DNA from: Gracilinema caldarium
Lineage (GTDB): Bacteria; Spirochaetota; Spirochaetia; Treponematales; Breznakiellaceae
NCBI RefSeq assembly: GCF_029265695.1
Contig: NZ_JAJUHW010000001.1
Span: 112,992-176,991 of the forward strand
Direction: 5' to 3'
Length of the DNA stretch: 64,000 nt
Shown here: piece by piece, positions 1-64,000 of the stretch
How the letters are laid out: every line of letters begins with the position of its first letter
How positions within the stretch are numbered: the first letter of the stretch is position 1
The notes under the pieces: model-generated
Databases searched by the model: none
Told to the model about the DNA's origin: nothing
What the model saw: the letters and a program-made list of their open reading frames with translations, nothing else
Position numbers and translations under genes: made by a program

Positions 1-1017
1 TTCACCCATGGTCCGGTCTATGGCAGGGGGGCTTACCAGGTACCGCTTGGGTACATGCATATCCCCGTCGTATTCCATCATGCCGGCGTAAACAACCTTG
101 GGCCTGCGGATCCGATCAAATTTATCAAAGTCGTCCTGCTCAAAGGCAGCGGTCATTTCTAAGGCCCGGTCTCCGCGGAAATTAAAGTAAATGACCGAAT
201 CGCCGTCTTCTATAGTACCGATTGGTTTTCCATTATCTGCAATGACAAATTCTTTCAGGTCCTGATCGATGATGCCGGGGATTTCTTTGCGGTAGGTTTC
301 CACCGCTTCTCGGGCGGATGAGAACTGGCGGGCAGTTCCCAGCACATGGGTTTTCCAACCCCGTTCTACCATTGACCAGTCGGCACCGTAGCGGTCCATA
401 GTAATCCACATGCGGCCGCCGCCGGAAGCGATGCGGGCATCAAAATCCGCATTATTAAGACTCTTAAGATAGGCCTCGAAGGGGTCAACATATTCGAGGG
501 CGCTGGTCTCGCCCACGTCCCGTCCATCAAAAAGAACATGGATCCGTACCTTTTTTACACCCTCTTCTTTTGCCCGCTGAATCATGGCTTTAAGGTGATC
601 AATATGGCTATGTACGTTGCCGTCGGAGAAGAGGCCGATAAAATGGAGTGCTCCCTTGGAGCCCTTTACGTTGTCAATTACTTCCCGCCAGGCCTTACCC
701 TGGAACATAGCACCGCTTTCGATAGACTTAGAAACCAATGCGGCTCCCTGGGAAAAGACCCGTCCGCAGCCAATGGCATTGTGGCCCACTTCGCTGTTGC
801 CCATGTCTTCGTCGGAGGGGAGTCCTACCGCTTTTCCATGGGCTTTAAGACGGGTATGGGGACTTTTTGCCTTAATCGCTTCTAGATTGTACATTTTGGA
901 ATCGGCGACCGCATCGCCTTCCTTATATTTTCCGTATCCGACCCCGTCCATTATGACAAGTACGACCGGACCTCTGCGGCCTTTCCAGGCCGGATTTTTT
1001 TTGAGGGCTTCCACCAT
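1..1017 (-). CDS. gpmI: 2,3-bisphosphoglycerate-independent phosphoglycerate mutase (partial)
   Basis: Interconverts 3- and 2-phosphoglycerate in glycolysis, using two metal ions and a phosphoserine intermediate. About 339 N-terminal codons are visible; the C-terminus lies beyond the left edge. An alkaline-phosphatase-superfamily metal motif, MDGVGYG, sits near residues 23-29, and the nucleophile motif MGNSEVGH gives the catalytic Ser at about residue 75. A second metal-site block, FNFRGDRA, is also present. The start follows an AAAGGAG ribosome site. The gene is divergent from the PII-like/Mrp operon. Identification is firm; only completeness is unknown. Confidence 0.95.
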
Positions 1018-1071
1018 GGGGAACTCCTTTAATACAAATAGATTACGGAATAAAAACCGGTAATATGGTGA

Positions 1072-1099
1072 CAATTGCAAAAATAAAATACTTTTGCAA
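1072..1099. repeat. Inverted repeat in divergent gpmI/PII-like promoter region
   Basis: CAATTGCAAAA, 7 unrelated bases, then ACTTTTGCAA. The arms TTGCAAAA and TTTTGCAA pair perfectly. The same arms with the same 7-base gap recur at 19971-19998, inside a terminator. Here the element lies between divergent start codons, so it could be an operator; no regulator can be named. Confidence 0.5.
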
Positions 1100-1110
1100 G
1101 AACCTGAAAC

Positions 1111-1116
1111 TATAAT
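1111..1116 (+). promoter_or_regulatory. Candidate -10 box upstream of PII-like gene
   Basis: A perfect TATAAT about 48 nt before the ATG at 1164. No convincing -35 is placed 16-18 bp upstream; TTGCAA at 1094 is only 11 bp away. It may be an alternative promoter to the one at 1128. Confidence 0.35.
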
Positions 1117-1127
1117 ACTAAAAAAAC

Positions 1128-1157
1128 TTGACAATACCAACCGGTGCCACGGATACT
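1128..1157 (+). promoter_or_regulatory. Promoter of PII-like/EIIA/Mrp operon, leaderless geometry
   Basis: Consensus -35 TTGACA (1128-1133), an 18-bp spacer, and -10 GATACT (1152-1157, four of six matches). Only 6 nt separate the -10 from the ATG at 1164, so transcription would begin at or next to the start codon. There is no Shine-Dalgarno sequence at normal spacing; only GGGG directly adjacent to the ATG. Confidence 0.5.
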
Positions 1158-1163
1158 TGGGGT

Positions 1164-1511
1164 ATGAAACTGCTTGTTTTAATATTAAATGATGAAGCAT
1201 TTCTGGAAGAAATTCTCGAAGCCTATGTAGAAGCGGGTATCTCCCGGGCTACTATTCTTGATTCAGAAGGTATGGGCCGGTTTTTAACCTATGAGGTACC
1301 CCTTTTTGCAGATTTTAAGGATTTTATGAAGGGCAACAAACCTTACAATAAAACTATACTCTCGTTAATCGAAGACGAAGCTGTGCTGGACCAACTCGTT
1401 CCGCTTATAGAAAAAACTGTTGGTTCTTTGGAGCAGCCCGGTACGGGAATTATGTTTACGGTCCCGGTAGATTGGGTCCATGGTATATCTAAAATCTGCG
1501 TACCCGATTGA
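1164..1511 (+). CDS. PII-like (GlnB-superfamily) small signalling protein
   Basis: A 115-residue protein with the beta-alpha-beta layout of PII-like ferredoxin folds. It has a hydrophobic first strand (MKLLVLIL), a helix, a strand ending in GMGRF where the T-loop begins, and a C-terminal [10 protein letters not shown] segment resembling the GDGKIFVIPV core of PII proteins. The canonical uridylylated T-loop tyrosine motif is not seen, so this is a PII-like rather than classical GlnB protein; the ligand is unknown. It is the first gene of the EIIA/Mrp operon, with 26 bp to the next gene. That position suggests control of cation transport (inference). The ATG at 1164 is preferred over the upstream TTG because conserved strand 1 begins there. 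Confidence 0.7.
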
Positions 1512-1537
1512 GCAATAAATAAAAAGGAGAGTGAGCC

Positions 1538-1993
1538 ATGGTCGATTTTTCAGGAATATTAAATGCTTCGTGTATTGCAATAGACGTGGATGCAAATAGC
1601 CGCGAAGAGGTTATCCGTAAAGCTTTAGAGCTCTTACAGCATGGACAAAAAATAACTCAGCCGGAGACTATCTATCATGATATTATGGCCAGGGAACAGC
1701 TTGCGTCTACAGCTATTGGAGAGGGTATTGCGGTTCCACATGCGCTAAGTGATTCTATGCAAAGTACGGTCATGGCGGTCATCCGGCTAAAACATCCTAT
1801 AGATTTTAATGCCCCCGACGGTAAACCGGTGGATCTCTTTTTTATAATGGCAGGTCCAAAAAATGATACGGCATACCATTTAAAGCTCCTTTCCCGGCTT
1901 GCTCGGCTGCTTCATGATCCCCATTTTCGGGAACAGGCTCGTTCAGCCGCCACTAGAGAAAACCTTGCCGCCCTGCTTTTAGAAAAAGATTAG
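1538..1993 (+). CDS. ptsN: PTS EIIA domain protein, PtsN (EIIA-Ntr) type
   Basis: A 151-residue stand-alone EIIA domain of the fructose/mannitol/Ntr family. The phosphorylatable His lies in GEGIAVPHA (about residue 68). The single-domain form, with no EIIB or EIIC genes nearby, fits a regulatory PtsN rather than a sugar carrier. In enterobacteria EIIA-Ntr controls K+ transport systems; here it sits between a PII-like gene and antiporter subunits. A similar role for the Mrp complex is an inference. A strong AAAGGAGAG ribosome site precedes the ATG, and mnhE starts 13 bp after the stop. Confidence 0.85.
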   Translation: MVDFSGILNASCIAIDVDANSREEVIRKALELLQHGQKITQPETIYHDIMAREQLASTAIGEGIAVPHALSDSMQSTVMAVIRLKHPIDFNAPDGKPVDLFFIMAGPKNDTAYHLKLLSRLARLLHDPHFREQARSAATRENLAALLLEKD

Positions 1994-2006
1994 GAGAGCT
2001 CTATTG

Positions 2007-2525
2007 ATGGAAACAAAAAAGAGTCTCTTATGGAACCTGATACGATATTTTATCACCGTCATTTTCCTTTTTATTTGCTGGATGCTTTTTTCTGCAACCC
2101 TGGATTTTCCCTATGTAATGATAGGCTTGGTGGGATCCCTAGTTATCTCCCTTTTTGTTTTTAATGTGTTTATAGAACCTCACGAAGCGGGCCGCAGATC
2201 CGTTATCCCCCGTCTTTTGCCTCTCCTCGGGTATTTCCCTTTGCTCATTCGTGCTCTTTATATTGCAAGTTTTAAAATGCTCGGTGCGGTTTTAACCGGA
2301 TCTATACAGCCCGGTATTGTACATTTTAAAAGCAGGCTCCGATCTGATTTGGCGAGGGTTGTGCTTGCTCATTCTATTACCTTTAGTCCCGGAACTATAA
2401 CCATGGATCTCGATGAGGACCATTATGTAGTTCATTGGATGTTCGCCAGCACCCGTCACTCAAAACAGGCAGGTTCTGAAATTAAAGATGCCTTGGAAAT
2501 TCAACTACGGAAAATTTGGACATGA
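2007..2525 (+). CDS. mnhE: Mrp/Mnh antiporter subunit E (MbhA-like)
   Basis: A membrane protein of 172 residues. Two hydrophobic N-terminal segments are followed by a cytoplasmic domain with the family pattern HSITFSPGTITMDLDED. MrpE belongs to the multisubunit Na+(Li+,K+)/H+ antiporter and is thought to help assembly or stabilise the complex. ATG 2007 is chosen over TTG 2004 because of spacing from AGGAG at 1992. The stop overlaps the next ATG (ATGA), indicating translational coupling. Confidence 0.88.
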   Translation: METKKSLLWNLIRYFITVIFLFICWMLFSATLDFPYVMIGLVGSLVISLFVFNVFIEPHEAGRRSVIPRLLPLLGYFPLLIRALYIASFKMLGAVLTGSIQPGIVHFKSRLRSDLARVVLAHSITFSPGTITMDLDEDHYVVHWMFASTRHSKQAGSEIKDALEIQLRKIWT

Positions 2526-2800
2526 AACACGAGATTTATTTAGTGACGAGCTGGGTATTTATCATTTGTATTGGGCTTGCCATTATTCGGCTTTTGCTCG
2601 GCCCCCTGGGTGCTGACCGGCTTGTTGCTCTCTCTGTGATTTCTTCCCTTATTTTGGCTCTCCTCGTCATGTTCGGAACTCAGGAAGGGCGGCTTCTGTA
2701 TCTGGATGTGGCTCTTCTTTATGATGTATTTGGCTTTTTGGGAATCTTGGCTATAGCCCGATTTTTTAAAGACAAAGAATCCGGAGACCGGAGGTTTTAA
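2522..2800 (+). CDS. mnhF: Mrp/Mnh antiporter subunit F (MbhB-like)
   Basis: A 92-residue protein with three hydrophobic helices and the family signature LLGPLGADRLVALSVISSL, followed by YLDVALLYDVFGFLG. It is a small structural subunit of the Mrp complex. The ATG overlaps the mnhE stop, and its own stop overlaps the mnhG ATG (TAATG), so E, F and G are coupled. Confidence 0.9.
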   Translation: MKHEIYLVTSWVFIICIGLAIIRLLLGPLGADRLVALSVISSLILALLVMFGTQEGRLLYLDVALLYDVFGFLGILAIARFFKDKESGDRRF

Positions 2801-3117
2801 TGTTACTTTTGATCGATATACTTTCCATGGCGATTGCCCTTTTAGCCTGTGTTTTTGCTATTGCGGGGACGCTAAGCCTTTTTCGCTTTCCAGATTGCTA
2901 TACCCGCTTGCAGGGCTCTTCCCTTGCTAGTTCTACCGCTCCTTTTACCATCTTTTTTCTGAGTCTTATTAATGCTGCAGATATTGCGTCGGCATTCAGA
3001 ATCCTTTTACTCATGCTCTTTTTCTTGGTGTCCTCTCCGACTACGAGCCACATTATTGTTCGCTATGCATGGTATTCGGGGGTGATACCCTGGACTAAAA
3101 AAGGACAAAAACCATGA
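2800..3117 (+). CDS. mnhG: Mrp/Mnh antiporter subunit G (MbhC-like)
   Basis: A 105-residue protein with three membrane segments and the MrpG pattern GTLSLFRFPDCYTRLQ plus a C-terminal FFLVSSPTTSHIIVRYAW. Small subunit of the multisubunit cation/proton antiporter. It overlaps both neighbours. Confidence 0.9.
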   Translation: MLLLIDILSMAIALLACVFAIAGTLSLFRFPDCYTRLQGSSLASSTAPFTIFFLSLINAADIASAFRILLLMLFFLVSSPTTSHIIVRYAWYSGVIPWTKKGQKP

Positions 3118-3344
3118 TTACCGTTCTATTGCTCTTTGTCCTTATTGGCTCCGCGTATGCCTTATTTTCCCGGGACTTATTGCATGGAACTATTGCCCTT
3201 TCTATGACCAGTGTCGTTTCAGCGCTTATATTTTATTTGCTCCATGCACCGGATGTGGCAATTACAGAGGCTGCAGTTGGCGCAGGCTTATCCACGGTGA
3301 TATTTCTCTGGGTTATTAAAAACACAAAACGGAGCGATCCATGA
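3114..3344 (+). CDS. MbhD-like subunit (DUF4040), equivalent to part of the MrpA C-terminus
   Basis: A 76-residue hydrophobic protein. Its block HAPDVAITEAAVGAGLSTV is the hallmark of the MbhD/DUF4040 domain. In conventional Mrp systems this domain is fused to the C-terminal end of the large MrpA subunit; in archaeal membrane-bound hydrogenases it is the separate MbhD subunit. Here it is separate, as in the hydrogenase module. It overlaps mnhG and the following gene by 4 bp each. Confidence 0.82.
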   Translation: MITVLLLFVLIGSAYALFSRDLLHGTIALSMTSVVSALIFYLLHAPDVAITEAAVGAGLSTVIFLWVIKNTKRSDP

Positions 3345-4072
3345 TCCGAATAATGGGACTTGGTAGTGTGCTGCTTTTGCTCGTTGTGCTAGGACCAATG
3401 ATTATACCCGATGAGTCGTGGCCAGAGGTTAACCGGAATTTCCTTGCTTTACGGGGGCTTGATGATACGGGAGCAAACAATCTGGTCTCCGCTATATATT
3501 TGGGCTACAGAGCCTATGATACGATCGGGGAAACAATAGTGCTCCTTGCTGCTGTAGCGGGAGCTCTGTATCTTATTACATCCGTATCCCCATCTGCTCA
3601 AGGGCCTGTAAATATCACAATACTTGACTCTATTGAGAAAAAAAAACATGCAACACGAACAAACGTTATTAGTATGACGACGGGGAAGCTTGCTCCGGTA
3701 GTCATGCTGTTTGGCTGGTACGTTATGTTTTTTGGACACCAATCCCCAGGGGGCGGGTTCCAGGGCGGAGTCGTTCTCGCCTCGGGGCTCCTTTTTATCG
3801 CCCTCGGGAGGGAAAAGCGTCAGGCTGCATCGATTATCACTAAAGAAAGTCTGCATACTATAGAAGTAGGTTCGCTTTTTGCGATTCTTTTTATGGTCTT
3901 TATACCACTGTTCTTTGGAGCCTTTGTATTAGAAAATCCTTTTGTTTCCGCGGAGATCACCATACCCAAAGTCTTGTATATTATAGGTTTTAATGTAGCC
4001 ATAGGCCTTAAGGTCGGTTCAGGGCTGGCGCTGCTTGGCCTTTTAATGATGGACATGAAATATGATGATTGA
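3341..4072 (+). CDS. mnhB: Fused MbhE-like + Mrp/Mnh subunit B (MbhF) protein
   Basis: A 243-residue protein combining two modules. Residues 1 to about 95 resemble MbhE (signal-anchor-like helix, then YRAYDTIGETIVLLAAVAGA). Residues about 110-243 are MrpB (GWYVMFFGHQSPGGGFQGGV, then further helices). The reading frame runs unbroken across the junction. In the Thermococcales hydrogenase module these are separate adjacent genes, MbhE and MbhF. The downstream mnhC ATG overlaps the stop. Confidence 0.82.
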   Translation: MIRIMGLGSVLLLLVVLGPMIIPDESWPEVNRNFLALRGLDDTGANNLVSAIYLGYRAYDTIGETIVLLAAVAGALYLITSVSPSAQGPVNITILDSIEKKKHATRTNVISMTTGKLAPVVMLFGWYVMFFGHQSPGGGFQGGVVLASGLLFIALGREKRQAASIITKESLHTIEVGSLFAILFMVFIPLFFGAFVLENPFVSAEITIPKVLYIIGFNVAIGLKVGSGLALLGLLMMDMKYDD

Positions 4073-4406
4073 CAGAATCCTTTTACTTGGCCTTTTTCTC
4101 CTGGGCTTTTACGGTCTTGCGGTACAAAAAAACTTGGTAAAGAAAGTATTTGCCCTTTCAATTCAAAATGCCGCAGTGGTATTGCTTTTTATCCTGGAGG
4201 GAGGCCGTATCGGTACGCACGCCCCTTTGGTTGTGGAGGGCTCAAAAACTTATGTAGATCCGGTACCCCAGGCGCTGATGCTCACCGCCATTGTGGTCGG
4301 GGTCTGTGTGAGTGCCCTGGCACTCGCATTGGTGTACCGCCTTTTCCGGGAGTACCAAACTCTTGATGTAGAAGAAATCCAGAAAAGGGCAAACAATGAG
4401 AAGTGA
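4062..4406 (+). CDS. mnhC: Mrp/Mnh antiporter subunit C (NuoK-like)
   Basis: A 114-residue, three-helix protein homologous to NuoK. It carries the MrpC patterns GFYGLAVQKNLVKKVFALSI and DPVPQALMLTAIVVGV. It works with the D subunit in cation/proton translocation. It overlaps mnhB by 11 bp and mnhD by 11 bp. Confidence 0.9.
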   Translation: MMIDRILLLGLFLLGFYGLAVQKNLVKKVFALSIQNAAVVLLFILEGGRIGTHAPLVVEGSKTYVDPVPQALMLTAIVVGVCVSALALALVYRLFREYQTLDVEEIQKRANNEK

Positions 4407-6111
4407 AGATCTGGTTATTCTAGAAATAATGCTACCTTTGGTCGGCGCTTCTTTTTGTTTTCTTGCAAAACTGATACATGCTCCGAAGGTTCAGAAAGGT
4501 CTTGAATGGATAGGGGGCATTGTTGGCCTTGCAATACCACTAGGTCTTTTATTTCTTTTATATGAACCTGTCAAAGAGGGGCCCCTGCGTTTTTTTGTAG
4601 GAAACCAGCATGAAACCATTGGCATAGAGATTCGTTTTGATGGGATGAGCTGGCTTCTTGGAATGATGGGTTTTATCAGTGCCTTGAGTGCCTGGCTCTT
4701 TTCGCGCAGTTCAGGACCGGACTCTCCAGTATTTTCCGCTTTGTTTCTTATACAAACCTTTGCGGTGACCGCAACTGCTGTCTCAGCCGATTTATTTAAC
4801 CTATTTGTCTGTTTTGAAATTCTTGGTATTGCTTCCTATGCTCTCACGGCTTTTTCAGGAAAGGGCCGGGCCTTTATGGCGGCCTTTAGCTATATGGCGG
4901 TGAGTTCCTCTGCTATGGCTATTTTTTTGTTTGGTGTTTTTGGTATTTACCGGATTACCGGCTCTCTCTCTTTTGATGCAATTGCAAGCTATATAGTTTC
5001 CGTTAATACAGAAAGCCAGATTGTGGGCATTGGTTTATCCCTGGTTTGTATTGTGGTGGCCACTGCTGTCCGTGTGGCGATCTTGCCCGTTTATGGCTGG
5101 CTCCCTGAGGCCCATGCATCTGCTCCCCATGCAATATCAGCTGTTCTCTCCGGTGTGTTGATAAAGGTGCCTCTTTTTGCGCTGGGGCGATTTTTGTTCC
5201 TGCTCATGGCAACGGTTTCTTCAGTAGATATTGTTTTTAAGGAAATCCTGGAAATCCTGAAATTTACAGGAACTCTCACCGCCCTCGTAGCAGTTATTTT
5301 TGCCCTTTCCCAGCGGGAGGCAAAGCGGCTTTTAGCCTACCATTCTATCAGCCAGATCGGATATGTGGTAAGTGCCTGGGCTATGGCGAGTCCTGTGGCA
5401 ATAGCTGCCGCATGGCTCCATGCCTTTTATCATGCTCTCTTTAAGGGTCTCCTCTTTCTCAGTGTGGGATCAGTTACCGATGCAGCAGGCTCTAAGGATG
5501 TGTATGCTGTCCGAGGTGCATATAGAACCGGATTTATTCCTACCATGAGCTTTTTTATTGGGGCCCTTTCAATTTCAGCCCTCCCTCCTTTTAACGGATT
5601 TGCAAGTAAGGCCGCGGTTTCTTCACTGCATAAGGGAACATGGGAATATGTTATCCTGAGTCTTGCGTCGATCGGAACCGTCGCTTCTATGATCAAATTA
5701 AGCAGAATATTTCTCGGAAGACCGAAACCCAGGAACGATGTAGCAGCAGAAGCTGAATGGTCTGGAACACCTCAACGGATAAGAGGCTTTTGGTTTAAGG
5801 TTTCATTGCTTATATTCTCTGCTGCCTGTGTTGTCACAGGTCTTTTTGCTCCCAAGATAGGGGCTCTGGCAGGGCATTTAACAGGTACAGATTACAATCC
5901 GGTACCAGTATCATTATTTTCCGTACCAGCTTTGCAGGGTGCGTTAATGCTCCTTGTTCAAGGGGGCTTATTATATCTTTTTGTCGTAAGCAAACCGGGA
6001 AAAACGATCACCCATGCAATAGAAGAACGACGTCCCAGCTTTGCAGGGCTTCTGTTTGCTTTTTCCCTTGCCCTCGGTGCGCTGGGAGCGCTTGTTTTGT
6101 TCCGTCATTAA
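4396..6111 (+). CDS. mnhD: Mrp/Mnh antiporter subunit D (NuoN/NuoM-like, MbhH-like)
   Basis: A 571-residue polytopic proton/cation-translocating subunit of the NuoL/M/N family. Visible family blocks are FNLFVCFEILGIASYALTAF (with the membrane glutamate), YGWLPEAHASAPHAISAVLS, KRLLAYHSISQIGYVV and FYHALFKGLLFLSVGS. It is the only large antiporter-type subunit in the operon, since no MrpA/NuoL-type gene is present. It ends the operon and is followed 9 bp later by the stop of the convergent SpoIIE gene, with no obvious terminator. Confidence 0.93.
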   Translation: MRSEDLVILEIMLPLVGASFCFLAKLIHAPKVQKGLEWIGGIVGLAIPLGLLFLLYEPVKEGPLRFFVGNQHETIGIEIRFDGMSWLLGMMGFISALSAWLFSRSSGPDSPVFSALFLIQTFAVTATAVSADLFNLFVCFEILGIASYALTAFSGKGRAFMAAFSYMAVSSSAMAIFLFGVFGIYRITGSLSFDAIASYIVSVNTESQIVGIGLSLVCIVVATAVRVAILPVYGWLPEAHASAPHAISAVLSGVLIKVPLFALGRFLFLLMATVSSVDIVFKEILEILKFTGTLTALVAVIFALSQREAKRLLAYHSISQIGYVVSAWAMASPVAIAAAWLHAFYHALFKGLLFLSVGSVTDAAGSKDVYAVRGAYRTGFIPTMSFFIGALSISALPPFNGFASKAAVSSLHKGTWEYVILSLASIGTVASMIKLSRIFLGRPKPRNDVAAEAEWSGTPQRIRGFWFKVSLLIFSAACVVTGLFAPKIGALAGHLTGTDYNPVPVSLFSVPALQGALMLLVQGGLLYLFVVSKPGKTITHAIEERRPSFAGLLFAFSLALGALGALVLFRH

Positions 6112-6120
6112 CAGGGAATG

Positions 6121-7290
6121 TTAAAAACGGATATCCACCATGGTGATATCATCGGCCAGATGGGATTCACCGATCCAGCGATTTACTTCCTCATCGATCC
6201 GTTGCGATATTTCAGAGAGGGGTGTTTTATATAGTCCCCTCAAAAGTTCAATGGTTTTTTCTTCTCCGTAGCGTTCGCCGAAGGGATCGGTCATATCGGT
6301 TAGACCATCGGAATATGCGGTGATTCTGAGCCCCTTCACGATGGGGAGTGAAATTGGCGCTTCGTTCACGAGTTTTTCTTCGATACCCAGGGGCGGTAGG
6401 TTTGGCCGGGCAATTTTACAAGCGATTTTCTTTTCTTCTTCCTGGGGAATAAAAACGAGAACCGGAGAGAAACCGCAGTTGTGAACTTCCACAGAGTTTG
6501 CATCAAAATCGATATAGAAGAGTACGGCGGCAACAAATACATCATCGGGATTCACTTCCTTAATCATGGCATTAATAAGCCCCGTGGTTTTGCGCGGATC
6601 TCCTTCATAGGCAAATAATTTAAAGGCTGCAAAAAAGGCTCCCAATGCGGTTGTTGCGAGGGAACCAGAAATGTTTTTACCTGCCACGTCAAAGCATGCG
6701 ACCAGGTACCTGTTGGGGCCGATCCGGGCAGCACGATAAAAATCGCCGCCTACTTCGTGGGCCATGCGGTTATAAAATATGAGCCTGTACCGTGGATCCT
6801 CCGGGATGGGTTTGCTTAAAAGGTATTGCTGTATTTCTCCCGCCCGTCTGAGATCCTGGGCTCGAATTTCGTTAAGGTGCTCCAGCATTTGCCGTAAGTT
6901 TACGATTCCAAGGTAACTGCGATGGTGCTGGACTATGTACCATCCTGGATCATCGCCCTGGGTTTCCTTGAGGCCCTCGGCCACAATACGGTCCACATAA
7001 TCGGTGGCCTCTACGGTTTTGCGGGCCGGAATGACATAGGCGTCCAGGTCTTTCTGCCAGAAACGTTTCCAGGTAGATTCAACAATCTCTTCGAGAACAT
7101 GCCGTGGAACCACCCCGAGGACTGCCCCGTCCCGCTCGATAGGAAGTACTTCAAGCTCTGGCCGGTCAGAAAGGAGCTCCAGGGCCCAGCCTGCTTCAGA
7201 ACCGGCACTAAGAGGTTCAACACAATCGGCAATATAACCTACTTGCAAAGGTGAAAACAGTCTCCCGATATCGCGGGCCTTCGTAGTCAT
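6121..7290 (-). CDS. SpoIIE/PP2C-family serine phosphatase with N-terminal sensor domain
   Basis: A 389-residue protein. Residues 1 to about 150 look like a pair of CBS-like or related ligand-binding modules (VLPIERDGAVLGVV, YIVQHHRSYLGIVNL). Residues about 165-389 form the SpoIIE phosphatase domain, with the metal motifs EVGGDFY, CFDVAGKN, AYSDGLTD and HLADDITMV. Such proteins dephosphorylate anti-sigma-factor antagonists or similar partners in partner-switching pathways; no partner gene is nearby. An AGGAG site precedes the ATG. It converges on mnhD. Confidence 0.85.
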   Translation of the reverse strand: MTTKARDIGRLFSPLQVGYIADCVEPLSAGSEAGWALELLSDRPELEVLPIERDGAVLGVVPRHVLEEIVESTWKRFWQKDLDAYVIPARKTVEATDYVDRIVAEGLKETQGDDPGWYIVQHHRSYLGIVNLRQMLEHLNEIRAQDLRRAGEIQQYLLSKPIPEDPRYRLIFYNRMAHEVGGDFYRAARIGPNRYLVACFDVAGKNISGSLATTALGAFFAAFKLFAYEGDPRKTTGLINAMIKEVNPDDVFVAAVLFYIDFDANSVEVHNCGFSPVLVFIPQEEEKKIACKIARPNLPPLGIEEKLVNEAPISLPIVKGLRITAYSDGLTDMTDPFGERYGEEKTIELLRGLYKTPLSEISQRIDEEVNRWIGESHLADDITMVDIRF

Positions 7291-7354
7291 ATCATTTCTC
7301 CTGTTTTTGTTTACTTTTGGAGCATTATACTATAAAACAGTAAAAGGGGGTACT

Positions 7355-8554
7355 ATGAATATTTTTTTAAAATTAAAAGATACCTTAACCGCAGCTTATC
7401 AGAAATTGGTAAGGGCATCAAAAACGGTTTTAAGGTCCCTTAAGAAGGCTCAACATCCCCTGGCAGAACGGATTTTATCTGATGCAATGCAATTAAGCGG
7501 CATTCCCTCTCCCACTGAAAAGGAAGAGGCCCGATCAATCTTTATTGTAGAGCGGCTTGCAAGTCTGGGCGTGCAAAGTACTCTGGACGATGCAGGGCAC
7601 CTATTGGCCCGCATTCCCTGTACAATCGCAGAAGATGTTAAGCCAATACTTCTTGTCGCAGCTCTTCCGAGTGAACATTGGCATCCCACGGCAAGTTTGG
7701 GGAGTCTGGATACGGAAAAGGCCTATGGGTCTGGCTTGGCTGACGCAATCGGTCCGGCAACCCTGCTGGCTGTTGCGGAGGCTATGAAGACCGGTTCCCT
7801 CCGGTGCAATAGGGATGTCCTTTTACTTTTTACCGCCTCGCCATCGGGAAAAGTTCCTGTGGAACTGTATAACAGTCTTATCGAAGGTTCTGACACAAGC
7901 CCTGCGGCAGTTTTTTCAATCCGGGGCCTTTCTCTTGGGGTTCTTAATACTTCCTACAAGGGTACCTATCAGATCCGTGTACACCTTACATTGGAAGATT
8001 CAGAGGATGCAGAAAGCAGGTATTCTGCGGTAGATGCCATCACCCAACTGGCCCAGAGCCTTTCTCTCGTGCAATGGGATGAAAAGGGCGAAACCAATTC
8101 TGTAATAAGCCGCATAGAGGCAGGCTTTGGGTTTGGAAAGCATCCCACGGAAGGTTTGGCAGAAATTGAGCTCTATTCGTCCGATTCAGCGGTGCTGGAA
8201 ATGGCCATGAAGGCTGCAATAGCAACCGCCGAAAAAAGTGCTGCCCAATACAAGGCAAAAGCCCAGGTCGAGGTAGTGAGTTCTATTCCAGTGGGCAAGG
8301 CCGAGCCTAATCAGGAACTAACAAAGCTGGCTGCGGGGATTATGAAGGACCTGCATATCAAGATACGGGAAAAACCCGCAGTTTCTGCTGTGTCCTATTT
8401 TACCACTAAGAATATTCCTGCCATGGTCTTAGGCATGGCTCGGGGACATATAGGACTCGAACAGGACGAGATTGAGGTAGAAAGCCTTGAGGCGGGTAGG
8501 AAACTCCTCTTTACCATGCTGGAAAAGTTAACAAAAGAAGGAAATCTTTCATGA
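7355..8554 (+). CDS. M20-peptidase-like protein with lost metal ligands (probable pseudoenzyme)
   Basis: A 399-residue protein with an M20/PepT-like layout (SGIPSPTEKEEA near the N-terminus, a small dimerisation-like domain in the middle, a C-terminal GHIGLEQDEIEVESLEAG). The expected metal ligands are mostly absent. The HxD motif is replaced by ALPSEHW, the EE pair by TASPSG, and the third ligand Asp by FSIRG. Only the central Asp (GLADAIG) and the C-terminal His remain recognisable. The ATG follows AAAAGGGGG. The stop overlaps the gpgS start (ATGA), so the two are coupled. Function unknown; loss of peptidase activity is inferred. Confidence 0.6.
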   Translation: MNIFLKLKDTLTAAYQKLVRASKTVLRSLKKAQHPLAERILSDAMQLSGIPSPTEKEEARSIFIVERLASLGVQSTLDDAGHLLARIPCTIAEDVKPILLVAALPSEHWHPTASLGSLDTEKAYGSGLADAIGPATLLAVAEAMKTGSLRCNRDVLLLFTASPSGKVPVELYNSLIEGSDTSPAAVFSIRGLSLGVLNTSYKGTYQIRVHLTLEDSEDAESRYSAVDAITQLAQSLSLVQWDEKGETNSVISRIEAGFGFGKHPTEGLAEIELYSSDSAVLEMAMKAAIATAEKSAAQYKAKAQVEVVSSIPVGKAEPNQELTKLAAGIMKDLHIKIREKPAVSAVSYFTTKNIPAMVLGMARGHIGLEQDEIEVESLEAGRKLLFTMLEKLTKEGNLS

Positions 8555-9561
8555 TACAGAGCGATTCTCTATTAAACAGGACCTGGCACCACTCCCGCTT
8601 TGCGGACATAGACCGGCTTGTGGCTTTAAAAGAAAAAAAAGGACTTAAAATATCCCTCGCCTTTCCCACCTTAAATGAAGAGGCCACCATAGGAAAGGAG
8701 ATTCTGGTGATCCGTACCGAACTTATGGATCGATACCCCCTGCTGGATGAAATCGTTGTTATAGACTCCTCGTCCCAGGACAAGACCAGGACCATCGCTG
8801 AACGGTACGGCGCAAAGGTATATCAATCTAAAAACATTCTGCCCACCTACGGCACCTACCGCGGCAAGGGCGAAAACCTCTGGAAGAGCCTGTATGTGCT
8901 CCAGGGAGACATTATTGTCTGGGTGGACGCGGATATTGCTAATATTTCGCCGAAATTTGTTTATGCCCTCGTTGGTCCCCTTTTAGAAGATGACTCCATC
9001 GGCTATGTCAAAGCCTTTTACGAACGGCCTATACGGTCCAGCGGGGACCTTAAGCCCTCAGGGGGCGGCCGGGTCACGGAAATATTGGTGCGGCCCCTCT
9101 TCTCGCTTTTTTATCCCGAACTGGCGGCACTCATTCAGCCCCTGTCTGGCGAATATGCGGGAAGGAGGAAACTTTTAGAAACCCTGCCGTTTTCAGTCGG
9201 CTATGGGGTAGAGCTGGGTCACCTTTTGGATATTTATCATCAATTTGGTATAAAAAGCCTTGCCCAGGTGGATCTGGATATCCGGATTCACCGGAACCAG
9301 ACCACCCAGGCTTTGGGTAAAATGAGCTATGGAATTCTCAACACCTTTTTCAAACGGGCGGGCCAGTACGGCGATGCCCAATTGCTAAAGACTCTAGGGG
9401 CTTACCATATCAGCCTGGAAAATCAGGGCGATTCCCACCGGCTTATAGAAACAGAAATTCCGAGCATCGAGCGGCCCGCCATGGTTTCCATACCCGAGTA
9501 TCGGGAACGCTTTGACGTGCCGCAAGAAACTCCTGCTACCGGTATTCTTCCCAAGCCTTGA
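8551..9561 (+). CDS. gpgS: Glucosyl-3-phosphoglycerate synthase (GT81 family)
   Basis: A 336-residue GT-A glycosyltransferase. It transfers glucose from an NDP-glucose to 3-phosphoglycerate, the first step to glucosylglycerate, a compatible solute. Visible features are the nucleotide-binding block AFPTLNEEATIG, VVIDSSSQDKT, the metal-binding VWVDADIAN (near residue 130), the RGKGENLWKSL block and the acceptor-side PLSGEYAGRR and GYGVELGHL blocks. No matching phosphatase (GpgP) is identified nearby. It is coupled to the upstream M20-like gene, and its last 26 bp overlap the 3' end of the convergent carB. Confidence 0.85.
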   Translation: MIQSDSLLNRTWHHSRFADIDRLVALKEKKGLKISLAFPTLNEEATIGKEILVIRTELMDRYPLLDEIVVIDSSSQDKTRTIAERYGAKVYQSKNILPTYGTYRGKGENLWKSLYVLQGDIIVWVDADIANISPKFVYALVGPLLEDDSIGYVKAFYERPIRSSGDLKPSGGGRVTEILVRPLFSLFYPELAALIQPLSGEYAGRRKLLETLPFSVGYGVELGHLLDIYHQFGIKSLAQVDLDIRIHRNQTTQALGKMSYGILNTFFKRAGQYGDAQLLKTLGAYHISLENQGDSHRLIETEIPSIERPAMVSIPEYRERFDVPQETPATGILPKP

Positions 9562-12500
9562 TTTCTAATCCCCGCTGTTCTTTGTACACCAGGGAATCGA
9601 TAAACTGGCGGGCCACCTTGATATTGGTAAAGAGGGGAATGTCAAAGTCCACCGCCAGGCGCCGTATCAGGTAGTCGTTCTTCAGTTCTGTCTGTCGGTT
9701 GTTCTTAGGTATGTTGATGACCATATCCACTTCCCGGGACTTTATCATGGTGGCAATGTTGGGTTCCTTGGATTCCAGCGGCCAGTTCAGCGCTGAAGCC
9801 GGTACACCGTTTGCTTCTAGGAATTTAACGGTACCCCGGGACCCATAAAGTTCATAGCCCATTTCGACCAGTTTCCGGGCCGAATCCAGAAAGTCTACCT
9901 TGTCTTCGATGGGACCGGTGGAAAGGAGTATCTTTTTCTTGGGTATCCGGTAGCCTACGGAGAGCATCGCCTTGAGGAACGCGTCGTCCAGATCGGTGCC
10001 GATACAACCCACCTCTCCGGTAGATGCCATTTCTACCCCTGTAACCGGGTCTGCGCCATGGAGCCGGGAGAAGCTGAACTGGGCAGCCTTTACGCCTACC
10101 CATTCCAGGTCCAAGGCAGAAGAGGGGGCTTTCTGCACCGGTTCGTCCAGCATGGCTCGGGTAGCCATATCGATCATATTGACCCGACTCACCTTTGAAC
10201 AGAAGGGGAAGCTCCGGCTGGCCCTGAGATTGCATTCAATAACCCGTACCCGATTTCGTTGGGCTAAAAACTGAATGTTAAAGGGGCCGGTAATGTCCAG
10301 AGCCTGGGCAATACGGGCGGTAATCTTTCGGATCTTCCTGATTGTTTCGATATAAAGCCGCTGGGCAGGCAGTACCACCGTAGCATCCCCTGAATGGACC
10401 CCGGCGTTTTCGATGTGTTCCGTAATGGCGTGGAAGAGGATTTCTCCCCGCTTAGCCACCGCGTCTACCTCGATTTCCTTGGAGTTTTCTACAAATTTGG
10501 AAATGACCACCGGGTGTTCGGCTGAAACTTCCGCAGCAAGTCCCAGATAGTTTTCAAGACTTTCATCGTCCCAGGCGACATTCATGGCCGCTCCAGACAG
10601 TACATAGCTTGGCCGGATCAGAACCGGATAGCCCACCTTGGCAGCAAAGGCTTTGGCGCTTTCGGTGTCCGTAAGCTCCTTCCATTCAGGCTGTTCTATA
10701 CCGAGCTCATCCAGAAGGGCTGAAAATTTATGCCGGTTTTCTGCCATGTCGATAGAGTCGGGCCGTGTGCCGAGTATAATGGTACCCGCCTTGTAGAGCT
10801 TCATGGCCAGGTTGTTCGGGATCTGGCCTCCCATGGATAGTACAAGCCCTTCAGGCCGTTCATACTCGTAAATATCCAGCACCCGTTCAAGGCTCAGTTC
10901 CTCGAAATAAAGCCTGTCGCAGACATCATAATCGGTAGATACGGTCTCTGGGTTACAGTTCACCATAATGGTATAGCGCCCCGCATTCCGGGCGGTTTGC
11001 ACCGCGTTAACACAGCACCAGTCAAATTCCACGCTGCTTCCGATTCGGTAGGGCCCAGAACCAAGCACCATGACTCCCCGGTTGGCCGGAAGCACATCGT
11101 TCATGGCCAGGGCGGCCGGTGCCGCCTGGGTATTGGTAGCGCTGCCGTAGGTCATGTACAGGTAATTGGTTTTGGCAGGGTATTCGGCAGCCAGGGTGTC
11201 GATCTGCTTAATCGCCGGCTTAAGCCGGTATTCATCCCGGAGACTGCGGATCCGTTCTTCCGGAAGTCCGAGTATTTCTCCAATACGGCTGTCGGAAAAA
11301 CCGTGCCGTTTAGCCTGGGCAAGTAAGGCCCGGTCGGGAACTCCCGCTGATCCCGCAGTCTGCGGGCCCCGGAGCGCCCTCAGGCTTCGTTCTGTTTCCA
11401 GTACCGCCGCTATTTTATAGAGAAACCATTTGTCTATTTTGGTGATCCGGTGAATTTTATCCACCGACCAGCCAGAATCCAAAGCCCGGTATATGGCAAA
11501 AAGACGGCGGTCCGTCGGCTTTGCCAGAGCTTCCTTGAGATCCTTAAAATCGGTACCTAAAAGCCGGTCTTCTCCCGAAAGCCCAGGAGCTCCGATGCCG
11601 GTCATTCTGATAGCCTTTTGCAGGGCTTCTTCAAAGGTCCGTCCAATAGACATGACCTCTCCGACGGACTTCATTTCCGAACCAATGCGCTGGTCCACGT
11701 TTTTAAATTTAGTGAGGTCCCAGCGGGGGATTTTTACTACGCAGTAGTCCAGGGCGGGTTCAAAACAGCTTTTCGTAGCCCGGGTAATACGGTTTTCGAT
11801 GTCCACCAGGGAATATCCCAGGGCCAGTTTTGCCGCCACAAAAGCCAGGGGGTAGCCCGTTGCCTTGGAAGCCAGGGCGGAACTGCGGGAAAGCCTGGCA
11901 TTTACTTCGATAATCCGGTAATCCTCTGAATAGGGGTCCAGGGCATACTGGATATTACATTCCCCCACGATACCAAGGTGCCGGATAACTTCAATGGCGA
12001 TCCTCCGCAGCTTATGATACTCCGAGTCGGTGAGGGTCTGGGATGGTGCCACCACAATGCTCTCTCCGGTGTGTATTCCCAGGGGGTCGAAATTTTCCAT
12101 GTTACAGACCGTAATGCAGTTGTCGAACCGGTCTCGGACAACCTCGTATTCAATCTCCTTCCAGCCCCCAAGCCATTCTTCCACGAGAACCTGGGGCGCA
12201 TGGGCAAAAGCCCGGTCACAGCGGCGCTGTAGCTCCGCCTCGTTTTTGCAAAGCCCCGAACCGGCCCCGCCCAGAGCATAGGCGACCCGCACCATGACAG
12301 GGTAGCCAATCTGGCGAGCCGCTTCTACCGCTGCTTCGGTGCTGGTTGTGGCGATGCTCCGGGGTGTTTTAGCTCCGATCTCGTTGAGCCGTTCTACAAA
12401 AAGCTGCCGGTCCTCCGTATCCTCGATAGCCTTTATCGGACTGCCGAGCACTTCTACCCCGTATTTATACAGGGTACCATCCTTAGCCAGGGCCACCCCG

Positions 12501-12799
12501 CAGTTTAGGGCTGTTTGTCCGCCAAAGGAAAGAAAGATGCCGTCGGGCCGTTCTTTTTCTATTACCTGCCTGACATATTCGGGGGTAACGGGCAGGAAGT
12601 AGGTTGCATCAGCCATCCCTTCGCTGGTCTGAATTGTTGCTATGTTCGGATTGATAAGTACCGACTGGATACCCTCTTCCTGAAGGACCTTGAGCGCCTG
12701 GGACCCCGAATAATCAAATTCTCCGGCCTGTCCAATCTTGAGGCCCCCGGATCCTAAGACCAGTATTTTTTTATATTGATGAACAGCGGTTTTGTTCAT
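9536..12799 (-). CDS. carB: Carbamoyl-phosphate synthase large subunit
   Basis: A 1087-residue enzyme making carbamoyl phosphate from bicarbonate, glutamine-derived ammonia and two ATP, for pyrimidine and arginine synthesis. It has the usual duplicated ATP-grasp organisation. The first half contains GSGGLKIGQAGEFDYSG and EVNARLSRSSALASKATGYP; the second contains GSGPYRIGSSVEFDWCCV and ECNLRASRSFPFCSKV. A C-terminal MGS-like allosteric domain contains YGSRGTVKFLEANGV. The length is normal. The ATG overlaps the carA stop (ATGA). The 3' end overlaps gpgS by 26 bp. Confidence 0.97.
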   Translation of the reverse strand: MNKTAVHQYKKILVLGSGGLKIGQAGEFDYSGSQALKVLQEEGIQSVLINPNIATIQTSEGMADATYFLPVTPEYVRQVIEKERPDGIFLSFGGQTALNCGVALAKDGTLYKYGVEVLGSPIKAIEDTEDRQLFVERLNEIGAKTPRSIATTSTEAAVEAARQIGYPVMVRVAYALGGAGSGLCKNEAELQRRCDRAFAHAPQVLVEEWLGGWKEIEYEVVRDRFDNCITVCNMENFDPLGIHTGESIVVAPSQTLTDSEYHKLRRIAIEVIRHLGIVGECNIQYALDPYSEDYRIIEVNARLSRSSALASKATGYPLAFVAAKLALGYSLVDIENRITRATKSCFEPALDYCVVKIPRWDLTKFKNVDQRIGSEMKSVGEVMSIGRTFEEALQKAIRMTGIGAPGLSGEDRLLGTDFKDLKEALAKPTDRRLFAIYRALDSGWSVDKIHRITKIDKWFLYKIAAVLETERSLRALRGPQTAGSAGVPDRALLAQAKRHGFSDSRIGEILGLPEERIRSLRDEYRLKPAIKQIDTLAAEYPAKTNYLYMTYGSATNTQAAPAALAMNDVLPANRGVMVLGSGPYRIGSSVEFDWCCVNAVQTARNAGRYTIMVNCNPETVSTDYDVCDRLYFEELSLERVLDIYEYERPEGLVLSMGGQIPNNLAMKLYKAGTIILGTRPDSIDMAENRHKFSALLDELGIEQPEWKELTDTESAKAFAAKVGYPVLIRPSYVLSGAAMNVAWDDESLENYLGLAAEVSAEHPVVISKFVENSKEIEVDAVAKRGEILFHAITEHIENAGVHSGDATVVLPAQRLYIETIRKIRKITARIAQALDITGPFNIQFLAQRNRVRVIECNLRASRSFPFCSKVSRVNMIDMATRAMLDEPVQKAPSSALDLEWVGVKAAQFSFSRLHGADPVTGVEMASTGEVGCIGTDLDDAFLKAMLSVGYRIPKKKILLSTGPIEDKVDFLDSARKLVEMGYELYGSRGTVKFLEANGVPASALNWPLESKEPNIATMIKSREVDMVINIPKNNRQTELKNDYLIRRLAVDFDIPLFTNIKVARQFIDSLVYKEQRGLEIKAWEEYR

Positions 12800-13971
12800 T
12801 TCTTACCCCCTGCCATGTACTGGCGGACATCCTGGATAAACTGATCGATGAGAAATTCCGTATCCCGCGGCCCAGGACAGCCTTCGGGATGGAACTGCAC
12901 TGCCCGGAAGAATCCCTTTTCGGACCTGATTCCTTCCACGGTGCCGTCGTTTGCATTTTCGAACCATGCTCGCCAATTCCGGGGCAATGTATCCTCCCTG
13001 ACCGCATAGCCGTGGTTCTGGCTCGTGATATAGCACCGTTCGGTTCCCACTTCTATACAGGGCTGGTTTTGTCCCCGGTGCCCATAGGGGAGCTTATAGG
13101 TGTCGGCCCCCGCAGCCAGGGCCATGAGCTGGTTTCCGAGGCAAATGCCAAATATGGGCCGCGTATCATTCAAAGCGGTGCGGATGGTTGCAATCGTTTT
13201 ACCGCAGGCCTTGGGGTCTCCGGGGCCGTTGGAAAGAAAAAGCCCGTCATATTCAATGCCAGAGAGGTCGTGGTTCCATGGTAGCCGGATGACCTCCACA
13301 CCTCGATTAAGCAGGACCCGGAGAATGTTTGCCTTGGCTCCGCAATCCAGGAGGGCAATCCGCGGAACGGGGCTGTCTCCCGGGCTGCGGGGGCTGAGGG
13401 GGCTGAGGGGGCTGAGGGGGCTGTAGCGCCGCACTTCCTTTGGCGAAACCTCCGCTACCGGATGGCTTATGTCGCCTGATTCAAAGGTTACCTCTCGGTT
13501 TCCTTCTACCAAGATTTTGCCCCGCATTACCCCATGCTCCCGCAGCCGTTCCGTAAGGGAGCGGGTATCGATCCCATAAATACCAGGCACATTATTTTTT
13601 TCCATCCAATTAGAAAGGGTGGTCTGGCTTGCAAAATGGCTCGGTTCTTCGCAGAGATCTGCCACTACAAAGCCTGCAACCTGAATACGGTTGGATTCAA
13701 AGTGTACCGGTATTCCCCATTCATCCAGTATCATGTTGCCCTGCTTGTCCAGGGGGATCCCGTAATTGCCGACCAAGGGGTAGGTAGCTACGAGGATTTG
13801 GCCTCGATAACTGGGATCTGTCAATGATTGGGGGTAACCTGTCATTCCTGTTGTAAAGACCACTTCTCCAGCCTGGGAGCGGGCTTTTCCGAAGGACCAT
13901 CCAATAAATTCCGATCCATCTTCCAGCACGAGCCGGGCGCTGAGCCGGACACTGCTTGCTTTGCGTTTCAT
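12796..13971 (-). CDS. carA: Carbamoyl-phosphate synthase small (glutaminase) subunit
   Basis: A 391-residue glutamine amidotransferase subunit that delivers ammonia to CarB. The N-terminal CPSase small domain spans residues 1 to about 170. The class I GATase domain has the nucleophile Cys in FGICLGNQ (about residue 270) and the His/Glu pair in FHPEG. Between the domains is a serine-proline-leucine repeat (SPLSPLSPLSPRSP) encoded by a 9-bp tandem repeat, an unusual linker. GGAGG precedes the ATG, and carB follows with an ATGA overlap. Confidence 0.96.
   Translation of the reverse strand: MKRKASSVRLSARLVLEDGSEFIGWSFGKARSQAGEVVFTTGMTGYPQSLTDPSYRGQILVATYPLVGNYGIPLDKQGNMILDEWGIPVHFESNRIQVAGFVVADLCEEPSHFASQTTLSNWMEKNNVPGIYGIDTRSLTERLREHGVMRGKILVEGNREVTFESGDISHPVAEVSPKEVRRYSPLSPLSPLSPRSPGDSPVPRIALLDCGAKANILRVLLNRGVEVIRLPWNHDLSGIEYDGLFLSNGPGDPKACGKTIATIRTALNDTRPIFGICLGNQLMALAAGADTYKLPYGHRGQNQPCIEVGTERCYITSQNHGYAVREDTLPRNWRAWFENANDGTVEGIRSEKGFFRAVQFHPEGCPGPRDTEFLIDQFIQDVRQYMAGGKK
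13389..13424 (-). repeat. 9-bp tandem repeat inside carA
   Basis: Roughly four copies of the 9-mer GGGGCTGAG (plus strand), in frame. They encode Ser-Pro-Leu triplets in the linker between the two CarA domains. Copy number could vary by slippage without shifting the frame. Confidence 0.85.
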
Positions 13972-13995
13972 GGAACCTCCAGGGGTGTTTTCTGG

Positions 13996-14024
13996 ATAAT
14001 ATGTTTAGCATGCAGAAAATACAA
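13996..14024 (-). promoter_or_regulatory. carAB promoter
   Basis: Read on the minus strand: -35 TTGTAT (14024-14019), a 17-bp spacer, and -10 TATTAT (14001-13996). The predicted start gives a leader of about 18 nt before the ATG at 13971, carrying the GGAGG site. There is no room for an attenuator. The remaining gap up to 14150 is AT-rich with nothing else recognised. Confidence 0.6.
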
Positions 14025-14150
14025 GGGGGTGATTAAAAAATAGGAAACAAAAAGAAATAAAATCTGCTATTTTATGGTTTTTTTTGTAATGAAAAATAAA
14101 AAAATGCGTTTTCTATTCCTAGAAACAGCCTTTTAAGCTCATCAAATGAA

Positions 14151-14624
14151 TTATTCAATAAGCGGCAAAAATACAGCCCCCGCAAGTTCCGCAAGAATCT
14201 GAGGGGCAATCATAATTTGAAGCCCCCGTCGGCCTGCGCTTACTGAGATGGTGTCGAACATAAGGGCGGTTTCATCAATAAAAGTTGGAAATGCTTTTTT
14301 CATACCCAGGGGCGAACAGCCGCCGCGGATATAGCCGGTTACCGCTTCGAGGTCCCGCAGCGGGAGGGGCCGCACCGCCTTGTCTCCTACGGCTTTTGCT
14401 GCCCGTTTAAGATCTACTTCGCAGGTACCGGGGACCACACAGACAAGGTACCCTGTCCGTTCTCCCACCAGGACTATGGTTTTAAATACCCGGTCTGCAT
14501 CAAGCCCCAAAAGCTCCGCCGCATGGGTTGCGGAAAGGTCTTCCTCATCAACCGGGTACTCTAAAACACTGAATGGTATCCGCCGCTGTTCCAGCATACG
14601 GATCACTGTCGTTTTTTCTATCAT
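14151..14624 (-). CDS. ybaK: YbaK/EbsC-type Cys-tRNA(Pro) deacylase
   Basis: A 157-residue protein of the YbaK/ProX-like editing family, which hydrolyses Cys mischarged on tRNA(Pro). Typical blocks are ADRVFKTIVLVGE, with the catalytic-site Lys, then GTCEVDLKRAAKAVG and GYIRGGCSPLGMKKAFPTFI. Full family length. ATG 14624 is preferred over the preceding TTG. It starts 35 bp after the stop of the FprA gene on the same strand and is probably co-transcribed with it. Confidence 0.88.
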   Translation of the reverse strand: MIEKTTVIRMLEQRRIPFSVLEYPVDEEDLSATHAAELLGLDADRVFKTIVLVGERTGYLVCVVPGTCEVDLKRAAKAVGDKAVRPLPLRDLEAVTGYIRGGCSPLGMKKAFPTFIDETALMFDTISVSAGRRGLQIMIAPQILAELAGAVFLPLIE

Positions 14625-14659
14625 CAATTGGAAGCACCTAAACCATATAAGTGTTCTTG

Positions 14660-15874
14660 TTAAAGGGCTTTTACTGCCCGAGCCAAAGCCCGGCCCCGTT
14701 CTTCCAGTGTTTTAAGGTCCGCTTCGGTTGGTGCTCCGGGCCACTCGTGGGATTCAAGGGACGTCCACTTCAGGTCCGCTATAGCGGCCTCATATTCCTT
14801 TTTTGCACCGCCGACCCAGCCCCAGGAGCCGATGCGAAGCACCTGCTTATTGTACACATGTTTGCGCTTCAGAATATCGATGACATAAGCCATGGGCGGA
14901 AACATGGCATATTCGTAGGTGGGCATGGCAAGGACAATGCCTGCGCTCTTGTAGGTATCGGCCAGCACATAGGACACATCCTCATTGGGTACCCGGTGGA
15001 TAGAGTAGGGGACTCCCTCTGCTTCGATGCCGCGAATCACCGCATCAAGGCCCTGTTTGGTGTTGCCATACATGGATCCCCAGACTATGGCGATTTCTTT
15101 TTCCGGTTTTCCGTTTGTATAGGTGGCATATTTCAGGTACCGCTCAACAATTTTAAGGGGTTCCTTTCTCCAGACAATACCATGGCTTGGGGCAATACAT
15201 CGAATCTGGAGCCCCTCAAGTTTTTTCACCGCCCGGTCTACAAATATGGAGAATGAACCCACTATGTTTGCGTAATAACGAAGGCTTTCCTTCTCGTAAA
15301 AGGCATGTTCTTCGATGCTGAACTGATCGTCAAAAACCCGGTCTCCCAGGGCTCCAAAGGATCCAAATGCATCGCAGCTAAAGAGAGTCCCCGATTTTGC
15401 TTCCCAGGTCATCATTGTTTCGGGCCAGTGGACGTTAGGAGTCTCGAAGAACTCGAGCACCATGCCTTTGCCGAGGTCGAGCTTGTCGCCAGTCTTAACC
15501 GCCCGCAGATTGTCCGCAACATGGTAAAAACTCTTGACTAACTCGACACCCTTGGCGGTGCTCAGAATCTCTATGTTTGGATTGATAGCTTTGAACTCCC
15601 CAAGCCAGCCCGTATGGTCCGGTTCCAGGTGGTTCAAAACAAGATAATCTATATCTTTAAAGGAAATACCCAGCGAACTAAGTTCAGCTTCAAGCTGTTT
15701 TGGAGCGTTAGTCCAGTCCCGGACCAGGTCGATAAGGGCTATTTTATCGCCCCGAACTATGTAAGAATTCAGGGAAACCCCCTGCGGAATGGGCCAAATG
15801 CCTTCGAACAAATCGTTTGTTTCTATATCTGCATGAAGACAAAAAACGGAATCGGAAATAGCATATGCTTTCAT
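14660..15874 (-). CDS. fprA: FprA-type flavodiiron protein
   Basis: A 404-residue A-type flavoprotein that reduces O2 to water and/or NO to N2O, usually receiving electrons from rubredoxin. The N-terminal metallo-beta-lactamase-like domain has the diiron ligands H82, E84, D86 (HLEPDH), H149 (NVHWPE), D168 (CDAFG) and H231 (PSHG). The C-terminal flavodoxin domain starts near residue 255, with the FMN loop GSMYGNTKQ. All ligands are present, so it should be active. A rubredoxin gene at about 56.0 kb is a plausible electron donor. It has a divergent promoter shared with the GGDEF gene. Confidence 0.95.
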   Translation of the reverse strand: MKAYAISDSVFCLHADIETNDLFEGIWPIPQGVSLNSYIVRGDKIALIDLVRDWTNAPKQLEAELSSLGISFKDIDYLVLNHLEPDHTGWLGEFKAINPNIEILSTAKGVELVKSFYHVADNLRAVKTGDKLDLGKGMVLEFFETPNVHWPETMMTWEAKSGTLFSCDAFGSFGALGDRVFDDQFSIEEHAFYEKESLRYYANIVGSFSIFVDRAVKKLEGLQIRCIAPSHGIVWRKEPLKIVERYLKYATYTNGKPEKEIAIVWGSMYGNTKQGLDAVIRGIEAEGVPYSIHRVPNEDVSYVLADTYKSAGIVLAMPTYEYAMFPPMAYVIDILKRKHVYNKQVLRIGSWGWVGGAKKEYEAAIADLKWTSLESHEWPGAPTEADLKTLEERGRALARAVKAL

Positions 15875-15913
15875 AGGTTCCTCATTTATGTGGGTAATGG
15901 ATTTTCGGTTCTA

Positions 15914-15941
15914 AGTATAACAAAAAAAGGCGCTGTTGCAA
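15914..15941 (-). promoter_or_regulatory. fprA promoter
   Basis: Minus strand: -35 TTGCAA (15941-15936), a 16-bp spacer, and -10 TATACT (15919-15914). Its -35 lies only 8 bp from the -35 of the divergent GGDEF promoter. Confidence 0.55.
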
Positions 15942-15949
15942 GGCTCTAT

Positions 15950-15978
15950 TTGCAACACGGGGCTAAATAGCATATAGT
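15950..15978 (+). promoter_or_regulatory. Promoter of TPR-GAF-GGDEF gene
   Basis: -35 TTGCAA (15950-15955), a 17-bp spacer, and -10 TATAGT (15973-15978). The leader is about 12 nt and carries GAAGGA before the ATG at 15997. Confidence 0.6.
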
Positions 15979-15996
15979 ACTAATGAAGGACGCGGA

Positions 15997-18222
15997 ATGG
16001 AACAAAATCAAAAAACGGAACAGATTGAATCCTTAAAAAATGAACTTTTAGCCGCCTGGAGACTATGCAATACTGAACCTTCATCTGCGCTCTCCCAGTC
16101 AGAGCTGCTTTTGCAGCAAAGCAGGGCTATACACTATAAAAAGGGAGAAGGCTGGGCGCTGTTAATACAAGCGAAAGCATCATTTCAGATTACCGATTTT
16201 GAAAGCGCAAAACAGGCCATCGGAAAAGCTATTGAACTGTTCCAGAAATATCGGGACATAGAGGGATTGGCTGAATCGTTTGTGATTGAATCAGCCCTGT
16301 TCATACAGCAGGGCGCTCTGGATAAGGCTCTGGAGGATGCAACAAAGACCCTGGAAATTGCAAAAGAAGGCGAGTATCCCCTATTGGAGACCAAGGCCGC
16401 GAACCGTATCGGCGAAGTACTGCTTAAAGCCGGGGCAGTGCACCAGGGGCTGGAATACTTTATGCGAGCCGCGTCGAGCCTTAAAAAATACGAGTCTATT
16501 CAGGATAACCAGCAGAACAATAAACGGGACATTCTTGAGCTACAGGCCCGGCTGTTTTCTAACCTAGGCCTGGCGTTCTTAGAAATTGGTGAAACCAGTA
16601 ATTCGATAGAATACCTTGAATTAGCCCTAGGCTGTGCAGAACAGAATCAAGATAAGGGATCTTTGCTTTTTATTCTTAAGGGGCTTTCTGTCGCATATAG
16701 AAGAACAGGGGACCGAAAAAAAGCCGGAGACCTCTTGTTTGAAGCCCTGGATCTTGCAAAACAGTCCAAGCAAAATTTGGTACTGCTTGATCTTAAACTA
16801 GAGCAAGCCTTGCTTTTGATTGAATCGGATATCTATCTCGAAGCTATCGAAGCGCTTAACGGAATTATACAGGATGCCCTTAAAAACCAGCTTATTCCCA
16901 TCCTTACCGAAGCATACCGTCTGAGGTCCCTTGCGTTTGAGCTAAGCGGCGACAGTGCTTCCGCGCTAGAAGATTATAAACAGTTTCATAAATATCAGGA
17001 AGACTTATCGGGAGAACAGATTGCCCAAAGCAAAAAGGATGCAGAAATTCTTTTTGAACTTGAACGGGCAAAAAACGAAGCGGAGATTTACCGGCTTCGG
17101 AACGTGGAACTTCGAAAACACAAGGAAGAGCTTGAACAGAGCAATCAGCGGCTCAAGGCGGTTATGGAAATTGCCAAGGTCGTCACCGCTTCACTGGATA
17201 TCCAGGTTATTGCCCAAACTGTCCATGCAAGCCTTATGCATCTTATGGATGCTTCTGGATTTTCCCTTGTGCAATATGATGAAATCCATGACCAGATACA
17301 TTTTATTCTTTTTTTAGAAGATGATACCATACATGAACCCTTTACCATTGCCGCTGACAGCCAGGACAGCTTTGCCGCCTATGTTGTTAAGCACAAGGAG
17401 TTTATTAAGCTCGATGATATTGATGCAGAGTATGCTCAATATGTTAAAAATCCAACCCATTTGGGCGGACGAAAAACAAAATCGATGATGTATGCTCCGC
17501 TTCTAGTGGGTGGAAAAGTGGTCGGTGCTTTAAGTGTCCAGAGTATGAAGACCGGCGCTTATACCAACGAAGATGGGGAACTGCTCCGTTCTGTCAGCAC
17601 TTTTATTGCCATAGCCATGGAAAACAGCCGCACCCATGATGAACTCCTCCGGCTTAACCAGGATTTACAGGCCGAAAAGGATGCTTTGGAACAGCTCACC
17701 AAAAAAGTGAGCCGCCTTGCAAACCATGACGGTCTTACGGGTCTTCCAAACCGGCTCCTTTTGGGAGAATTGCTAGAAAAGGCAATTTTAAGAGCCGCCC
17801 GGCATTCAACTCTGGTGGCGGTCCTTTTTATGGATCTGGATAATTTTAAGCCTATAAATGATCGATTCGGGCATCATGCGGGGGATTTGGCGCTTATTGA
17901 GGTCGCCCACCGTTTTAAAAATGCCCTGAGGGCCATGGACGTTATTGCCCGGGTAGGGGGCGATGAATTTGTTGCCCTCCTCACCGATTTAGATGACCCC
18001 CAGGCAGCATCTATTGTTTCAGAAAAACTTTTGGATGCCCTCAGAAATCCGGTAATAGTGAACAATACTCCCTGTGAACTGGGTGTTTCTATCGGTATAG
18101 CCCTATACCCCCGGGATGGGAAGCTGGCAGATGATCTTTTGCACCGGGCCGACGAGGCTATGTATGAAATTAAACGGGAAAACAAAAACGGGTATGCTTT
18201 TTATAGGCATGAAAAGAAATAG
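15997..18222 (+). CDS. Diguanylate cyclase with TPR and GAF sensor domains
   Basis: A 741-residue soluble protein. About seven TPR-like helix pairs span residues 20-350, followed by a coiled coil (about 350-395), a GAF domain (about 395-545), a short coiled coil, and a GGDEF domain (about 570-741). The catalytic motif GGDEF is intact at 654-658. An RxxD product-inhibition site (RAMD, 645-648) lies exactly five residues before it. It should therefore make cyclic di-GMP and be feedback inhibited. No EAL domain is present. It converges on a CheY-like gene and is divergent from fprA. Confidence 0.92.
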   Translation: MEQNQKTEQIESLKNELLAAWRLCNTEPSSALSQSELLLQQSRAIHYKKGEGWALLIQAKASFQITDFESAKQAIGKAIELFQKYRDIEGLAESFVIESALFIQQGALDKALEDATKTLEIAKEGEYPLLETKAANRIGEVLLKAGAVHQGLEYFMRAASSLKKYESIQDNQQNNKRDILELQARLFSNLGLAFLEIGETSNSIEYLELALGCAEQNQDKGSLLFILKGLSVAYRRTGDRKKAGDLLFEALDLAKQSKQNLVLLDLKLEQALLLIESDIYLEAIEALNGIIQDALKNQLIPILTEAYRLRSLAFELSGDSASALEDYKQFHKYQEDLSGEQIAQSKKDAEILFELERAKNEAEIYRLRNVELRKHKEELEQSNQRLKAVMEIAKVVTASLDIQVIAQTVHASLMHLMDASGFSLVQYDEIHDQIHFILFLEDDTIHEPFTIAADSQDSFAAYVVKHKEFIKLDDIDAEYAQYVKNPTHLGGRKTKSMMYAPLLVGGKVVGALSVQSMKTGAYTNEDGELLRSVSTFIAIAMENSRTHDELLRLNQDLQAEKDALEQLTKKVSRLANHDGLTGLPNRLLLGELLEKAILRAARHSTLVAVLFMDLDNFKPINDRFGHHAGDLALIEVAHRFKNALRAMDVIARVGGDEFVALLTDLDDPQAASIVSEKLLDALRNPVIVNNTPCELGVSIGIALYPRDGKLADDLLHRADEAMYEIKRENKNGYAFYRHEKK

Positions 18223-18294
18223 GCGGAACCGCCCCTCCGCAGCCCCGCCTGTTAATGGCTCTTCATCACATTGAAACTGGCTTTGCGATTGATT

Positions 18295-18339
18295 GCGGTT
18301 ACTTAAAACTACAGGTAACCGCTCATTCTTTATTTTTTT
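18295..18339 (+). terminator. Terminator after GGDEF gene
   Basis: An 8-bp stem, GCGGTTAC/GTAACCGC (18295-18302 and 18315-18322), with a 12-nt loop. A T-rich stretch follows and runs into the 3' end of the convergent response regulator gene. Confidence 0.6.
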
Positions 18340-18767
18340 AAAACCGAAACAACCCGTTCCAAAACCTTTTTTCGGTCCAGGGGCTTAACAATATAGCTTT
18401 TTGCGCCTAAGAGCAAAGATTTTTTAACCACGTCTTCCTTGCCTAAGGCGCTCACCATAATAACCACGGCATTTTTATCAAATTCCAAAATTTTTTCCAG
18501 GGCTGAAACCCCATCCATGACCGGCATGGTAATGTCCATGGTAACCAGATCAATGTTGGGAAAGAGCTCTTTATATTTTTCAATTCCCTGCACACCGTCA
18601 GTAGCTGTCCCCACTACCTCAAAGCCTTCTGATGTAAGGATTTGTCCCAGCTGTTTAGCAATAAACATGGAATCGTCTATAATGAGTACCCGATAGGGAG
18701 TTCCGTCCGGTTTTATGCCATCAGGTTCCTTTTCGTTGATACTGGGCATATCGCTTTTAGCAATCAT
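18330..18767 (-). CDS. CheY-like response regulator (receiver only)
   Basis: A 145-residue single receiver domain with a 25-residue N-terminal extension. Acidic pocket Asp31/32, phosphoacceptor Asp78 (VTMDITMPVMDG), Ser106 (VSALG) and Lys128 (VKPL) are all present. There is no output domain, so it should act by protein contact, as CheY or a diffusible phosphoacceptor does. AGGAGG precedes the ATG. It may belong to the same signalling context as the convergent cyclase, but no kinase is near. Confidence 0.9.
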   Translation of the reverse strand: MIAKSDMPSINEKEPDGIKPDGTPYRVLIIDDSMFIAKQLGQILTSEGFEVVGTATDGVQGIEKYKELFPNIDLVTMDITMPVMDGVSALEKILEFDKNAVVIMVSALGKEDVVKKSLLLGAKSYIVKPLDRKKVLERVVSVLKK

Positions 18768-18869
18768 GCGGTATCCTCCTGCTTCTGTTATAACCTAAGT
18801 TCCCCGTTAATTCAAGCGCAAAGGTGTATGTTGTCGGTATGCCCCTTTTTTATCCAGAGGTCTTTATGC

Positions 18870-18875
18870 TACATT
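18870..18875 (+). promoter_or_regulatory. Candidate -10 box directly before dus start
   Basis: TACATT (four of six matches) ends 6 nt before the ATG at 18882. This matches the spacing at other genes here that lack a ribosome site. No good -35 is visible 17-18 bp upstream, so support is weak. Confidence 0.3.
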
Positions 18876-18881
18876 CAGCCC

Positions 18882-19922
18882 ATGTCGGTACCCTTTGTTC
18901 TTGCTCCTCTCGCTGCCCTGAGCCACCGGGCTCTGCGGCAGCTCATTTATGAATTCGGCGGCTGCGATGAATATTTTTCAGAAATGCTGAGTGCTCCTTC
19001 CCTGCTTGCGGCTAATCCCTTGGAATCCTACTACCTTGATGCCGGGCCGGTCCCGGAACAATTGGTGTACCAGATTGTCGGTTCCGATCCTGAGGTCCTT
19101 GCCCAGGCTGCAGCCCTGCTTGATGAGCGGGATTGCCGGGGTATAGACCTTAACATGGGCTGCTCGGCTCCCGAGATTGTGAGGATTGGGGCAGGGGTAT
19201 GGTGGATGGACCATCCGGATGAGGCTTTCGCCCTGGCAGGAAAGCTGCGTAAGGCGATCCGGCGCCATCGGTTCAGCGTAAAACTGCGGCTTGGGTCCGA
19301 TGAAAATCTGGACCGTCTTGTCTATTTTTGCCGGGGACTTGAGCGGGAGGGTGTGGACCTGATTACGGTTCATCCGCGGACCAGCAAGGAAAAGCTGAAG
19401 CGCCGGGCCCGGTGGACCGCCGTGGAGGTGGTTAAAGAGGCCCTTTCAATTCCCGTAGCCGGCAACGGCGACATAGAAGATGCGAGTCAATTGGTCCACC
19501 GGGCCCGGAGCGGCTGTGATGCGGTTATGGTTGGCAGAGCTGCGGTTCGTGCCCCGTGGATATTCGCCGAGGCCCGGGCCCTGGAACAGGCGGAACATGT
19601 AATGGCGGAGCCTTCAACGGCCGAGCTTGCAACGGCCGAACCCAGGGATATCGACCTCCTTGCGGTAGCGGACCGGTTTCTTGAACTGCTCGAGCTATAC
19701 CAGCCACCAGAGTATTTTGAAAGCCGCTCGAAAAAGTTTTTCCTGTATTTCTGCGAAAACCTAACCTGGGCTCACCATGTGAGGACCCTGTTGGGGCGGG
19801 AGACCGAAAGACGGGGTATGATGTGGGTATTGGAAAACTATTTTGCCCAGGAAAGCCAGGACCGACACGTAAGTATTCCGAGTATTCCAATTATTCCGGG
19901 GCCAAGTTCCACGGTACCATGA
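18882..19922 (+). CDS. dus: tRNA-dihydrouridine synthase family protein
   Basis: A 346-residue FMN-dependent TIM-barrel enzyme that reduces specific uridines in tRNA. The active-site motif NMGCSAPEI gives the catalytic Cys at about residue 94. Also visible are VKLRLG, TVHPRTSKEKLKRRARW, VAGNGDIED and VMVGRAAV (phosphate binding). The usual GCP is GCS here. A short low-complexity insertion (about 240-255, from a repeated CGGCCGA) and a Pro/Ser-rich tail are atypical. The ATG at 18882 begins the conserved sequence; no good ribosome site precedes it. Confidence 0.88.
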   Translation: MSVPFVLAPLAALSHRALRQLIYEFGGCDEYFSEMLSAPSLLAANPLESYYLDAGPVPEQLVYQIVGSDPEVLAQAAALLDERDCRGIDLNMGCSAPEIVRIGAGVWWMDHPDEAFALAGKLRKAIRRHRFSVKLRLGSDENLDRLVYFCRGLEREGVDLITVHPRTSKEKLKRRARWTAVEVVKEALSIPVAGNGDIEDASQLVHRARSGCDAVMVGRAAVRAPWIFAEARALEQAEHVMAEPSTAELATAEPRDIDLLAVADRFLELLELYQPPEYFESRSKKFFLYFCENLTWAHHVRTLLGRETERRGMMWVLENYFAQESQDRHVSIPSIPIIPGPSSTVP

Positions 19923-19969
19923 AAACTAAGGCCCCGGCATTGTAAACATGCAATAATGAAATAAGTGAG

Positions 19970-20006
19970 CCAATTGCAAAAGTCGGTTACTTTTGCAATT
20001 GGTTTT
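19970..20006. terminator. Bidirectional terminator between dus and adk
   Basis: A perfect 14-bp stem (arms 19970-19983 and 19989-20002) with a 5-nt loop. It is followed by TTTT on the plus strand and preceded by A/G on the other. It is placed between two convergent genes. Its arms reproduce the inverted repeat found at 1072-1099. Confidence 0.85.
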
Positions 20007-20028
20007 ACGATTGCTTATTGCGGGGAAC

Positions 20029-20658
20029 TTACAGCTTCAGGGCTTTGCGGAAGTTTTCGATAACCTGGTCCACCGCAGGCCGTGCATCTACATCTACCAG
20101 GAGCCCTTTTCTTCGATAGTATTCGATAAGTGGGGCCGTCTGGGCCCGGTATACTTCGAGCCTCCTCTGGATTGCATCGCTTTGGTCGTCGTCCCGGGTG
20201 TAGAGCTCTCCGCCGCAGAGGTCGCAGCGGCCCTCTGTTTTGGGTTTTGTAAACAGTATATGGTAATTGGCGCCGCAGTTTTTGCAAACCCGACGACCCG
20301 AAAGCCTTTCAATAACCGCCCCATCGGGAATGTCAAAGTTGACAACCCTATCCACCTTAGAGAAGCTGTCCAGGGCATCTGCCTGGGCTATGGTGCGGGG
20401 AAAACCATCCAGAATATAGCCCTTTTGGGCATCCTCTGCGGCGAGCCGTTCCCTCACGAGGGCAATGGTTGTTTCGTCATCCACCAGTTTGCCCGCATCG
20501 ATAATTTCCTTGACCTTAATGCCAAGGGGGGTACGGGCGGCAATGGCGGCCCGGAAGATAGCGCCGGTGGATATATGGGGTATCTGCAGAAGTTCTACAG
20601 CCTTTGCGGCCAGGGTGCCTTTTCCGGCACCGGGCGGTCCGAGAAAAACTAACTTCAT
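20029..20658 (-). CDS. adk: Adenylate kinase, zinc-lid type
   Basis: A 209-residue long-form adenylate kinase catalysing 2 ADP = ATP + AMP. P-loop GPPGAGKGT (residues 7-15), AMP site TGAIFRAAI, and DGFPRT. The LID carries four zinc-binding cysteines (C125, C128, C145, C148), as in Gram-positive-type enzymes. ATG 20658 follows AGGAGC; an upstream in-frame ATG is not needed. A consensus TATAAT lies at 20697-20692 on the minus strand. Confidence 0.96.
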   Translation of the reverse strand: MKLVFLGPPGAGKGTLAAKAVELLQIPHISTGAIFRAAIAARTPLGIKVKEIIDAGKLVDDETTIALVRERLAAEDAQKGYILDGFPRTIAQADALDSFSKVDRVVNFDIPDGAVIERLSGRRVCKNCGANYHILFTKPKTEGRCDLCGGELYTRDDDQSDAIQRRLEVYRAQTAPLIEYYRRKGLLVDVDARPAVDQVIENFRKALKL

Positions 20659-20691
20659 GGGTTTGCTCCTATTTGCACCCATATTGCACTA

Positions 20692-20697
20692 ATTATA
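20692..20697 (-). promoter_or_regulatory. Candidate -10 box for adk
   Basis: A perfect TATAAT on the minus strand, 33 nt before the adk ATG. The best -35-like hexamer, CTGCAA, is 15 bp upstream, which is short. It lies in the gap between the ZIP transporter stop and adk. Confidence 0.4.
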
Positions 20698-20749
20698 TCG
20701 ATAACGCAAGCCTTGCAGGGAATTTTCCGCTGAATGTTCATCAATCTTA

Positions 20750-21559
20750 TTAGCCAAGGGCCACGTCAAGGGCCATCATGACCGCAAATCCAAGCATGAG
20801 GCCCAGGGTGGCAATATGTTCGTTCCCTTCCCTGCGGGATTCGGGAATGACTTCTTCGGCCACCACATAAATCATGGCACCGGCAGCGAAAGCCAAGGCA
20901 TAGGGGAGTATGGGCTGCATCAACGTGACCAGGGCAGCTCCTGCTACTCCTGCCACAGGTTCAACTGCCCCCGATAACTGGCCATACCAAAATGCTTTAC
21001 GGCGACTGAGACCGTCCCTCCGTAAGGGGATGGAAACAGCAGCCCCTTCGGGAAAGTTTTGGAGGCCGATACCTAAGGCGAGGGCCACTGCGCCTGCTAG
21101 GCCCGCCGAGGGAATACCCGCCGCGACTGCGCCAAAACCGACTCCGACCGCAAGCCCTTCAGGTATGTTGTGGAGGGTGATAGCCAGCACAAGCAGTACG
21201 GACCGCTGCCAGTTTGTTTTAATACCCTCAGCTTCGCTCCGCTGGTATTCTATATGAAGGTGGGGCAGGATCCGGTCTACAATCCGGAGAAAAAGCCCTC
21301 CCATAAGGAAACCCACAACGGCGGGGATCCAAGGAGAGCCTCCCATGGCTTCTGAAAGCTCTATAGCCGGCTGGAGCAGGGACCAGAAACTGGCGGCAAT
21401 CATGACGCCCCCGGCAAAACCGAGCATGGCGTCCAGCACTTTCCGATTTATCGATTTAAAGAAAAAAACTGTGCCCGCACCCAGGGCGGTAACGCTGTAG
21501 GTAAAGAGTGTGGCTACCAGGGCCTGGGGCACGGGGCCTAACGAAGCTAACCATTCCAT
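20750..21559 (-). CDS. ZIP-family metal transporter (GufA-like)
   Basis: A 269-residue membrane protein with about eight helices. The ZIP metal path is marked by [12 protein letters not shown] in helix 4 and [12 protein letters not shown] in helix 5, with EEVIPES near the end. It probably imports Zn2+ or another divalent metal. No Shine-Dalgarno is visible before the ATG; instead a -10 box ends 6 nt upstream. It lies between adk and the class II ribonucleotide reductase on the same strand, but has its own promoter. Confidence 0.9.
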
Positions 21560-21565
21560 GGCTCA

Positions 21566-21595
21566 ATCATAGGACAGAACGCCCCGGCGGCGCAA
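21566..21595 (-). promoter_or_regulatory. ZIP transporter promoter, leaderless geometry
   Basis: Minus strand: -35 TTGCGC (21595-21590), an 18-bp spacer, and -10 TATGAT (21571-21566, five of six matches). Six nt (TGAGCC) separate it from the ATG at 21559. The -35 lies in the loop of the GC-rich hairpin after the ribonucleotide reductase stop. Confidence 0.55.
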
Positions 21596-21605
21596 GGGCC
21601 GGGGC
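21581..21605 (-). terminator. GC-rich hairpin after ribonucleotide reductase
   Basis: An 8-bp perfect stem, GCCCCGGC/GCCGGGGC, with a 9-nt loop, 7 bp after the stop of the reductase gene. Only a few T residues follow on the minus strand, so it may be a weak terminator or an RNA-stabilising 3' end. Confidence 0.5.
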
Positions 21606-21612
21606 TAGGTAA

Positions 21613-24600
21613 TCAGCTGCAGCCGGTGGTGCTGCCGCAGGTGTCGCACTTGAGGCAGGTGCCATTTCGGACCAGGGTAAAGTAGCCGCAGACAGGGCAG
21701 GGGTCTCCTTCGTAGCCCTTGACCCGGGCCTGGGCGATTTTTATGGCCTGCTCTTGCTCCAGTTTTGCCTTGGCATTCCTTTGTACGTCCACGAGCCCCG
21801 CAGCGCCTTGTTCATTCGCCGAAGCGGCGGCAGGCGTTGATGCGGATAGCGAACCTACGGCTGATGACATTTCTGACAAGACCGGCGCTGCAAGGGACGC
21901 TTCTTCGGTGCTGTCCTGGGCTGCTGCCTCAGCGGTTTCGATCCGTTCCGCCTGGTGGGGCCGGAAGCCCGCACTGGCCCTGCTGTGGCCGTTGCCGTTA
22001 TCCGACTTTGTCCCGGTGGCGATGAGATCCTCGGGCTTTACCTGGGCCAGGTCAGTGCGCCTCAGGTAGCTGATGGCCAGGTCCCGGAAAATATAGTCAA
22101 TGACGCTGGTGGCCATTTTAACATAATCATGCCCCTGGACCATGCCGTTGGGTTCAAAGCGGCTAAAGGTAAAGGCGTCCACATATTCTTCCAGAGGGAC
22201 TCCGTACTGGAGCCCTAATGAAACGGCGATGGCAAAGCTGTTAAGGAGGCTTCGGAAGGCGGCGCCTTCCTTGTGCATGTCAAGGAAAATCTCGCCCAGG
22301 CTTCCATCTTCGTATTCTCCGGTGCGGATAAAGATGGAGTGGCCGCCGATTTTTGCCTTCTGGGTATAGCCTGCCCGGCGATTAGGCAGGGGTTTTCGTA
22401 CTCCCCGCAGGTCCCACTTGTTGGTAAGTTTCTTTCCTTCTGGCCCGAAGATTCCTGCGATGCTGTCTGCCTTAGCGGTGCTGCCGCGGGAAGCGCTTCC
22501 CCCATCGGAAGGACCATCCAGGTCCTTTTGCAGGGCGATAAGTGTATCCGCCAGCGGATCCGTGCCCGGCGCAAAAGATGAGAGGGGCTGGGATAGTTTG
22601 GAACCGTCCCGGTACAGGGCTACGGCCTTAATTGCCCTCCGCCAGGACAGCATGTAGGCTCCTTTGACATCCTCATAGGTGGCGCTGTTGGGCATGTTAA
22701 TAGTTTTGGAAATGGCGCCAGAAATAAAGGGCTGGGTTGCGGCCATCATTTCGATATGGGCAGTCCAGGAAATGGATCGTTTGCCGTTTTTGCCCGACGG
22801 GGTGGCGGTATCAAAGACTTTCAGGTGTTCTGGTTTGAGATTTGGAGAACCCTCTACCCCCATGGTGCCGCAGGCATAGGTTTCCGCCACTTCAATTTCT
22901 TCGGCGCTAAAGCCCAGGTGTTTGAGGAGGCTAAAACCCGGCAGGGACCAGGTCGATTCGGGAATTTTCAGGGTCTGTTCCACAAAATCCTTTCCGATAA
23001 TCCAGGGGCTGAAAATAGATTCCAGCGAGTAGGCGCTTTTGACTGCCTCTTCCACTTTTGCAAGGGTTTCCTCAGTAAAGCCCTTCTCTTTCAGGGCTGC
23101 AAGGGATATACCGGGGGCATTCGCAAGGGTCTTGTGCCCCAGAGCATAGGCGATGATTTCATCAATATCTTTTTGATCGTACCCCAGGGCTTTAAGGGCC
23201 GGAGGAACCGATTGATTGATGATTTTAAAGTAGCCCCCGCCGGCAAGTTTCTTGAATTTGACGAGCGCAAAGTCCGGTTCTATGCCGGTGGTGTCGCAGT
23301 CCATGAGGAGCCCGATGGTCCCCGTGGGAGCAATGGCTGTAACCTGGGCATTACGGAATCCGTATTGGGTACCCAGTTCCAGTGCCTCGTCCCAGCTTTT
23401 CCGGGCCGCTTCAAGCATGTCCTGCGGACAAGAAGATTCATCGATGCCTACAGGAATGGTGTGGAGCCCTTCGTATTCTTCAGCCTTGGCGTTGTAGGCT
23501 GCCCGGCGGTGGTTCCGGATGACCCGTAGCATGGCTTCACGGTTTTCTGGATACCGGAGGAAACTGCCGAATTCCTTAGATATGAGGGCCGATTGCTTGT
23601 AAGCTTCCCCAGACAGCATGGCCGAGAGTGCCCCCGCCACAGCGCGGCCTTCTTTGGAGTCGTAGGCAAGGCCCATCACCATGAGGAGGCTTCCCAGGTT
23701 AGCATAGCCGAGACCCAGAGTCCGGTATTCGTAGGAAAGCTGGGCAATCTGGGGGGAGGGGAATTGGGCCATGACTACCGAAATTTCAAGCACCATGGTC
23801 CAGATGCGGATGGCATGGAGGTAGTCTGGTATGTTGAAGGTCCCCGTTTCAGGGTTATACAGGGTGAGCAGATTGATGGATGCAAGGTTACAGGCCGTAT
23901 CATCCAGGAACATGTATTCCGAACAGGGGTTCGATGCCCGGATTTCACCCCCCGCCGGGCAGGTGTGCCAGTCGTTGATGGTGGTGTGGAACTGGAGCCC
24001 CGGGTCGGCGCATTGCCAGGCCGAGCGGGCTACCTGGTCCCAAAGCTTACGGGCCTTAATGGTTTTGACCATGTTTTTATCGGTCCGGCCGGTAAGCTGC
24101 CAGTCTGCGTCGTCAAGCACGGCCTGCATAAATGCGTCGGTGACCCGCAGGCTGTTGTTGGACGACTGGCCCGAAACGGTGTTGTATGCCTCATCGTCCC
24201 AGGCGGTGGAAAAGACTGCGGGATTAACCGTGTCGTCTCCCTGCTCAAGGCGGCGCAACAGCTGGTACAGGTAGGTGGGCGGGATCTGGTCCCGCAGGGC
24301 GGCCCGGAGGGCTGCTGCAAGTTCATGGTTTTTAAGGGCATTAAAGCGGTCCTCATCGGGGCCGCGGAAGCTCTGGATTGCCTTCTTAACTCCATCAAGG
24401 TGTTTTTTAATGATAACAGAACCGGTGGCCATGGAGGCTACCTTGTGTTCTTCTTCGGCTTTCCATTCAACATATTTTTCCACATCCGGATGGTCCGCAT
24501 CCAGGGTAACCATTTTGGCGGCCCTGCGGGTGGTACCGCCTGATTTAATCGCCGAAGCAGAGCGGTCTCCGATTTTGAGGAATGAAAGCAACCCCGATGA

Positions 24601-25341
24601 TACACCCCCTCCGGAAAGCCGTTCATTAGCCCCCCGGATCTTTGAAAAGTTGGAACCCGTACCAGAGCCGTATTTGAAAAGCCGGGCCTCTCGGGTAATT
24701 AGGTCCATAATGCCCCCCTCATTCACGAGGTCGTCCTCTATGGATAGGATAAAGCACGCATGGGGCTGGGGCCGCTTGTAGGCGCTGTCGGACTTTTTAA
24801 GCTTTCCCTCAAGGGGATCGAAATAATAGTGTCCCTGGGCGGGGCCATCGATACCGTACACTGCATAAAGCCCCGTGTTGAACCACTGGGGACTGTTGGG
24901 GGCTGCCATTTGGTGGGCCAGCATGTAGCACAGTTCATCATAAAAGGCTCGGGCGTCTTCTTCGGTATCAAAATACTTGCTTTGCCGCCCCCAATCCATC
25001 CAGGTATAGGCAAGCCGGTGAAAAACCTGGCGTGCATCGTGTTCGCTTCCGTCCAGGGGAATGCGGTCCCCCGGATCTTCGCTCCCCTTTGATTTTCCTT
25101 TTTGTTTTGGGACCCAGTTTTTCCAGTCCAGAGCTTTATCAGCTGGAACTCCGGCTTTTCTAAAATATTTTTGAGCTATAATATCGGTCGCTATTTGGCT
25201 CCAGAAGGACGGAACGATAACTGTCTCTTCCGAAAAAATAAGACGGCCGTCGGGGTTGCGGATTTCGCTTTTCCGTTTTTCCCAGGTTATGCCCTCATAG
25301 GGGCCCGATTCAGCGGTAGTAAACAGACGGTCAATTTTCAT
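21613..25341 (-). CDS. nrdJ: Adenosylcobalamin-dependent (class II) ribonucleoside-diphosphate reductase
   Basis: A 1242-residue monomeric reductase generating deoxyribonucleotides through a B12-derived thiyl radical. Visible are the N-terminal block [17 protein letters not shown], the finger-loop region [20 protein letters not shown], and the active-site segment [26 protein letters not shown]-type domain follows at about 980-1090, then a low-complexity linker and a C-terminal zinc/thiol motif (CPVCGYF...CLKCDTCG) that rereduces the active site. Being O2-independent, it suits life at changing oxygen tension. I see no cobalamin riboswitch in the 150-bp upstream region; an NrdR-like box overlaps the promoter. 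Confidence 0.96.
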
Positions 25342-25369
25342 GGGACTCTTCCTCTTTATTGAATCACAT

Positions 25370-25385
25370 ACTATACCGGTAGTGT
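25370..25385. promoter_or_regulatory. Weak second NrdR-box-like site
   Basis: ACTATACCGGTAGTGT agrees with the NrdR pattern ACACWATATATWGTGT at about 10 of 16 positions. It lies 33 bp from the better site at 25403, close to the roughly three-helical-turn spacing of known tandem NrdR boxes. Weak alone. Confidence 0.25.
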
Positions 25386-25397
25386 TGTTTCTGACTA

Positions 25398-25426
25398 TAT
25401 ATACACTATATGAAGTGGTCTTGCAA
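25398..25426 (-). promoter_or_regulatory. nrdJ promoter with NrdR-like box in the spacer
   Basis: Minus strand: -35 TTGCAA (25426-25421), a 17-bp spacer, and -10 TATATA (25403-25398). The plus-strand sequence at 25403-25418, ACACTATATGAAGTGG, matches the NrdR-box pattern at about 13 of 16 positions and fills the spacer, which is where a repressor would block RNA polymerase. No nrdR gene is in the window. Confidence 0.5.
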
Positions 25427-25444
25427 GTTGTTTTTCTGTTTTTG

Positions 25445-25473
25445 TTGTAATATTCAGTTTTTTACCTTACAAT
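25445..25473 (+). promoter_or_regulatory. Promoter of glycosyltransferase gene
   Basis: -35 TTGTAA (25445-25450), a 17-bp spacer, and -10 TACAAT (25468-25473). The leader is about 15 nt and includes AAGGAG before the ATG at 25495. Confidence 0.55.
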
Positions 25474-25494
25474 AAAAGGTACAAGGAGCAACCG

Positions 25495-26976
25495 ATGTAT
25501 ATAGCCTTACTTCATTATCACCTGCTCCGGGGTGGCGTTTCTTCTGTGATACGTCATCAAGCTGCGCTGCTTAAAAAGGCAGGATACCAGGTCCTGCTGA
25601 TTACCGGAGAGAGCCCCTCTGAAACGGGCGAAATTCCTGTTGCCCTCGTACCGCTCCTTGCCTATGATGTGGTCCGTTCCGAAAGGACGGGAGCATTGCC
25701 CTCCGAAGAAAACCCTCACACCCTCGCCCAGGGGATTCTCGATGCCATGCAAAAGCAGTGGGGACGGACTGCGGACATACTTCATGTACATAATCCGCTT
25801 TTACGGAAAAACTCTTTACTTTTGCCTGCCTTGGAAGATCTCCAAAAAGAGGGACTGAACTTGCTTTTGCATAACCATGATTTTGCCGAAGATTTCAGGC
25901 CCGATGTGTATACGGCGGATCAGAATTATCCAGCTAACTGCCACTACGGTGTTATTAATCGCAGGGATTATTCGTTTCTCCATCGTTCAGGATTGCAGAA
26001 GGAAGGCCTCCATCTCTTGCCCAATGCGGTAGCTCCTTTGCAATGGACAGGGGAACTTAAACGACATCGTTTTGTATATCCTGTCCGGGCCATACGGCGC
26101 AAAAACCTGGGTGAAGCCCTGCTCTTGTCCCTTTTCATCCCGCAAGGAACCACCGTTGCCGTTACCCTGCCTCCTGCTCCAACCAGCCCCGACCAGCCCT
26201 ACTACCAATTCTGGAAACACTTGGCCCAGGACTTGCATCTCCCGGTAGAATTTGAAATAGGACTTAAGGAACCGATACAGGATATTATGGGGAGCGCCCA
26301 AGCGGCATTGACCACATCGGTAAAAGAAGGCTTTGGTTTTTCATTCCTAGAGCCCTGGACCGCGGATGTTCCGGTCATTGGCCGCCGTATTGCCTATATT
26401 TGCACCGATTTTGAACGGGACGGAATTAGCTTTCCCCACCTGTATGATTCTCTTGATATCCCCATGGCATACCTGTCGCCGCCTCTGCTCCGTAAAAAAT
26501 TAGAGCAGGCGCTGGTAGAAACCTATGAAGCATACCATCTTGACCTGGAACCTCATACGCTCAAAACCTTAACGGACGACATTTTTTCCCGGGAAGTTTT
26601 TGATTTTGGAAAACTGGATGAGGAACTCCAGATGGATATCATCAAAATGGTCGCTTCAAATTCTATCGCCCGTCAGGATATTATTGATGTGAATCCCTTT
26701 TTAGAAAGCCTTTGCAGCTGGGATATCAGTGACCATGATGATATTGTACAAACCAACAAGGAGCTCGTACTGCTCCACTACAGTATGGAACATGCCCTGA
26801 ACCAGCTCCAAATGGCTTATACCAGGGTCACCAGTCTTAAGGTCCAGCATAGGGTCTCAAAAACGGTGCTGTTGGATTTGTTTTTGGATCCCCTTAAGCT
26901 CTATCCAGTCGGCATTTCCCGAAAAAGTCCCTCTAACTTAACTCAGCAATCCAAATGGGGAGCCGGTTCCCGATGA
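25495..26976 (+). CDS. Group 1-type glycosyltransferase (GT-B fold)
   Basis: A 493-residue predicted cytoplasmic glycosyltransferase. The N-terminal Rossmann domain has a glycine-rich entry (HYHLLRGGVSSVIRHQAALL), typical of GT4-like enzymes that sense and add sugars. The C-terminal domain has the donor-site block TTSVKEGFGFSFLEPW, with the E-x7-E-like glutamates. Residues 370-493 form an extra helical tail. Substrate unknown. It is coupled to a HAD hydrolase by an ATGA overlap, suggesting joint work on a sugar or sugar phosphate (inference). Confidence 0.78.
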   Translation: MYIALLHYHLLRGGVSSVIRHQAALLKKAGYQVLLITGESPSETGEIPVALVPLLAYDVVRSERTGALPSEENPHTLAQGILDAMQKQWGRTADILHVHNPLLRKNSLLLPALEDLQKEGLNLLLHNHDFAEDFRPDVYTADQNYPANCHYGVINRRDYSFLHRSGLQKEGLHLLPNAVAPLQWTGELKRHRFVYPVRAIRRKNLGEALLLSLFIPQGTTVAVTLPPAPTSPDQPYYQFWKHLAQDLHLPVEFEIGLKEPIQDIMGSAQAALTTSVKEGFGFSFLEPWTADVPVIGRRIAYICTDFERDGISFPHLYDSLDIPMAYLSPPLLRKKLEQALVETYEAYHLDLEPHTLKTLTDDIFSREVFDFGKLDEELQMDIIKMVASNSIARQDIIDVNPFLESLCSWDISDHDDIVQTNKELVLLHYSMEHALNQLQMAYTRVTSLKVQHRVSKTVLLDLFLDPLKLYPVGISRKSPSNLTQQSKWGAGSR

Positions 26977-27869
26977 ACAGTTCATCCCTGAGTCCTGATC
27001 TGGAGGCAAAACTCCTCGACTTGATCCGCCGCAGTACTTCTACTCAAACCGTGCTGAAGCCGGAAAAACTTCCTGACCGCTTACAGGCTCTCCGTTCAAG
27101 CGCTTTCGTTCGTACGAAACAACGTCCCCTCTCTGGTATTAGGGTTGTTTTGTTTGATATATACGGAACCCTGTTTTCTTCCCGGGCGGGGGATATAGGG
27201 ACTGAAGTAACTGTAAACCGTGCTGCCCCAGCTGGGAGCGGCGATGTACAGGCAGCGTCCTATTTCCAGCGTGCAGTCTTTGAGAGGCATCTCGAACTTT
27301 TTGCTGAGACCCCCTATCCAGAGGTGCAGGTTGATGAAATCTGGGCCTCTTATCCTGGCCGTCCTCAGAATATAACAAGTTTTGAATATGCCCTCCGTTA
27401 CGAACTTGACCATAATCCCGCTTTTCCCATGCCGGGAGCCCTGGACTGTATTCAGCAGCTCCGGGAAGTCGGGCTCCCCTTGGGTATAGTTTCCAACGCG
27501 CAGTTTTATACGCCCCTCTTATTCAAAGCTTTTTTTAGCGCAGCTCCGGAACAACTGGGTTTTTCGGAGGTCCTTATTGCCTATTCATACCATTTTGGCC
27601 GGGCAAAACCAGCTCCTGAGCTGTTTGAGCCCGTTCTTTCATCACTAAAAAAACAGGGCTATCAGATTGATGAATGTCTCTATGTAGGTAACGACATGCT
27701 CAACGATGTGTATGGCGCAAAAAATGTGGGTATGCGTGCAGCCCTGTTTGCGGGAGACCGAAATTCCTTGAGACTGCGGGAAGATAATCCTCTCTGCAGG
27801 GATCTGCTTCCAGACCTGGTACTTGAATCCCTTTCGGATTTACCCGCTTGCCTGTCGCAAGCCTTGTAG
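26973..27869 (+). CDS. HAD-superfamily hydrolase
   Basis: A 298-residue phosphatase-like protein. Motif I FDIYGTL (nucleophile Asp62), motif II IVSNAQ, motif III Lys in GRAKPAPELF and motif IV VGNDMLNDVYGA are intact, and an alpha-helical cap lies between I and II. The second Asp of motif I is replaced by Tyr (DIYGT rather than DxDGT), which occurs in some HAD groups. An N-terminal 50-residue extension is unassigned. ATG 26973 overlaps the glycosyltransferase stop. Confidence 0.82.
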   Translation: MNSSSLSPDLEAKLLDLIRRSTSTQTVLKPEKLPDRLQALRSSAFVRTKQRPLSGIRVVLFDIYGTLFSSRAGDIGTEVTVNRAAPAGSGDVQAASYFQRAVFERHLELFAETPYPEVQVDEIWASYPGRPQNITSFEYALRYELDHNPAFPMPGALDCIQQLREVGLPLGIVSNAQFYTPLLFKAFFSAAPEQLGFSEVLIAYSYHFGRAKPAPELFEPVLSSLKKQGYQIDECLYVGNDMLNDVYGAKNVGMRAALFAGDRNSLRLREDNPLCRDLLPDLVLESLSDLPACLSQAL

Positions 27870-27923
27870 GCTTGGCTTATTTGGTTGGCAATAAACCTGG
27901 CGATAAACCTAAACTTTCGGTAA

Positions 27924-27929
27924 TATGGT
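27924..27929 (+). promoter_or_regulatory. -10 box 6 nt before Crp-like gene
   Basis: TATGGT ends 6 nt before the ATG at 27936, and the ATG has no ribosome site. The best -35 at 18-bp spacing (GCGATA) is poor. It fits the leaderless spacing seen at 1164, 21559 and 43870. Confidence 0.35.
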
Positions 27930-27935
27930 CTTGGT

Positions 27936-28610
27936 ATGCAAAAACAGGATTTACTGAGTTTTTCTGTTTCTTCCCTCTGCCGCGGTATGGATGTGCTTGT
28001 TCTCCGGGATATGCTCGAAGCAGTCTCCTACCGGATAATTTCAAAGCAAAAGGAGTCTGTGGTACTTTCTGCGGGGAGCCGCTACAACGAACTTCATATT
28101 CTTTTAGAAGGTTCAGTACAAGCAGTTATGGACCATGAGAATGGTAAGTCTGTTCTTATAGAAAGCATTGAAGCGCCAGACCCGATCGCTCCCGCCATAC
28201 TCTTTGCTCCCCGGCAGGTTTTGCCCGTAACAGTCCTCGCTGAATCGGACTGCAGAATTCTCGTACTACCCCTGGAGACAGTTCTGGATCTCTGCCAGAA
28301 AAACCGCCGCTTTCTTATTAACTTTCTCACCGAAATTGGCGGAAAACTATCCCTCTTTGCAGAAAAATTCAAGCTTCTTGAATTTTCAAGTCTTCGCAGG
28401 CGTATTGCGGTTTTTCTCTCAGATCGTTTGGAACAGGGTACTTACACCCTGCCGTTTCCTAAGGAAAAACTTGCTGAATACCTTTCCGTAGCCCGGCCTA
28501 GCCTTTCCCGGGAACTATCTGAAATGGTGAGCGAAGGAATATTGAAAATCGACGGCAGAACTATTACTGTCTTAAATCAAGAAAAATTTAAAACCCTTCT
28601 TATGGAGTAG
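27936..28610 (+). CDS. Crp/Fnr-family transcription regulator
   Basis: A 224-residue regulator. The N-terminal cyclic-nucleotide-binding-like beta barrel (about 1-120) is followed by a long dimer helix and a C-terminal winged helix (about 150-224) with LAEYLSVARPSLSRELSEM as the recognition region. The Fnr-type iron-sulfur cysteines are absent, and no clear cAMP-site arginine pattern is seen, so the ligand is unknown. It is followed closely by a membrane protein gene (5 bp gap) and may share a transcript with it. Confidence 0.88.
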   Translation: MQKQDLLSFSVSSLCRGMDVLVLRDMLEAVSYRIISKQKESVVLSAGSRYNELHILLEGSVQAVMDHENGKSVLIESIEAPDPIAPAILFAPRQVLPVTVLAESDCRILVLPLETVLDLCQKNRRFLINFLTEIGGKLSLFAEKFKLLEFSSLRRRIAVFLSDRLEQGTYTLPFPKEKLAEYLSVARPSLSRELSEMVSEGILKIDGRTITVLNQEKFKTLLME

Positions 28611-28615
28611 ACCTT

Positions 28616-29209
28616 ATGAAACAGAAAAAACCAAAAACTCGGCTTGAGCGCTTTTTATCTCAACTCATACTTTTCTGTATTGCTGTTATGCTCATAGTAT
28701 CGGTGCTGGCTTTTATCCAAGCCACCTTGCATCCCCTTGATCCAGTGGTATCCAAAGCTGAAGTAACCCTCACAATTCTGGATAAAACACTGAGCAGTTC
28801 TCTCTTTTCAGGCGTTTCCCTGGGTACCATTGTGGTCATCCTATCAATCCTTGCCCTGTCTATGGCAGGTAGAGGGGTGCATAGAAGACAATATATGGTC
28901 TCCTATTGGAGAGGTATTCTTTCATCGGGCATTTTCTTTTTATCCGATGCTTTTTACCGCTATGTCCGTTCTCGAGGTTTATTATACTATTCCGCATCGC
29001 TGGCTCTTTTTATTGCGGTAATGCTGATCCTGGTCGAAATAATTTCACGGTGGGGATCGGCTAGCGAAGAACGGGATCGGCGGACTGAACTGCTCGCGTC
29101 TATTGTGTCAGGCTTAAGTTTTGGACTGCTTGTGCAAGCATTTGAAGCCCTCTTTGCCCTGGCTAAAGAGAAAGTTCCCGATCTTCTCTCCCGATTTTCT
29201 TTTTTTTAA
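28616..29209 (+). CDS. Conserved-type membrane protein, unknown function
   Basis: I do not recognise this 197-residue protein. It shows four to five hydrophobic segments (about 20-42, 63-85, 100-118, 122-142 and 160-180) and a positively charged N-terminus. GGAG lies upstream, within the Crp-like gene's last codons. Its position directly behind a Crp-like gene suggests shared transcription. Confidence 0.6.
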   Translation: MKQKKPKTRLERFLSQLILFCIAVMLIVSVLAFIQATLHPLDPVVSKAEVTLTILDKTLSSSLFSGVSLGTIVVILSILALSMAGRGVHRRQYMVSYWRGILSSGIFFLSDAFYRYVRSRGLLYYSASLALFIAVMLILVEIISRWGSASEERDRRTELLASIVSGLSFGLLVQAFEALFALAKEKVPDLLSRFSFF

Positions 29210-29246
29210 GATGAACCCATGATACAATGGCGACAGGAGCGAGGAA

Positions 29247-30179
29247 ATGAAAAAAGTAATAAGCATTGTATGGTGTATTGTTTCTCTGAACATACCTCTT
29301 TTTGGCTTTGAGGGTTTTTCTAATGATCCTGGGTCTCATATGGCAAGTCTTTCTCAGGCTTTGCAAAAAACGTATGTAGCAAAGGCAGGCAATACCGCAT
29401 TAAAATTTACCATGCCAGTATGGGGGCTTAAAACCTATACCTGGGACCATTATTATGCAGCAGATCTCATGGCTGATGCGAGCAGAGACATAGATTCATT
29501 TTATTTCGGTCCCCTTTATCCCCATGCCCAGACTCCATCATTTTCCTATACAAAGGCTCTATCTCCCCGGGAATTACGATCGATAGAAGCCAAAGCTTTA
29601 TTAGACTATCTCCAGTTTATGGATGGCTGGTTTATACGGCTCCGGAGCCTTTTTGCTTCAGCCCAGTCTGATGTGAAAAAAGAGCGGGATGCCCTCTATT
29701 TGCTGGGAGTTATTATCCACTCCTATCAAGATCTATGGGCTCATTATGGCATTACCAACGAAATGCACCGGGCCTTGCTTAAGCATCGGGGCATAGATGT
29801 GGACCGGGATCCAAAGCGGATTGCTATTATGGAGCACAAGCTCGAAGGTTTTGTGACCAATTTACCCGGCCTTTTAGGTACTCCCGCGGGAGAAATCTTT
29901 GTTTCCCTCATTAAATCTGATCAAGAATATGTGCCGCCCACCATTGGAGAACGGAAAAAACTGCTTGGCCGCGGACGGGATATATTTTTGGAAGGCATTA
30001 ACTATGTGGTCTTTACTTCCGATACGGATAAAAGTCTAACTTATCTAGAACAGATTCAGTGGGACGCGGAAACACTGGACAAAATAGTGCAGAATCCTGA
30101 AGCGTTGCATCAAGCTGCATCCCAAAAATCTCCTGACGCCCTCATTTCATTTTTAGAAATTTGGGGCTATCAGTTTTAA
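29247..30179 (+). CDS. Exported helical protein with zinc phospholipase C/S1-P1-like motif
   Basis: A 310-residue protein with an N-terminal signal peptide (about 1-20). The segment IIHSYQDLWAHYG has H158, D162 and H166, resembling the metal-binding helix of zinc-dependent phospholipase C and S1/P1 nucleases. H31, D67 and H68 could supply further ligands. The family match is from motif only, so a phosphodiesterase role in the periplasm is tentative. AGGAGCGAGG precedes the ATG. Confidence 0.5.
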   Translation: MKKVISIVWCIVSLNIPLFGFEGFSNDPGSHMASLSQALQKTYVAKAGNTALKFTMPVWGLKTYTWDHYYAADLMADASRDIDSFYFGPLYPHAQTPSFSYTKALSPRELRSIEAKALLDYLQFMDGWFIRLRSLFASAQSDVKKERDALYLLGVIIHSYQDLWAHYGITNEMHRALLKHRGIDVDRDPKRIAIMEHKLEGFVTNLPGLLGTPAGEIFVSLIKSDQEYVPPTIGERKKLLGRGRDIFLEGINYVVFTSDTDKSLTYLEQIQWDAETLDKIVQNPEALHQAASQKSPDALISFLEIWGYQF

Positions 30180-30215
30180 TGTGCTTAGAGTGATCTTTAT
30201 CGAGGGCCAGTGCGG

Positions 30216-30434
30216 ATGAATTTGCAGGAACTACTCCAATTGTTACCCCAGGTACTCACTTCCTGGGAAGTTTGGGCTGTTACCGTTGTACTTGTTTTAT
30301 ATTTTTTTCTGGTATTTTATGTTGCCCGCCTGTATAGCAAGCCCAAGTCCTTTTCCATGATTGCCCCGCCTAAAAAGCCAGCACCGGAAAAGGGTAAAAA
30401 AGCAGCGGCAGAAGAACCGGAAGTTGAAGGCTGA
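30216..30434 (+). CDS. Small single-span membrane protein
   Basis: A 72-residue protein. One membrane helix (about 18-40) is followed by a Lys/Pro/Ala/Glu-rich cytoplasmic tail. GTG 30210 is an alternative start; ATG 30216 is better spaced from GAGGG. Function not recognised. It ends 15 bp before the convergent recQ stop. Confidence 0.55.
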   Translation: MNLQELLQLLPQVLTSWEVWAVTVVLVLYFFLVFYVARLYSKPKSFSMIAPPKKPAPEKGKKAAAEEPEVEG

Positions 30435-30448
30435 AGCGAACTTTCGCA

Positions 30449-31945
30449 TCAGCTTAATACTTTATTCCACAGGGGGCAGCGGCTTTCTTTAAGTTTCCCC
30501 CTTGCAAGCAACGTGCTCAGGGCCTTCCGGGCTTCTTCTCGGGATAAATCGAGACGCTCTTGGTTAGCAATAAAGTCTGCCGCTTCGGCTAATGTAAAAC
30601 GCCGGGGACTTTGTTTTATTAAGGTCTGCAGCACCGCTTCTTCCCGCCATGACCCTGATGCTCTCCCAAGACACTCATCGCAGGAACTCTCATCGCCTGT
30701 GCAGTTTGCCTGTATCATTTCATCGCTTTTTCCTTCCAAGAGCGAAAGCAAGAGCCTCCGCCTGCAGCGGCCTCTGCTGCTGCCGTACAGAGCCATAGCT
30801 CCGCTGCGCAGCTCGTCTTCAGGTCCCCAGAGGAGAATAGCTGTAGCATTCTGCCCATCCCTGCCAGCTCGGCCAGCCTCCTGGATATAGGCTTCCACCA
30901 GGCTGGGACAGTCAAAATGGATAACCGAGCGGATGTCGCTTTTATCTACCCCAAGGCCGTAGGCACAGGTCGCCACCAATATGCCCTTTTTGCTGGAGAA
31001 AAACCATGTTTCCACTTTATCCTTTTCCTGCCGTTCAAGTCCCGCATGATAAAAGTAAATCTCCTGAGTTTTCAGGTCGTAGCGAAGCGCCTGGGCAAGC
31101 TGTTCTGTCCGTGACCGGGAACTGCAAAACACGATGGCCGGCCGGGGGATATGGGCTAAAAGGGAGCGCAGGGCAGCTTCTTTTACGAGGCTTCGGACCA
31201 GTCGGTAACTGATATTGGGCCGGTCCGGGTCCCCCATTACCAGGTGGACCGCTTGGTCACCAAAAATGTAGTGCCGGATTTTATCAAGTACCGCAGGGCT
31301 TGCGGTGGCGGTAAAGGCCGTCACCAAGGGTGGGTTCAGTTCAGATATGATATTTCCCAGTTCAAGGTATGCCGGCCGGAAGGTCTCGCCCCATTGGCTT
31401 ACGCAATGGGCCTCATCAATGACCACATGGGCAATCTGGGCACTTTTAAGGAGGGCCCTTACCGGCTGCCCAGCAAGCACCTCAGGATTGGCGATGATAA
31501 AGGTGTTCTCCGGTTCCTGTAGCAATGCTGCGAGGTCTGCCCGTTCCTCTGTGCTTTGGCCTCCCCTGATAAGGGCCACCCGGGCTCCCTGTTCTTTAAG
31601 CCGCCGGGCCTGGTCCGCCATGAGGGCTAAAATTGGAAATATTACCAATGTTGGCCGGGCAATAATACGGGCAGGAAGCTGAAAGCAGAGGGATTTTCCA
31701 GCTCCGGTGGGCAGAATGACAATTTGTTTGCCAAAACCTTTCCAGGTATCTTCGTCACTGTCCGGAGCTGTTTCATCAATCTTGCTTTCCTCAGGCTCAA
31801 GGATCTCCATCGGTATGGAAGCAGAACGGGCCGCCTCAAGTATATTGGCAATAACAAGCCTCTGGTACGGATAGAGGTACTGCAGTCCCGCCGCTGTAAG
31901 ACCCGCAGCGATCAGTTTTTCTATGGAGATAAAATCTTTAGACAT
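30449..31945 (-). CDS. recQ: RecQ-type ATP-dependent DNA helicase
   Basis: A 498-residue superfamily 2 helicase acting in recombination and fork repair. Motif 0-like YPYQRLVI, motif I LPTGAGKSLCFQLP, motif II DEAHCVSQWG, and motif VI EAGRAGRDGQ are present. A four-Cys zinc-binding region follows (NCTGDESSCDECLG). No HRDC domain is visible; the tail instead has a short winged-helix-like region. An inserted acidic segment near residue 50 lies between motif 0 and motif I. ATG 31945, or possibly TTG 31951, follows AGGAAGGA. Confidence 0.88.
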   Translation of the reverse strand: MSKDFISIEKLIAAGLTAAGLQYLYPYQRLVIANILEAARSASIPMEILEPEESKIDETAPDSDEDTWKGFGKQIVILPTGAGKSLCFQLPARIIARPTLVIFPILALMADQARRLKEQGARVALIRGGQSTEERADLAALLQEPENTFIIANPEVLAGQPVRALLKSAQIAHVVIDEAHCVSQWGETFRPAYLELGNIISELNPPLVTAFTATASPAVLDKIRHYIFGDQAVHLVMGDPDRPNISYRLVRSLVKEAALRSLLAHIPRPAIVFCSSRSRTEQLAQALRYDLKTQEIYFYHAGLERQEKDKVETWFFSSKKGILVATCAYGLGVDKSDIRSVIHFDCPSLVEAYIQEAGRAGRDGQNATAILLWGPEDELRSGAMALYGSSRGRCRRRLLLSLLEGKSDEMIQANCTGDESSCDECLGRASGSWREEAVLQTLIKQSPRRFTLAEAADFIANQERLDLSREEARKALSTLLARGKLKESRCPLWNKVLS

Positions 31946-32054
31946 AACCAAAATCCTTCCTGTGCTGAAAAAACCTGTCCCGCAAGCTCATTTGAGCATA
32001 ATACCCGCTAGACATGAATAGGCTGCATATAGTACTATCCGTTATCATATTTTT

Positions 32055-32080
32055 GCGTTAATCCCGCAGTCAGCGTTAAT
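32055..32080 (+). repeat. Direct repeat in recQ/DEAD-box intergenic region
   Basis: Two copies of GCGTTAAT, 18 bp apart start to start, in the 207-bp gap between divergent recQ and the DEAD-box gene. No convincing sigma-70 promoter for the helicase was found here. The repeat may be chance. Confidence 0.3.
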
Positions 32081-32152
32081 AGTCCTGTAAATCCTACTAC
32101 CGTTCTATTGGCCTACCCAGCGCTCAGTCGGGAATTTGCGCCAAGGACGTAC

Positions 32153-33964
32153 ATGACAACGACACAAAACCTCTCTTTCGACGATTTCGGCTTGTCCGAA
32201 CGGGTGCTCTCTGCCGTCAAGGCAAAGGGCTTTATTGCTCCCAGCTCAATCCAGGCCCTGGCTCTGCCCCGGCTTTTGGCTGATGAGGGCCACCTGATTG
32301 CTAAAGCCAGGACCGGCACCGGCAAAACCGCCGCCTTCGGTATCCCCCTGGTCGAGCGCCTCGCATCCCCCTCTCAAAAACCCCGGGCTCTCATTCTTAC
32401 CCCCACAAGGGAACTGGCGCTCCAGGTTGCCCAGGAAATCAAATCCCTCGCAGGCGGTCCCTTCCCGCGGATTGCAGCGGTTTACGGCGGCGCCTCCATC
32501 GGGCCCCAGCTCAGGGACCTGAGCCGCGGTGTGGAAATCGTAGTCGGAACCCCCGGCCGGGTCATGGACCATTTGGACCGGGGCTCCCTGGACCTGTCAG
32601 AAGTGGACTGGTTCATCCTGGACGAGGCCGACGAAATGCTCGACATGGGCTTTTTCGAAGATGTGGAGACTATCCTTTCCAAGACAAAGGCGGATCGACG
32701 GGTAGCCCTCTTCTCTGCCACCATGCCCGAGGCAATCCTGTCCCTGGTAAAACGCCATATCGGCCAGTTTGATATTGTGGAAGACCATGCATCCCAGGAA
32801 GAAAAACCTGCGGTAGACCAGTATTATCTCCTTTTGCGGAGAGAAGATAAGCTCGAAGCCCTCAGACGCATCATCGACGGGGCCGATGAATTTTACGGCC
32901 TCGTGTTCTGCGGAACCAAGGTAGAAACCGATGAACTGGCACGCCGCCTCGTGGAAAACGGCTACGCCGCCGAGGCAATTCATGGGGATCTGTCCCAGGA
33001 AGGCCGGGAACGCACCCTGCGCCGTTTTCGTTCTCGGATGACCACCATTCTTGTGGCCACCGACGTAGCAGCCCGGGGTATAGACGTAGAACGGCTTACC
33101 CATGTTATCAACTGGGATCTGCCGAACGACCGGGAAACCTATGTACACCGTATTGGCCGCACCGGCCGGGCGGGCCGCAGGGGGATCGCTATCAGTTTCG
33201 TGCTTCCCGCTTCCCGGGGCCGCATCACCCAGCTTTCAAGAAGCATGGAAAAAGCCCTGGGCTCTCCTATCCAGAAAATGCCGATTCCCTCGGTTCCAGC
33301 GGTGATGACCGCAAGCCAAAAGCGGGTCATCCAAAAAATACTCGCTGCGGTTCAGGTCCTCTCTGAACAAGCTGAAACAGAGGGCGAAGCGGTTCATATT
33401 GATGAAAAAACGGCCCTCAGCGCTGCCCTCTTTGCTCCTGGGGATCCCCGATCCCTCGTAGCTGAGGAGCTTATTAACACCCTCGGTGAACGGCGGGCCA
33501 TCGAGGCGTTGGTAGCCTCCGCCTACGGAAACGAGCTGGATCCTTCCCGCTATGGGCCGATTGTGGAAATTACCGATCGCCCGGTTCGCGGCAGCGACCG
33601 CAGCTTTGAGCGGGGGAGAAGTTCCGGCCGTTTCGGCGGCGATGCCCGGGATGGGAAAAGCGGCCGTATCCGGGAACGGAGCGACCGCGAAGGCTCGTAC
33701 CGGTCCGGTGAAGCGCCGCACCGGCGGGCGGCAGGCGACCGGGTCTATATCGGTATTGGCCGGCGGCACGGAGCTTCTGCCCGGGACGTGGCGGGGCTCC
33801 TCATGCGGGCAGGCGGTGTCCCCGGGCGCCTCGTGGATGCCATTGAGGTTCGGGACTACTGTGCCTATGCAACCCTGCCCCCCGAGGCCGCCCGCCGGGC
33901 CTACGACTTTGCAAAAAGAGACCCGGAACATCCGACCATAAAACCCGCGGGCAGCAGGAATTAA
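32153..33964 (+). CDS. DEAD-box RNA helicase, DbpA/DeaD type
   Basis: A 603-residue RNA helicase. It has the Q motif (FDDFGLSERVLSAVKAKGF), motif I ARTGTGKTAAFG, motif II DEADEMLDMGF, SAT, and motif VI HRIGRTGRAGR. A basic Arg/Gly/Ser-rich linker spans about 490-545, followed by a C-terminal DbpA-type RNA-binding domain (VYIGIGRRHGASARDVAGLL). Likely role: ribosome assembly or RNA remodelling. ATG 32153 after AAGGAC begins the Q motif; a longer upstream frame is less likely. Confidence 0.92.
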   Translation: MTTTQNLSFDDFGLSERVLSAVKAKGFIAPSSIQALALPRLLADEGHLIAKARTGTGKTAAFGIPLVERLASPSQKPRALILTPTRELALQVAQEIKSLAGGPFPRIAAVYGGASIGPQLRDLSRGVEIVVGTPGRVMDHLDRGSLDLSEVDWFILDEADEMLDMGFFEDVETILSKTKADRRVALFSATMPEAILSLVKRHIGQFDIVEDHASQEEKPAVDQYYLLLRREDKLEALRRIIDGADEFYGLVFCGTKVETDELARRLVENGYAAEAIHGDLSQEGRERTLRRFRSRMTTILVATDVAARGIDVERLTHVINWDLPNDRETYVHRIGRTGRAGRRGIAISFVLPASRGRITQLSRSMEKALGSPIQKMPIPSVPAVMTASQKRVIQKILAAVQVLSEQAETEGEAVHIDEKTALSAALFAPGDPRSLVAEELINTLGERRAIEALVASAYGNELDPSRYGPIVEITDRPVRGSDRSFERGRSSGRFGGDARDGKSGRIRERSDREGSYRSGEAPHRRAAGDRVYIGIGRRHGASARDVAGLLMRAGGVPGRLVDAIEVRDYCAYATLPPEAARRAYDFAKRDPEHPTIKPAGSRN

Positions 33965-33985
33965 TCAGGAATTAATAAAGCTGCG

Positions 33986-34018
33986 GGCTGTCGAAATGCA
34001 TCGGGCATTTCGGCAGCC
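33986..34018. terminator. Hairpin between convergent DEAD-box and LUD genes
   Basis: Stem GGCTG-t-CGAAATGC pairs with GCATTTCG-g-CAGCC (13 bp plus one mismatch) around a 5-nt loop. There is no immediate T-run on either strand. It may still terminate transcription from both sides. Confidence 0.5.
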
Positions 34019-34058
34019 TGTCGGACCTTGAAAATGCCCTGGCAGGTTTTTCTCTTTG

Positions 34059-34712
34059 TCAGAAGCCCAGGGAGGTCCCGACAACGATGACCGTAAAGTC
34101 AGAAAGGGACGGTTTCCTGCGCAGTACCTGGTAGGCCCTGCAGATACGGGTTTCCAGGGCACAATCCTGGCATATGCCGGTTTTAACGCAGGGGTTGGGC
34201 TTATCAAGCCGCTTGTTGTTCATCGGCGAAGTAATAGTTTCGATCCGTGCCTGGGCTTCTTCCAGATTCCGGACAATTTTATTGGTCCCTATCACAACCA
34301 CCGTTTTTTGGGGACCAAAGGTCAGGGCTGCCACACGGTTTCCATTTCCATCAACATTGACGATATATCCATCCAAAGTGACCGCGTTTGAGCTGGAAAT
34401 GAAGACATCGCAGGTAAGCTGGCTGCGTAAAATTTCCATTTTCTGTTCCGCACTGAGACCCGGAACGTTATGATCCAAAATGACAGCCCCCAGAGTCTTA
34501 GCCTTATCGGCGATACCCAGGGCTTTTATGGTCATCGATCCGCCAAAGCCGATACGCTTGCCTGCACCGATAAACTCCATGATCCGTTTTGCTGCTTCCT
34601 CCATGGTCGACACAAATTCGGCATCAAAGCCATTTTTCTGCAGCGCCTTTACCGCTGCAGCTCCGATTGTTTCATCTCTCCATGTTTCGACACCAGCTGT
34701 AACTGTTGACAT
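34059..34712 (-). CDS. LUD-domain protein (lactate-utilisation LutC/YkgG-like)
   Basis: A 217-residue single LUD domain (formerly DUF162). Typical blocks are RIGFGGSMTIKALGI, SSNAVTLDGYIVNVDGNGNR and VVVIGTNKIVRN. The C-terminal third has a cysteine set (CVKTGICQDCALETRIC) that could bind metal. No LutA or LutB partners are adjacent, so a lactate role is unproven. It is preceded by AGGAGG and divergent from a DHOD-like gene through overlapping promoters. Confidence 0.82.
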   Translation of the reverse strand: MSTVTAGVETWRDETIGAAAVKALQKNGFDAEFVSTMEEAAKRIMEFIGAGKRIGFGGSMTIKALGIADKAKTLGAVILDHNVPGLSAEQKMEILRSQLTCDVFISSSNAVTLDGYIVNVDGNGNRVAALTFGPQKTVVVIGTNKIVRNLEEAQARIETITSPMNNKRLDKPNPCVKTGICQDCALETRICRAYQVLRRKPSLSDFTVIVVGTSLGF

Positions 34713-34747
34713 GTCAGCCTCCTGTTTATTCTGTGATAGCAAAATTT

Positions 34748-34776
34748 ATTGTCGCACAGGTCCCGCTTCTTGCCAA
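34748..34776 (-). promoter_or_regulatory. LUD gene promoter, -35 shared with divergent promoter
   Basis: Minus strand: -35 TTGGCA (34776-34771), a 17-bp spacer, and -10 GACAAT (34753-34748). The -35 overlaps the plus-strand TTGCCA at 34770-34775. Confidence 0.45.
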
Positions 34777-34798
34777 TACATAGAACTCATCCTATACT
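34770..34798 (+). promoter_or_regulatory. DHOD-like gene promoter
   Basis: -35 TTGCCA (34770-34775), a 17-bp spacer, and -10 TATACT (34793-34798). The leader carries AGGAGG before the ATG at 34822. Confidence 0.6.
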
Positions 34799-34821
34799 GA
34801 AAGTACTACAGGAGGCAGCCC

Positions 34822-35802
34822 ATGGCGCAACTTTCTACAACCTATTTGGGAATCCCAGTGCGGAATCCCCTGGTAGTATCATCAAGCAACCTTACCGCCC
34901 ACAAAGACAATATACGAAAAGCCGCCGAAGCAGGGGCCGGCGCTATCGTTTTAAAATCCCTGTTTGAAGAGCAAATACACAAGGAGCTAGCCGCGATCCC
35001 TGCGGAACAGCTCGAAGCAAACCCAGAAGCCCAGGCAATGATGGATGCCCTTGCGTCTCACTGGGGAAGTGCTGATTATTTGCAGCTGGTAAAGGATGCG
35101 GTGTCCGCTGCAGGTTCGGTGCCGGTTATTGCAAGCATTAATTGTATCCACGATGATCGGTGGCTCGATTTTGCCGAACAGCTTGAAAGCGCCGGTGCCA
35201 AGGCTCTGGAACTGAACATTGCGCCCTTTCCCCAGTCTCCAAAGGTTACCGCCAAGGATCTGGAAGACCTCGTGGTCAGCATCGTTCGCAATGTGTCAGT
35301 CAGAACCAGTTTACCTTTGGCGGTTAAATTGAGTCCCTATTTTACCAACCCCTTTGCTATCGTTGAACGCCTCGCCGGCGCAGGGGCCCGGGCAGTGGTA
35401 CTCTTTAATCGTTTGTACCGTTTCGATTTTGATTTAAAAAAGCGGGCTATCGTATCAGGCCCTGCAAAGAGCGGGACCCAGGAATATCACGAAAGTCTCC
35501 GCTGGATCGCTAACCTCTATGGAGTTGCAGCCTGCGAGCTGGTGGGCGGTACGGGAATTCATACTGCCGAAACAGCCCTTAAGTTTATTGCCGCCGGAGC
35601 TCAGACGGTGCAGCTCTGTTCCGCCATCAATGCAGGGGGCTGGGCTGTGCTCGGTTCCATTCGAGATGAAATGTCATCTATGCTGGATGAGCTGGGTTAT
35701 GCTTCGGTAGATGCTTTCCGGGGCAGTCTTTCCCGCCGGGCTCATCCCCAGAATGAACAGTATGAACGGCTTCAGTACCTGAAAGCCATTGATCCCCGGT
35801 AA
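34822..35802 (+). CDS. Dihydroorotate dehydrogenase-like flavoprotein
   Basis: A 326-residue FMN TIM-barrel protein. Blocks such as YLGIPVRNPLVVSSSNLT, LPLAVKLSPYFTNP and GGTGIHTAETALKFIAAGA match the DHOD family. The segment that normally reads ELNxSCPN, with the class 1 catalytic Cys, is ELNIAPFP here, so the usual base is missing. It belongs to the DHOD-like group of unknown substrate; true pyrimidine synthesis activity is doubtful. The fliG-like gene starts 3 bp after its stop. Confidence 0.8.
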   Translation: MAQLSTTYLGIPVRNPLVVSSSNLTAHKDNIRKAAEAGAGAIVLKSLFEEQIHKELAAIPAEQLEANPEAQAMMDALASHWGSADYLQLVKDAVSAAGSVPVIASINCIHDDRWLDFAEQLESAGAKALELNIAPFPQSPKVTAKDLEDLVVSIVRNVSVRTSLPLAVKLSPYFTNPFAIVERLAGAGARAVVLFNRLYRFDFDLKKRAIVSGPAKSGTQEYHESLRWIANLYGVAACELVGGTGIHTAETALKFIAAGAQTVQLCSAINAGGWAVLGSIRDEMSSMLDELGYASVDAFRGSLSRRAHPQNEQYERLQYLKAIDPR

Positions 35803-35805
35803 AAC

Positions 35806-37101
35806 ATGGCCCAGGATCAAAGACCGGTAGAACAGCGGCGGCTTGCGGCATATTTAAAAAATACGGCCAATAAAAATAATAATCCTCTAGAACCAGACAA
35901 AAAGGAAACAGAAGCCTCTCCTGTTTCTAAGCAATCTCTGTCTCAGCCGCGTATGCCAAAGCCACCGCTTTCTCAAAACTCTGGGGCACAGCCCCCTCGA
36001 TCTGAAACTGCTCAGGCTCAGCCCCATCTTTCACAACCCCAAAGGGTGGGCTTTCAGAAGACAGTTAAAGAACCAGCGCAAACCGGCAAAGAGGGAGAAT
36101 CTAAATACCGAAAGGTGGCGAAACTCCTTATTGTTATTGGGCAAAAGGAAGCCTCAGCCATCCTATCCAAGCTTGAACCGGAGCAGATAGAGGCGATAAC
36201 CAAGGAAATTGCTGCCATACGGACTGTTTCGCATGAAGAAGGGGAGGCCATACTAGCCGAGTTTCGGGCCCTGTTTTCCCAGGCCCTTCGTCATGCAAAG
36301 ACTACAGCCCAGGATAGGGGGGGCATCGATGTGGCCCGCAGCCTGCTTGCCGCCGCCTTTGGAAAGGAAAAAGGCGAGACCCTTCTGCGGCGGGCCGTTC
36401 CGGATGCTATCGAAAACCCCTTCCAGTTTCTGGAAGATTTTTCCCCTGAACAGATTGTCCTGCTGCTCAAGGACGAACCGGCCCCGGTGCTTGCCTTGGT
36501 GCTTGCCCGGCTTTCGGCACCAAAGGCGGCGGCCTGTATCAAAAATCTGTCTAAGGACCAGAAACTCGAAGTGGTTAAGCGGCTTGCAAAGATGGGAAAG
36601 ACCAGTCCCGAAGTGATAGAAAAGGTCGCCGAAGTACTCAGAGAACGGGCCCATAAGATGGGAAAAACCGAAACCACTGAGGTAGATGGCAAGGCGGTGC
36701 TGGCGGCCATACTTCGCCATGCGGATCCATCCTTAGGAGATGAAATCCTCGAAAACCTAGAGGACATAAATCCAGAGCTTTCCCGGGATATTAAAGAAAA
36801 GCTGTATACCCTGGATGATGTGGTGCGCTGCGATGACCGGGCGTTGCAGGAAAAGCTCAGGACCATGGAAGACCGGGATATTGCCCTGCTTCTTAAGGGG
36901 CAAGAGCCAGAGTTTATCGACAAGATTAAAAGCAATCTGTCTGCCAATAGAAGAACTCTGGTGGAAGAAGAGCGTACCCTCTTGGGACCGGTTCCTCGGA
37001 AGGAAACCGAAGAGGTGGTGCAAAATTTTCTTTCCTGGTTCCGCACAGGCCGTGAGAATGGCACCATATTGCTTGTTGATGATTCGGACATCTTAGTTTA
37101 G
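35806..37101 (+). CDS. fliG1: FliG-like flagellar switch paralogue (spirochaete FliG1 type)
   Basis: A 431-residue FliG homologue with a Pro/Gln/Ser-rich N-terminal extension (about 1-95) that ordinary FliG lacks. The FliG N and middle domains follow; the normally invariant EHPQ of the middle domain reads DEPA. The C-terminal torque domain keeps CDDRALQ and LLGPVPRKETEE, with a longer tail. Spirochaetes typically carry a divergent FliG1 besides the true switch protein FliG2. It lies outside a flagellar operon, 3 bp after the DHOD-like gene, without its own ribosome site, so it is probably coupled. Confidence 0.82.
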   Translation: MAQDQRPVEQRRLAAYLKNTANKNNNPLEPDKKETEASPVSKQSLSQPRMPKPPLSQNSGAQPPRSETAQAQPHLSQPQRVGFQKTVKEPAQTGKEGESKYRKVAKLLIVIGQKEASAILSKLEPEQIEAITKEIAAIRTVSHEEGEAILAEFRALFSQALRHAKTTAQDRGGIDVARSLLAAAFGKEKGETLLRRAVPDAIENPFQFLEDFSPEQIVLLLKDEPAPVLALVLARLSAPKAAACIKNLSKDQKLEVVKRLAKMGKTSPEVIEKVAEVLRERAHKMGKTETTEVDGKAVLAAILRHADPSLGDEILENLEDINPELSRDIKEKLYTLDDVVRCDDRALQEKLRTMEDRDIALLLKGQEPEFIDKIKSNLSANRRTLVEEERTLLGPVPRKETEEVVQNFLSWFRTGRENGTILLVDDSDILV

Positions 37102-37115
37102 GGCGCTGATTGTTT

Positions 37116-37141
37116 ATTGATGCTCTTTAAAGAGCATCAAT
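37116..37141. promoter_or_regulatory. Perfect 26-bp palindrome between fliG1 and M16 protease gene
   Basis: ATTGATGCTCTTT followed directly by its reverse complement: 13 bp per arm, no spacer, and no T-run after it. Perfect symmetry without a loop fits a protein-binding operator better than an intrinsic terminator. It could also end the fliG1 mRNA. Confidence 0.5.
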
Positions 37142-37177
37142 GTGCAAAGGGCCCCGAAAGCAGCTTAGGAGGAAGTT

Positions 37178-40177
37178 TTGACTCAAAAAACAGTATCTGT
37201 CGAAGAAATTGCGGGCTTTACCATACTCGCCCGAGAGCCCCTCGATGAATTGCACGCTACCGGCATCTGGGCAAAGCATATAAGAACCGGTGCTGAGGTT
37301 TTTCATATCCTTAACGACGACGAAGAAAATCTTTTTGCCTTCGCATTTCCGACCGTGCCCTCCGATTCCACCGGGGTGGCCCATATTTTAGAGCATTCGG
37401 TACTCTGCGGATCCAAAAAATATCCCCTTAAGGATACCTTTATTGTTTTGGCTAAAGGAAGCCTCCAGACCTTTCTGAATGCCCTGACCTTTCCAGACAA
37501 AACGGTATATCCTGCGGCGAGCACCAACCGGCAGGATTATTTTAATTTGATGTCCGTTTATGGAGATGCGGTGTTTCATCCCCTTTTAGATGAATGGATT
37601 TTTCAGCAGGAAGGACACCGGCTGGAGCTCTCTCCGGATGAACAGTCTGGCCGGTGGCGCATTGAGCGGACCGGTGTGGTGTACAACGAAATGAAGGGCA
37701 ACTATTCATCGGTGGACCCCATTGCAGCCGACTGGGCCTTCCGGTCCGTACTGCCCGATACTCCCTATGCCTATGACTCAGGGGGCGATCCCCAAGAAAT
37801 ACCACAGTTAAGCTGGGAAGATCTCAAGGCCTTTCATCAAACTCATTACAATCCTGCTAACTGTAAAATCGTCCTTTGCGGAAACATTCCGACGGAAGAA
37901 CAGCTTGCCTTCCTGGACCACAATATACTTGCGGATCTTGAACCGGGCCATCCTGTGCAGCCGATCTCTTTAGCAAAACCCTGGTCTCAAAGCAGAGAGC
38001 TTTCTGTCCCCTATCCTGCAAGCGGGGAGGATCAAAAATCCACGGTATTGCTTTCCTGGGTTCTCGGGGACAGCACCGATGCGGAGAATGCCCTTGCCAT
38101 GGCAGCCCTTACGGAAATTCTTTTAGGCCACGATGGATCGCCCCTCAATAAAGCCCTTGTGGAGTCCGGTCTTGGCCAAGATATTGCCCCCGCCACCGGA
38201 CTTGAAGGAGAACTGCGGCAGCTTGTGTTTACCGTGGGCCTACGGGGTATGGACGCGAAGGATAAAAAAGACCTCGAAAAACTCATTTTAGACACCCTTA
38301 AGGGTTTGGTTATTCACGGCATACCAAAAGAGGAAATTGAAGGCGCTCTCTTTGGTATGAAATTTTCGAACCAGGAAATACGCCGAGCCGGTGGTCCCTT
38401 TTCGCTTATTTGGATGCGCCGCATACTGCGCTCCTGGATTCATGGCCAAGTTCCATGGAACAATCTCCTATTCGAAAAACATTTCCATGCCCTGGAAGAT
38501 AAACTTAAAACGGACCCCCGTTATTTTGAATCCCTGATCGAAAGCCGTCTCATAAACAATTTCCATCGGTGTTTGCTTTCTGTAGATCCCCAGATAGGCC
38601 TCACAGAAAAGCTCGATCGTGAGACCGAAGAGGAACTTGAGCAACTGTTTAATAAGCTTTCTGAAAACGAAAAAAAAGCCCTGGCTGAACAGACGCAAAA
38701 ACTCAAGGCAATACAGGAGGCGGAGGACTCAAGCGAAGCGGTGGCCCGCATACCCCATATTTCCCGGACAGATTTACTACCGACCATAGAACAAGTCCCC
38801 CGAAACATATATGACCTGGGGGGTATCCCCGTCCTTGAGCACGAATTATTCACCAACCATATTGTGTATCTTGATATAGCTCTTCCGGTAGACCTTTTAG
38901 ATACCGATCAATATCTGTGGCTGCCGCTCCTTGCCCGAACCATACCTGGTCTTGGTATTCCTGGCCTTTCCTACGATGCACTTTCGAGCCAGATGGCCCG
39001 GCATGTCGGTTCATTCCATGCGCTGCTCCATACCTCTTCTGCCGCGCCGGGGGCCGCCGAAAGTCTTGCCTGCCCTGGCGGAATCTACCAGCTGAGGAAC
39101 AGGGACTGGCTTGTATTCAGGATGAAAACTCTGAACGAAAAGCTCAATCCCGCCCTGGACCTGGTTCTGCCCCTTATGATGCAGGCAGATTTTTCCGATC
39201 TCAGACGGCTCAAGGATCTCCTTTTGGAGTATAAAAACGATTTGGATTCTTCGGTGGCCCCCTCTGGACACTCCTATGCGATTTCCCGGGCCTCCCGGTC
39301 CTTGAGCCGCTCCCGGCTTGTAGATGATCTATGGAATGGCATACCCCAGATTGATTTTGCCCACCGGCTCTTAGAGTTACCCATCGAAACGGTAGCCCAA
39401 AAACTTGCCTCTATTCGGGACGAGCTTTTTACGAAGAGCGGTATGATTGTTAACATTACAGGCCAGGCGGAAGCCATCGAGGCTGCTCTTTCTGTATTGC
39501 CGAACCGGCTCATGGGCTTTGCAGGACCCCGGCCGCGCTCAAAAAATATCTTTCGAGATGTCCTTGCCTCGGCGGCAAATGCGGAAAAGCTTCATGAGGT
39601 ATACCGCTCCGGGGCATTGCAGGTTGGTTTTGCTGCGCTAGCTCTGCCTGCTAGTCCCTTTGCAAGCCCCTTACAAGCTGCGGAATTGGTACTTTCTCAT
39701 TGGATTTCTACAGGCCTGCTTTGGGAAGATATTAGAATGAAGGGCGGTGCCTACGGCGCTTTTGCCTATCCTGATGGACTTGAACCAGCCTTTATTATGG
39801 CAACCTATCGAGATCCTGATCCCGCTCGATCACTGGATGCTCTCCCGAATGCTATTCGGAAGGCATTACAAGCACTTCCTGAAAATGAAGAACTGGAAAA
39901 AGCTGTTATTGGAACCTTTGCCAAGGAAAGTCGGCCGCGGACTAATCCGGACAAGGGTTTTGCGGACTTCCTCCGCTTCCTCACGGGTATCGAAGACTGG
40001 ATGCGGCAGAAAAAGCTCGAGTATATCATCAATATGGATAAGAACCTGCTCACCGCAGCGACAGAGGCCTTGGCGACCGCTCTCGAAACCGCTCACAATG
40101 CGGTGGTAACCGGGAACGGACAGGCCCAATCCTGTGCGGAAAAACTCGGAGTGTCCGTAACCGATATACCAGTCTAA
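37178..40177 (+). CDS. M16C insulinase-family metalloprotease (PreP/Cym1-like)
   Basis: A 999-residue zinc protease with two fused halves. The inverted zinc motif HILEH is at 69-73, with the distal Glu expected in VVYNEMKGNYSS. The middle linker is coiled-coil-like (about 475-520), as in presequence proteases that degrade short peptides inside a closed chamber. The start is TTG 37178, with AGGAGGAAG just upstream and no in-frame ATG that keeps the N-terminus. No signal peptide, so cytoplasmic. Length is normal for the family. Confidence 0.92.
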   Translation: MTQKTVSVEEIAGFTILAREPLDELHATGIWAKHIRTGAEVFHILNDDEENLFAFAFPTVPSDSTGVAHILEHSVLCGSKKYPLKDTFIVLAKGSLQTFLNALTFPDKTVYPAASTNRQDYFNLMSVYGDAVFHPLLDEWIFQQEGHRLELSPDEQSGRWRIERTGVVYNEMKGNYSSVDPIAADWAFRSVLPDTPYAYDSGGDPQEIPQLSWEDLKAFHQTHYNPANCKIVLCGNIPTEEQLAFLDHNILADLEPGHPVQPISLAKPWSQSRELSVPYPASGEDQKSTVLLSWVLGDSTDAENALAMAALTEILLGHDGSPLNKALVESGLGQDIAPATGLEGELRQLVFTVGLRGMDAKDKKDLEKLILDTLKGLVIHGIPKEEIEGALFGMKFSNQEIRRAGGPFSLIWMRRILRSWIHGQVPWNNLLFEKHFHALEDKLKTDPRYFESLIESRLINNFHRCLLSVDPQIGLTEKLDRETEEELEQLFNKLSENEKKALAEQTQKLKAIQEAEDSSEAVARIPHISRTDLLPTIEQVPRNIYDLGGIPVLEHELFTNHIVYLDIALPVDLLDTDQYLWLPLLARTIPGLGIPGLSYDALSSQMARHVGSFHALLHTSSAAPGAAESLACPGGIYQLRNRDWLVFRMKTLNEKLNPALDLVLPLMMQADFSDLRRLKDLLLEYKNDLDSSVAPSGHSYAISRASRSLSRSRLVDDLWNGIPQIDFAHRLLELPIETVAQKLASIRDELFTKSGMIVNITGQAEAIEAALSVLPNRLMGFAGPRPRSKNIFRDVLASAANAEKLHEVYRSGALQVGFAALALPASPFASPLQAAELVLSHWISTGLLWEDIRMKGGAYGAFAYPDGLEPAFIMATYRDPDPARSLDALPNAIRKALQALPENEELEKAVIGTFAKESRPRTNPDKGFADFLRFLTGIEDWMRQKKLEYIINMDKNLLTAATEALATALETAHNAVVTGNGQAQSCAEKLGVSVTDIPV

Positions 40178-40233
40178 GCATCTGAACCAATTGTTTGTGA
40201 AAACCGCTTGCGTAATCTGTTTACACGGGCGGT

Positions 40234-40464
40234 TTATGCAAGCCGCCCGCCTTGAGGCGGGTTCTTTTTCATATACTCATGTTCTTCCCGGACTTCGGCG
40301 ATTAAATCCTTGAGTTTCCATTCCATTTTAGTCGCCGTTGATGAAGAAAAAACTATGTTCTGGGGATCCAAGCCCAATTCCTTAGCCGCTGCCTTTGCGG
40401 CCCGCATAATTGCAATCATCTGCTCATGGCTAAAGCCATGCAAAAAAACAACGGGGTTTTCCAT
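40234..40464 (-). CDS. DUF3783 family small protein
   Basis: A 76-residue protein resembling DUF3783 (VVFLHGFSHEQMIAIMRAAK, then KLKDLIAEVREEHEYM). Function unknown. ATG 40464 follows AAAGGAGTC; an upstream in-frame start is unnecessary. Its 3' end overlaps, on the other strand, the terminator of the M16 protease gene. Confidence 0.72.
   Translation of the reverse strand: MENPVVFLHGFSHEQMIAIMRAAKAAAKELGLDPQNIVFSSSTATKMEWKLKDLIAEVREEHEYMKKNPPQGGRLA
40246..40269 (+). terminator. Terminator of M16 protease gene
   Basis: CCCGCC-TTGA-GGCGGG followed by TTCTTTTT. A compact intrinsic terminator, located within the 3' coding end of the convergent DUF3783 gene. Confidence 0.8.
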
Positions 40465-40604
40465 TTGTAATGACTCCTTTTTATTGGAAAATTTCATCGA
40501 TACTCTTTATAATTAAAGTTATACTTAAAGAAAGCGGCTTAATCCAGCAGGATTCGGTCGATGGATCTGATTGAGTTACCATAAAAAAAGTAAAGGAGTG
40601 AGGT

Positions 40605-40823
40605 ATGTCAGAATGTGAATTTATTCAAAATTGCCCTTTTTTTAATGGGAAACTGGCTGATAAACCAGCGGATATTGAACGGCTTAAGAATGAGTACTGT
40701 AGAACTAATAACCTGCATTGTGCTCGTTATATGGTAGCCCAAAGTCTTGGGAAAGAGCATATGCCGCCAGATCTGTATCCCCACGAGAAAGAAAGGGCTT
40801 TTGAGGTTATAGAAAAAAATTAA
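40605..40823 (+). CDS. Small four-cysteine protein, unknown function
   Basis: A 72-residue soluble protein with cysteines at 4, 10, 32 and 39 (CEFIQNC and YCRTNNLHCARY). The pattern suggests a metal or iron-sulfur site. A strong AAAGGAG precedes the ATG. The family is not one I can name with confidence. It is divergent from the DUF3783 gene. Confidence 0.65.
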   Translation: MSECEFIQNCPFFNGKLADKPADIERLKNEYCRTNNLHCARYMVAQSLGKEHMPPDLYPHEKERAFEVIEKN

Positions 40824-40864
40824 TACTTTCTATTGCTCGATTCTCTATAAAGCAACATCTTTTC

Positions 40865-40893
40865 TTGACCTATCTCTTATATTCTTTTAAAAT
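40865..40893 (+). promoter_or_regulatory. Promoter of CPBP-like gene
   Basis: -35 TTGACC (40865-40870), a 17-bp spacer, and -10 TAAAAT (40888-40893). An approximately 93-nt AT-rich leader follows, containing a 12-bp palindrome TTTAATATTAAA at 40911-40922. Confidence 0.6.
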
Positions 40894-40992
40894 AGGGGCA
40901 TTAATAAGATTTTAATATTAAAGTGCTTTAAAACTGAGATAGTGAGCCAATATCAAGAGTCTCTAAGTTTTAAAACCCAATGGATTTAATAA

Positions 40993-41682
40993 ATGATAAC
41001 ACAGAAACAGCACAGCAAAGACGAAATATCTAAAGAATTGCTTTATAAAAACAGGGTTATAAAGTCATTGTTTACTACTTTCTTTATTGTTATTACTAGT
41101 TTGGTAAATATAGTCAGTATAGTTGCGTTTTATAATGGGGTAGTAAGCACTAATTGTTATTTTTTAGCAATAGACCTCGTCTTTTTAATAATGGTAGTTT
41201 TGGCAATCTTTGTGCTGCCCTATAACCATTATTATTATGGAATGAATTTTAGAAATCTGTGGGAGAATATAAAAGACGGTATATTATTTGGAATACCATT
41301 TGCAATTGTTGCGCTACTTTATAGGTACCACCTGATAAAAAAGGGGTATGAGATCTATAATTTTACCGGATATTTTGGTTTTTTCTCGCTTATTTATCCT
41401 TTTGTTGCAGTTGTCCAGGAAATTTCGATAAAAGGTATATTGCAAAGTTATTTCGTCAAAGCTTTTGAAACTATCGATCAAAAAAAGACAAGCGCTATTA
41501 TAGTGACCAGTATAGTATTTTCAGAATTCCATGCAATTTATGGGTATCAAGCTATGATTGCTACATTTTTGTATGGCATTATAACCGGATATATCTATGA
41601 AAAGCATCGGTCTTTTGTTGCAGTTTCTATTATTCACACTCTTGCTGGTTTTGCCCTCTTTGGTGGATCCCGCTTACCTTAA
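40993..41682 (+). CDS. CPBP (CAAX protease/bacteriocin-processing) family membrane protein, degenerate motif
   Basis: A 229-residue protein with about six membrane helices. Motif 1, normally EExxxRG, is QEISIKG (142-148). Motif 2, FxxxH, is present as FSEFH (H180). Motif 3, HxxxN, reads HTLAG (H215). Two catalytic-site positions thus differ, and activity is uncertain. The gene and flanks are clearly more AT-rich than the neighbours, and no ribosome site is evident; this suggests acquisition by transfer. Confidence 0.68.
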   Translation: MITQKQHSKDEISKELLYKNRVIKSLFTTFFIVITSLVNIVSIVAFYNGVVSTNCYFLAIDLVFLIMVVLAIFVLPYNHYYYGMNFRNLWENIKDGILFGIPFAIVALLYRYHLIKKGYEIYNFTGYFGFFSLIYPFVAVVQEISIKGILQSYFVKAFETIDQKKTSAIIVTSIVFSEFHAIYGYQAMIATFLYGIITGYIYEKHRSFVAVSIIHTLAGFALFGGSRLP

Positions 41683-41691
41683 ACCTATCAA

Positions 41692-41732
41692 ACATTAAAT
41701 GGTAAATTGGGTAACTTTTTTAATGTAATTTT
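41692..41732 (+). terminator. Weak terminator after CPBP-like gene
   Basis: ACATTAAA/TTTAATGT (8 bp) with a 19-nt loop, then AATTTTT. The stem is AT-rich, so strength is doubtful. Confidence 0.4.
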
Positions 41733-41762
41733 TACTGTATACATATTTGTGTACTAAAATTC

Positions 41763-41791
41763 TTGCATTTCCTACAGGGCGGGTGTATCAT
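41763..41791 (+). promoter_or_regulatory. Promoter of 5'-nucleotidase gene
   Basis: -35 TTGCAT (41763-41768), a 17-bp spacer, and -10 TATCAT (41786-41791). The leader is about 34 nt with AGAGGAGGAA before the ATG at 41832. Confidence 0.6.
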
Positions 41792-41831
41792 AACAGCCCC
41801 ATAGGTGGGAAATCTCATAGAGGAGGAATAT

Positions 41832-43745
41832 ATGAGAAAGGATCAGTTGCGATGGTTCGGTAAACTTGGTCTTGTATTGCTGAGCCTCTTTTTAGTTTTT
41901 GGTTGTGCAAGTGCGCCCAATAAAGCTGCCCAAGGGAAGCAAATTGTTTCGGTTCAAGAACAATATTCCGTAACACCCCTGGAAATTACCTTTATTGAAA
42001 CCTCTGATGTGCACGGAGTTATATTCCCTTACAATTTTATAACTGCCAAAGCTATGCCGACTTCTTTGGCTCAGGTATCTAGCCTTGTTTCTGATTTACG
42101 GAATACTAAGAAGCATGTGGTTCTTCTTGAAAATGGCGATTCTTTACAAGGACAACCGACGGTATATTACTACAATTTTGAGAAAACCTCCGTTCCCCAT
42201 ATTTGGGGGCAGGCTCTGAATTATCTAAAATATGATGCAGTTGGTGTGGGTAACCATGATATTGAAGCAGGGCATGCTGTATACGACAAACTATATAAAG
42301 AAATTAAGGCTCCAGTTATCTGTGCAAACATACTTAAAGAAAACGGTGAACCTTATTTTAAGCCCTATACGATTATTGAACGGGGTGGGGTTAAAATTGC
42401 AATTCTGGGCCTTATTACTCCAAAAATCCCTGATTGGCTTCCACCTCAGTTTTGGAGCGGTATGAAATTTGAGGATATGGTAGTATCTGCAAAAAAATGG
42501 GTTCCCATCATTATGGAAAAAGAAAAACCTGATGTTCTAATTGGCCTTTTCCATGCTGGGGTAGATTATACTTATAGCGGTGCTTCACGGGATACGGTGA
42601 GCAATGAAAATGCAAGCCAGCTAGTGGCAGAACAAGTCCCCGGTTTTGATATTATCTTTGTAGGTCATGATCACGCTGGCTGGGACGGTATGGGCTGGGA
42701 TCCGGTAGCCAAGAAAAAAGCAGAAGTAAAAGACAGTACCGGTAAAACAGTATACATTTATGGCGCTCTAAATAATGCGGTAAAAATCCCTGTTGTTACC
42801 CTTTCACTTCTTTGGGATAAGGATGCTAAGGTTTGGAAAAAAACAATTCAAGGTGAACTTAAGGATATGAAAGACGTAAGCGCAGATACCGCTTTTGTAT
42901 CCCAGTTCCAGCCTGCTTATGATGAAATAAAAGCCTGGGTAGATCGGCCGGTTGGAAAAATGCTCGGATCCATTACTACCAGGGACTCTATGTTTGGGGA
43001 TTCTGTCTTTGTAGACCTTATTCATAGAATTCAACTTGAGCTTTGCGCAGATCCTGCCATGGGGCTTAAAAAAGCAGATATTTCCTTTGCTGCCCCTCTT
43101 GCTATGAACGCAACCATTCCTTCCAGTGCGGATGGAACACTGTATGTCCGAGATATGTTTAATCTCTATGTTTATGAAAATTTCTTGTATACCATGAATC
43201 TGACAGGAAAACAGGTAAAGGATTTCCTTGAATATTCATATCAATACTGGTTCGATACTATGCCTAATGAAGGGAATCATATTATTGCATTCCAAAAAGA
43301 CAAGGATGGTAAGCTTGTGCAGGATGCCCGGACAGGTTCTTATTTAACTGCCACCCGCTATTATAACTATGATTCTGCAGCAGGAATTAACTATACTGTG
43401 GATGTTTCTAAGCCTGCGGGATCTCGAGTCAACATACTCTCCATGGCCGACGGTACCCCCTTTGATATGAACAAAACCTACTCGGTAGCAATTAACTCTT
43501 ACCGAGCCCAGGGTGGCGGCGGACATCTAGAGAAAGGGGCTGGTCTTTCAAAGGGTGATATCCTTGCTATGAAGTATGTGACCAGCGCAACCACTAAAGA
43601 TCTCCGCTTCTACCTGCTTAAATGGTTTGAAAAACAGCAAGGTGCAGTTTCTGTTCAGAGTTTGAATAACTGGAAGGTGATTCCGGAGGAGCTTGCAACT
43701 ACCGGCAAGACCAACGATATGCCGCTTTTGTATCCAACAAAATAA
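41832..43745 (+). CDS. Lipoprotein 5'-nucleotidase/metallophosphatase
   Basis: A 637-residue exported enzyme. A signal peptide with lipobox LVFGC (Cys25) indicates membrane anchoring. The calcineurin-like domain has TSDVHGVIFP, ENGDSLQG, VGVGNHDIE and VGHDHAG, supplying the dimetal ligands. The C-terminal 5'-nucleotidase substrate domain (about 370-600) includes AINSYRAQGGGGH. It probably releases nucleosides and phosphate from periplasmic nucleotides. ATG 41832 is chosen for its strong ribosome site and signal peptide. Confidence 0.9.
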   Translation: MRKDQLRWFGKLGLVLLSLFLVFGCASAPNKAAQGKQIVSVQEQYSVTPLEITFIETSDVHGVIFPYNFITAKAMPTSLAQVSSLVSDLRNTKKHVVLLENGDSLQGQPTVYYYNFEKTSVPHIWGQALNYLKYDAVGVGNHDIEAGHAVYDKLYKEIKAPVICANILKENGEPYFKPYTIIERGGVKIAILGLITPKIPDWLPPQFWSGMKFEDMVVSAKKWVPIIMEKEKPDVLIGLFHAGVDYTYSGASRDTVSNENASQLVAEQVPGFDIIFVGHDHAGWDGMGWDPVAKKKAEVKDSTGKTVYIYGALNNAVKIPVVTLSLLWDKDAKVWKKTIQGELKDMKDVSADTAFVSQFQPAYDEIKAWVDRPVGKMLGSITTRDSMFGDSVFVDLIHRIQLELCADPAMGLKKADISFAAPLAMNATIPSSADGTLYVRDMFNLYVYENFLYTMNLTGKQVKDFLEYSYQYWFDTMPNEGNHIIAFQKDKDGKLVQDARTGSYLTATRYYNYDSAAGINYTVDVSKPAGSRVNILSMADGTPFDMNKTYSVAINSYRAQGGGGHLEKGAGLSKGDILAMKYVTSATTKDLRFYLLKWFEKQQGAVSVQSLNNWKVIPEELATTGKTNDMPLLYPTK

Positions 43746-43782
43746 AATTATCTTGATAAGATTCTCTTTATGAAAATATCCT

Positions 43783-43816
43783 ATGTACAGGCTGCGTTTT
43801 TAAGTAGCCTGTGCAT
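43783..43816. terminator. Hairpin between 5'-nucleotidase and clpB
   Basis: ATGTACAGGCT pairs with AGCCTGTGCAT (11 bp, one G-U) around a 12-nt loop containing TTTTT. No T-run follows. It is either a weak terminator for the nucleotidase gene or an operator 18 bp upstream of the clpB -35. Confidence 0.45.
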
Positions 43817-43833
43817 AATCTGTGGAAAACTGC

Positions 43834-43863
43834 TTGCCTCAGGGCCCGTTTCCTTCGTATCTT
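43834..43863 (+). promoter_or_regulatory. clpB promoter, leaderless geometry
   Basis: -35 TTGCCT (43834-43839), an 18-bp spacer, and -10 TATCTT (43858-43863). Six nt separate it from the ATG at 43870. No Shine-Dalgarno sequence precedes the ATG. No CIRCE element is seen. Confidence 0.45.
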
Positions 43864-43869
43864 ATAGAC

Positions 43870-46440
43870 ATGAACTACGATAAACTTACCATAAAAGCCC
43901 AGGAGGCGCTCCAGGAGGCCTCCAGTCTAGCCCAAAAGAATGACCAGACCCAGGTGGAACTGGAACATATTCTGCTCGCCCTTGTGGAGCAGGAGGGGGG
44001 CATTGTAGCGCCCATTATCGAAAAAATCGGTGCGGATCCTGAACTTGTATCCCAGGAAGCCCGTAAACTGGTAGCTGCAAAGCCCAAGGTTTACGGAGAT
44101 GCGGCGCAGCTGTATTTTTCACCCGCCGCAAGCAGGGTGCTTGCAAAAGCAGAGGCCGAAGCGGCATCCCTAAAGGATGAATTTGTATCCACCGAGCACA
44201 TCCTTATTGCCATGACCCAGGCAGAAGGACCCGCTGCAGACCTTTTACGAAGAAACGGTGTTACTAAAGAGGCTATTCTCTCTGCCCTCAAGTCCGTCCG
44301 GGGCAATGCCCGGGTTACGGACCAAAACCCGGAAGAAAAATACCAGGTGCTGGATAAATACTGCCGGGACCTAACCGCTCTTGCCCGGCAGGAAAAACTA
44401 GATCCGGTAATTGGCCGGGACGAAGAAATAAGGCGTGTTATGCAGGTCCTTTCCCGGCGGACAAAAAATAACCCTGTTCTTATCGGTGAACCGGGGGTCG
44501 GTAAGACCGCCATTGTGGAAGGCCTTGCCCGCCGTATCGTTGCGGGGGATGTGCCCGAGGGACTTAAAAACAAGCGCCTCCTTGCCCTGGATTTGGGAGC
44601 CCTTGTGGCGGGGGCAAAATTCCGCGGTGAGTTCGAAGAGCGTCTTAAGGCCGTAATCCATGAAGTCCAGGCTGCGGAAGGCCGGATTATCCTCTTTATT
44701 GATGAACTCCATACCCTTGTAGGCGCAGGGGCTGCTGAGGGTGCCACCGATGCGAGCAACCTGCTTAAACCTGCCCTTGCTCGAGGGGAACTGCGCTGTA
44801 TCGGCGCAACAACACTGGACGAATATCGCAAATACATAGAAAAGGATGCGGCCCTGGAACGGCGTTTCCAGCAGGTTTACTGCGCTGAGCCGTCGGTAGA
44901 AGACACCATTGCAATCCTTCGGGGACTTAAAGAACGCTACGAAGTACACCATGGTGTCCGTATCAAAGATGAGGCCCTGGTAGCGGCAGCGACCCTTTCT
45001 ACCCGTTACATTACGAGCCGTTTCCTTCCCGATAAGGCCATAGATCTCGTGGACGAAGCGGCGAGCCGGCTTAAAATGGAACTGGATAGCCGGCCCACCG
45101 AACTGGACAAGCTGGAACGCAAGCTCTTGCAGCTTTCTATCGAAAAACAGGCCCTCCAGCGGGAGGATGATCCTGCCTCAGTAGAGCGGAGGCAGAAGCT
45201 CGAAAAGGAAATTGCGGATCTTACGGCGGAACGGGATGCCATGCGGGCCCGCTGGGAAAGCGAGCGGAAGGATATTCAGGAACTGCGGCTTTTGAAACAG
45301 CAGATAGAGGAGCTGAAAATCGAGGAAGCCCGCTACGAGCGGGAGGGTAACCTGAATCGGGCTGCGGAAATAAAATACGGCAAAATTCCTGAAGCCCAGC
45401 GGAAGCTCAAAGAAATATCTGACCGTATGGAAGCCAAGCAGGGTGAGGTAAGCCTCTTACGGGAAGAGGTAAGCGAAGAAGATATCGCTTCTGTGGTTTC
45501 CAGCTGGACGGGGATTCCTGTTTCAAAAATGCTTTCCAGCGAATTGCAAAAATACCTTGAGCTGGAAAAGGTTTTGGAAAAACGGGTGGTTGGCCAGGAC
45601 ATGGCGGTCCAGGCGGTAGCCGATGCGATCAGGCGGAACAAGGCAGGCCTCAGCGATGCTGCCCGGCCTTTAGGGTCCTTCCTTTTCCTCGGACCAACGG
45701 GGGTCGGTAAAACCGAGCTCGCAAAAACCCTTGCGGAGTTTCTCTTTAACGAGGAAAAGGCCCTGACCCGGATTGACATGAGTGAATACGGCGAAAAGCA
45801 CACCGTAAGCCGCCTCATCGGCGCTCCTCCGGGCTATGTGGGCTATGAACAGGGCGGCCAGCTTACCGAAGCGGTCCGCCGCAGGCCCTACAGCGTGGTT
45901 CTTTTTGATGAAATCGAAAAGGCCCATCCTGATGTATTCAACGTGTTCCTCCAGATTCTGGATGATGGACGTCTGACAGACGGCCAGGGTAGGGTAGTGG
46001 ATTTCCGGAACGTCATTATCATTATGACGAGTAACCTTGGTTCTGACCTGATACTTAACGCCAAGGACACCGAAGAAATTAGGGGTGCCTTGCAGGAACT
46101 CCTTAAAGCATCCTTTAGACCCGAATTCCTTAACCGGATCGACGAGACAGTTATCTTTAACCGGCTTGGCAAGGCGGAAATCCACAAAATCGTGGATATA
46201 CAGCTTAACCGTCTCGCCTATAGGCTCGAGGACCGGAAGATCAGGCTCATGGTTACCGAAGCGGCCCGGAACTTCCTTGCCGAACGGGGCTACGATCCTC
46301 TCTATGGCGCCAGGCCGCTTAAAAGGACCATACAGTCGGAGCTGGAAAATCCGCTGGCTAAAGAAATTATTTCTGGCCGGTACAAAGAGGGTTCTGAGGT
46401 TGTGGTAGACCGGTCCGGAGATGGATTGGTGTTTAAATAA
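43870..46440 (+). CDS. clpB: ATP-dependent disaggregase ClpB
   Basis: An 856-residue Hsp100 chaperone that, with DnaK, extracts proteins from aggregates. Clp-N repeats span 1-150. AAA1 has Walker A GEPGVGKT and Walker [12 protein letters not shown] long coiled-coil middle domain spans about 400-520, which distinguishes ClpB from ClpA/ClpC. AAA2 has GPTGVGKTE and [10 protein letters not shown]. The C-terminus contains [13 protein letters not shown] 43870 starts the conserved [14 protein letters not shown]; it has no ribosome site and may be leaderless. Confidence 0.97.
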
Positions 46441-46519
46441 ATAGCTTTAATCCAACTTGGTGTAGGGTGGCATAACCATAACAACCGATAAAGCCTGACG
46501 GTTGTATTGCAAGGCAATA

Positions 46520-46559
46520 AAAGCTGCAGAAAGCGTGAAGCTTTTTGCAGCTTTTTTTA
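46520..46559 (+). terminator. clpB terminator
   Basis: A 15-bp stem (46520-46534 with 46540-46554, one G-U pair), a GTGAA loop and a run of seven T. A strong intrinsic terminator. The remaining 207-bp gap shows no other gene. Confidence 0.9.
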
Positions 46560-46647
46560 TCGAACAGGGACTGAAATATAAAGTCCTTTCTGCTACACTT
46601 CCTCTTATAGCAGCTTGCTGAAATGTTCTTAATAGATAGGAGCTTGT

Positions 46648-49230
46648 ATGCACATGCCAAAAAAGTTTGTCTTAGTTCTTGTCGGTTTGCTTACTCTGAT
46701 TCAGGGAAGCATATGGGCATCTGATAATTTTATTGAACCCTGGCAAGTATCATCTCTCTTTGGGACCACAGGCAGTGTTCAGACAGATGCGGTTGGAAGT
46801 TTTATAAACCCCGCCTTGGGCGCGACCATGCCTTTTATGAGTACTCAGATGGATACATGGGTATTTGCCGATCCGCGGAACCTGCAATCAAAAAGCCAGT
46901 GGGCTTATTTTTATGCGGATCCTTATATGCTTATGGGGCTCTATTCAACAAACCTGCCAGATAATACAAATCAAATAGATGTCCATTTAGGTTTTTCTGG
47001 CGGGAATCGAAGTGTTGCCTTTGGTATCGCCAACATTAGTGTTTTTAACCAGCAGCATTCGGTCAATGATTATTTCCATGCACTGCAGGCCGGACTCCTT
47101 GTACGACCCATACAGCAGCTTTCGTTAGGGGCTACCTTTACTCAGAACTACATAAATAGTGAAAAATGGAATCTCTATGTTGATGGAGGTTTACGCCCCT
47201 TTGGTTCAAATCTGCTCACCCTCTTTGGTGCCTGGTCAGCTTCAGATACATTTACGGACCCGAATACCCAACGGTGGCAAGCCGGTGTAAGTGTTGCACC
47301 CGTTAAGGGTTTTGAACTATACGGCAAATACAACAGCGCAGGTTCACTAACCTTAGGGTTTGCCTTTCGCTATGGCATGCTTGGTCTAAGTTCTTCCCTA
47401 TACTCAGATAAACAAGATTTCAGCGGGTCTCTTACCGCCGGAGCGGGCCTTTCCTTTGTGATGAACAAGGACGGCTTTGCAATGAAAAGTTCTTCTGCTG
47501 CGAAATCGTACCTAGAGCTTTCATTAGGAAACCTATCTGCTGCGCCGTCCTTCTTTAACAGCTCTGCATCTCTATTTACTGTTTTAGAAACCATTCATTC
47601 GGCAAAAAAAGATCCTGCTATAGAAGGACTCATCCTCAATACCACTTCTTTAGTTGCTTCTCGCAGTGATCTTTGGGAACTGCGAAGCTCCTTAGAGGAT
47701 TTTAAGAAATCCGGGAAAAAAGTAATTGCCTTTATACAGGATCCTACGTTTGATATATACGCCCTTGCGTCCGTGGCAGACCGCATAGTTATGGATAGCC
47801 AGGGAGTCCTTTCTTTCGATGGCTATGTTGCTGGCCGCGGGTATTATAAACATACACTGGAAAAGCTTGGAATAGGATTCCGGGAACTCAAATATTTTAC
47901 ATATAAATCTGCCGCAGAGTCCTATAGCAGGGATAGTTTCTCTGAAGCGGACAAGGAACAATACGAAGCATATTTAGACAGCATTTTTAACGCTACGAAA
48001 CAGTTAATTCTGACGGGCCGAGGCCTGTCGTCTGAACAGTTTGCAATTCTCTTAGAGGACAATTTCCTCCTTAGTGCTAAGGAAGCAAAAACTGCCGCTT
48101 TGGTAGATACTATGGGCAGGGAAGATGCCATCCGGATGATTATTCGGGAATTGTCGGGCAAAGATTACCCAGTTCAGGTATTTGGCAATGGTTCCCTAAG
48201 CCTCTTCCAAAAGGGCAGCATGCCCATGATGTCCCTTATGTCGACCTATAGGATGACGTCGCAACAGCAAGATATCTGGGGTGAACCACCGCACATTGCG
48301 ATTGTCTATGCCAATGGGGAGACCGCACTGCAAGGTGGTATGAATGCCCGAACATTGGCTAAAATTATTGATGACCTCGCTCAAGATAATAATGTAAAGG
48401 CCATTGTGCTGAGGGTTGATTCTCCTGGGGGGGATGCTATTGCTGCAGACTATGTGGCGGAGGCGGTCAAAAAAGCGACAGAACAAAAGCCTGTTTATGT
48501 TTCTATGGGTTCTGTTGCCGGATCCGGCGGTTATTGGGTTTCCATGTATGGCACAAACCTGTATGCCACACCCTATACGATAACCGGTTCCATTGGCGTT
48601 ATTGCTTCCTGGTTCTACGATGCGGGTCTTAACAATAAACTGGGGTTCTCGATAGACCTTCTGAAACGAGGCAGCCATGCAGACCTCCAGGCTGGAATTA
48701 TATTACCCTACCGGGATCTAAATGATGCGGAGGTGAAAGAATACCGCCAGTGGATACTGGAACTTTATGATGATTTTGTTGCAAAAGTGGCTGCTGGGCG
48801 AAATATGGATGAGAATAAGGTTAAAGAACTCGCCGAGGGACGTATCTATTCAGGTACCGATGCGGTACAAAATGGTCTTATTGATGACATCGGCGGTCTT
48901 CAATATACCCTTGCGGCATTGAAAGAGTCCTTAAACCTATCCGAGGATGTAGAGGTTGTAATTGATGAATATCCCGATCCTGATCCTTTCACTGCTTTCA
49001 TGGAGGCGCTTGGTCAAACATCGCTGCCCAAAGGAAACATGGCAAAGCTTGCAGCTATTTTGATCCAAGGTGTTTCTCGTCCGAACCTGAGCCCCCTTGC
49101 AGTAGGTACTGGATTCTTTGAAACAGTGGAACCGAGGATAATCCAGAATGGTCAAGTACAGGCGCTTATACCCCTGGATATGATTGAACTATATCAAGGT
49201 AAAGAATCTTTCGGAACGGTAAAATTCTGA
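46648..49230 (+). CDS. sppA: SppA-type signal peptide peptidase with N-terminal beta-rich domain
   Basis: An 860-residue exported protein. A signal peptide spans about 1-24. Residues 25 to about 285 consist of alternating amphipathic strands rich in Gly/Ser/aromatics (NPALGATMPF, GFAFRYGMLGLSSSL), resembling an outer-membrane-protein-like barrel. Two tandem SppA protease domains follow (about 290-850), as in the 67K type. The catalytic Lys lies near 421 in FTYKSAAESYSR, and the nucleophile Ser near 625 in SVAGSGGYW. It should cleave peptides at the envelope. AGGAG precedes the ATG. The last 37 bp overlap the convergent gene. Confidence 0.82.
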   Translation: MHMPKKFVLVLVGLLTLIQGSIWASDNFIEPWQVSSLFGTTGSVQTDAVGSFINPALGATMPFMSTQMDTWVFADPRNLQSKSQWAYFYADPYMLMGLYSTNLPDNTNQIDVHLGFSGGNRSVAFGIANISVFNQQHSVNDYFHALQAGLLVRPIQQLSLGATFTQNYINSEKWNLYVDGGLRPFGSNLLTLFGAWSASDTFTDPNTQRWQAGVSVAPVKGFELYGKYNSAGSLTLGFAFRYGMLGLSSSLYSDKQDFSGSLTAGAGLSFVMNKDGFAMKSSSAAKSYLELSLGNLSAAPSFFNSSASLFTVLETIHSAKKDPAIEGLILNTTSLVASRSDLWELRSSLEDFKKSGKKVIAFIQDPTFDIYALASVADRIVMDSQGVLSFDGYVAGRGYYKHTLEKLGIGFRELKYFTYKSAAESYSRDSFSEADKEQYEAYLDSIFNATKQLILTGRGLSSEQFAILLEDNFLLSAKEAKTAALVDTMGREDAIRMIIRELSGKDYPVQVFGNGSLSLFQKGSMPMMSLMSTYRMTSQQQDIWGEPPHIAIVYANGETALQGGMNARTLAKIIDDLAQDNNVKAIVLRVDSPGGDAIAADYVAEAVKKATEQKPVYVSMGSVAGSGGYWVSMYGTNLYATPYTITGSIGVIASWFYDAGLNNKLGFSIDLLKRGSHADLQAGIILPYRDLNDAEVKEYRQWILELYDDFVAKVAAGRNMDENKVKELAEGRIYSGTDAVQNGLIDDIGGLQYTLAALKESLNLSEDVEVVIDEYPDPDPFTAFMEALGQTSLPKGNMAKLAAILIQGVSRPNLSPLAVGTGFFETVEPRIIQNGQVQALIPLDMIELYQGKESFGTVKF

Positions 49231-50132
49231 ACTAACAGGCTTTTATCAATTACTATAACAACCCTGCCTTCCTGTAGAAGGCGGCGGTTGTTTTCTGATG
49301 AAAGTAATGTTTGGGCATCTGCTTTGCTGATTACCGGATCGGTGGGCAGTTTGCCAAATACTTTATCTGCCAAAATTCGCAGGGGCCGGTCTCCAACGAG
49401 TTCATGCAATTCCTGCGCAAGCCCAGAAGGCGTGGGAAGAAGTACACGGTCGCTCGAGGTATACCGAACAATGCCTCGATTCTTGGCTATCTCGGGAAGA
49501 ACCATGTTTCGTTCGAATATTAAATTCATGTCCGAGTCCCAGATTTTTGGAAACAAACAGGGATTTAGCCGTGCAGTGCTTTGTCTCCCATGGATGGGCA
49601 GCGGATCCTGAGCGAAAATGATTATACCCGTATAATCTTTCACCGCCTGAGGAATAAGGAGCCTTGGCAGCGTTGACGGTACCTGATGCCGAACAAGAAG
49701 GGAGGCCATGCCAGTTAGAGGAATTGAAATGGTTCTGTTCAAGCTGTTGCGACTTAAGTCTAAAACAGCAGTGGATTTATTCGCATTCTCCACCAATATA
49801 TCAATATCGAGCATGGAGAGTTGGCCCTGTTGGATGGTGGTTTCAATAGTAGTACTGCTGTCTACCGGAACAGAAAAAAGAAAGGGCGCAACGATACGTG
49901 GAAATTCTATAGAGAGCAACTCTTCTCCATGGGCTCTGCCCGTAGGCAGGCGCAGGCCCGCGGATCCCATATCGAGTTTCACGGTAGAGACCAGCTCCAT
50001 GGTATTCCATTGGATGAGCGGTTCTATGCTGAATTGAGGTCTTTCTGTCTGCGGCCAGACAAGATCAGTAAGGCTGATTAAAAGACACAGTATACCGATT
50101 TTCCCCACATAAATGGGTACCGATGCTTTCAT
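49194..50132 (-). CDS. Exported protein of unknown function
   Basis: A 312-residue protein with a signal peptide (about 1-28). The rest looks beta-rich; the C-terminal segment ends in GRVVIVIDKSLLVQNF. I do not recognise a family. The start overlaps the stop of the transglycosylase gene, suggesting one operon with it and the TPR lipoprotein. The 3' end overlaps sppA by 37 bp. Confidence 0.6.
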   Translation of the reverse strand: MKASVPIYVGKIGILCLLISLTDLVWPQTERPQFSIEPLIQWNTMELVSTVKLDMGSAGLRLPTGRAHGEELLSIEFPRIVAPFLFSVPVDSSTTIETTIQQGQLSMLDIDILVENANKSTAVLDLSRNSLNRTISIPLTGMASLLVRHQVPSTLPRLLIPQAVKDYTGIIIFAQDPLPIHGRQSTARLNPCLFPKIWDSDMNLIFERNMVLPEIAKNRGIVRYTSSDRVLLPTPSGLAQELHELVGDRPLRILADKVFGKLPTDPVISKADAQTLLSSENNRRLLQEGRVVIVIDKSLLVQNFTVPKDSLP

Positions 50133-51547
50133 TCTGTAGACCCCGTCTTCTTTATCGGCGTTTTTAGTTTAGAACCTTCGCGCAATATGGAAGAGAGGGT
50201 TAAGCCATTGACAGTAGCCAATACTTCAGGATCTACCTCATAGGCAAGGGCAATTGCCCAGAGTGTTTCGCCTTTTTGTACTATATGGGTCCCTTCAAAT
50301 GCAATTGTTGTAGAAGGCTGTATGGGCCGTTCATAGGGCCCCACATTTTTAAGGGCCGGTATTTTAATTTTAGAGCCAAGCTGCAAGTAACGATCTTGGA
50401 TACCCGGATTTGCCATTTTAATCTGTTCAACACTCACACCGTAATGACGAGAAAGAGCCGAAAGGGTGTCTCCTGAATGGATAGTGTGAAAATAATAAAG
50501 TACAAGCGGTTCATCTTTGTTTGCCAGAACCGTGAGTATCGATTCCTTGTGATCGGCAAAAACTTTCAGATTATATCTGGGATCCGAAGGCGTTATTCCG
50601 TAGATTAATTCAGGATTTAAAGATTTTAAAACCCCTGGAGGAATACCTGCTTTTTCTTCTATAAGTCTCAAGTCCGCCATTTTTCCGACCGGTATCAGTT
50701 CTATCGGTGGCAATTCAAGCCATTCAATTTCCAAACCATATTTCCCTGGATTCATGAGTATGGATGCAATGGCAAGAAATTTCGGTACATAGTGAACGGT
50801 TTCTTGTTTTAGATGTTTTTTTTCACCCAGTGTCCAGTAGTCCTTTGTTCCCGCCTTTTGAATTGCCCGCTGCACCGCTCCAAGACCAGCATTGTAGGCA
50901 GCCAGTGCAAGAGGCCAGTCCTGTAAATAGGTGTAGTTATCTTTAAGCTTTTTTAGAGCTCCCTTGGTGGACTTAATAAAATCTCTCCGGTCGTCTCTCC
51001 AGTCGTCGATTGTCATCCCATATCCATGAATGCTGTTCTTCATAAACTGCCATAGCCCGACAGCGCCGGAGCGGCTTATGGCGGTGGGCAGAAAAGCGCT
51101 TTCAATAACCGGCAAATAGGCAAGCTCCAGAGGAAGCCCCATATCCTCTACTTCTTTTATAATGTAGGGCAAATAGAGTTTCCCCCGGCCTGTCACTGTT
51201 TTAAGCCAGGCTAATCCTGCAGGGCTGGAGTATTGTTTTATATACTGCTGTGTCAGAGGCTGCTCAAGACCAGGGATAGAAATATCCAAACTCTGAGTCC
51301 CATGCCAGCTTAGGGCTGTACCATTAACAGATAAAGGTTTTGAGCTGTTTGGATTTTTATCTATACCCATGAGCATACGGAGCGCCGAACCATTTTGACG
51401 GCTTACATCCAAGGGAACAAGGCTCTCTTGTCCTGAGCTGTTTTTAGAAACAGGCAAGTTTTCGGCAGCTTGAAGATGCAGATTAATAGGACAAATAGAA
51501 AATATGATAAAAACTCTGATCAGTGGTTTCATTGAATAATAAATCAT
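50129..51547 (-). CDS. Lytic transglycosylase with two LysM domains (MltD-like)
   Basis: A 472-residue exported murein hydrolase. After a signal segment comes an SLT domain (about 120-260) with the catalytic Glu in LPVIESAF, then SGAVGLWQFMKNS and ALAAYNAGLGAV. Two C-terminal LysM repeats follow (HSGDTLSALSRHYGVSVEQI and QKGETLWAIALAYEVDP) that bind peptidoglycan. ATG 51547 overlaps the upstream stop as TGATG, supporting this start; a second in-frame ATG lies at 51532. It cleaves glycan strands forming anhydro-muropeptides. Confidence 0.88.
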   Translation of the reverse strand: MIYYSMKPLIRVFIIFSICPINLHLQAAENLPVSKNSSGQESLVPLDVSRQNGSALRMLMGIDKNPNSSKPLSVNGTALSWHGTQSLDISIPGLEQPLTQQYIKQYSSPAGLAWLKTVTGRGKLYLPYIIKEVEDMGLPLELAYLPVIESAFLPTAISRSGAVGLWQFMKNSIHGYGMTIDDWRDDRRDFIKSTKGALKKLKDNYTYLQDWPLALAAYNAGLGAVQRAIQKAGTKDYWTLGEKKHLKQETVHYVPKFLAIASILMNPGKYGLEIEWLELPPIELIPVGKMADLRLIEEKAGIPPGVLKSLNPELIYGITPSDPRYNLKVFADHKESILTVLANKDEPLVLYYFHTIHSGDTLSALSRHYGVSVEQIKMANPGIQDRYLQLGSKIKIPALKNVGPYERPIQPSTTIAFEGTHIVQKGETLWAIALAYEVDPEVLATVNGLTLSSILREGSKLKTPIKKTGSTE

Positions 51548-52623
51548 CAGAATTTTTCTCCGTAATATACACCGGCCCATTCCCAGCGGCCGTGAATCTC
51601 CGGATCTGCGGGAAAGTAGATTTTTCTGAAATACAAATACCAGGTTGTAATACGTTGAGTCCATCCCCATGTTTTAAGATATGCTTCATTCGCGTTCGAA
51701 CTAGCATCTACAGTATCGGCATATCGTATACGGTTGCCGGCCATGAAATCCGAAAGGTTAAACTCATCCATACCGACCGGCTGGTTCGCATCCTGACCCC
51801 AGGAAACTGCAAAAAAATTAACCTTGGCACGGAGCCGCCGTAATTCACGGCTGTTGCCCGCATCGAGGGCTTTTTTTACCGCAGCAACGAGACTGTCCAG
51901 CGATTCAAAAGTCCAGTCCTTCGGAGAGTTATAATAGTCTACCAATTTCATTGCATAGCCAAGAGCATCTGGAAAACCCGGAATAGAGGCACTGTAATAA
52001 GGCAGGAATTTTGAATAGGTCTGGATAGCCATGTCCCATTCCCCGGTCTTTTCATAAGCCTGACCGAGCATAAAATGGGCATTCCCAAGGTCGATTTTTT
52101 CAGGAAAGCGGGCAATAAGTTCCTTATAATAGCGGATCTGATGTTCCGGTTTTTTTTCTAGTTGGATAAGCTGTTTCAGACATTGATAATGGATGGATTC
52201 ACCCTTTACAAGCAAGTCCGGATAGCGTGTTACTATGCGGTTAAAATAAATGGCGGCCACAGGCCCCGCATCCTGCTTGAGGTAAGCATAGGCAACCATT
52301 AATAGCAGGTATGCGTTATAGGGGTCCTGCGGATGGGCTGTAATCCAGTCTGTTAAAAAGTTGGTTAGCTTTGCATATTCCTGCTGGCTCAAGAGTTCGT
52401 TGGCAATTTCTCTTACTATGGAAAACTGTTCTTCTCCGGGCTGTTTTTCTCGATTAAGCAGCCGGAACAGTTCCTTAAGGATTTCTTTTTTTTCTTTGCT
52501 GCCCGTTATATAATAGGAATCGTAGGTCCTTAACGCCCCTATTGGTAAAAACGAGGTCTCGCATGCCATAATTAGGAAAATGAAAATACCCAGACTTATT
52601 ACCAAAAAATTCTTACGATTCAT
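51547..52623 (-). CDS. TPR-like lipoprotein
   Basis: A 358-residue protein. The lipobox FLIMAC (Cys21) marks it as a lipoprotein. Residues 60-240 form helical TPR-like repeats (PYNAYLLLMVAYAYLKQDAG, AHFMLGQAYEKTGEWDMAIQ). The C-terminal 100 residues are aromatic-rich and unassigned. First gene of a three-gene envelope operon. The ATG has no ribosome site; a -10 box ends 9 nt upstream. Confidence 0.7.
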   Translation of the reverse strand: MNRKNFLVISLGIFIFLIMACETSFLPIGALRTYDSYYITGSKEKKEILKELFRLLNREKQPGEEQFSIVREIANELLSQQEYAKLTNFLTDWITAHPQDPYNAYLLLMVAYAYLKQDAGPVAAIYFNRIVTRYPDLLVKGESIHYQCLKQLIQLEKKPEHQIRYYKELIARFPEKIDLGNAHFMLGQAYEKTGEWDMAIQTYSKFLPYYSASIPGFPDALGYAMKLVDYYNSPKDWTFESLDSLVAAVKKALDAGNSRELRRLRAKVNFFAVSWGQDANQPVGMDEFNLSDFMAGNRIRYADTVDASSNANEAYLKTWGWTQRITTWYLYFRKIYFPADPEIHGRWEWAGVYYGEKF

Positions 52624-52632
52624 GGGTTTTTG

Positions 52633-52661
52633 ATACTATCACAGGCAGTTCCCATTGGCAA
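52633..52661 (-). promoter_or_regulatory. Promoter of TPR lipoprotein/transglycosylase operon
   Basis: Minus strand: -35 TTGCCA (52661-52656), a 17-bp spacer, and -10 TAGTAT (52638-52633), 9 nt before the ATG at 52623. The -35 overlaps that of the divergent promoter. Confidence 0.5.
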
Positions 52662-52684
52662 GGTTAAAGCAGAATCATTATAAT
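52655..52684 (+). promoter_or_regulatory. Promoter of divergent membrane-protein gene
   Basis: -35 TTGGCA (52655-52660), an 18-bp spacer, and a perfect -10 TATAAT (52679-52684), ending 8 nt before the ATG at 52693. No ribosome site, so a leaderless or near-leaderless mRNA is expected. Confidence 0.6.
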
Positions 52685-52692
52685 ACCATACA

Positions 52693-53250
52693 ATGAATAT
52701 GAAACCAATGCAAAACATCGCCAGCCGTTTGTCATTTTTCATCGGCTTCTCTCTTATGATCCTTGGATCGGTCCTTTTTATAGCCAGTCTTTCCGGAATT
52801 GCAAAGGTTGCAACCATTCCGGCAAGCCTTTTTTTACTTATCGGTGTTTTATTTGCCCTTTTTGCGTTTAAACTGGTTCATCGGCTGCAATATATGTTTC
52901 TCGCCGCCTTCTTTATTCAGCTTGGCCTATTCCTCTTGTTGATCATTCTTCATACCATACCATATCCCTTCTCCAAAGTATGGCCAGCTATTTCAATATT
53001 TGCAGGGACCGCATTAATTCCCGCTGCCCGGTTTCGTTCCAATACCAGCTTAGTCCGTTTTATTGTTCCAGCCATCGCTTTTGTGGTATTAGGGGTGGTT
53101 CTGCTAATATTTTCCCTCGATCTAGTTACCTTTTCTTTTAAAAGATTTATTCTTACCGCCTGGCCTCTGCTCCTTTTATTTGCCGGTATTTTTCTATTAT
53201 TGCTCTCTCTGTATCCAAAACAGGATGAAAAGGACAGCCAAAACCAATAA
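52693..53250 (+). CDS. Multi-span membrane protein, unknown function
   Basis: A 185-residue hydrophobic protein with six likely helices (about 12-33, 36-55, 60-85, 90-105, 115-140 and 148-170) and a short charged tail. No family recognised; it resembles small DUF-type integral membrane proteins with a repeated two-helix unit. The next gene starts 3 bp after its stop. Confidence 0.6.
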   Translation: MNMKPMQNIASRLSFFIGFSLMILGSVLFIASLSGIAKVATIPASLFLLIGVLFALFAFKLVHRLQYMFLAAFFIQLGLFLLLIILHTIPYPFSKVWPAISIFAGTALIPAARFRSNTSLVRFIVPAIAFVVLGVVLLIFSLDLVTFSFKRFILTAWPLLLLFAGIFLLLLSLYPKQDEKDSQNQ

Positions 53251-53253
53251 ATC

Positions 53254-54960
53254 ATGAATTGTTGGAATCGTCTGTGGGGCGTATACCAATTTTTTTGGAT
53301 TCCCGTGTTGCTTGGTGTGCTGCTGTCCTGTGCCAGCACTAACCGGATTACTGAAACGCCTATTGATCGGGGAATAGCATCTGGTGAACCTAAAAATGCC
53401 AGCCTAGCAGACGAAATTCGTGCTTTAATTGAAACGGGTACTCCGCCATCTTTGCTGCGGGCTCTTGATTTGCTGAGAAATCGAGATGTAGCGGATACTG
53501 AGCTAGGCAGGACCCTTTCAGCAATAGCGGTGAGCCTTTTCAAATCCGTGTATCCCGCTCTGGTTGCGGAAATGCCGCAAACCGATATTCCTGTTTCGAG
53601 TCCCTATGCCAAAATTCTCAAGGATGCAGAAAAAGGCATTTATACGCCAGCGCCATCCAGTTCTCAAGACTTTTTTGAAATGCTGCTCCCCTTTATTGCA
53701 CTGCTCAATGAACGGCGGAGCGAACGGCTGGCTGTTGCCAGTCCTGATATAGACCGGGCTATGGCTCTGAATGGAAAGTCTGTACTGCCCTATTATTTCA
53801 AAGGGATTATACTGGAACGAACTGGTCAGAAAGATCAAGCCTTGGCTTTATATGTGAATGCCTATCAACTTTCTATAGAATGTTATCCCGCTGGTCTCGC
53901 CATAGCGCGCATTTATGCATCTACGGGTAAACAGGATAGTGCGGTTTCGTTGCTAACTGATCTTATTTCCAGATACCCCGAAAACTGGAGTATAAAAAGA
54001 GAATTAGCTGTTTTATATTACCAAACAGGAAATTGGTCCAGGGCAGAACCGGCCCTCGCAGAACTGCTGCAAAGGGATCCAAAGGATAGAGAATTACTTC
54101 TCATGCGGATAAGTGTTCTTGTAGAACAGGGCAAATATATACAGGCTGCCCCCTTACTCGATGCCTATGGCTCATTAGATAATACCAACACAACCTATTT
54201 ATATCTGCGGGCTCGTCTGCAGGCTGAAGGATATCGGAACCGCGATGCAGCGCTTACATTCCTTCGCTCCATTTTACGCATCAATCCTTCCGACCCTCTT
54301 GCGAATACCTATATGGCAAAGCTGCTCATTGAATCTGATCGAGAATCGGATCGTCAGGAAGGGGAGGCTATGCTCGACATGATGCTCAAAGATGCCAATT
54401 CCCCAAACAATGTGCTTGAATTAGCCGTATTGGTGTCGATGAGGAGGCAGAACTGGTTTCAAGCCCAGCAGTACAACAGCAAACTTTTGGAGAGCCGCAG
54501 ATCTGGAACAGATCTGTCCAACGAAGTGCTTATTCAGCAGGGATTAAAAAAGTTCGATCAGGCTCTCCTTTTTGCTAAAGAACTTTACGAAAAAGATCCG
54601 CTTAATGAGCAAAATGCCTATATGTATGCACTCTCCCTCGTTAGTGCAGATAAAAGAGAAGAAGCCAGGCTGATTATTGATGCAAAATTAAGCACGGTAA
54701 CTCAAGCTACCCTAAAAAGTAAATATTTTTATCTAAGAAGCCGCATGAGGACCGATGAAGAGACCGTATTGAACGATCTCCGTTCAAGCCTTTTTGAAGA
54801 CCCAAGAAATCTCGATGCACTTATCGCAATGCTTGAAATTTACCATCGCAGAAAGGATGAACGACGGGCCGTTTATTATTTAAAACAAGCGCTTTCTCTG
54901 TCTCCTGATAACCCTATACTGCAGCCATACAAAAAAGAATACGCAAATCAATTAAATTAA
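53254..54960 (+). CDS. TPR-repeat lipoprotein
   Basis: A 568-residue protein. The signal peptide ends in a lipobox VLLSC (about Cys26). Many TPR units run from about residue 160 to the end (for example YFKGIILERTGQKDQALALY and LAVLYYQTGNWSRAEPALAE). Likely an envelope scaffold; partner unknown. No ribosome site; coupled to the preceding membrane protein gene through a 3-bp gap. Confidence 0.78.
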   Translation: MNCWNRLWGVYQFFWIPVLLGVLLSCASTNRITETPIDRGIASGEPKNASLADEIRALIETGTPPSLLRALDLLRNRDVADTELGRTLSAIAVSLFKSVYPALVAEMPQTDIPVSSPYAKILKDAEKGIYTPAPSSSQDFFEMLLPFIALLNERRSERLAVASPDIDRAMALNGKSVLPYYFKGIILERTGQKDQALALYVNAYQLSIECYPAGLAIARIYASTGKQDSAVSLLTDLISRYPENWSIKRELAVLYYQTGNWSRAEPALAELLQRDPKDRELLLMRISVLVEQGKYIQAAPLLDAYGSLDNTNTTYLYLRARLQAEGYRNRDAALTFLRSILRINPSDPLANTYMAKLLIESDRESDRQEGEAMLDMMLKDANSPNNVLELAVLVSMRRQNWFQAQQYNSKLLESRRSGTDLSNEVLIQQGLKKFDQALLFAKELYEKDPLNEQNAYMYALSLVSADKREEARLIIDAKLSTVTQATLKSKYFYLRSRMRTDEETVLNDLRSSLFEDPRNLDALIAMLEIYHRRKDERRAVYYLKQALSLSPDNPILQPYKKEYANQLN

Positions 54961-55062
54961 TAATAATTCCTAAAAATATTGCTAAAAAGACTTGCAATTA
55001 TTTAATTTTGCTATCAGAATACATAGTACCTTCTCATAAAAAACAAATACAAGGAGAGTGCT

Positions 55063-55638
55063 ATGGCAAGCCTGAAAGGAACACGGACGGAAAAAAACCT
55101 GCTTACCGCCTTCGCCGGCGAATCGCAGGCAAGAAACCGGTATACCTACTTTGCCAGCAAGGCAAAAGAAGAGGGATATGTACAAATTTCGCTTGTTTTC
55201 AGTGAGACTGCGGATCAAGAAAAGGAACACGCAAAGCGGTTGTTTAAATTTCTTGAAGGCGGCGAAGTGAAAATAGAAGCCTCTTTTCCTGCAGGTGTAA
55301 TCGGAAGCACCGCAGAAAACCTCCTAGAAGCCGCTGGGGGTGAAAACTATGAATGGCAGACCATGTATCCTGAATTTGCTAAAGTGGCGCGGGAAGAAGG
55401 TTTTTCTGCTATCGCTACAGTATTCGAAGCCATAGCGGTCGCCGAAAAGCAGCACGCAAAACGCTATGAAAAGCTCAAGGCAAATATTGATGCAGGCCAG
55501 GTATTTAAAAAGGACAAACCGGTAGTCTGGCGCTGCCTGAATTGCGGCTATCTCTATGAAGGAACCGAAGCTCCTAAAGCTTGTCCTGCCTGTGCACATC
55601 CCCAGGCATATTTTGAACTACTTGGTGAAAACTACTAA
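55063..55638 (+). CDS. rbr: Rubrerythrin
   Basis: A 191-residue peroxide-reducing protein. The N-terminal ferritin-like diiron domain has the Glu/His ligands in [42 protein letters not shown]. The C-terminal rubredoxin-like FeS4 centre is [10 protein letters not shown]...CPACAHPQ. It reduces H2O2 to water using electrons from rubredoxin. First gene of an rbr-dfx-rd operon. A strong AAGGAGAG precedes the ATG. I saw no convincing PerR box in the AT-rich 100-bp upstream gap. Confidence 0.97.
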
Positions 55639-55649
55639 AGGAGCACATG

Positions 55650-56024
55650 ATGACCCAGGTTTCTCAAATTTACAAGTGTGAGCTCTGCGGAAATATCGTG
55701 GAAGTAATTCATGCAGGAGCTGGTGAATTAGTCTGCTGCGGTCAGCCTATGAAGCTTCTCACGGAAAACACTACCGACGCAGCCAAAGAAAAGCACGTTC
55801 CAGTTATTGAAAAAACTGCTACGGGCTATAAAGTATCCGTAGGTTCTGTCATGCATCCGATGGAAGAAAAGCATTATATCGAATGGATTGAATTGATTGC
55901 CGATGGAGTTTCTCACCGAAAGTTCTTGAAACCCGGTGACACCCCGGTGGCTGAATTTGCGGTATCCGCAAAAACAGTTTCTGCTCGGGAATATTGCAAT
56001 TTACACGGCCTGTGGAAGGCTTAA
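55650..56024 (+). CDS. dfx: Desulfoferrodoxin (superoxide reductase)
   Basis: A 124-residue two-iron superoxide reductase. The N-terminal desulforedoxin-like centre I uses CELCG and CC. The C-terminal neelaredoxin centre II has the His/Cys ligands in [14 protein letters not shown] and CNLHG. It reduces superoxide to H2O2, which rubrerythrin then removes. ATG 55650 is slightly better spaced from AAAGGAG than ATG 55647. Confidence 0.95.
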
Positions 56025-56038
56025 GAAGGAGTACAGCT

Positions 56039-56200
56039 ATGAAGAAGTATGTATGTGATGTCTGCGGATATATTTATGATCCCGCGGAAGGCGATAAGGA
56101 TGGGGGAATTCAGCCCGGGACTCCCTTTGAATCTCTGCCCGCCGATTGGGTATGCCCCATGTGTGGTGCGTCCAAGGATGACTTTTCACCGGTAGACTGA
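56039..56200 (+). CDS. rd: Rubredoxin
   Basis: A 53-residue FeS4 electron carrier with the two CxxC knuckles [10 protein letters not shown] and [11 protein letters not shown]. Electron donor for rubrerythrin and superoxide reductase and probably for the FprA protein at 14.7-15.9 kb. AGAAGGAG precedes ATG 56039. Third gene of the oxygen-defence operon. Confidence 0.96.
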
Positions 56201-56242
56201 AACATCCTTTATTGACAAATATATAATCTCAATCTAGGCTGG

Positions 56243-56286
56243 AGACTGCGGAATGACCTATGGTTGTTTCGCAGTCTTTATTTTTA
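56243..56286 (+). terminator. Terminator of rbr-dfx-rd operon
   Basis: AGACTGCG (56243-56250) pairs with CGCAGTCT (56270-56277); three further A-T/G-U pairs extend the stem. A TTTATTTTT tail follows. The gap also has TTGACA at 56212 without a good -10. Confidence 0.75.
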
Positions 56287-56300
56287 GGATAGGAGAGAAT

Positions 56301-56591
56301 ATGCTGTCCCGAGAAGACTTTATTTTTACTATTGGTTATGATGGGCCTGCAGCAATAGTCGACGGGCAGGCTAAACGAAAATTTGCCTCTTTAAGCACCA
56401 AGGAGTTAGCGGAAAAGGGTCTTTTTAGAGCCGCTTATAGCTCCGCCATCTATTCTAAGGATCCTGCAGAACTGGATCTCGTGATTGCTACATACAATGC
56501 AGCTGCCCATACTAACTATGACCGTAGTTTTCCCTTTGATAGGCTTTTTGGTGTTTTTCCAGTGGAAGTAAACAAGGTCGTTGTACTTTAA
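56301..56591 (+). CDS. Small conserved-type protein, unknown function
   Basis: A 96-residue soluble protein. ATG 56301 follows TAGGAGAG. I recognise no domain; the centre (LFRAAYSSAIYSKDPAELDL) looks helical. It lies between the rubredoxin terminator and yajC and has the codon use of its neighbours. Confidence 0.6.
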   Translation: MLSREDFIFTIGYDGPAAIVDGQAKRKFASLSTKELAEKGLFRAAYSSAIYSKDPAELDLVIATYNAAAHTNYDRSFPFDRLFGVFPVEVNKVVVL

Positions 56592-56609
56592 TATTGTACG
56601 TCTTGTGCC

Positions 56610-56638
56610 TTGACCGAGGCAATTCCCTATGGTATTTT
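56610..56638 (+). promoter_or_regulatory. yajC-secDF promoter
   Basis: -35 TTGACC (56610-56615), a 17-bp spacer, and -10 TATTTT (56633-56638), 33 nt before the yajC ATG. Confidence 0.5.
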
Positions 56639-56670
56639 ACGGAGAAGTCTCTCAATAAGGAAGTAATTCT

Positions 56671-57045
56671 ATGAATACATTTGTTTTCCCGCTCCTGATG
56701 GGAGCCCCCGACCAAGCAGCTGGTGCTGGTACCACCGCGTCCCTTATATCAACCTTTGTACCCTTTGGACTGGTGATCCTTATTTTTTATTTTCTGATCA
56801 TCCGTCCCCAGAACAAAAAGCAGAAAGAAACCGAAAAAATGCTTGCCTCCCTTAAAAAAGGTGACAAGATTGTGACCATCGGCGGTATTCACGGTGTTAT
56901 TCAATCCGTTAAGGAAGGAACCGTGGTTGTAAAGGTTGATGATTCAACAAAGATCGAATTCAGCAGAAGCGCTATTGCTTCCGTTGTAGAGAGTGCCAAA
57001 ACAGATAAGGCAGCAACAGAAGCGGTTGCAGAAGAAACTAAATAA
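56671..57045 (+). CDS. yajC: Preprotein translocase subunit YajC
   Basis: A 124-residue Sec accessory protein. A short N-terminal segment is followed by one membrane helix (about 28-47) and the family block FYFLIIRPQNKKQKE, then KGDKIVTIGGIHGVI. It associates with SecDF-YidC. AAGGAAG precedes the ATG; secD follows by 32 bp. Confidence 0.95.
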   Translation: MNTFVFPLLMGAPDQAAGAGTTASLISTFVPFGLVILIFYFLIIRPQNKKQKETEKMLASLKKGDKIVTIGGIHGVIQSVKEGTVVVKVDDSTKIEFSRSAIASVVESAKTDKAATEAVAEETK

Positions 57046-57077
57046 TTTTAACTCTAACAGAACATTGGAGCAACGGC

Positions 57078-58799
57078 ATGAGTAAACGGTATCGGTTCTT
57101 CATCATCCTTGCCACGGTCGCGATTGCATTTGCATTCCTTTACCCGACCCTGCGCTGGTATTTTATGGTACCCAAAGAGGATCAGACCCTCGCCTTGGGT
57201 TCCCGTGAACAGATTAAGTCCTATGCGAACAGAAAAGCACAGGCAGATATAAAGGAATTAAAGGAATTAGCCAAAACAGGAGGAGCAGTTCCTGAACGGC
57301 TTGGGTTCCTCATAAAGACTGCAAAGGAAAACTACAGGCTTGCAAAGCTTCCTGTTCCCAGCAAGTGGGATGCAAAGGCTGTTTTGGCGGCTTTTGCGGG
57401 AGAAAAAGAAGCTCTTGATGCAATTGAATCCAGATACCGGGATGAAATCCTTGCTCTTAAAGACCTGCACCAAAGTGCGGTACAGCTCGGTCTGGATTTG
57501 TCCGGCGGTATGAGTGTGGTTATTCAGGCAAACCTGGATTCCCTTAAGGAACGCCTTGGCCGGGACCTGACAGATGCTGACAAAGAAGATGCTCTGAACC
57601 GTGCTCTCGAAGTATTAAACAGCCGTATTGATAAATTCGGCCTTACCGAGCCGGTTATACGGCGTCAGGGGAATGACCAAATTTATGTTGAAATTCCTGG
57701 CGCTGCAGACCCCGAGCGAATCAACTCAATTATTATGGGTAAGGGCCGCTTAGCTTTCCATATCGTGGATGATGAGGCTACTACCGCGTTCCGGACATAT
57801 TATCGCGAGCATCCCAGCAACACCTTTGATGGAGAAGGGAACCTGCTTAATCCGGCGGTTATACCCGCGGACACCGTGGTACGCGGCTACTATAACAAGG
57901 ATAAGTACGGTCTTGATACGTTTGTAGATTATATTGTCATTAAGAAAGATGTGGGACTGGATGGAAACCACATTAAGAACGCCTTGGTAGATAAGGACCA
58001 GATTACCGGGAGACCTGAAGTTACCTTCCTGCTCGATACTGAAGGGGGAGATATTTTCTATAAACTTACTTCCGCTAACGTAGGGAAATCCCTCGCTATC
58101 GTTCTCGATGACAAGGTAAAAAGTTACGCCAGAATTCAGGAACCAATCCGTGACTCGGTACGGCTGACAGGTTTTGGAACCGACGAAGCTAACAATATTG
58201 CCCTTATTCTGCGTACCGCTGCGCTGCCGGTTGATCTGGAAGTTGTAAATCAGCAGGCAATCGGAGCTTCTCTTGGAGAAGATACTATACGACAAGGTCT
58301 TAATGCTCTTCTTGGTGGTATCGCCGCGGTTATGATTTTCATGCTCCTTTACTACAAAGGCGCAGGGGTCAATGCCATGATTGCCCAGACCCTGAACCTG
58401 TTCTTGATGTTCAGTGTCCTTTCTGCATTTAACCTTACTTTGACATTACCGAGTATTGCGGGCTTTATTCTAACCATCGGTATGGCAGTCGACGCCAACG
58501 TTATTGTCTTTGAACGTATAAAAGAAGAATTGAGACTTGGAAAGGGTAGAAAGGCAGCGGTCGATGCAGGCTTTGACAAGGCTTTCTGGGCTATTATGGA
58601 CTCTAATATTACAACCTTTATTGCTGCTTTGTTCCTCTCTCAACTTGGAACTGGACCCATACAGGGCTTTGCAGTCAGCTTAGCAATCGGTGTTATTTCG
58701 TCAGTATTTACAGCCCTCTTTGTCTCACGGCTTATCTTTGATTTTGGTACCGATGTCCTGAAACAAAAATCGGTCTCCATCAGCTGGAGGATTAAATAA
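57078..58799 (+). CDS. secD: Protein translocase subunit SecD
   Basis: A 573-residue RND-family membrane protein that uses the proton (or Na+) gradient to pull exported proteins. An N-terminal helix is followed by the periplasmic P1 domain (LGLDLSGGMSVVIQ, INSRIDKFGL-type block, FLLDTEGG). Five C-terminal helices follow, with the conserved IGMAVDANVIVFERIKEEL. The stop is immediately followed by the secF ATG. Confidence 0.96.
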   Translation: MSKRYRFFIILATVAIAFAFLYPTLRWYFMVPKEDQTLALGSREQIKSYANRKAQADIKELKELAKTGGAVPERLGFLIKTAKENYRLAKLPVPSKWDAKAVLAAFAGEKEALDAIESRYRDEILALKDLHQSAVQLGLDLSGGMSVVIQANLDSLKERLGRDLTDADKEDALNRALEVLNSRIDKFGLTEPVIRRQGNDQIYVEIPGAADPERINSIIMGKGRLAFHIVDDEATTAFRTYYREHPSNTFDGEGNLLNPAVIPADTVVRGYYNKDKYGLDTFVDYIVIKKDVGLDGNHIKNALVDKDQITGRPEVTFLLDTEGGDIFYKLTSANVGKSLAIVLDDKVKSYARIQEPIRDSVRLTGFGTDEANNIALILRTAALPVDLEVVNQQAIGASLGEDTIRQGLNALLGGIAAVMIFMLLYYKGAGVNAMIAQTLNLFLMFSVLSAFNLTLTLPSIAGFILTIGMAVDANVIVFERIKEELRLGKGRKAAVDAGFDKAFWAIMDSNITTFIAALFLSQLGTGPIQGFAVSLAIGVISSVFTALFVSRLIFDFGTDVLKQKSVSISWRIK

Positions 58800-60035
58800 A
58801 TGAAAAGCATTATTCAGTTTTCAAAGGTGTTTCTCCCCGCTGTTATCATTTCCCTCGTGCTGATTGTTTCGGGAATCGTAGGGTATGTTGTATATGGCGG
58901 TTTTAATCTTGGTGTCGATTTTCAGGCTGGCTTGATCCAGGAAATACAATTTGCGCCCACCGCATTGCAATTAACCTATACCGGCAAGGGAATTGCGGGG
59001 ATTTCCATGGATAAAAATAAGCTGGAAATCGTTATTTCTGGCTCGGATGTAGAAAAAAAGACCTACTCCTTTCCGTACGCTACATATCAAAATCTTGGAG
59101 CGATGGTTGACGCTATGGCCAGTATAGAAGGCCTATCGGTCAAACTCTTAGTGAGCAGGGATGTCTCTTCTGCTGCCTTAGTGCAAAGCGCTCAGGGGAA
59201 TCCTCGTCTTGGATCAGCCGCCTATGGTGTTCACTATTTAGATCCTCAATCTGGTGCTGTAAACATTGCTGATGTAAGAAAGGCCCTTACATCCCTTGGG
59301 TCCGTATCTGTACAAAATCTCGGACAGCCAAAGGACAGAAAATTCCTTATCCGTATTGAAGATAAGGGCAAGGAAGCTGACTTTGCAAAACTTACTGCAG
59401 AACGGATAAACACTGCGTTGCAGAATGCCTTTGGCGAAGGCCAGATCGCTATCTCCAGAACTGACTATGTGGGTGCCCGTTTTTCAAAGCATCTGACTGA
59501 ACAGGCAGGTATGCTCTTGGTTTTAACTCTACTGCTCATTTTGGTCTATGTCTCATTCAGATTTAAATTTCACTATGCCGCCGGTGCAGTGCTTGCAATA
59601 CTTCATGACGGCCTTATTATGGTAGCCTTTATTGTATGGCTCAGGATGGAATTTAACACCACTACTATTGCTGCCATTTTAACTATTCTCGGTTATTCTA
59701 TTAACGATACGATCGTCATATTTGACCGAATCCGGGAAACCCTTAAATTGTATCCTAACAGCAGTTTTGAAGAAAACTTAAACAGAGCGATTACTGAAAC
59801 GCTTGCGCGAACATTTATAACTACCATTACAACCATGTTTGCTGTGTTTGCTCTGTTCTTCTTTACCACTGGAACAATGAAAGACTTTTCTCTTGCACTG
59901 CTCATCGGTATGACAAGCGGTGTATATTCTACAATTTTTATTGCATCCGCTTTTGTGCTGTTCTGGGAGAAAAAAGTACAAAAGAATGCTGTCAAAGCTG
60001 CAGATGCGGCAAGCACGGGTCTAAAAAAGGCATAG
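58800..60035 (+). CDS. secF: Protein translocase subunit SecF
   Basis: A 411-residue partner of SecD. It has the family blocks NLGVDFQAGLIQEIQF, DYVGARFSKHLTEQAG and ILGYSINDTIVIFDRIRE, and six helices. The periplasmic insert (about 60-220) is longer than in typical SecF (around 300 residues total), adding roughly 100 residues. No gap separates it from secD, whose last codons supply a GGAGG ribosome site. A strong terminator follows. Confidence 0.95.
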   Translation: MKSIIQFSKVFLPAVIISLVLIVSGIVGYVVYGGFNLGVDFQAGLIQEIQFAPTALQLTYTGKGIAGISMDKNKLEIVISGSDVEKKTYSFPYATYQNLGAMVDAMASIEGLSVKLLVSRDVSSAALVQSAQGNPRLGSAAYGVHYLDPQSGAVNIADVRKALTSLGSVSVQNLGQPKDRKFLIRIEDKGKEADFAKLTAERINTALQNAFGEGQIAISRTDYVGARFSKHLTEQAGMLLVLTLLLILVYVSFRFKFHYAAGAVLAILHDGLIMVAFIVWLRMEFNTTTIAAILTILGYSINDTIVIFDRIRETLKLYPNSSFEENLNRAITETLARTFITTITTMFAVFALFFFTTGTMKDFSLALLIGMTSGVYSTIFIASAFVLFWEKKVQKNAVKAADAASTGLKKA

Positions 60036-60060
60036 TTTTTAATACTGTTAGACCTGGTAG

Positions 60061-60105
60061 GGTTGCCTGAAAAGTTAAATAACTTTTTAGGCAACCTCTT
60101 TTTTT
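60061..60105 (+). terminator. Terminator of yajC-secDF operon
   Basis: GGTTGCCT...AAAGTT-AAAT-AACTTT...AGGCAACC, a two-part stem (8 + 6 bp with a small internal loop), then a run of T. The ispH ribosome site lies directly after the T-run. Confidence 0.9.
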
Positions 60106-60116
60106 AGGAAAGCATG

Positions 60117-60983
60117 ATGAAACTGATACGAGCTTCCGTTTGTGGTTATTGTATGGGGGTTGAACGGGCAATAAAAAAAACGTTTCAGGAAGCTGTTTCT
60201 CATCCTGAAAAGAAAATAGTAACTCTTGGGCCCCTTATTCATAATCCAAATACACTAGCCAAGCTTGAACAAAGGGGTGTCTATTCTATTGAGACTCCCA
60301 ATGAAATTGCTGATCCTCACAATACAATTGTTATCATTAGAGCACATGGTGTTCCCCCAAAGTTAGAAAAAGAGATTTTGCAAACCGGTGCTTCAATCGT
60401 AGATGCGACCTGCCCAAAAGTGCATATGAGTCAAAAAATGGCCCAGGACTATGAGAAAGCAGGTTATCGAATAATCATAGCAGGCGAAAAAAATCATAGT
60501 GAAATTATTGGTATCTTAGGGTATGCTACCTCGGCTATGGTTGTTCTCGATATCGATGAAGCCTTAGAAATTGCGCATCGTATAAAAGAAACCGATGGCA
60601 GCCCTACGAAGGTTGTACTTCTCGCACAAACTACCTATTCAGAGTCAAAATTTGCCGAGATGGTTTCGGCTCTTAAGGAGATTTTGCCGAATCTTGAGGT
60701 AGCACACACTATTTGCAAAGCCACAAGGGAACGGCAGGAATCTTTGTATAATCTCTGTAAATTAGTAGACGCTGTTTTGGTAATCGGCGGTAAAAAATCA
60801 GCCAATACCCAGCGGCTCAAAGCCATTGCAGAAGAGCAGGGACTCCCTGTTTGGCTTATAGAAGATGAACGGGATCTGCCCGAAGCAATATACCAATTTG
60901 ATACGGTTGGCTTAACCGCTGGAGCTTCTACCCCAAAAGAACTCATAGACCGAATTGAATCGATTCTCAGCAATTCTCAATAA
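60117..60983 (+). CDS. ispH: 4-hydroxy-3-methylbut-2-enyl diphosphate reductase
   Basis: A 288-residue 4Fe-4S enzyme making IPP and DMAPP in the last step of the MEP isoprenoid pathway. The three cluster cysteines are in GYCMGVERA (C12), DATCPKVH and HTICKATRERQE. Substrate-site blocks are RAHGVPP, KNHSEIIG and TAGASTPKELI. ATG 60117 is better spaced from AGGAA than ATG 60114. Confidence 0.95.
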   Translation: MKLIRASVCGYCMGVERAIKKTFQEAVSHPEKKIVTLGPLIHNPNTLAKLEQRGVYSIETPNEIADPHNTIVIIRAHGVPPKLEKEILQTGASIVDATCPKVHMSQKMAQDYEKAGYRIIIAGEKNHSEIIGILGYATSAMVVLDIDEALEIAHRIKETDGSPTKVVLLAQTTYSESKFAEMVSALKEILPNLEVAHTICKATRERQESLYNLCKLVDAVLVIGGKKSANTQRLKAIAEEQGLPVWLIEDERDLPEAIYQFDTVGLTAGASTPKELIDRIESILSNSQ

Positions 60984-60997
60984 AACATACAGTGATG

Positions 60998-61026
60998 TTG
61001 CATAGATCCTGCTCTTTCATTACTAT
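60998..61026 (+). promoter_or_regulatory. valS promoter
   Basis: -35 TTGCAT (60998-61003), a 17-bp spacer, and -10 TACTAT (61021-61026). The leader is about 44 nt; no T-box structure seen. Confidence 0.5.
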
Positions 61027-61076
61027 AGGGTGTGGTTTTAACTACAACATAATGCATTGCACGCAAGGAGTAGGCC

Positions 61077-63737
61077 ATGGAAGCCGTTGAAATGGATAAA
61101 GCCTATGATCCAAAAAGTTTCGAGGACCGTATTTACGATCAATGGAAAACATCTAGTAGTTTTCAGCCCAAACCGGTAAAGGGAAAAAGACCCTTTGTCG
61201 TAGTAATACCACCCCCCAATGTCACCGGTGTCCTCCACATGGGCCATGGTCTTAATAATTCGTTGCAGGATATCATTGTGCGTTTTCATCGCATGCGAGG
61301 GGAGCCAACCCTCTGGGTGCCCGGTACTGATCATGCGGGAATTGCAACGCAGAATGTGGTAGAAAAGCGCTTAAAAAAGGAAGGTAAATCCCGGCATGAT
61401 TTAGGTCGAGATGCCTTTGTTGCAGAAACCTGGAAGGTAAAGAAAGAACATCACGAAATCATTAGCCGCCAGCTCGCAAAGATAGGGGCCAGTGTGGACT
61501 GGTCCCGAGAACGCTTTACCCTCGACGAAGGCCTCTCTCAGGCTGTACGGGAAGTCTTCGTTACCCTCTATGAACGGGGCCTTTTGTATAAGGGAAACTA
61601 TTTGGTTAACTGGTGCCCATCCTGCGGAACTGCCCTTTCTGATGACGAAGTTGAACATGAAGATGTAGAAGGCGCCCTCTATCATATACGCTACCCGGTT
61701 GCAGGGACAAATGGCTCTGAATATGTAGAACTCGCAACAACACGGCCCGAGACCTTACTGGGAGATACGGCTGTCGCGGTCCACCCTGAGGATGAGCGCT
61801 ATCGGCACCTGGTGGGCAAAATGGTAGAGCTGCCTCTTACGGGACGCACAATTCCAGTTGTTGCCGATAGCTATGTAGATAAGGCCTTCGGTACGGGGGT
61901 AGTTAAAATTACACCCGCCCATGATCCCAATGACTGGGAAGTGGCCAAGCGGCACAACCTTCCGCTCATCAACATACTTACCCCTACTGGAAGACTTAAC
62001 GATGCAGTCCCCGCTCGGTATCAGGGCAAGTCGGCTCAAGAAGCACGGGCGTTTGTTTTGGAGGATTTGAAAGCTGCGGGGCTCTTTGTGAAAGAAGAAA
62101 AAATAAGTCATGCGGTAGGTCATTGTTATCGCTGCCATACGGTCATAGAACCCTATCTTTCAGAACAGTGGTTTGTAAAAATGAAACCATTGGCGGACAA
62201 GGCTTTGGCGGCATGGAAACGGGGTGAGATTCAGTTTTTCCCCCAAAAATGGGAACATACCTATGAACATTGGCTCAGCAATATCCGGGACTGGTGTATC
62301 AGCCGACAGCTCTGGTGGGGCCACCGGATTCCAGCCTGGTACTGCAAGCATTGCGGAAAGACTGTTGTTGCCCGGGAAGAGCCCCTTGAATGTCCCTATT
62401 GCAAGTCCATCGAACTTGAACAGGATCCGGATGTGCTGGATACCTGGTTTTCGAGCTGGCTTTGGCCTTTCAGTACTCTGGGCTGGCCTAAGGATACGGC
62501 GGACCTGCGCAATTATTACCCCACCACAACATTAGTCACCGCCTACGATATTATCTTTTTCTGGGTTGCCCGTATGATTATGGCTGGCCTTGAATTTACC
62601 GGCCAGGTTCCGTTCCGGGATATTTATATTCACGGACTGGTCCGGGATAAGCAGGGCCGAAAAATGTCAAAAAGCCTCGGAAATGGGCTCGACCCTCTTG
62701 AATTGGTAGAAGAATATGGTGCTGACGCTCTTAAGTTTACCTTGGCCTTTAACTGCGCCCAGGGCCAGGATATTTTGATCGACAAGGAATCGTTTAAGCT
62801 GGGATCCAAGTTTGCGAACAAAGTCTGGAATGCAAGCCGTTATATTTTAATGAATCTAAATGGCCGCAACCTTATTGAAAAGCCCGAACTTACCAGCATA
62901 GACCGATGGATTTATGCCCGACTGAACAGGGCTGCAAAAGAACTTGCAGCGGCCTTTACCACCTACCGTTTTAACGATGCTGCCCAGGCTGCTTACGAAT
63001 ACTTCTGGAATGATTTTTGCGACTGGTATGTAGAAGCAACTAAAATCTCCATGAAACAGGGGGATGACAAAGAGAAGGATCGGGCCACTACGGTGCTTTT
63101 GGATGTATTGGCTGAATCACTGAGGCTCCTTCATCCCCTCCTTCCCTTTGTGACAGAAGAGATTTATAGCAAGCTTCCCAACGTTCAGGGGCTGCTAATT
63201 ACCGCTCCCTATCCTGAATACACAGAAGCCAGACGTGCCGATGATATCGAAGCTCAATTTGCAAGCCTTCAGGATCTTATTCGACAGGTCCGGACCCTTC
63301 GCAGCGAATGTACGGTACCTCCGGAAAAAAACATCAAACTGCTTGTACGTTTCGATGCTGTATTCCCTTACCGAGACGCGTTCATTGAGATGCAAGCCCT
63401 GATAGCCCTCCTTGCACGGGCTGAGACCATTGAGTTTTGCGAACTTGGAAGCGCCGGCCAGAGCGCCAAACCGCAGGGGACGATCGGACTTGTCGGGAAG
63501 GGTTTTGAAATTTTTGTCTTTATTGCAGATGCGGTCGATCGGAGCCAGCTTTTGGCAAAATTTAGTAAGGATCTCGAAAAGGATCAGAAATTCCGTTCCG
63601 TACTAGAAGCAAAACTTGGCAATGAGAACTTTGTAAACAATGCTCCTGCGGAACTGGTGAACCAGGAACGGGCCAAACTGGTGGAAGTTCAGGAACGGAT
63701 TGTAAAACTGGAAACCTATATGCGGGATTTGGCGTAG
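61077..63737 (+). CDS. valS: Valyl-tRNA synthetase
   Basis: An 886-residue class I synthetase charging tRNA(Val). The HIGH-type motif HMGHGLNNS follows PPPNVTGVL, and the KMSKS motif is in GRKMSKSLGNG. The editing CP1 domain spans about 190-330 (TTRPETLLGDTAVAVHP, KITPAHDPNDWEV). Zinc-binding cysteine pairs occur at WCPSCG and in CKHCG...CPYCK. A C-terminal coiled coil (VNQERAKLVEVQERIVKLE) completes it. AAGGAG precedes the ATG. Confidence 0.97.
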   Translation: MEAVEMDKAYDPKSFEDRIYDQWKTSSSFQPKPVKGKRPFVVVIPPPNVTGVLHMGHGLNNSLQDIIVRFHRMRGEPTLWVPGTDHAGIATQNVVEKRLKKEGKSRHDLGRDAFVAETWKVKKEHHEIISRQLAKIGASVDWSRERFTLDEGLSQAVREVFVTLYERGLLYKGNYLVNWCPSCGTALSDDEVEHEDVEGALYHIRYPVAGTNGSEYVELATTRPETLLGDTAVAVHPEDERYRHLVGKMVELPLTGRTIPVVADSYVDKAFGTGVVKITPAHDPNDWEVAKRHNLPLINILTPTGRLNDAVPARYQGKSAQEARAFVLEDLKAAGLFVKEEKISHAVGHCYRCHTVIEPYLSEQWFVKMKPLADKALAAWKRGEIQFFPQKWEHTYEHWLSNIRDWCISRQLWWGHRIPAWYCKHCGKTVVAREEPLECPYCKSIELEQDPDVLDTWFSSWLWPFSTLGWPKDTADLRNYYPTTTLVTAYDIIFFWVARMIMAGLEFTGQVPFRDIYIHGLVRDKQGRKMSKSLGNGLDPLELVEEYGADALKFTLAFNCAQGQDILIDKESFKLGSKFANKVWNASRYILMNLNGRNLIEKPELTSIDRWIYARLNRAAKELAAAFTTYRFNDAAQAAYEYFWNDFCDWYVEATKISMKQGDDKEKDRATTVLLDVLAESLRLLHPLLPFVTEEIYSKLPNVQGLLITAPYPEYTEARRADDIEAQFASLQDLIRQVRTLRSECTVPPEKNIKLLVRFDAVFPYRDAFIEMQALIALLARAETIEFCELGSAGQSAKPQGTIGLVGKGFEIFVFIADAVDRSQLLAKFSKDLEKDQKFRSVLEAKLGNENFVNNAPAELVNQERAKLVEVQERIVKLETYMRDLA

Positions 63738-63745
63738 GGTATGCT

Positions 63746-64000
63746 ATGAACACCGAGGAAATGCTCAAGCTTAAGGGGATGCATATTGCCCCCTATATTC
63801 AGCTTGCCACGAGTCTTATCGGGAAAAACCGCGAGGGCGGTGGTAATATGTTTCGGCATCAGATTGATACCATGGCAACCTTAATTGACTATGGCTATAT
63901 CGATTCGGTGCTCCTCAAAGCCTCGGTGGTCCATGATCTTATCGAAGATGTTCCGGATTTTAACAGGAACCAGCTTCTCTCTATAGATTATGACAGTCCT
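63746..64000 (+). CDS. HD-domain (p)ppGpp hydrolase-like protein (partial)
   Basis: The first 85 codons of a gene cut by the window edge. FRHQIDTMATLIDYG, then VVHDLIEDVP, give the His, HD and ED residues of a RelA/SpoT-type (p)ppGpp hydrolase domain. Length and any synthetase domain cannot be judged. It starts 8 bp after the valS stop and is probably co-transcribed. Confidence 0.72.
   Translation, partial: MNTEEMLKLKGMHIAPYIQLATSLIGKNREGGGNMFRHQIDTMATLIDYGYIDSVLLKASVVHDLIEDVPDFNRNQLLSIDYDSP

Follow-up and report, generated by a model that had tools for sequence, protein, structure and literature searches.

Bacteria adjust the pH, Na+ and K+ of their cytoplasm through cation/proton antiporters, but, to our knowledge, little has been learnt of how antiporter activity is matched to energy status. 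In Gracilinema caldarium two genes for signalling-type proteins, one PII-like and the other a PTS EIIA, stand at the head of an operon for an Mrp-type antiporter, which raises the question of whether the pair regulates it. We analysed a window of 64,000 nt (contig NZ_JAJUHW010000001.1, positions 112,992 to 176,991), in whose numbering the features are as follows.

1 to 1018, reverse strand: divergent gene, extending beyond the window, presumably 2,3-bisphosphoglycerate-independent phosphoglycerate mutase-like (translation; named from a 12-residue motif)
1128 to 1157, forward strand: candidate promoter by consensus match, with TTGACA as −35 (1128–1133) and GATACT as −10 (1152–1157)
1164 to 1511, forward strand: PII-like protein, 115 aa (Pfam P-II, E=7e-5; AlphaFold; Foldseek)
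1275 to 1355, forward strand: T-loop region within the PII-like gene (27 aa, residues 38–64), with Tyr61
1538 to 1993, forward strand: PTS EIIA of the fructose/Ntr superfamily, 151 aa (PTS_EIIA_2, 1.4e-39)
2007 to 2525, forward strand: mnhE/mrpE (MNHE, 2.5e-30)
2522 to 2800, forward strand: mnhF/mrpF, from ATG 2522 (MrpF_PhaF, 2.6e-14)
2800 to 3117, forward strand: mnhG/mrpG (PhaG_MnhG_YufB, 4.8e-16)
3114 to 3344, forward strand: mbhD-type subunit, part of the MrpA C-terminus (MbhD, 1.2e-20)
3341 to 4072, forward strand: MbhE–MnhB fusion, the MrpA end plus MrpB (MnhB, 2.2e-21; MbhE, 4.5e-6)
4062 to 4406, forward strand: mnhC/mrpC (Oxidored_q2/MrpC, 1.5e-23)
4396 to 6111, forward strand: mnhD/mrpD (Proton_antipo_M/MrpD, 3.1e-46)
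6121 to 7290, reverse strand: gene for a SpoIIE-type phosphatase, convergent with the operon and marking its boundary (Pfam SpoIIE, 2e-24)

All nine operon genes are present and co-directional, in the order PII-like, EIIA, mnhE-F-G-mbhD-B-C-D. The PII-like stop codon lies 26 bp before the EIIA ATG, and the EIIA stop codon 13 bp before mnhE, given that mnhE starts at ATG 2007; mnhE and mnhF then overlap by ATGA (2522–2525), and the subsequent genes likewise overlap. The first-pass annotation had described this layout of two short gaps followed by overlaps, and the ORF positions and Pfam identities bear it out. It had started the PII-like gene at 1128; that TTG was rejected as a start because it is part of a conserved −35 box, and the actual start is ATG 1164. 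The TTGACA/GATACT site is the best promoter-like site of the region, with 10 of 12 consensus matches, although sites of this kind are no more numerous here than in shuffled sequence, and TTGACA is kept at the same place in seven relatives (L009, L010 and L012–L016). Its −10 box ends 6 nt upstream of the PII-like ATG, so that an mRNA from this promoter may be leaderless. Among the 80 loci with a PII-like orthologue that form our locus set, a homologue of the phosphoglycerate mutase-like gene is found upstream in six (L010, L013–L016 and L088); a SpoIIE-type homologue occupies the equivalent position in L009, L010 and L015, and follows EIIA in L088.

The first protein scored 23.6 bits against Pfam P-II (PF00543), just below the 25-bit gathering cut-off. 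Its AlphaFold model (pLDDT 79.6 overall, about 90–95 in the core) has the predicted strand and helix order β-α-β-(loop)-β-α-β, and Foldseek matched the model to PII/GlnK structures with probability 1.00. By this model and the HMM match it is a member of the PII superfamily, with a ferredoxin-like core and a T-loop. Canonical GlnB binds ATP and 2-oxoglutarate through Gln39, Lys90 and Arg101/103. In a profile alignment to 2eg1 and 3o8w, Gln39 stood opposite Phe40 and Lys90 opposite Ile96, and the C-terminal arginine pair was absent. With its score below the P-II cut-off and these residues absent wherever they could be aligned, the protein falls outside canonical PII (GlnB/GlnK), and there is therefore no implication that it senses nutrients as GlnB does. 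The 'nutrient' part of the gating proposed earlier loses its footing in this sense, while a dedicated regulator remains the best reading.

The second protein belongs to the PTS EIIA fructose/Ntr superfamily (PF00359), having both the fold and the phosphoacceptor histidine in a GxAxPH motif. His68, reported as intact at first reading, is indeed so (CAT 1739–1741, in GIAVPH), and is kept in 78 of 79 orthologues. The label 'PtsN-type' did not hold: the protein reached 103.7 bits against a cut-off of 138.7 for the PtsN/EIIA-Ntr equivalog TIGR01419, and passed the general fruA subfamily/IIA model TIGR00848 of NCBIfam (111.9 against 103.5 bits). Genes for EI and for HPr, two of each, are present in the genome, and their products could phosphorylate EIIA.

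Pfam identified all of the Mrp/Mnh (CPA3) subunits B–G, and from its sequence the complex is predicted to be an Mrp/Mnh-type cation/proton antiporter. MrpA is represented by its C-terminal part only, as MbhD and as MbhE fused to MnhB; its NuoL-like antiporter half is absent, MnhD being the only Proton_antipo_M protein found genome-wide. These findings point to an Mrp complex resembling the MBH membrane arm, without the NuoL-like half. Thus the seven remaining genes are Mrp subunits as the first-pass annotation stated, with the MrpA antiporter half missing from the set. In the antiporter YcgO the target of PtsN is a CorC/RCK tail; Mrp has no such tail, a point against control of its activity.

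EIIA follows the PII-like orthologue in 74 of 77 testable loci (typical gap −8 to +5 bp) and mnhE follows in 71 of 75. A scan of 392 Spirochaetota genomes gave 41 PII-like orthologues scoring over 110 bits, and 38 of them have mnhE about 1 kb downstream, the linkage that a spirochaete neighbourhood search had been proposed to look for. The cultured relatives Breznakiella homolactica RmG30 and Sphaerochaeta halotolerans are among the carriers of the operon, and MAGs of Aerophobetes, Fermentibacteria/Aegiribacteria and Chitinispirillum have the same PII–EIIA–Mrp arrangement. Chance proximity was rejected because the order is conserved across phyla, and the idea that homologues never co-occur with Mrp genes clearly fails. 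The pair is missing from the surroundings of many MnhE loci in Spirochaetota.

Related pairs, with distant relatives of the PII-like protein, adjoin other antiporters as well. The two proteins are naturally fused, PII–EIIA, within the Mrp operon of L078, and EIIA and PII genes lie at another position inside other Mrp operons (L098, L108 and L157). EIIA–PII fusions, all of those examined retaining the phospho-histidine, adjoin Na_H_Exchanger genes (L089–L092, L100, L102, L109–L115, L127, L151, L152, L155 and L158). The model of one fusion had a pLDDT of 91.8 and gave only EIIA-like proteins among the structure matches listed, so the PII nature of its C-terminal half rests on HMM scores (35–82 bits among the fusions; L110 also matches Pfam P-II weakly) and on the predicted β-α-β-β-α-β order. 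A different P-II-domain protein adjoins DUF1538 (UmpAB-type) genes in 12 loci, and L096 and L097 carry EIIA and PII genes without a recognised antiporter. The G397 phylum holds many distant PII-like relatives without EIIA, beside other genes (VKOR-DsbA, BrkB), showing that the PII-like superfamily is not confined to antiporters; the proposal that all relatives are antiporter-linked was dropped on this second phylum. Taken together, the pairs in Mrp operons and the related pairs and fusions beside unrelated antiporters look like a dedicated metabolic control unit for ion exchange.

Conservation within the PII-like protein is concentrated around the T-loop. Identity is 55–84% across 62 aligned orthologues, and the mean majority frequency is 92% for residues 30–65, 82% for residues 1–29 and 62% for residues 66–115. 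All orthologues known to be Mrp-linked have Tyr61, as do 76 of the 77 not classed as lacking Mrp, the single exception being of unknown linkage. The six orthologues that have no Mrp genes beside them (L024, L047, L086, L088, L105 and L106) all carry another residue there, a post hoc comparison that amounts to about three events in about three lineages with weak tree support; Thr94 is also lost in these copies. The T-loop pattern fits direct protein contact.

On the conserved order, the related pairs and fusions by other antiporters and the presence of EI and HPr, the best reading is a dedicated, nutrient- or phosphorylation-linked regulator: the PII-like protein and EIIA probably control the activity of the downstream antiporter post-translationally. 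The gated antiporter proposed at first reading thus stands in outline, less three details (PtsN, nutrient sensing and MrpA). For its operation we infer physical binding, phosphorylation, a trimer, a sign of control and a ligand. Phosphate from PEP would pass through EI and HPr to EIIA His68, whose phosphorylation would thus report PEP/pyruvate (glycolytic energy) status. A PII-like trimer may bind a small ligand, probably not ATP or 2-oxoglutarate in the GlnB manner. The two proteins, fused in relatives, would act jointly and could contact the cytoplasmic face of Mrp, partly via the T-loop with Tyr61. By analogy with PtsN acting on YcgO, dephosphorylated EIIA might hold the antiporter off and phosphorylation release it, a direction that we propose tentatively. 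Equally speculative is a broader view, in which EIIA and the PII-like trimer form a portable two-input gate (PEP-dependent phosphorylation plus ligand) evolved for cation/proton antiporters of unrelated folds (Mrp, CPA) in several phyla, the PII-like protein makes up a new subfamily of PII that has a ligand of its own, and Tyr61 is an Mrp contact or modification site.

The pair might instead control antiporter expression, or assembly and turnover, with a transcription factor or a protease, say, as intermediary. PtsN acts on KdpD and other regulators too (PMC13104625), and first place in the operon would suit feedback. However, the Pfam scan of the operon showed neither a DNA-binding domain nor a regulator gene, the partner antiporters have unrelated folds and were not seen to share any further regulator gene, and the T-loop pattern argues for contact, so that we regard this explanation as unlikely. 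Still less probable is that the two proteins are structural or accessory Mrp subunits that replace the missing MrpA-half function and respond to no signal: they are linked as tightly as the Mrp subunits themselves, the NuoL-like half is absent with MnhD as sole Proton_antipo_M protein, and the T-loop is nearly invariant, but related pairs and fusions accompany CPA antiporters, which need no MrpA, the conserved His68 phospho-site is not needed structurally, and many MnhE loci do without the pair. Operon hitch-hiking, with both genes serving other targets and kept by historical linkage, would explain the copies without Mrp but is very improbable given the loss of Tyr61 and Thr94 in those copies, the recurrence beside unrelated antiporter families, the differing positions in Mrp operons and the fusions in both domain orders.

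If dedicated regulation is correct, the EIIA and PII module ties antiport directly to the PEP phosphorelay and a second signal, and extends the E. coli PtsN–YcgO case to Mrp complexes. It offers testable residues (His68, Tyr61 and Thr94) and a ligand search. In the collection of papers searched, text searches that combined PII-like proteins with Mrp antiporters, or with EIIA and an antiporter, and broader searches as well, turned up no account of the module. A paper on Salinispira pacifica mentions a 'multicomponent sodium/proton antiporter' but names no regulators; the module is apparently undescribed.

PtsN has several targets and is not known to be encoded in the ycgO operon. In E. coli its unphosphorylated form binds and inhibits the CPA1 K+/H+ antiporter YcgO (CvrA) (PMC11808508), which is the nearest precedent. 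Both cases pair an EIIA of the same superfamily, with a conserved phospho-histidine, to an antiporter that exchanges monovalent cations for protons; control by the phosphorylation state is shown for PtsN–YcgO. Here, in contrast, the gene for EIIA either belongs to the antiporter operon or is joined to a PII-like domain, the presumed target is Mrp or CPA, and a PII-like protein comes as an additional partner. PII proteins and the PII-like SbtB directly block transporters, the PII targets in the cited review being trimeric (PMC10710835). GlnK–AmtB and SbtB–SbtA resemble our locus in encoding a PII-fold protein beside a membrane transporter, blocking being known for the GlnK and SbtB systems. They differ in serving trimeric ammonium or bicarbonate transporters, whereas here there is a multi-subunit antiporter, an EIIA partner and other T-loop and ligand-site residues. 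We know of no trimeric Mrp, which counts against the proposed regulation.

The subunits E, F, G, MbhD, MbhE–MnhB, C and D follow what we take to be the MbhA-H order of the MBH membrane arm, as in Mrp/Mnh (CPA3) and MBH; unlike these, the complex has no NuoL-like MrpA half or adjoining hydrogenase genes, and two cytosolic regulators stand in front. DUF1538 UmpAB has been shown experimentally to be an Na+(Li+,K+)/H+ antiporter (PMC5484666). In Spirochaetota a P-II-domain protein goes with the DUF1538 genes, which makes DUF1538 the third type of antiporter to have a PII-fold companion, although this companion, at about 200–230 aa, stands nearer to canonical P-II and is not paired with an EIIA.

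The operon comprises nine co-directional genes, and both sequence and domain assignments agree with the gene order and gaps of the first-pass annotation. The relevant features of the window are as follows.

1-1018 (-), phosphoglycerate mutase-like gene, divergent from the operon
1128-1163 (+), operon-side region, with the promoter TTGACA-18-GATACT starting at 1128
1164-6111 (+), genes for the PII-like protein, EIIA, mnhE, mnhF, mnhG, mbhD, MbhE-MnhB, mnhC and mnhD

The start of the PII-like gene had been placed at TTG 1128. This was wrong: that TTG is part of the promoter TTGACA, which is retained in seven relatives, and the gene begins at ATG 1164. The promoter matches the consensus at 10 of 12 positions; since promoter-like sites across the region were not more numerous than in shuffles, the weight of this assignment lies in its conservation. 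The -10 element ends 6 nt before the ATG, and thus the mRNA may lack a leader in this clade; relatives in Sphaerochaeta carry a GGAAGGA ribosome site instead. The mutase-like gene is also found upstream in six relatives (loci L010, L013-L016 and L088), and its enzyme comes shortly before PEP in the pathway; it is PEP that supplies the phosphate for EIIA.

The antiporter subunits are arranged in the order of MbhA-H. Of MrpA only C-terminal pieces are encoded, and no Proton_antipo_M protein other than MnhD was found in the 3.04-Mb genome assembly. No hydrogenase genes were found behind the subunits, where a convergent SpoIIE phosphatase gene bounds the operon. These features make the complex an Mrp of the MBH-membrane-arm type, which may exchange Na+ or K+.

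The predicted model of the PII-like protein (pLDDT 79.6, with the loop poorly modelled) matched PII/GlnK structures. Certain residues of GlnB hold ATP and 2-oxoglutarate; sequence alignment showed that these are replaced in the PII-like protein, so that it is likely to bind another ligand, or none. Its most conserved part is the T-loop region (92% mean majority frequency). The EIIA had been described as PtsN-type with an intact His68; it scored below the cut-off for the PtsN equivalog, and the histidine is kept in 78 of 79 orthologues and in all fusions examined. Two EI genes, two HPr genes and a separate canonical PII are present in the genome. Its PTS_EIIA_2 domains number nine, against only those two EI and two HPr genes, and three of the nine lie on the contig containing the window.

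A search with the PII-like protein gave 80 loci, the majority in Spirochaetota and the others in Aerophobetes, Fermentibacteria/Aegiribacteria, Chitinispirillum and one MAG labelled Deltaproteobacteria. The nearest named relatives were the Treponema MAGs M74 and AS27yjCOA_205 (97% and 87% PII-like identity respectively). Among loci with sufficient downstream sequence, EIIA followed in 74/77, MnhE in 71/75 and MnhD in 48/52, with a PII-EIIA spacing of -8 to +5 bp in most. The neighbourhood search suggested for spirochaetes covered 392 Spirochaetota genomes with a completeness of 90% or more; there, 38 of the 41 clear orthologues (>110 bits, tallied from tables) had MnhE approximately 1 kb downstream. 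Many MnhE loci in Spirochaetota have no PII-like gene beside them, and thus the PII-EIIA pair is a mark of some Mrp operons, not of all.

Several orthologous loci depart from this order. PII and EIIA are fused in one protein ahead of mnhE at L078. At L054, PII immediately precedes mnhE, and EIIA is instead the C-terminal domain of an antiporter-like membrane protein after mnhD (14721-16586, +; histidine intact), the membrane part of which had no Pfam match. Another antiporter-like membrane protein that ends in an EIIA domain, again with its histidine intact, is found at the PII-carrying locus L102 (1175-3283, -). PII-EIIA occurs without Mrp at L024, L047, L086 and L088; at L088 the mutase and SpoIIE genes still flank the pair, which would fit a loss of the intervening Mrp genes. 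L126 (4952-11001) may encode a complex of another kind: behind PII-EIIA it has one more EIIA and two large Proton_antipo_M proteins, but no mnhE.

Tyr61 of the T-loop is kept by all but one of the 77 orthologues not classed as lacking Mrp (76/77); the exception, L050, carries Cys, and its contig breaks off before Mrp linkage could be judged. The four copies without Mrp carry Arg (L024), Lys (L047), Glu (L086) and Gly (L088), and L106 (Glu) and L126 (Arg) are likewise without adjacent mnhE. These copies have also lost Thr94, which lies in the PGTG loop. Two genomes (records JAHIWG and PGXV) hold both copy types, with Tyr61 kept in the Mrp-linked copy and absent from the unlinked one. In a tree built from PII+EIIA, the unlinked state has about three origins, weakly supported. 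Fisher's test gave p = 3e-6 for four versus 77 sequences, a value that takes no account of relatedness or of the site having been picked post hoc. We take the pattern to mean that the T-loop is tied to Mrp, though not as proof.

More distant Spirochaetota relatives were inspected locus by locus. EIIA-PII fusions of approximately 275 residues adjoin an Na_H_Exchanger (PF00999) gene at L089-L092, L100, L102, L109-L112, L114, L115 and L127, and lie one gene apart from it at L113; at L093, L094 and L099 unfused EIIA and PII lie beside such genes. Exchangers also accompany the fusion in Fermentibacteria and Aegiribacteria (L151, L152 and L155) and PII alone in Aerophobetes (L153 and L154). PF00999 was confirmed by Pfam in L089, L092, L093 and L099, and the other exchangers were assigned by a profile built from those four. 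In other Mrp operons, EIIA and PII genes lie between mbhD and mnhB (L098 and L108) or between mnhB pieces (L157). A third association, frequent in spirochaetes, is that of a 200-230-residue protein with a C-terminal P-II domain and an N-terminal half lacking any assignment, directly beside DUF1538 (L101, L103, L117-L125 and L156); confirmation by Pfam covers DUF1538 of L101 and the P-II domains of L101, L118 and L122, with L117 slightly under the P-II cut-off. The DUF1538 system UmpAB has been shown to be an Na+(Li+,K+)/H+ antiporter (PMC5484666). Some loci do not fit these associations: L096 and L097 have EIIA and PII but no recognised antiporter, L095 has interrupted frames and L116 is at a contig edge.

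In the phylum of genome G397, a PII-like relative was found in 18 of 284 genomes. For most EIIA-linked relatives there, the neighbours are Mrp or exchanger genes (L044, L158, L161 and L162), but the majority of PII-only relatives adjoin others, e.g. VKOR-DsbA or BrkB. The antiporter link is thus a property of the EIIA-linked branch, not of every PII-like relative. A different partnership is seen at L166, L168 and L170, from a phylum other than Spirochaetota, where PII-like proteins adjoin VKOR-DsbA/thioredoxin fusion genes.

For this architecture, with its conservation, fusions, intact phospho-site and available phosphorelay genes, we propose that EIIA would report PEP status, the PII-like protein would carry a second signal, and the two would jointly gate the antiporter. 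In the open-access journal papers searched, no account was found of EIIA and PII combined into a dedicated module, whether fused or linked in an operon, on Mrp and CPA antiporters. Each half has a precedent by itself, EIIA in the control of an antiporter and PII in that of transporters, and the proposal draws on both: PtsN in its unphosphorylated form binds YcgO, a CPA1 K+/H+ antiporter, and inhibits it (PMC11808508), and transporters are bound and blocked by PII proteins and by SbtB (PMC10710835). Binding of the pair to the antiporter, the sign of control and the ligand are inferred.
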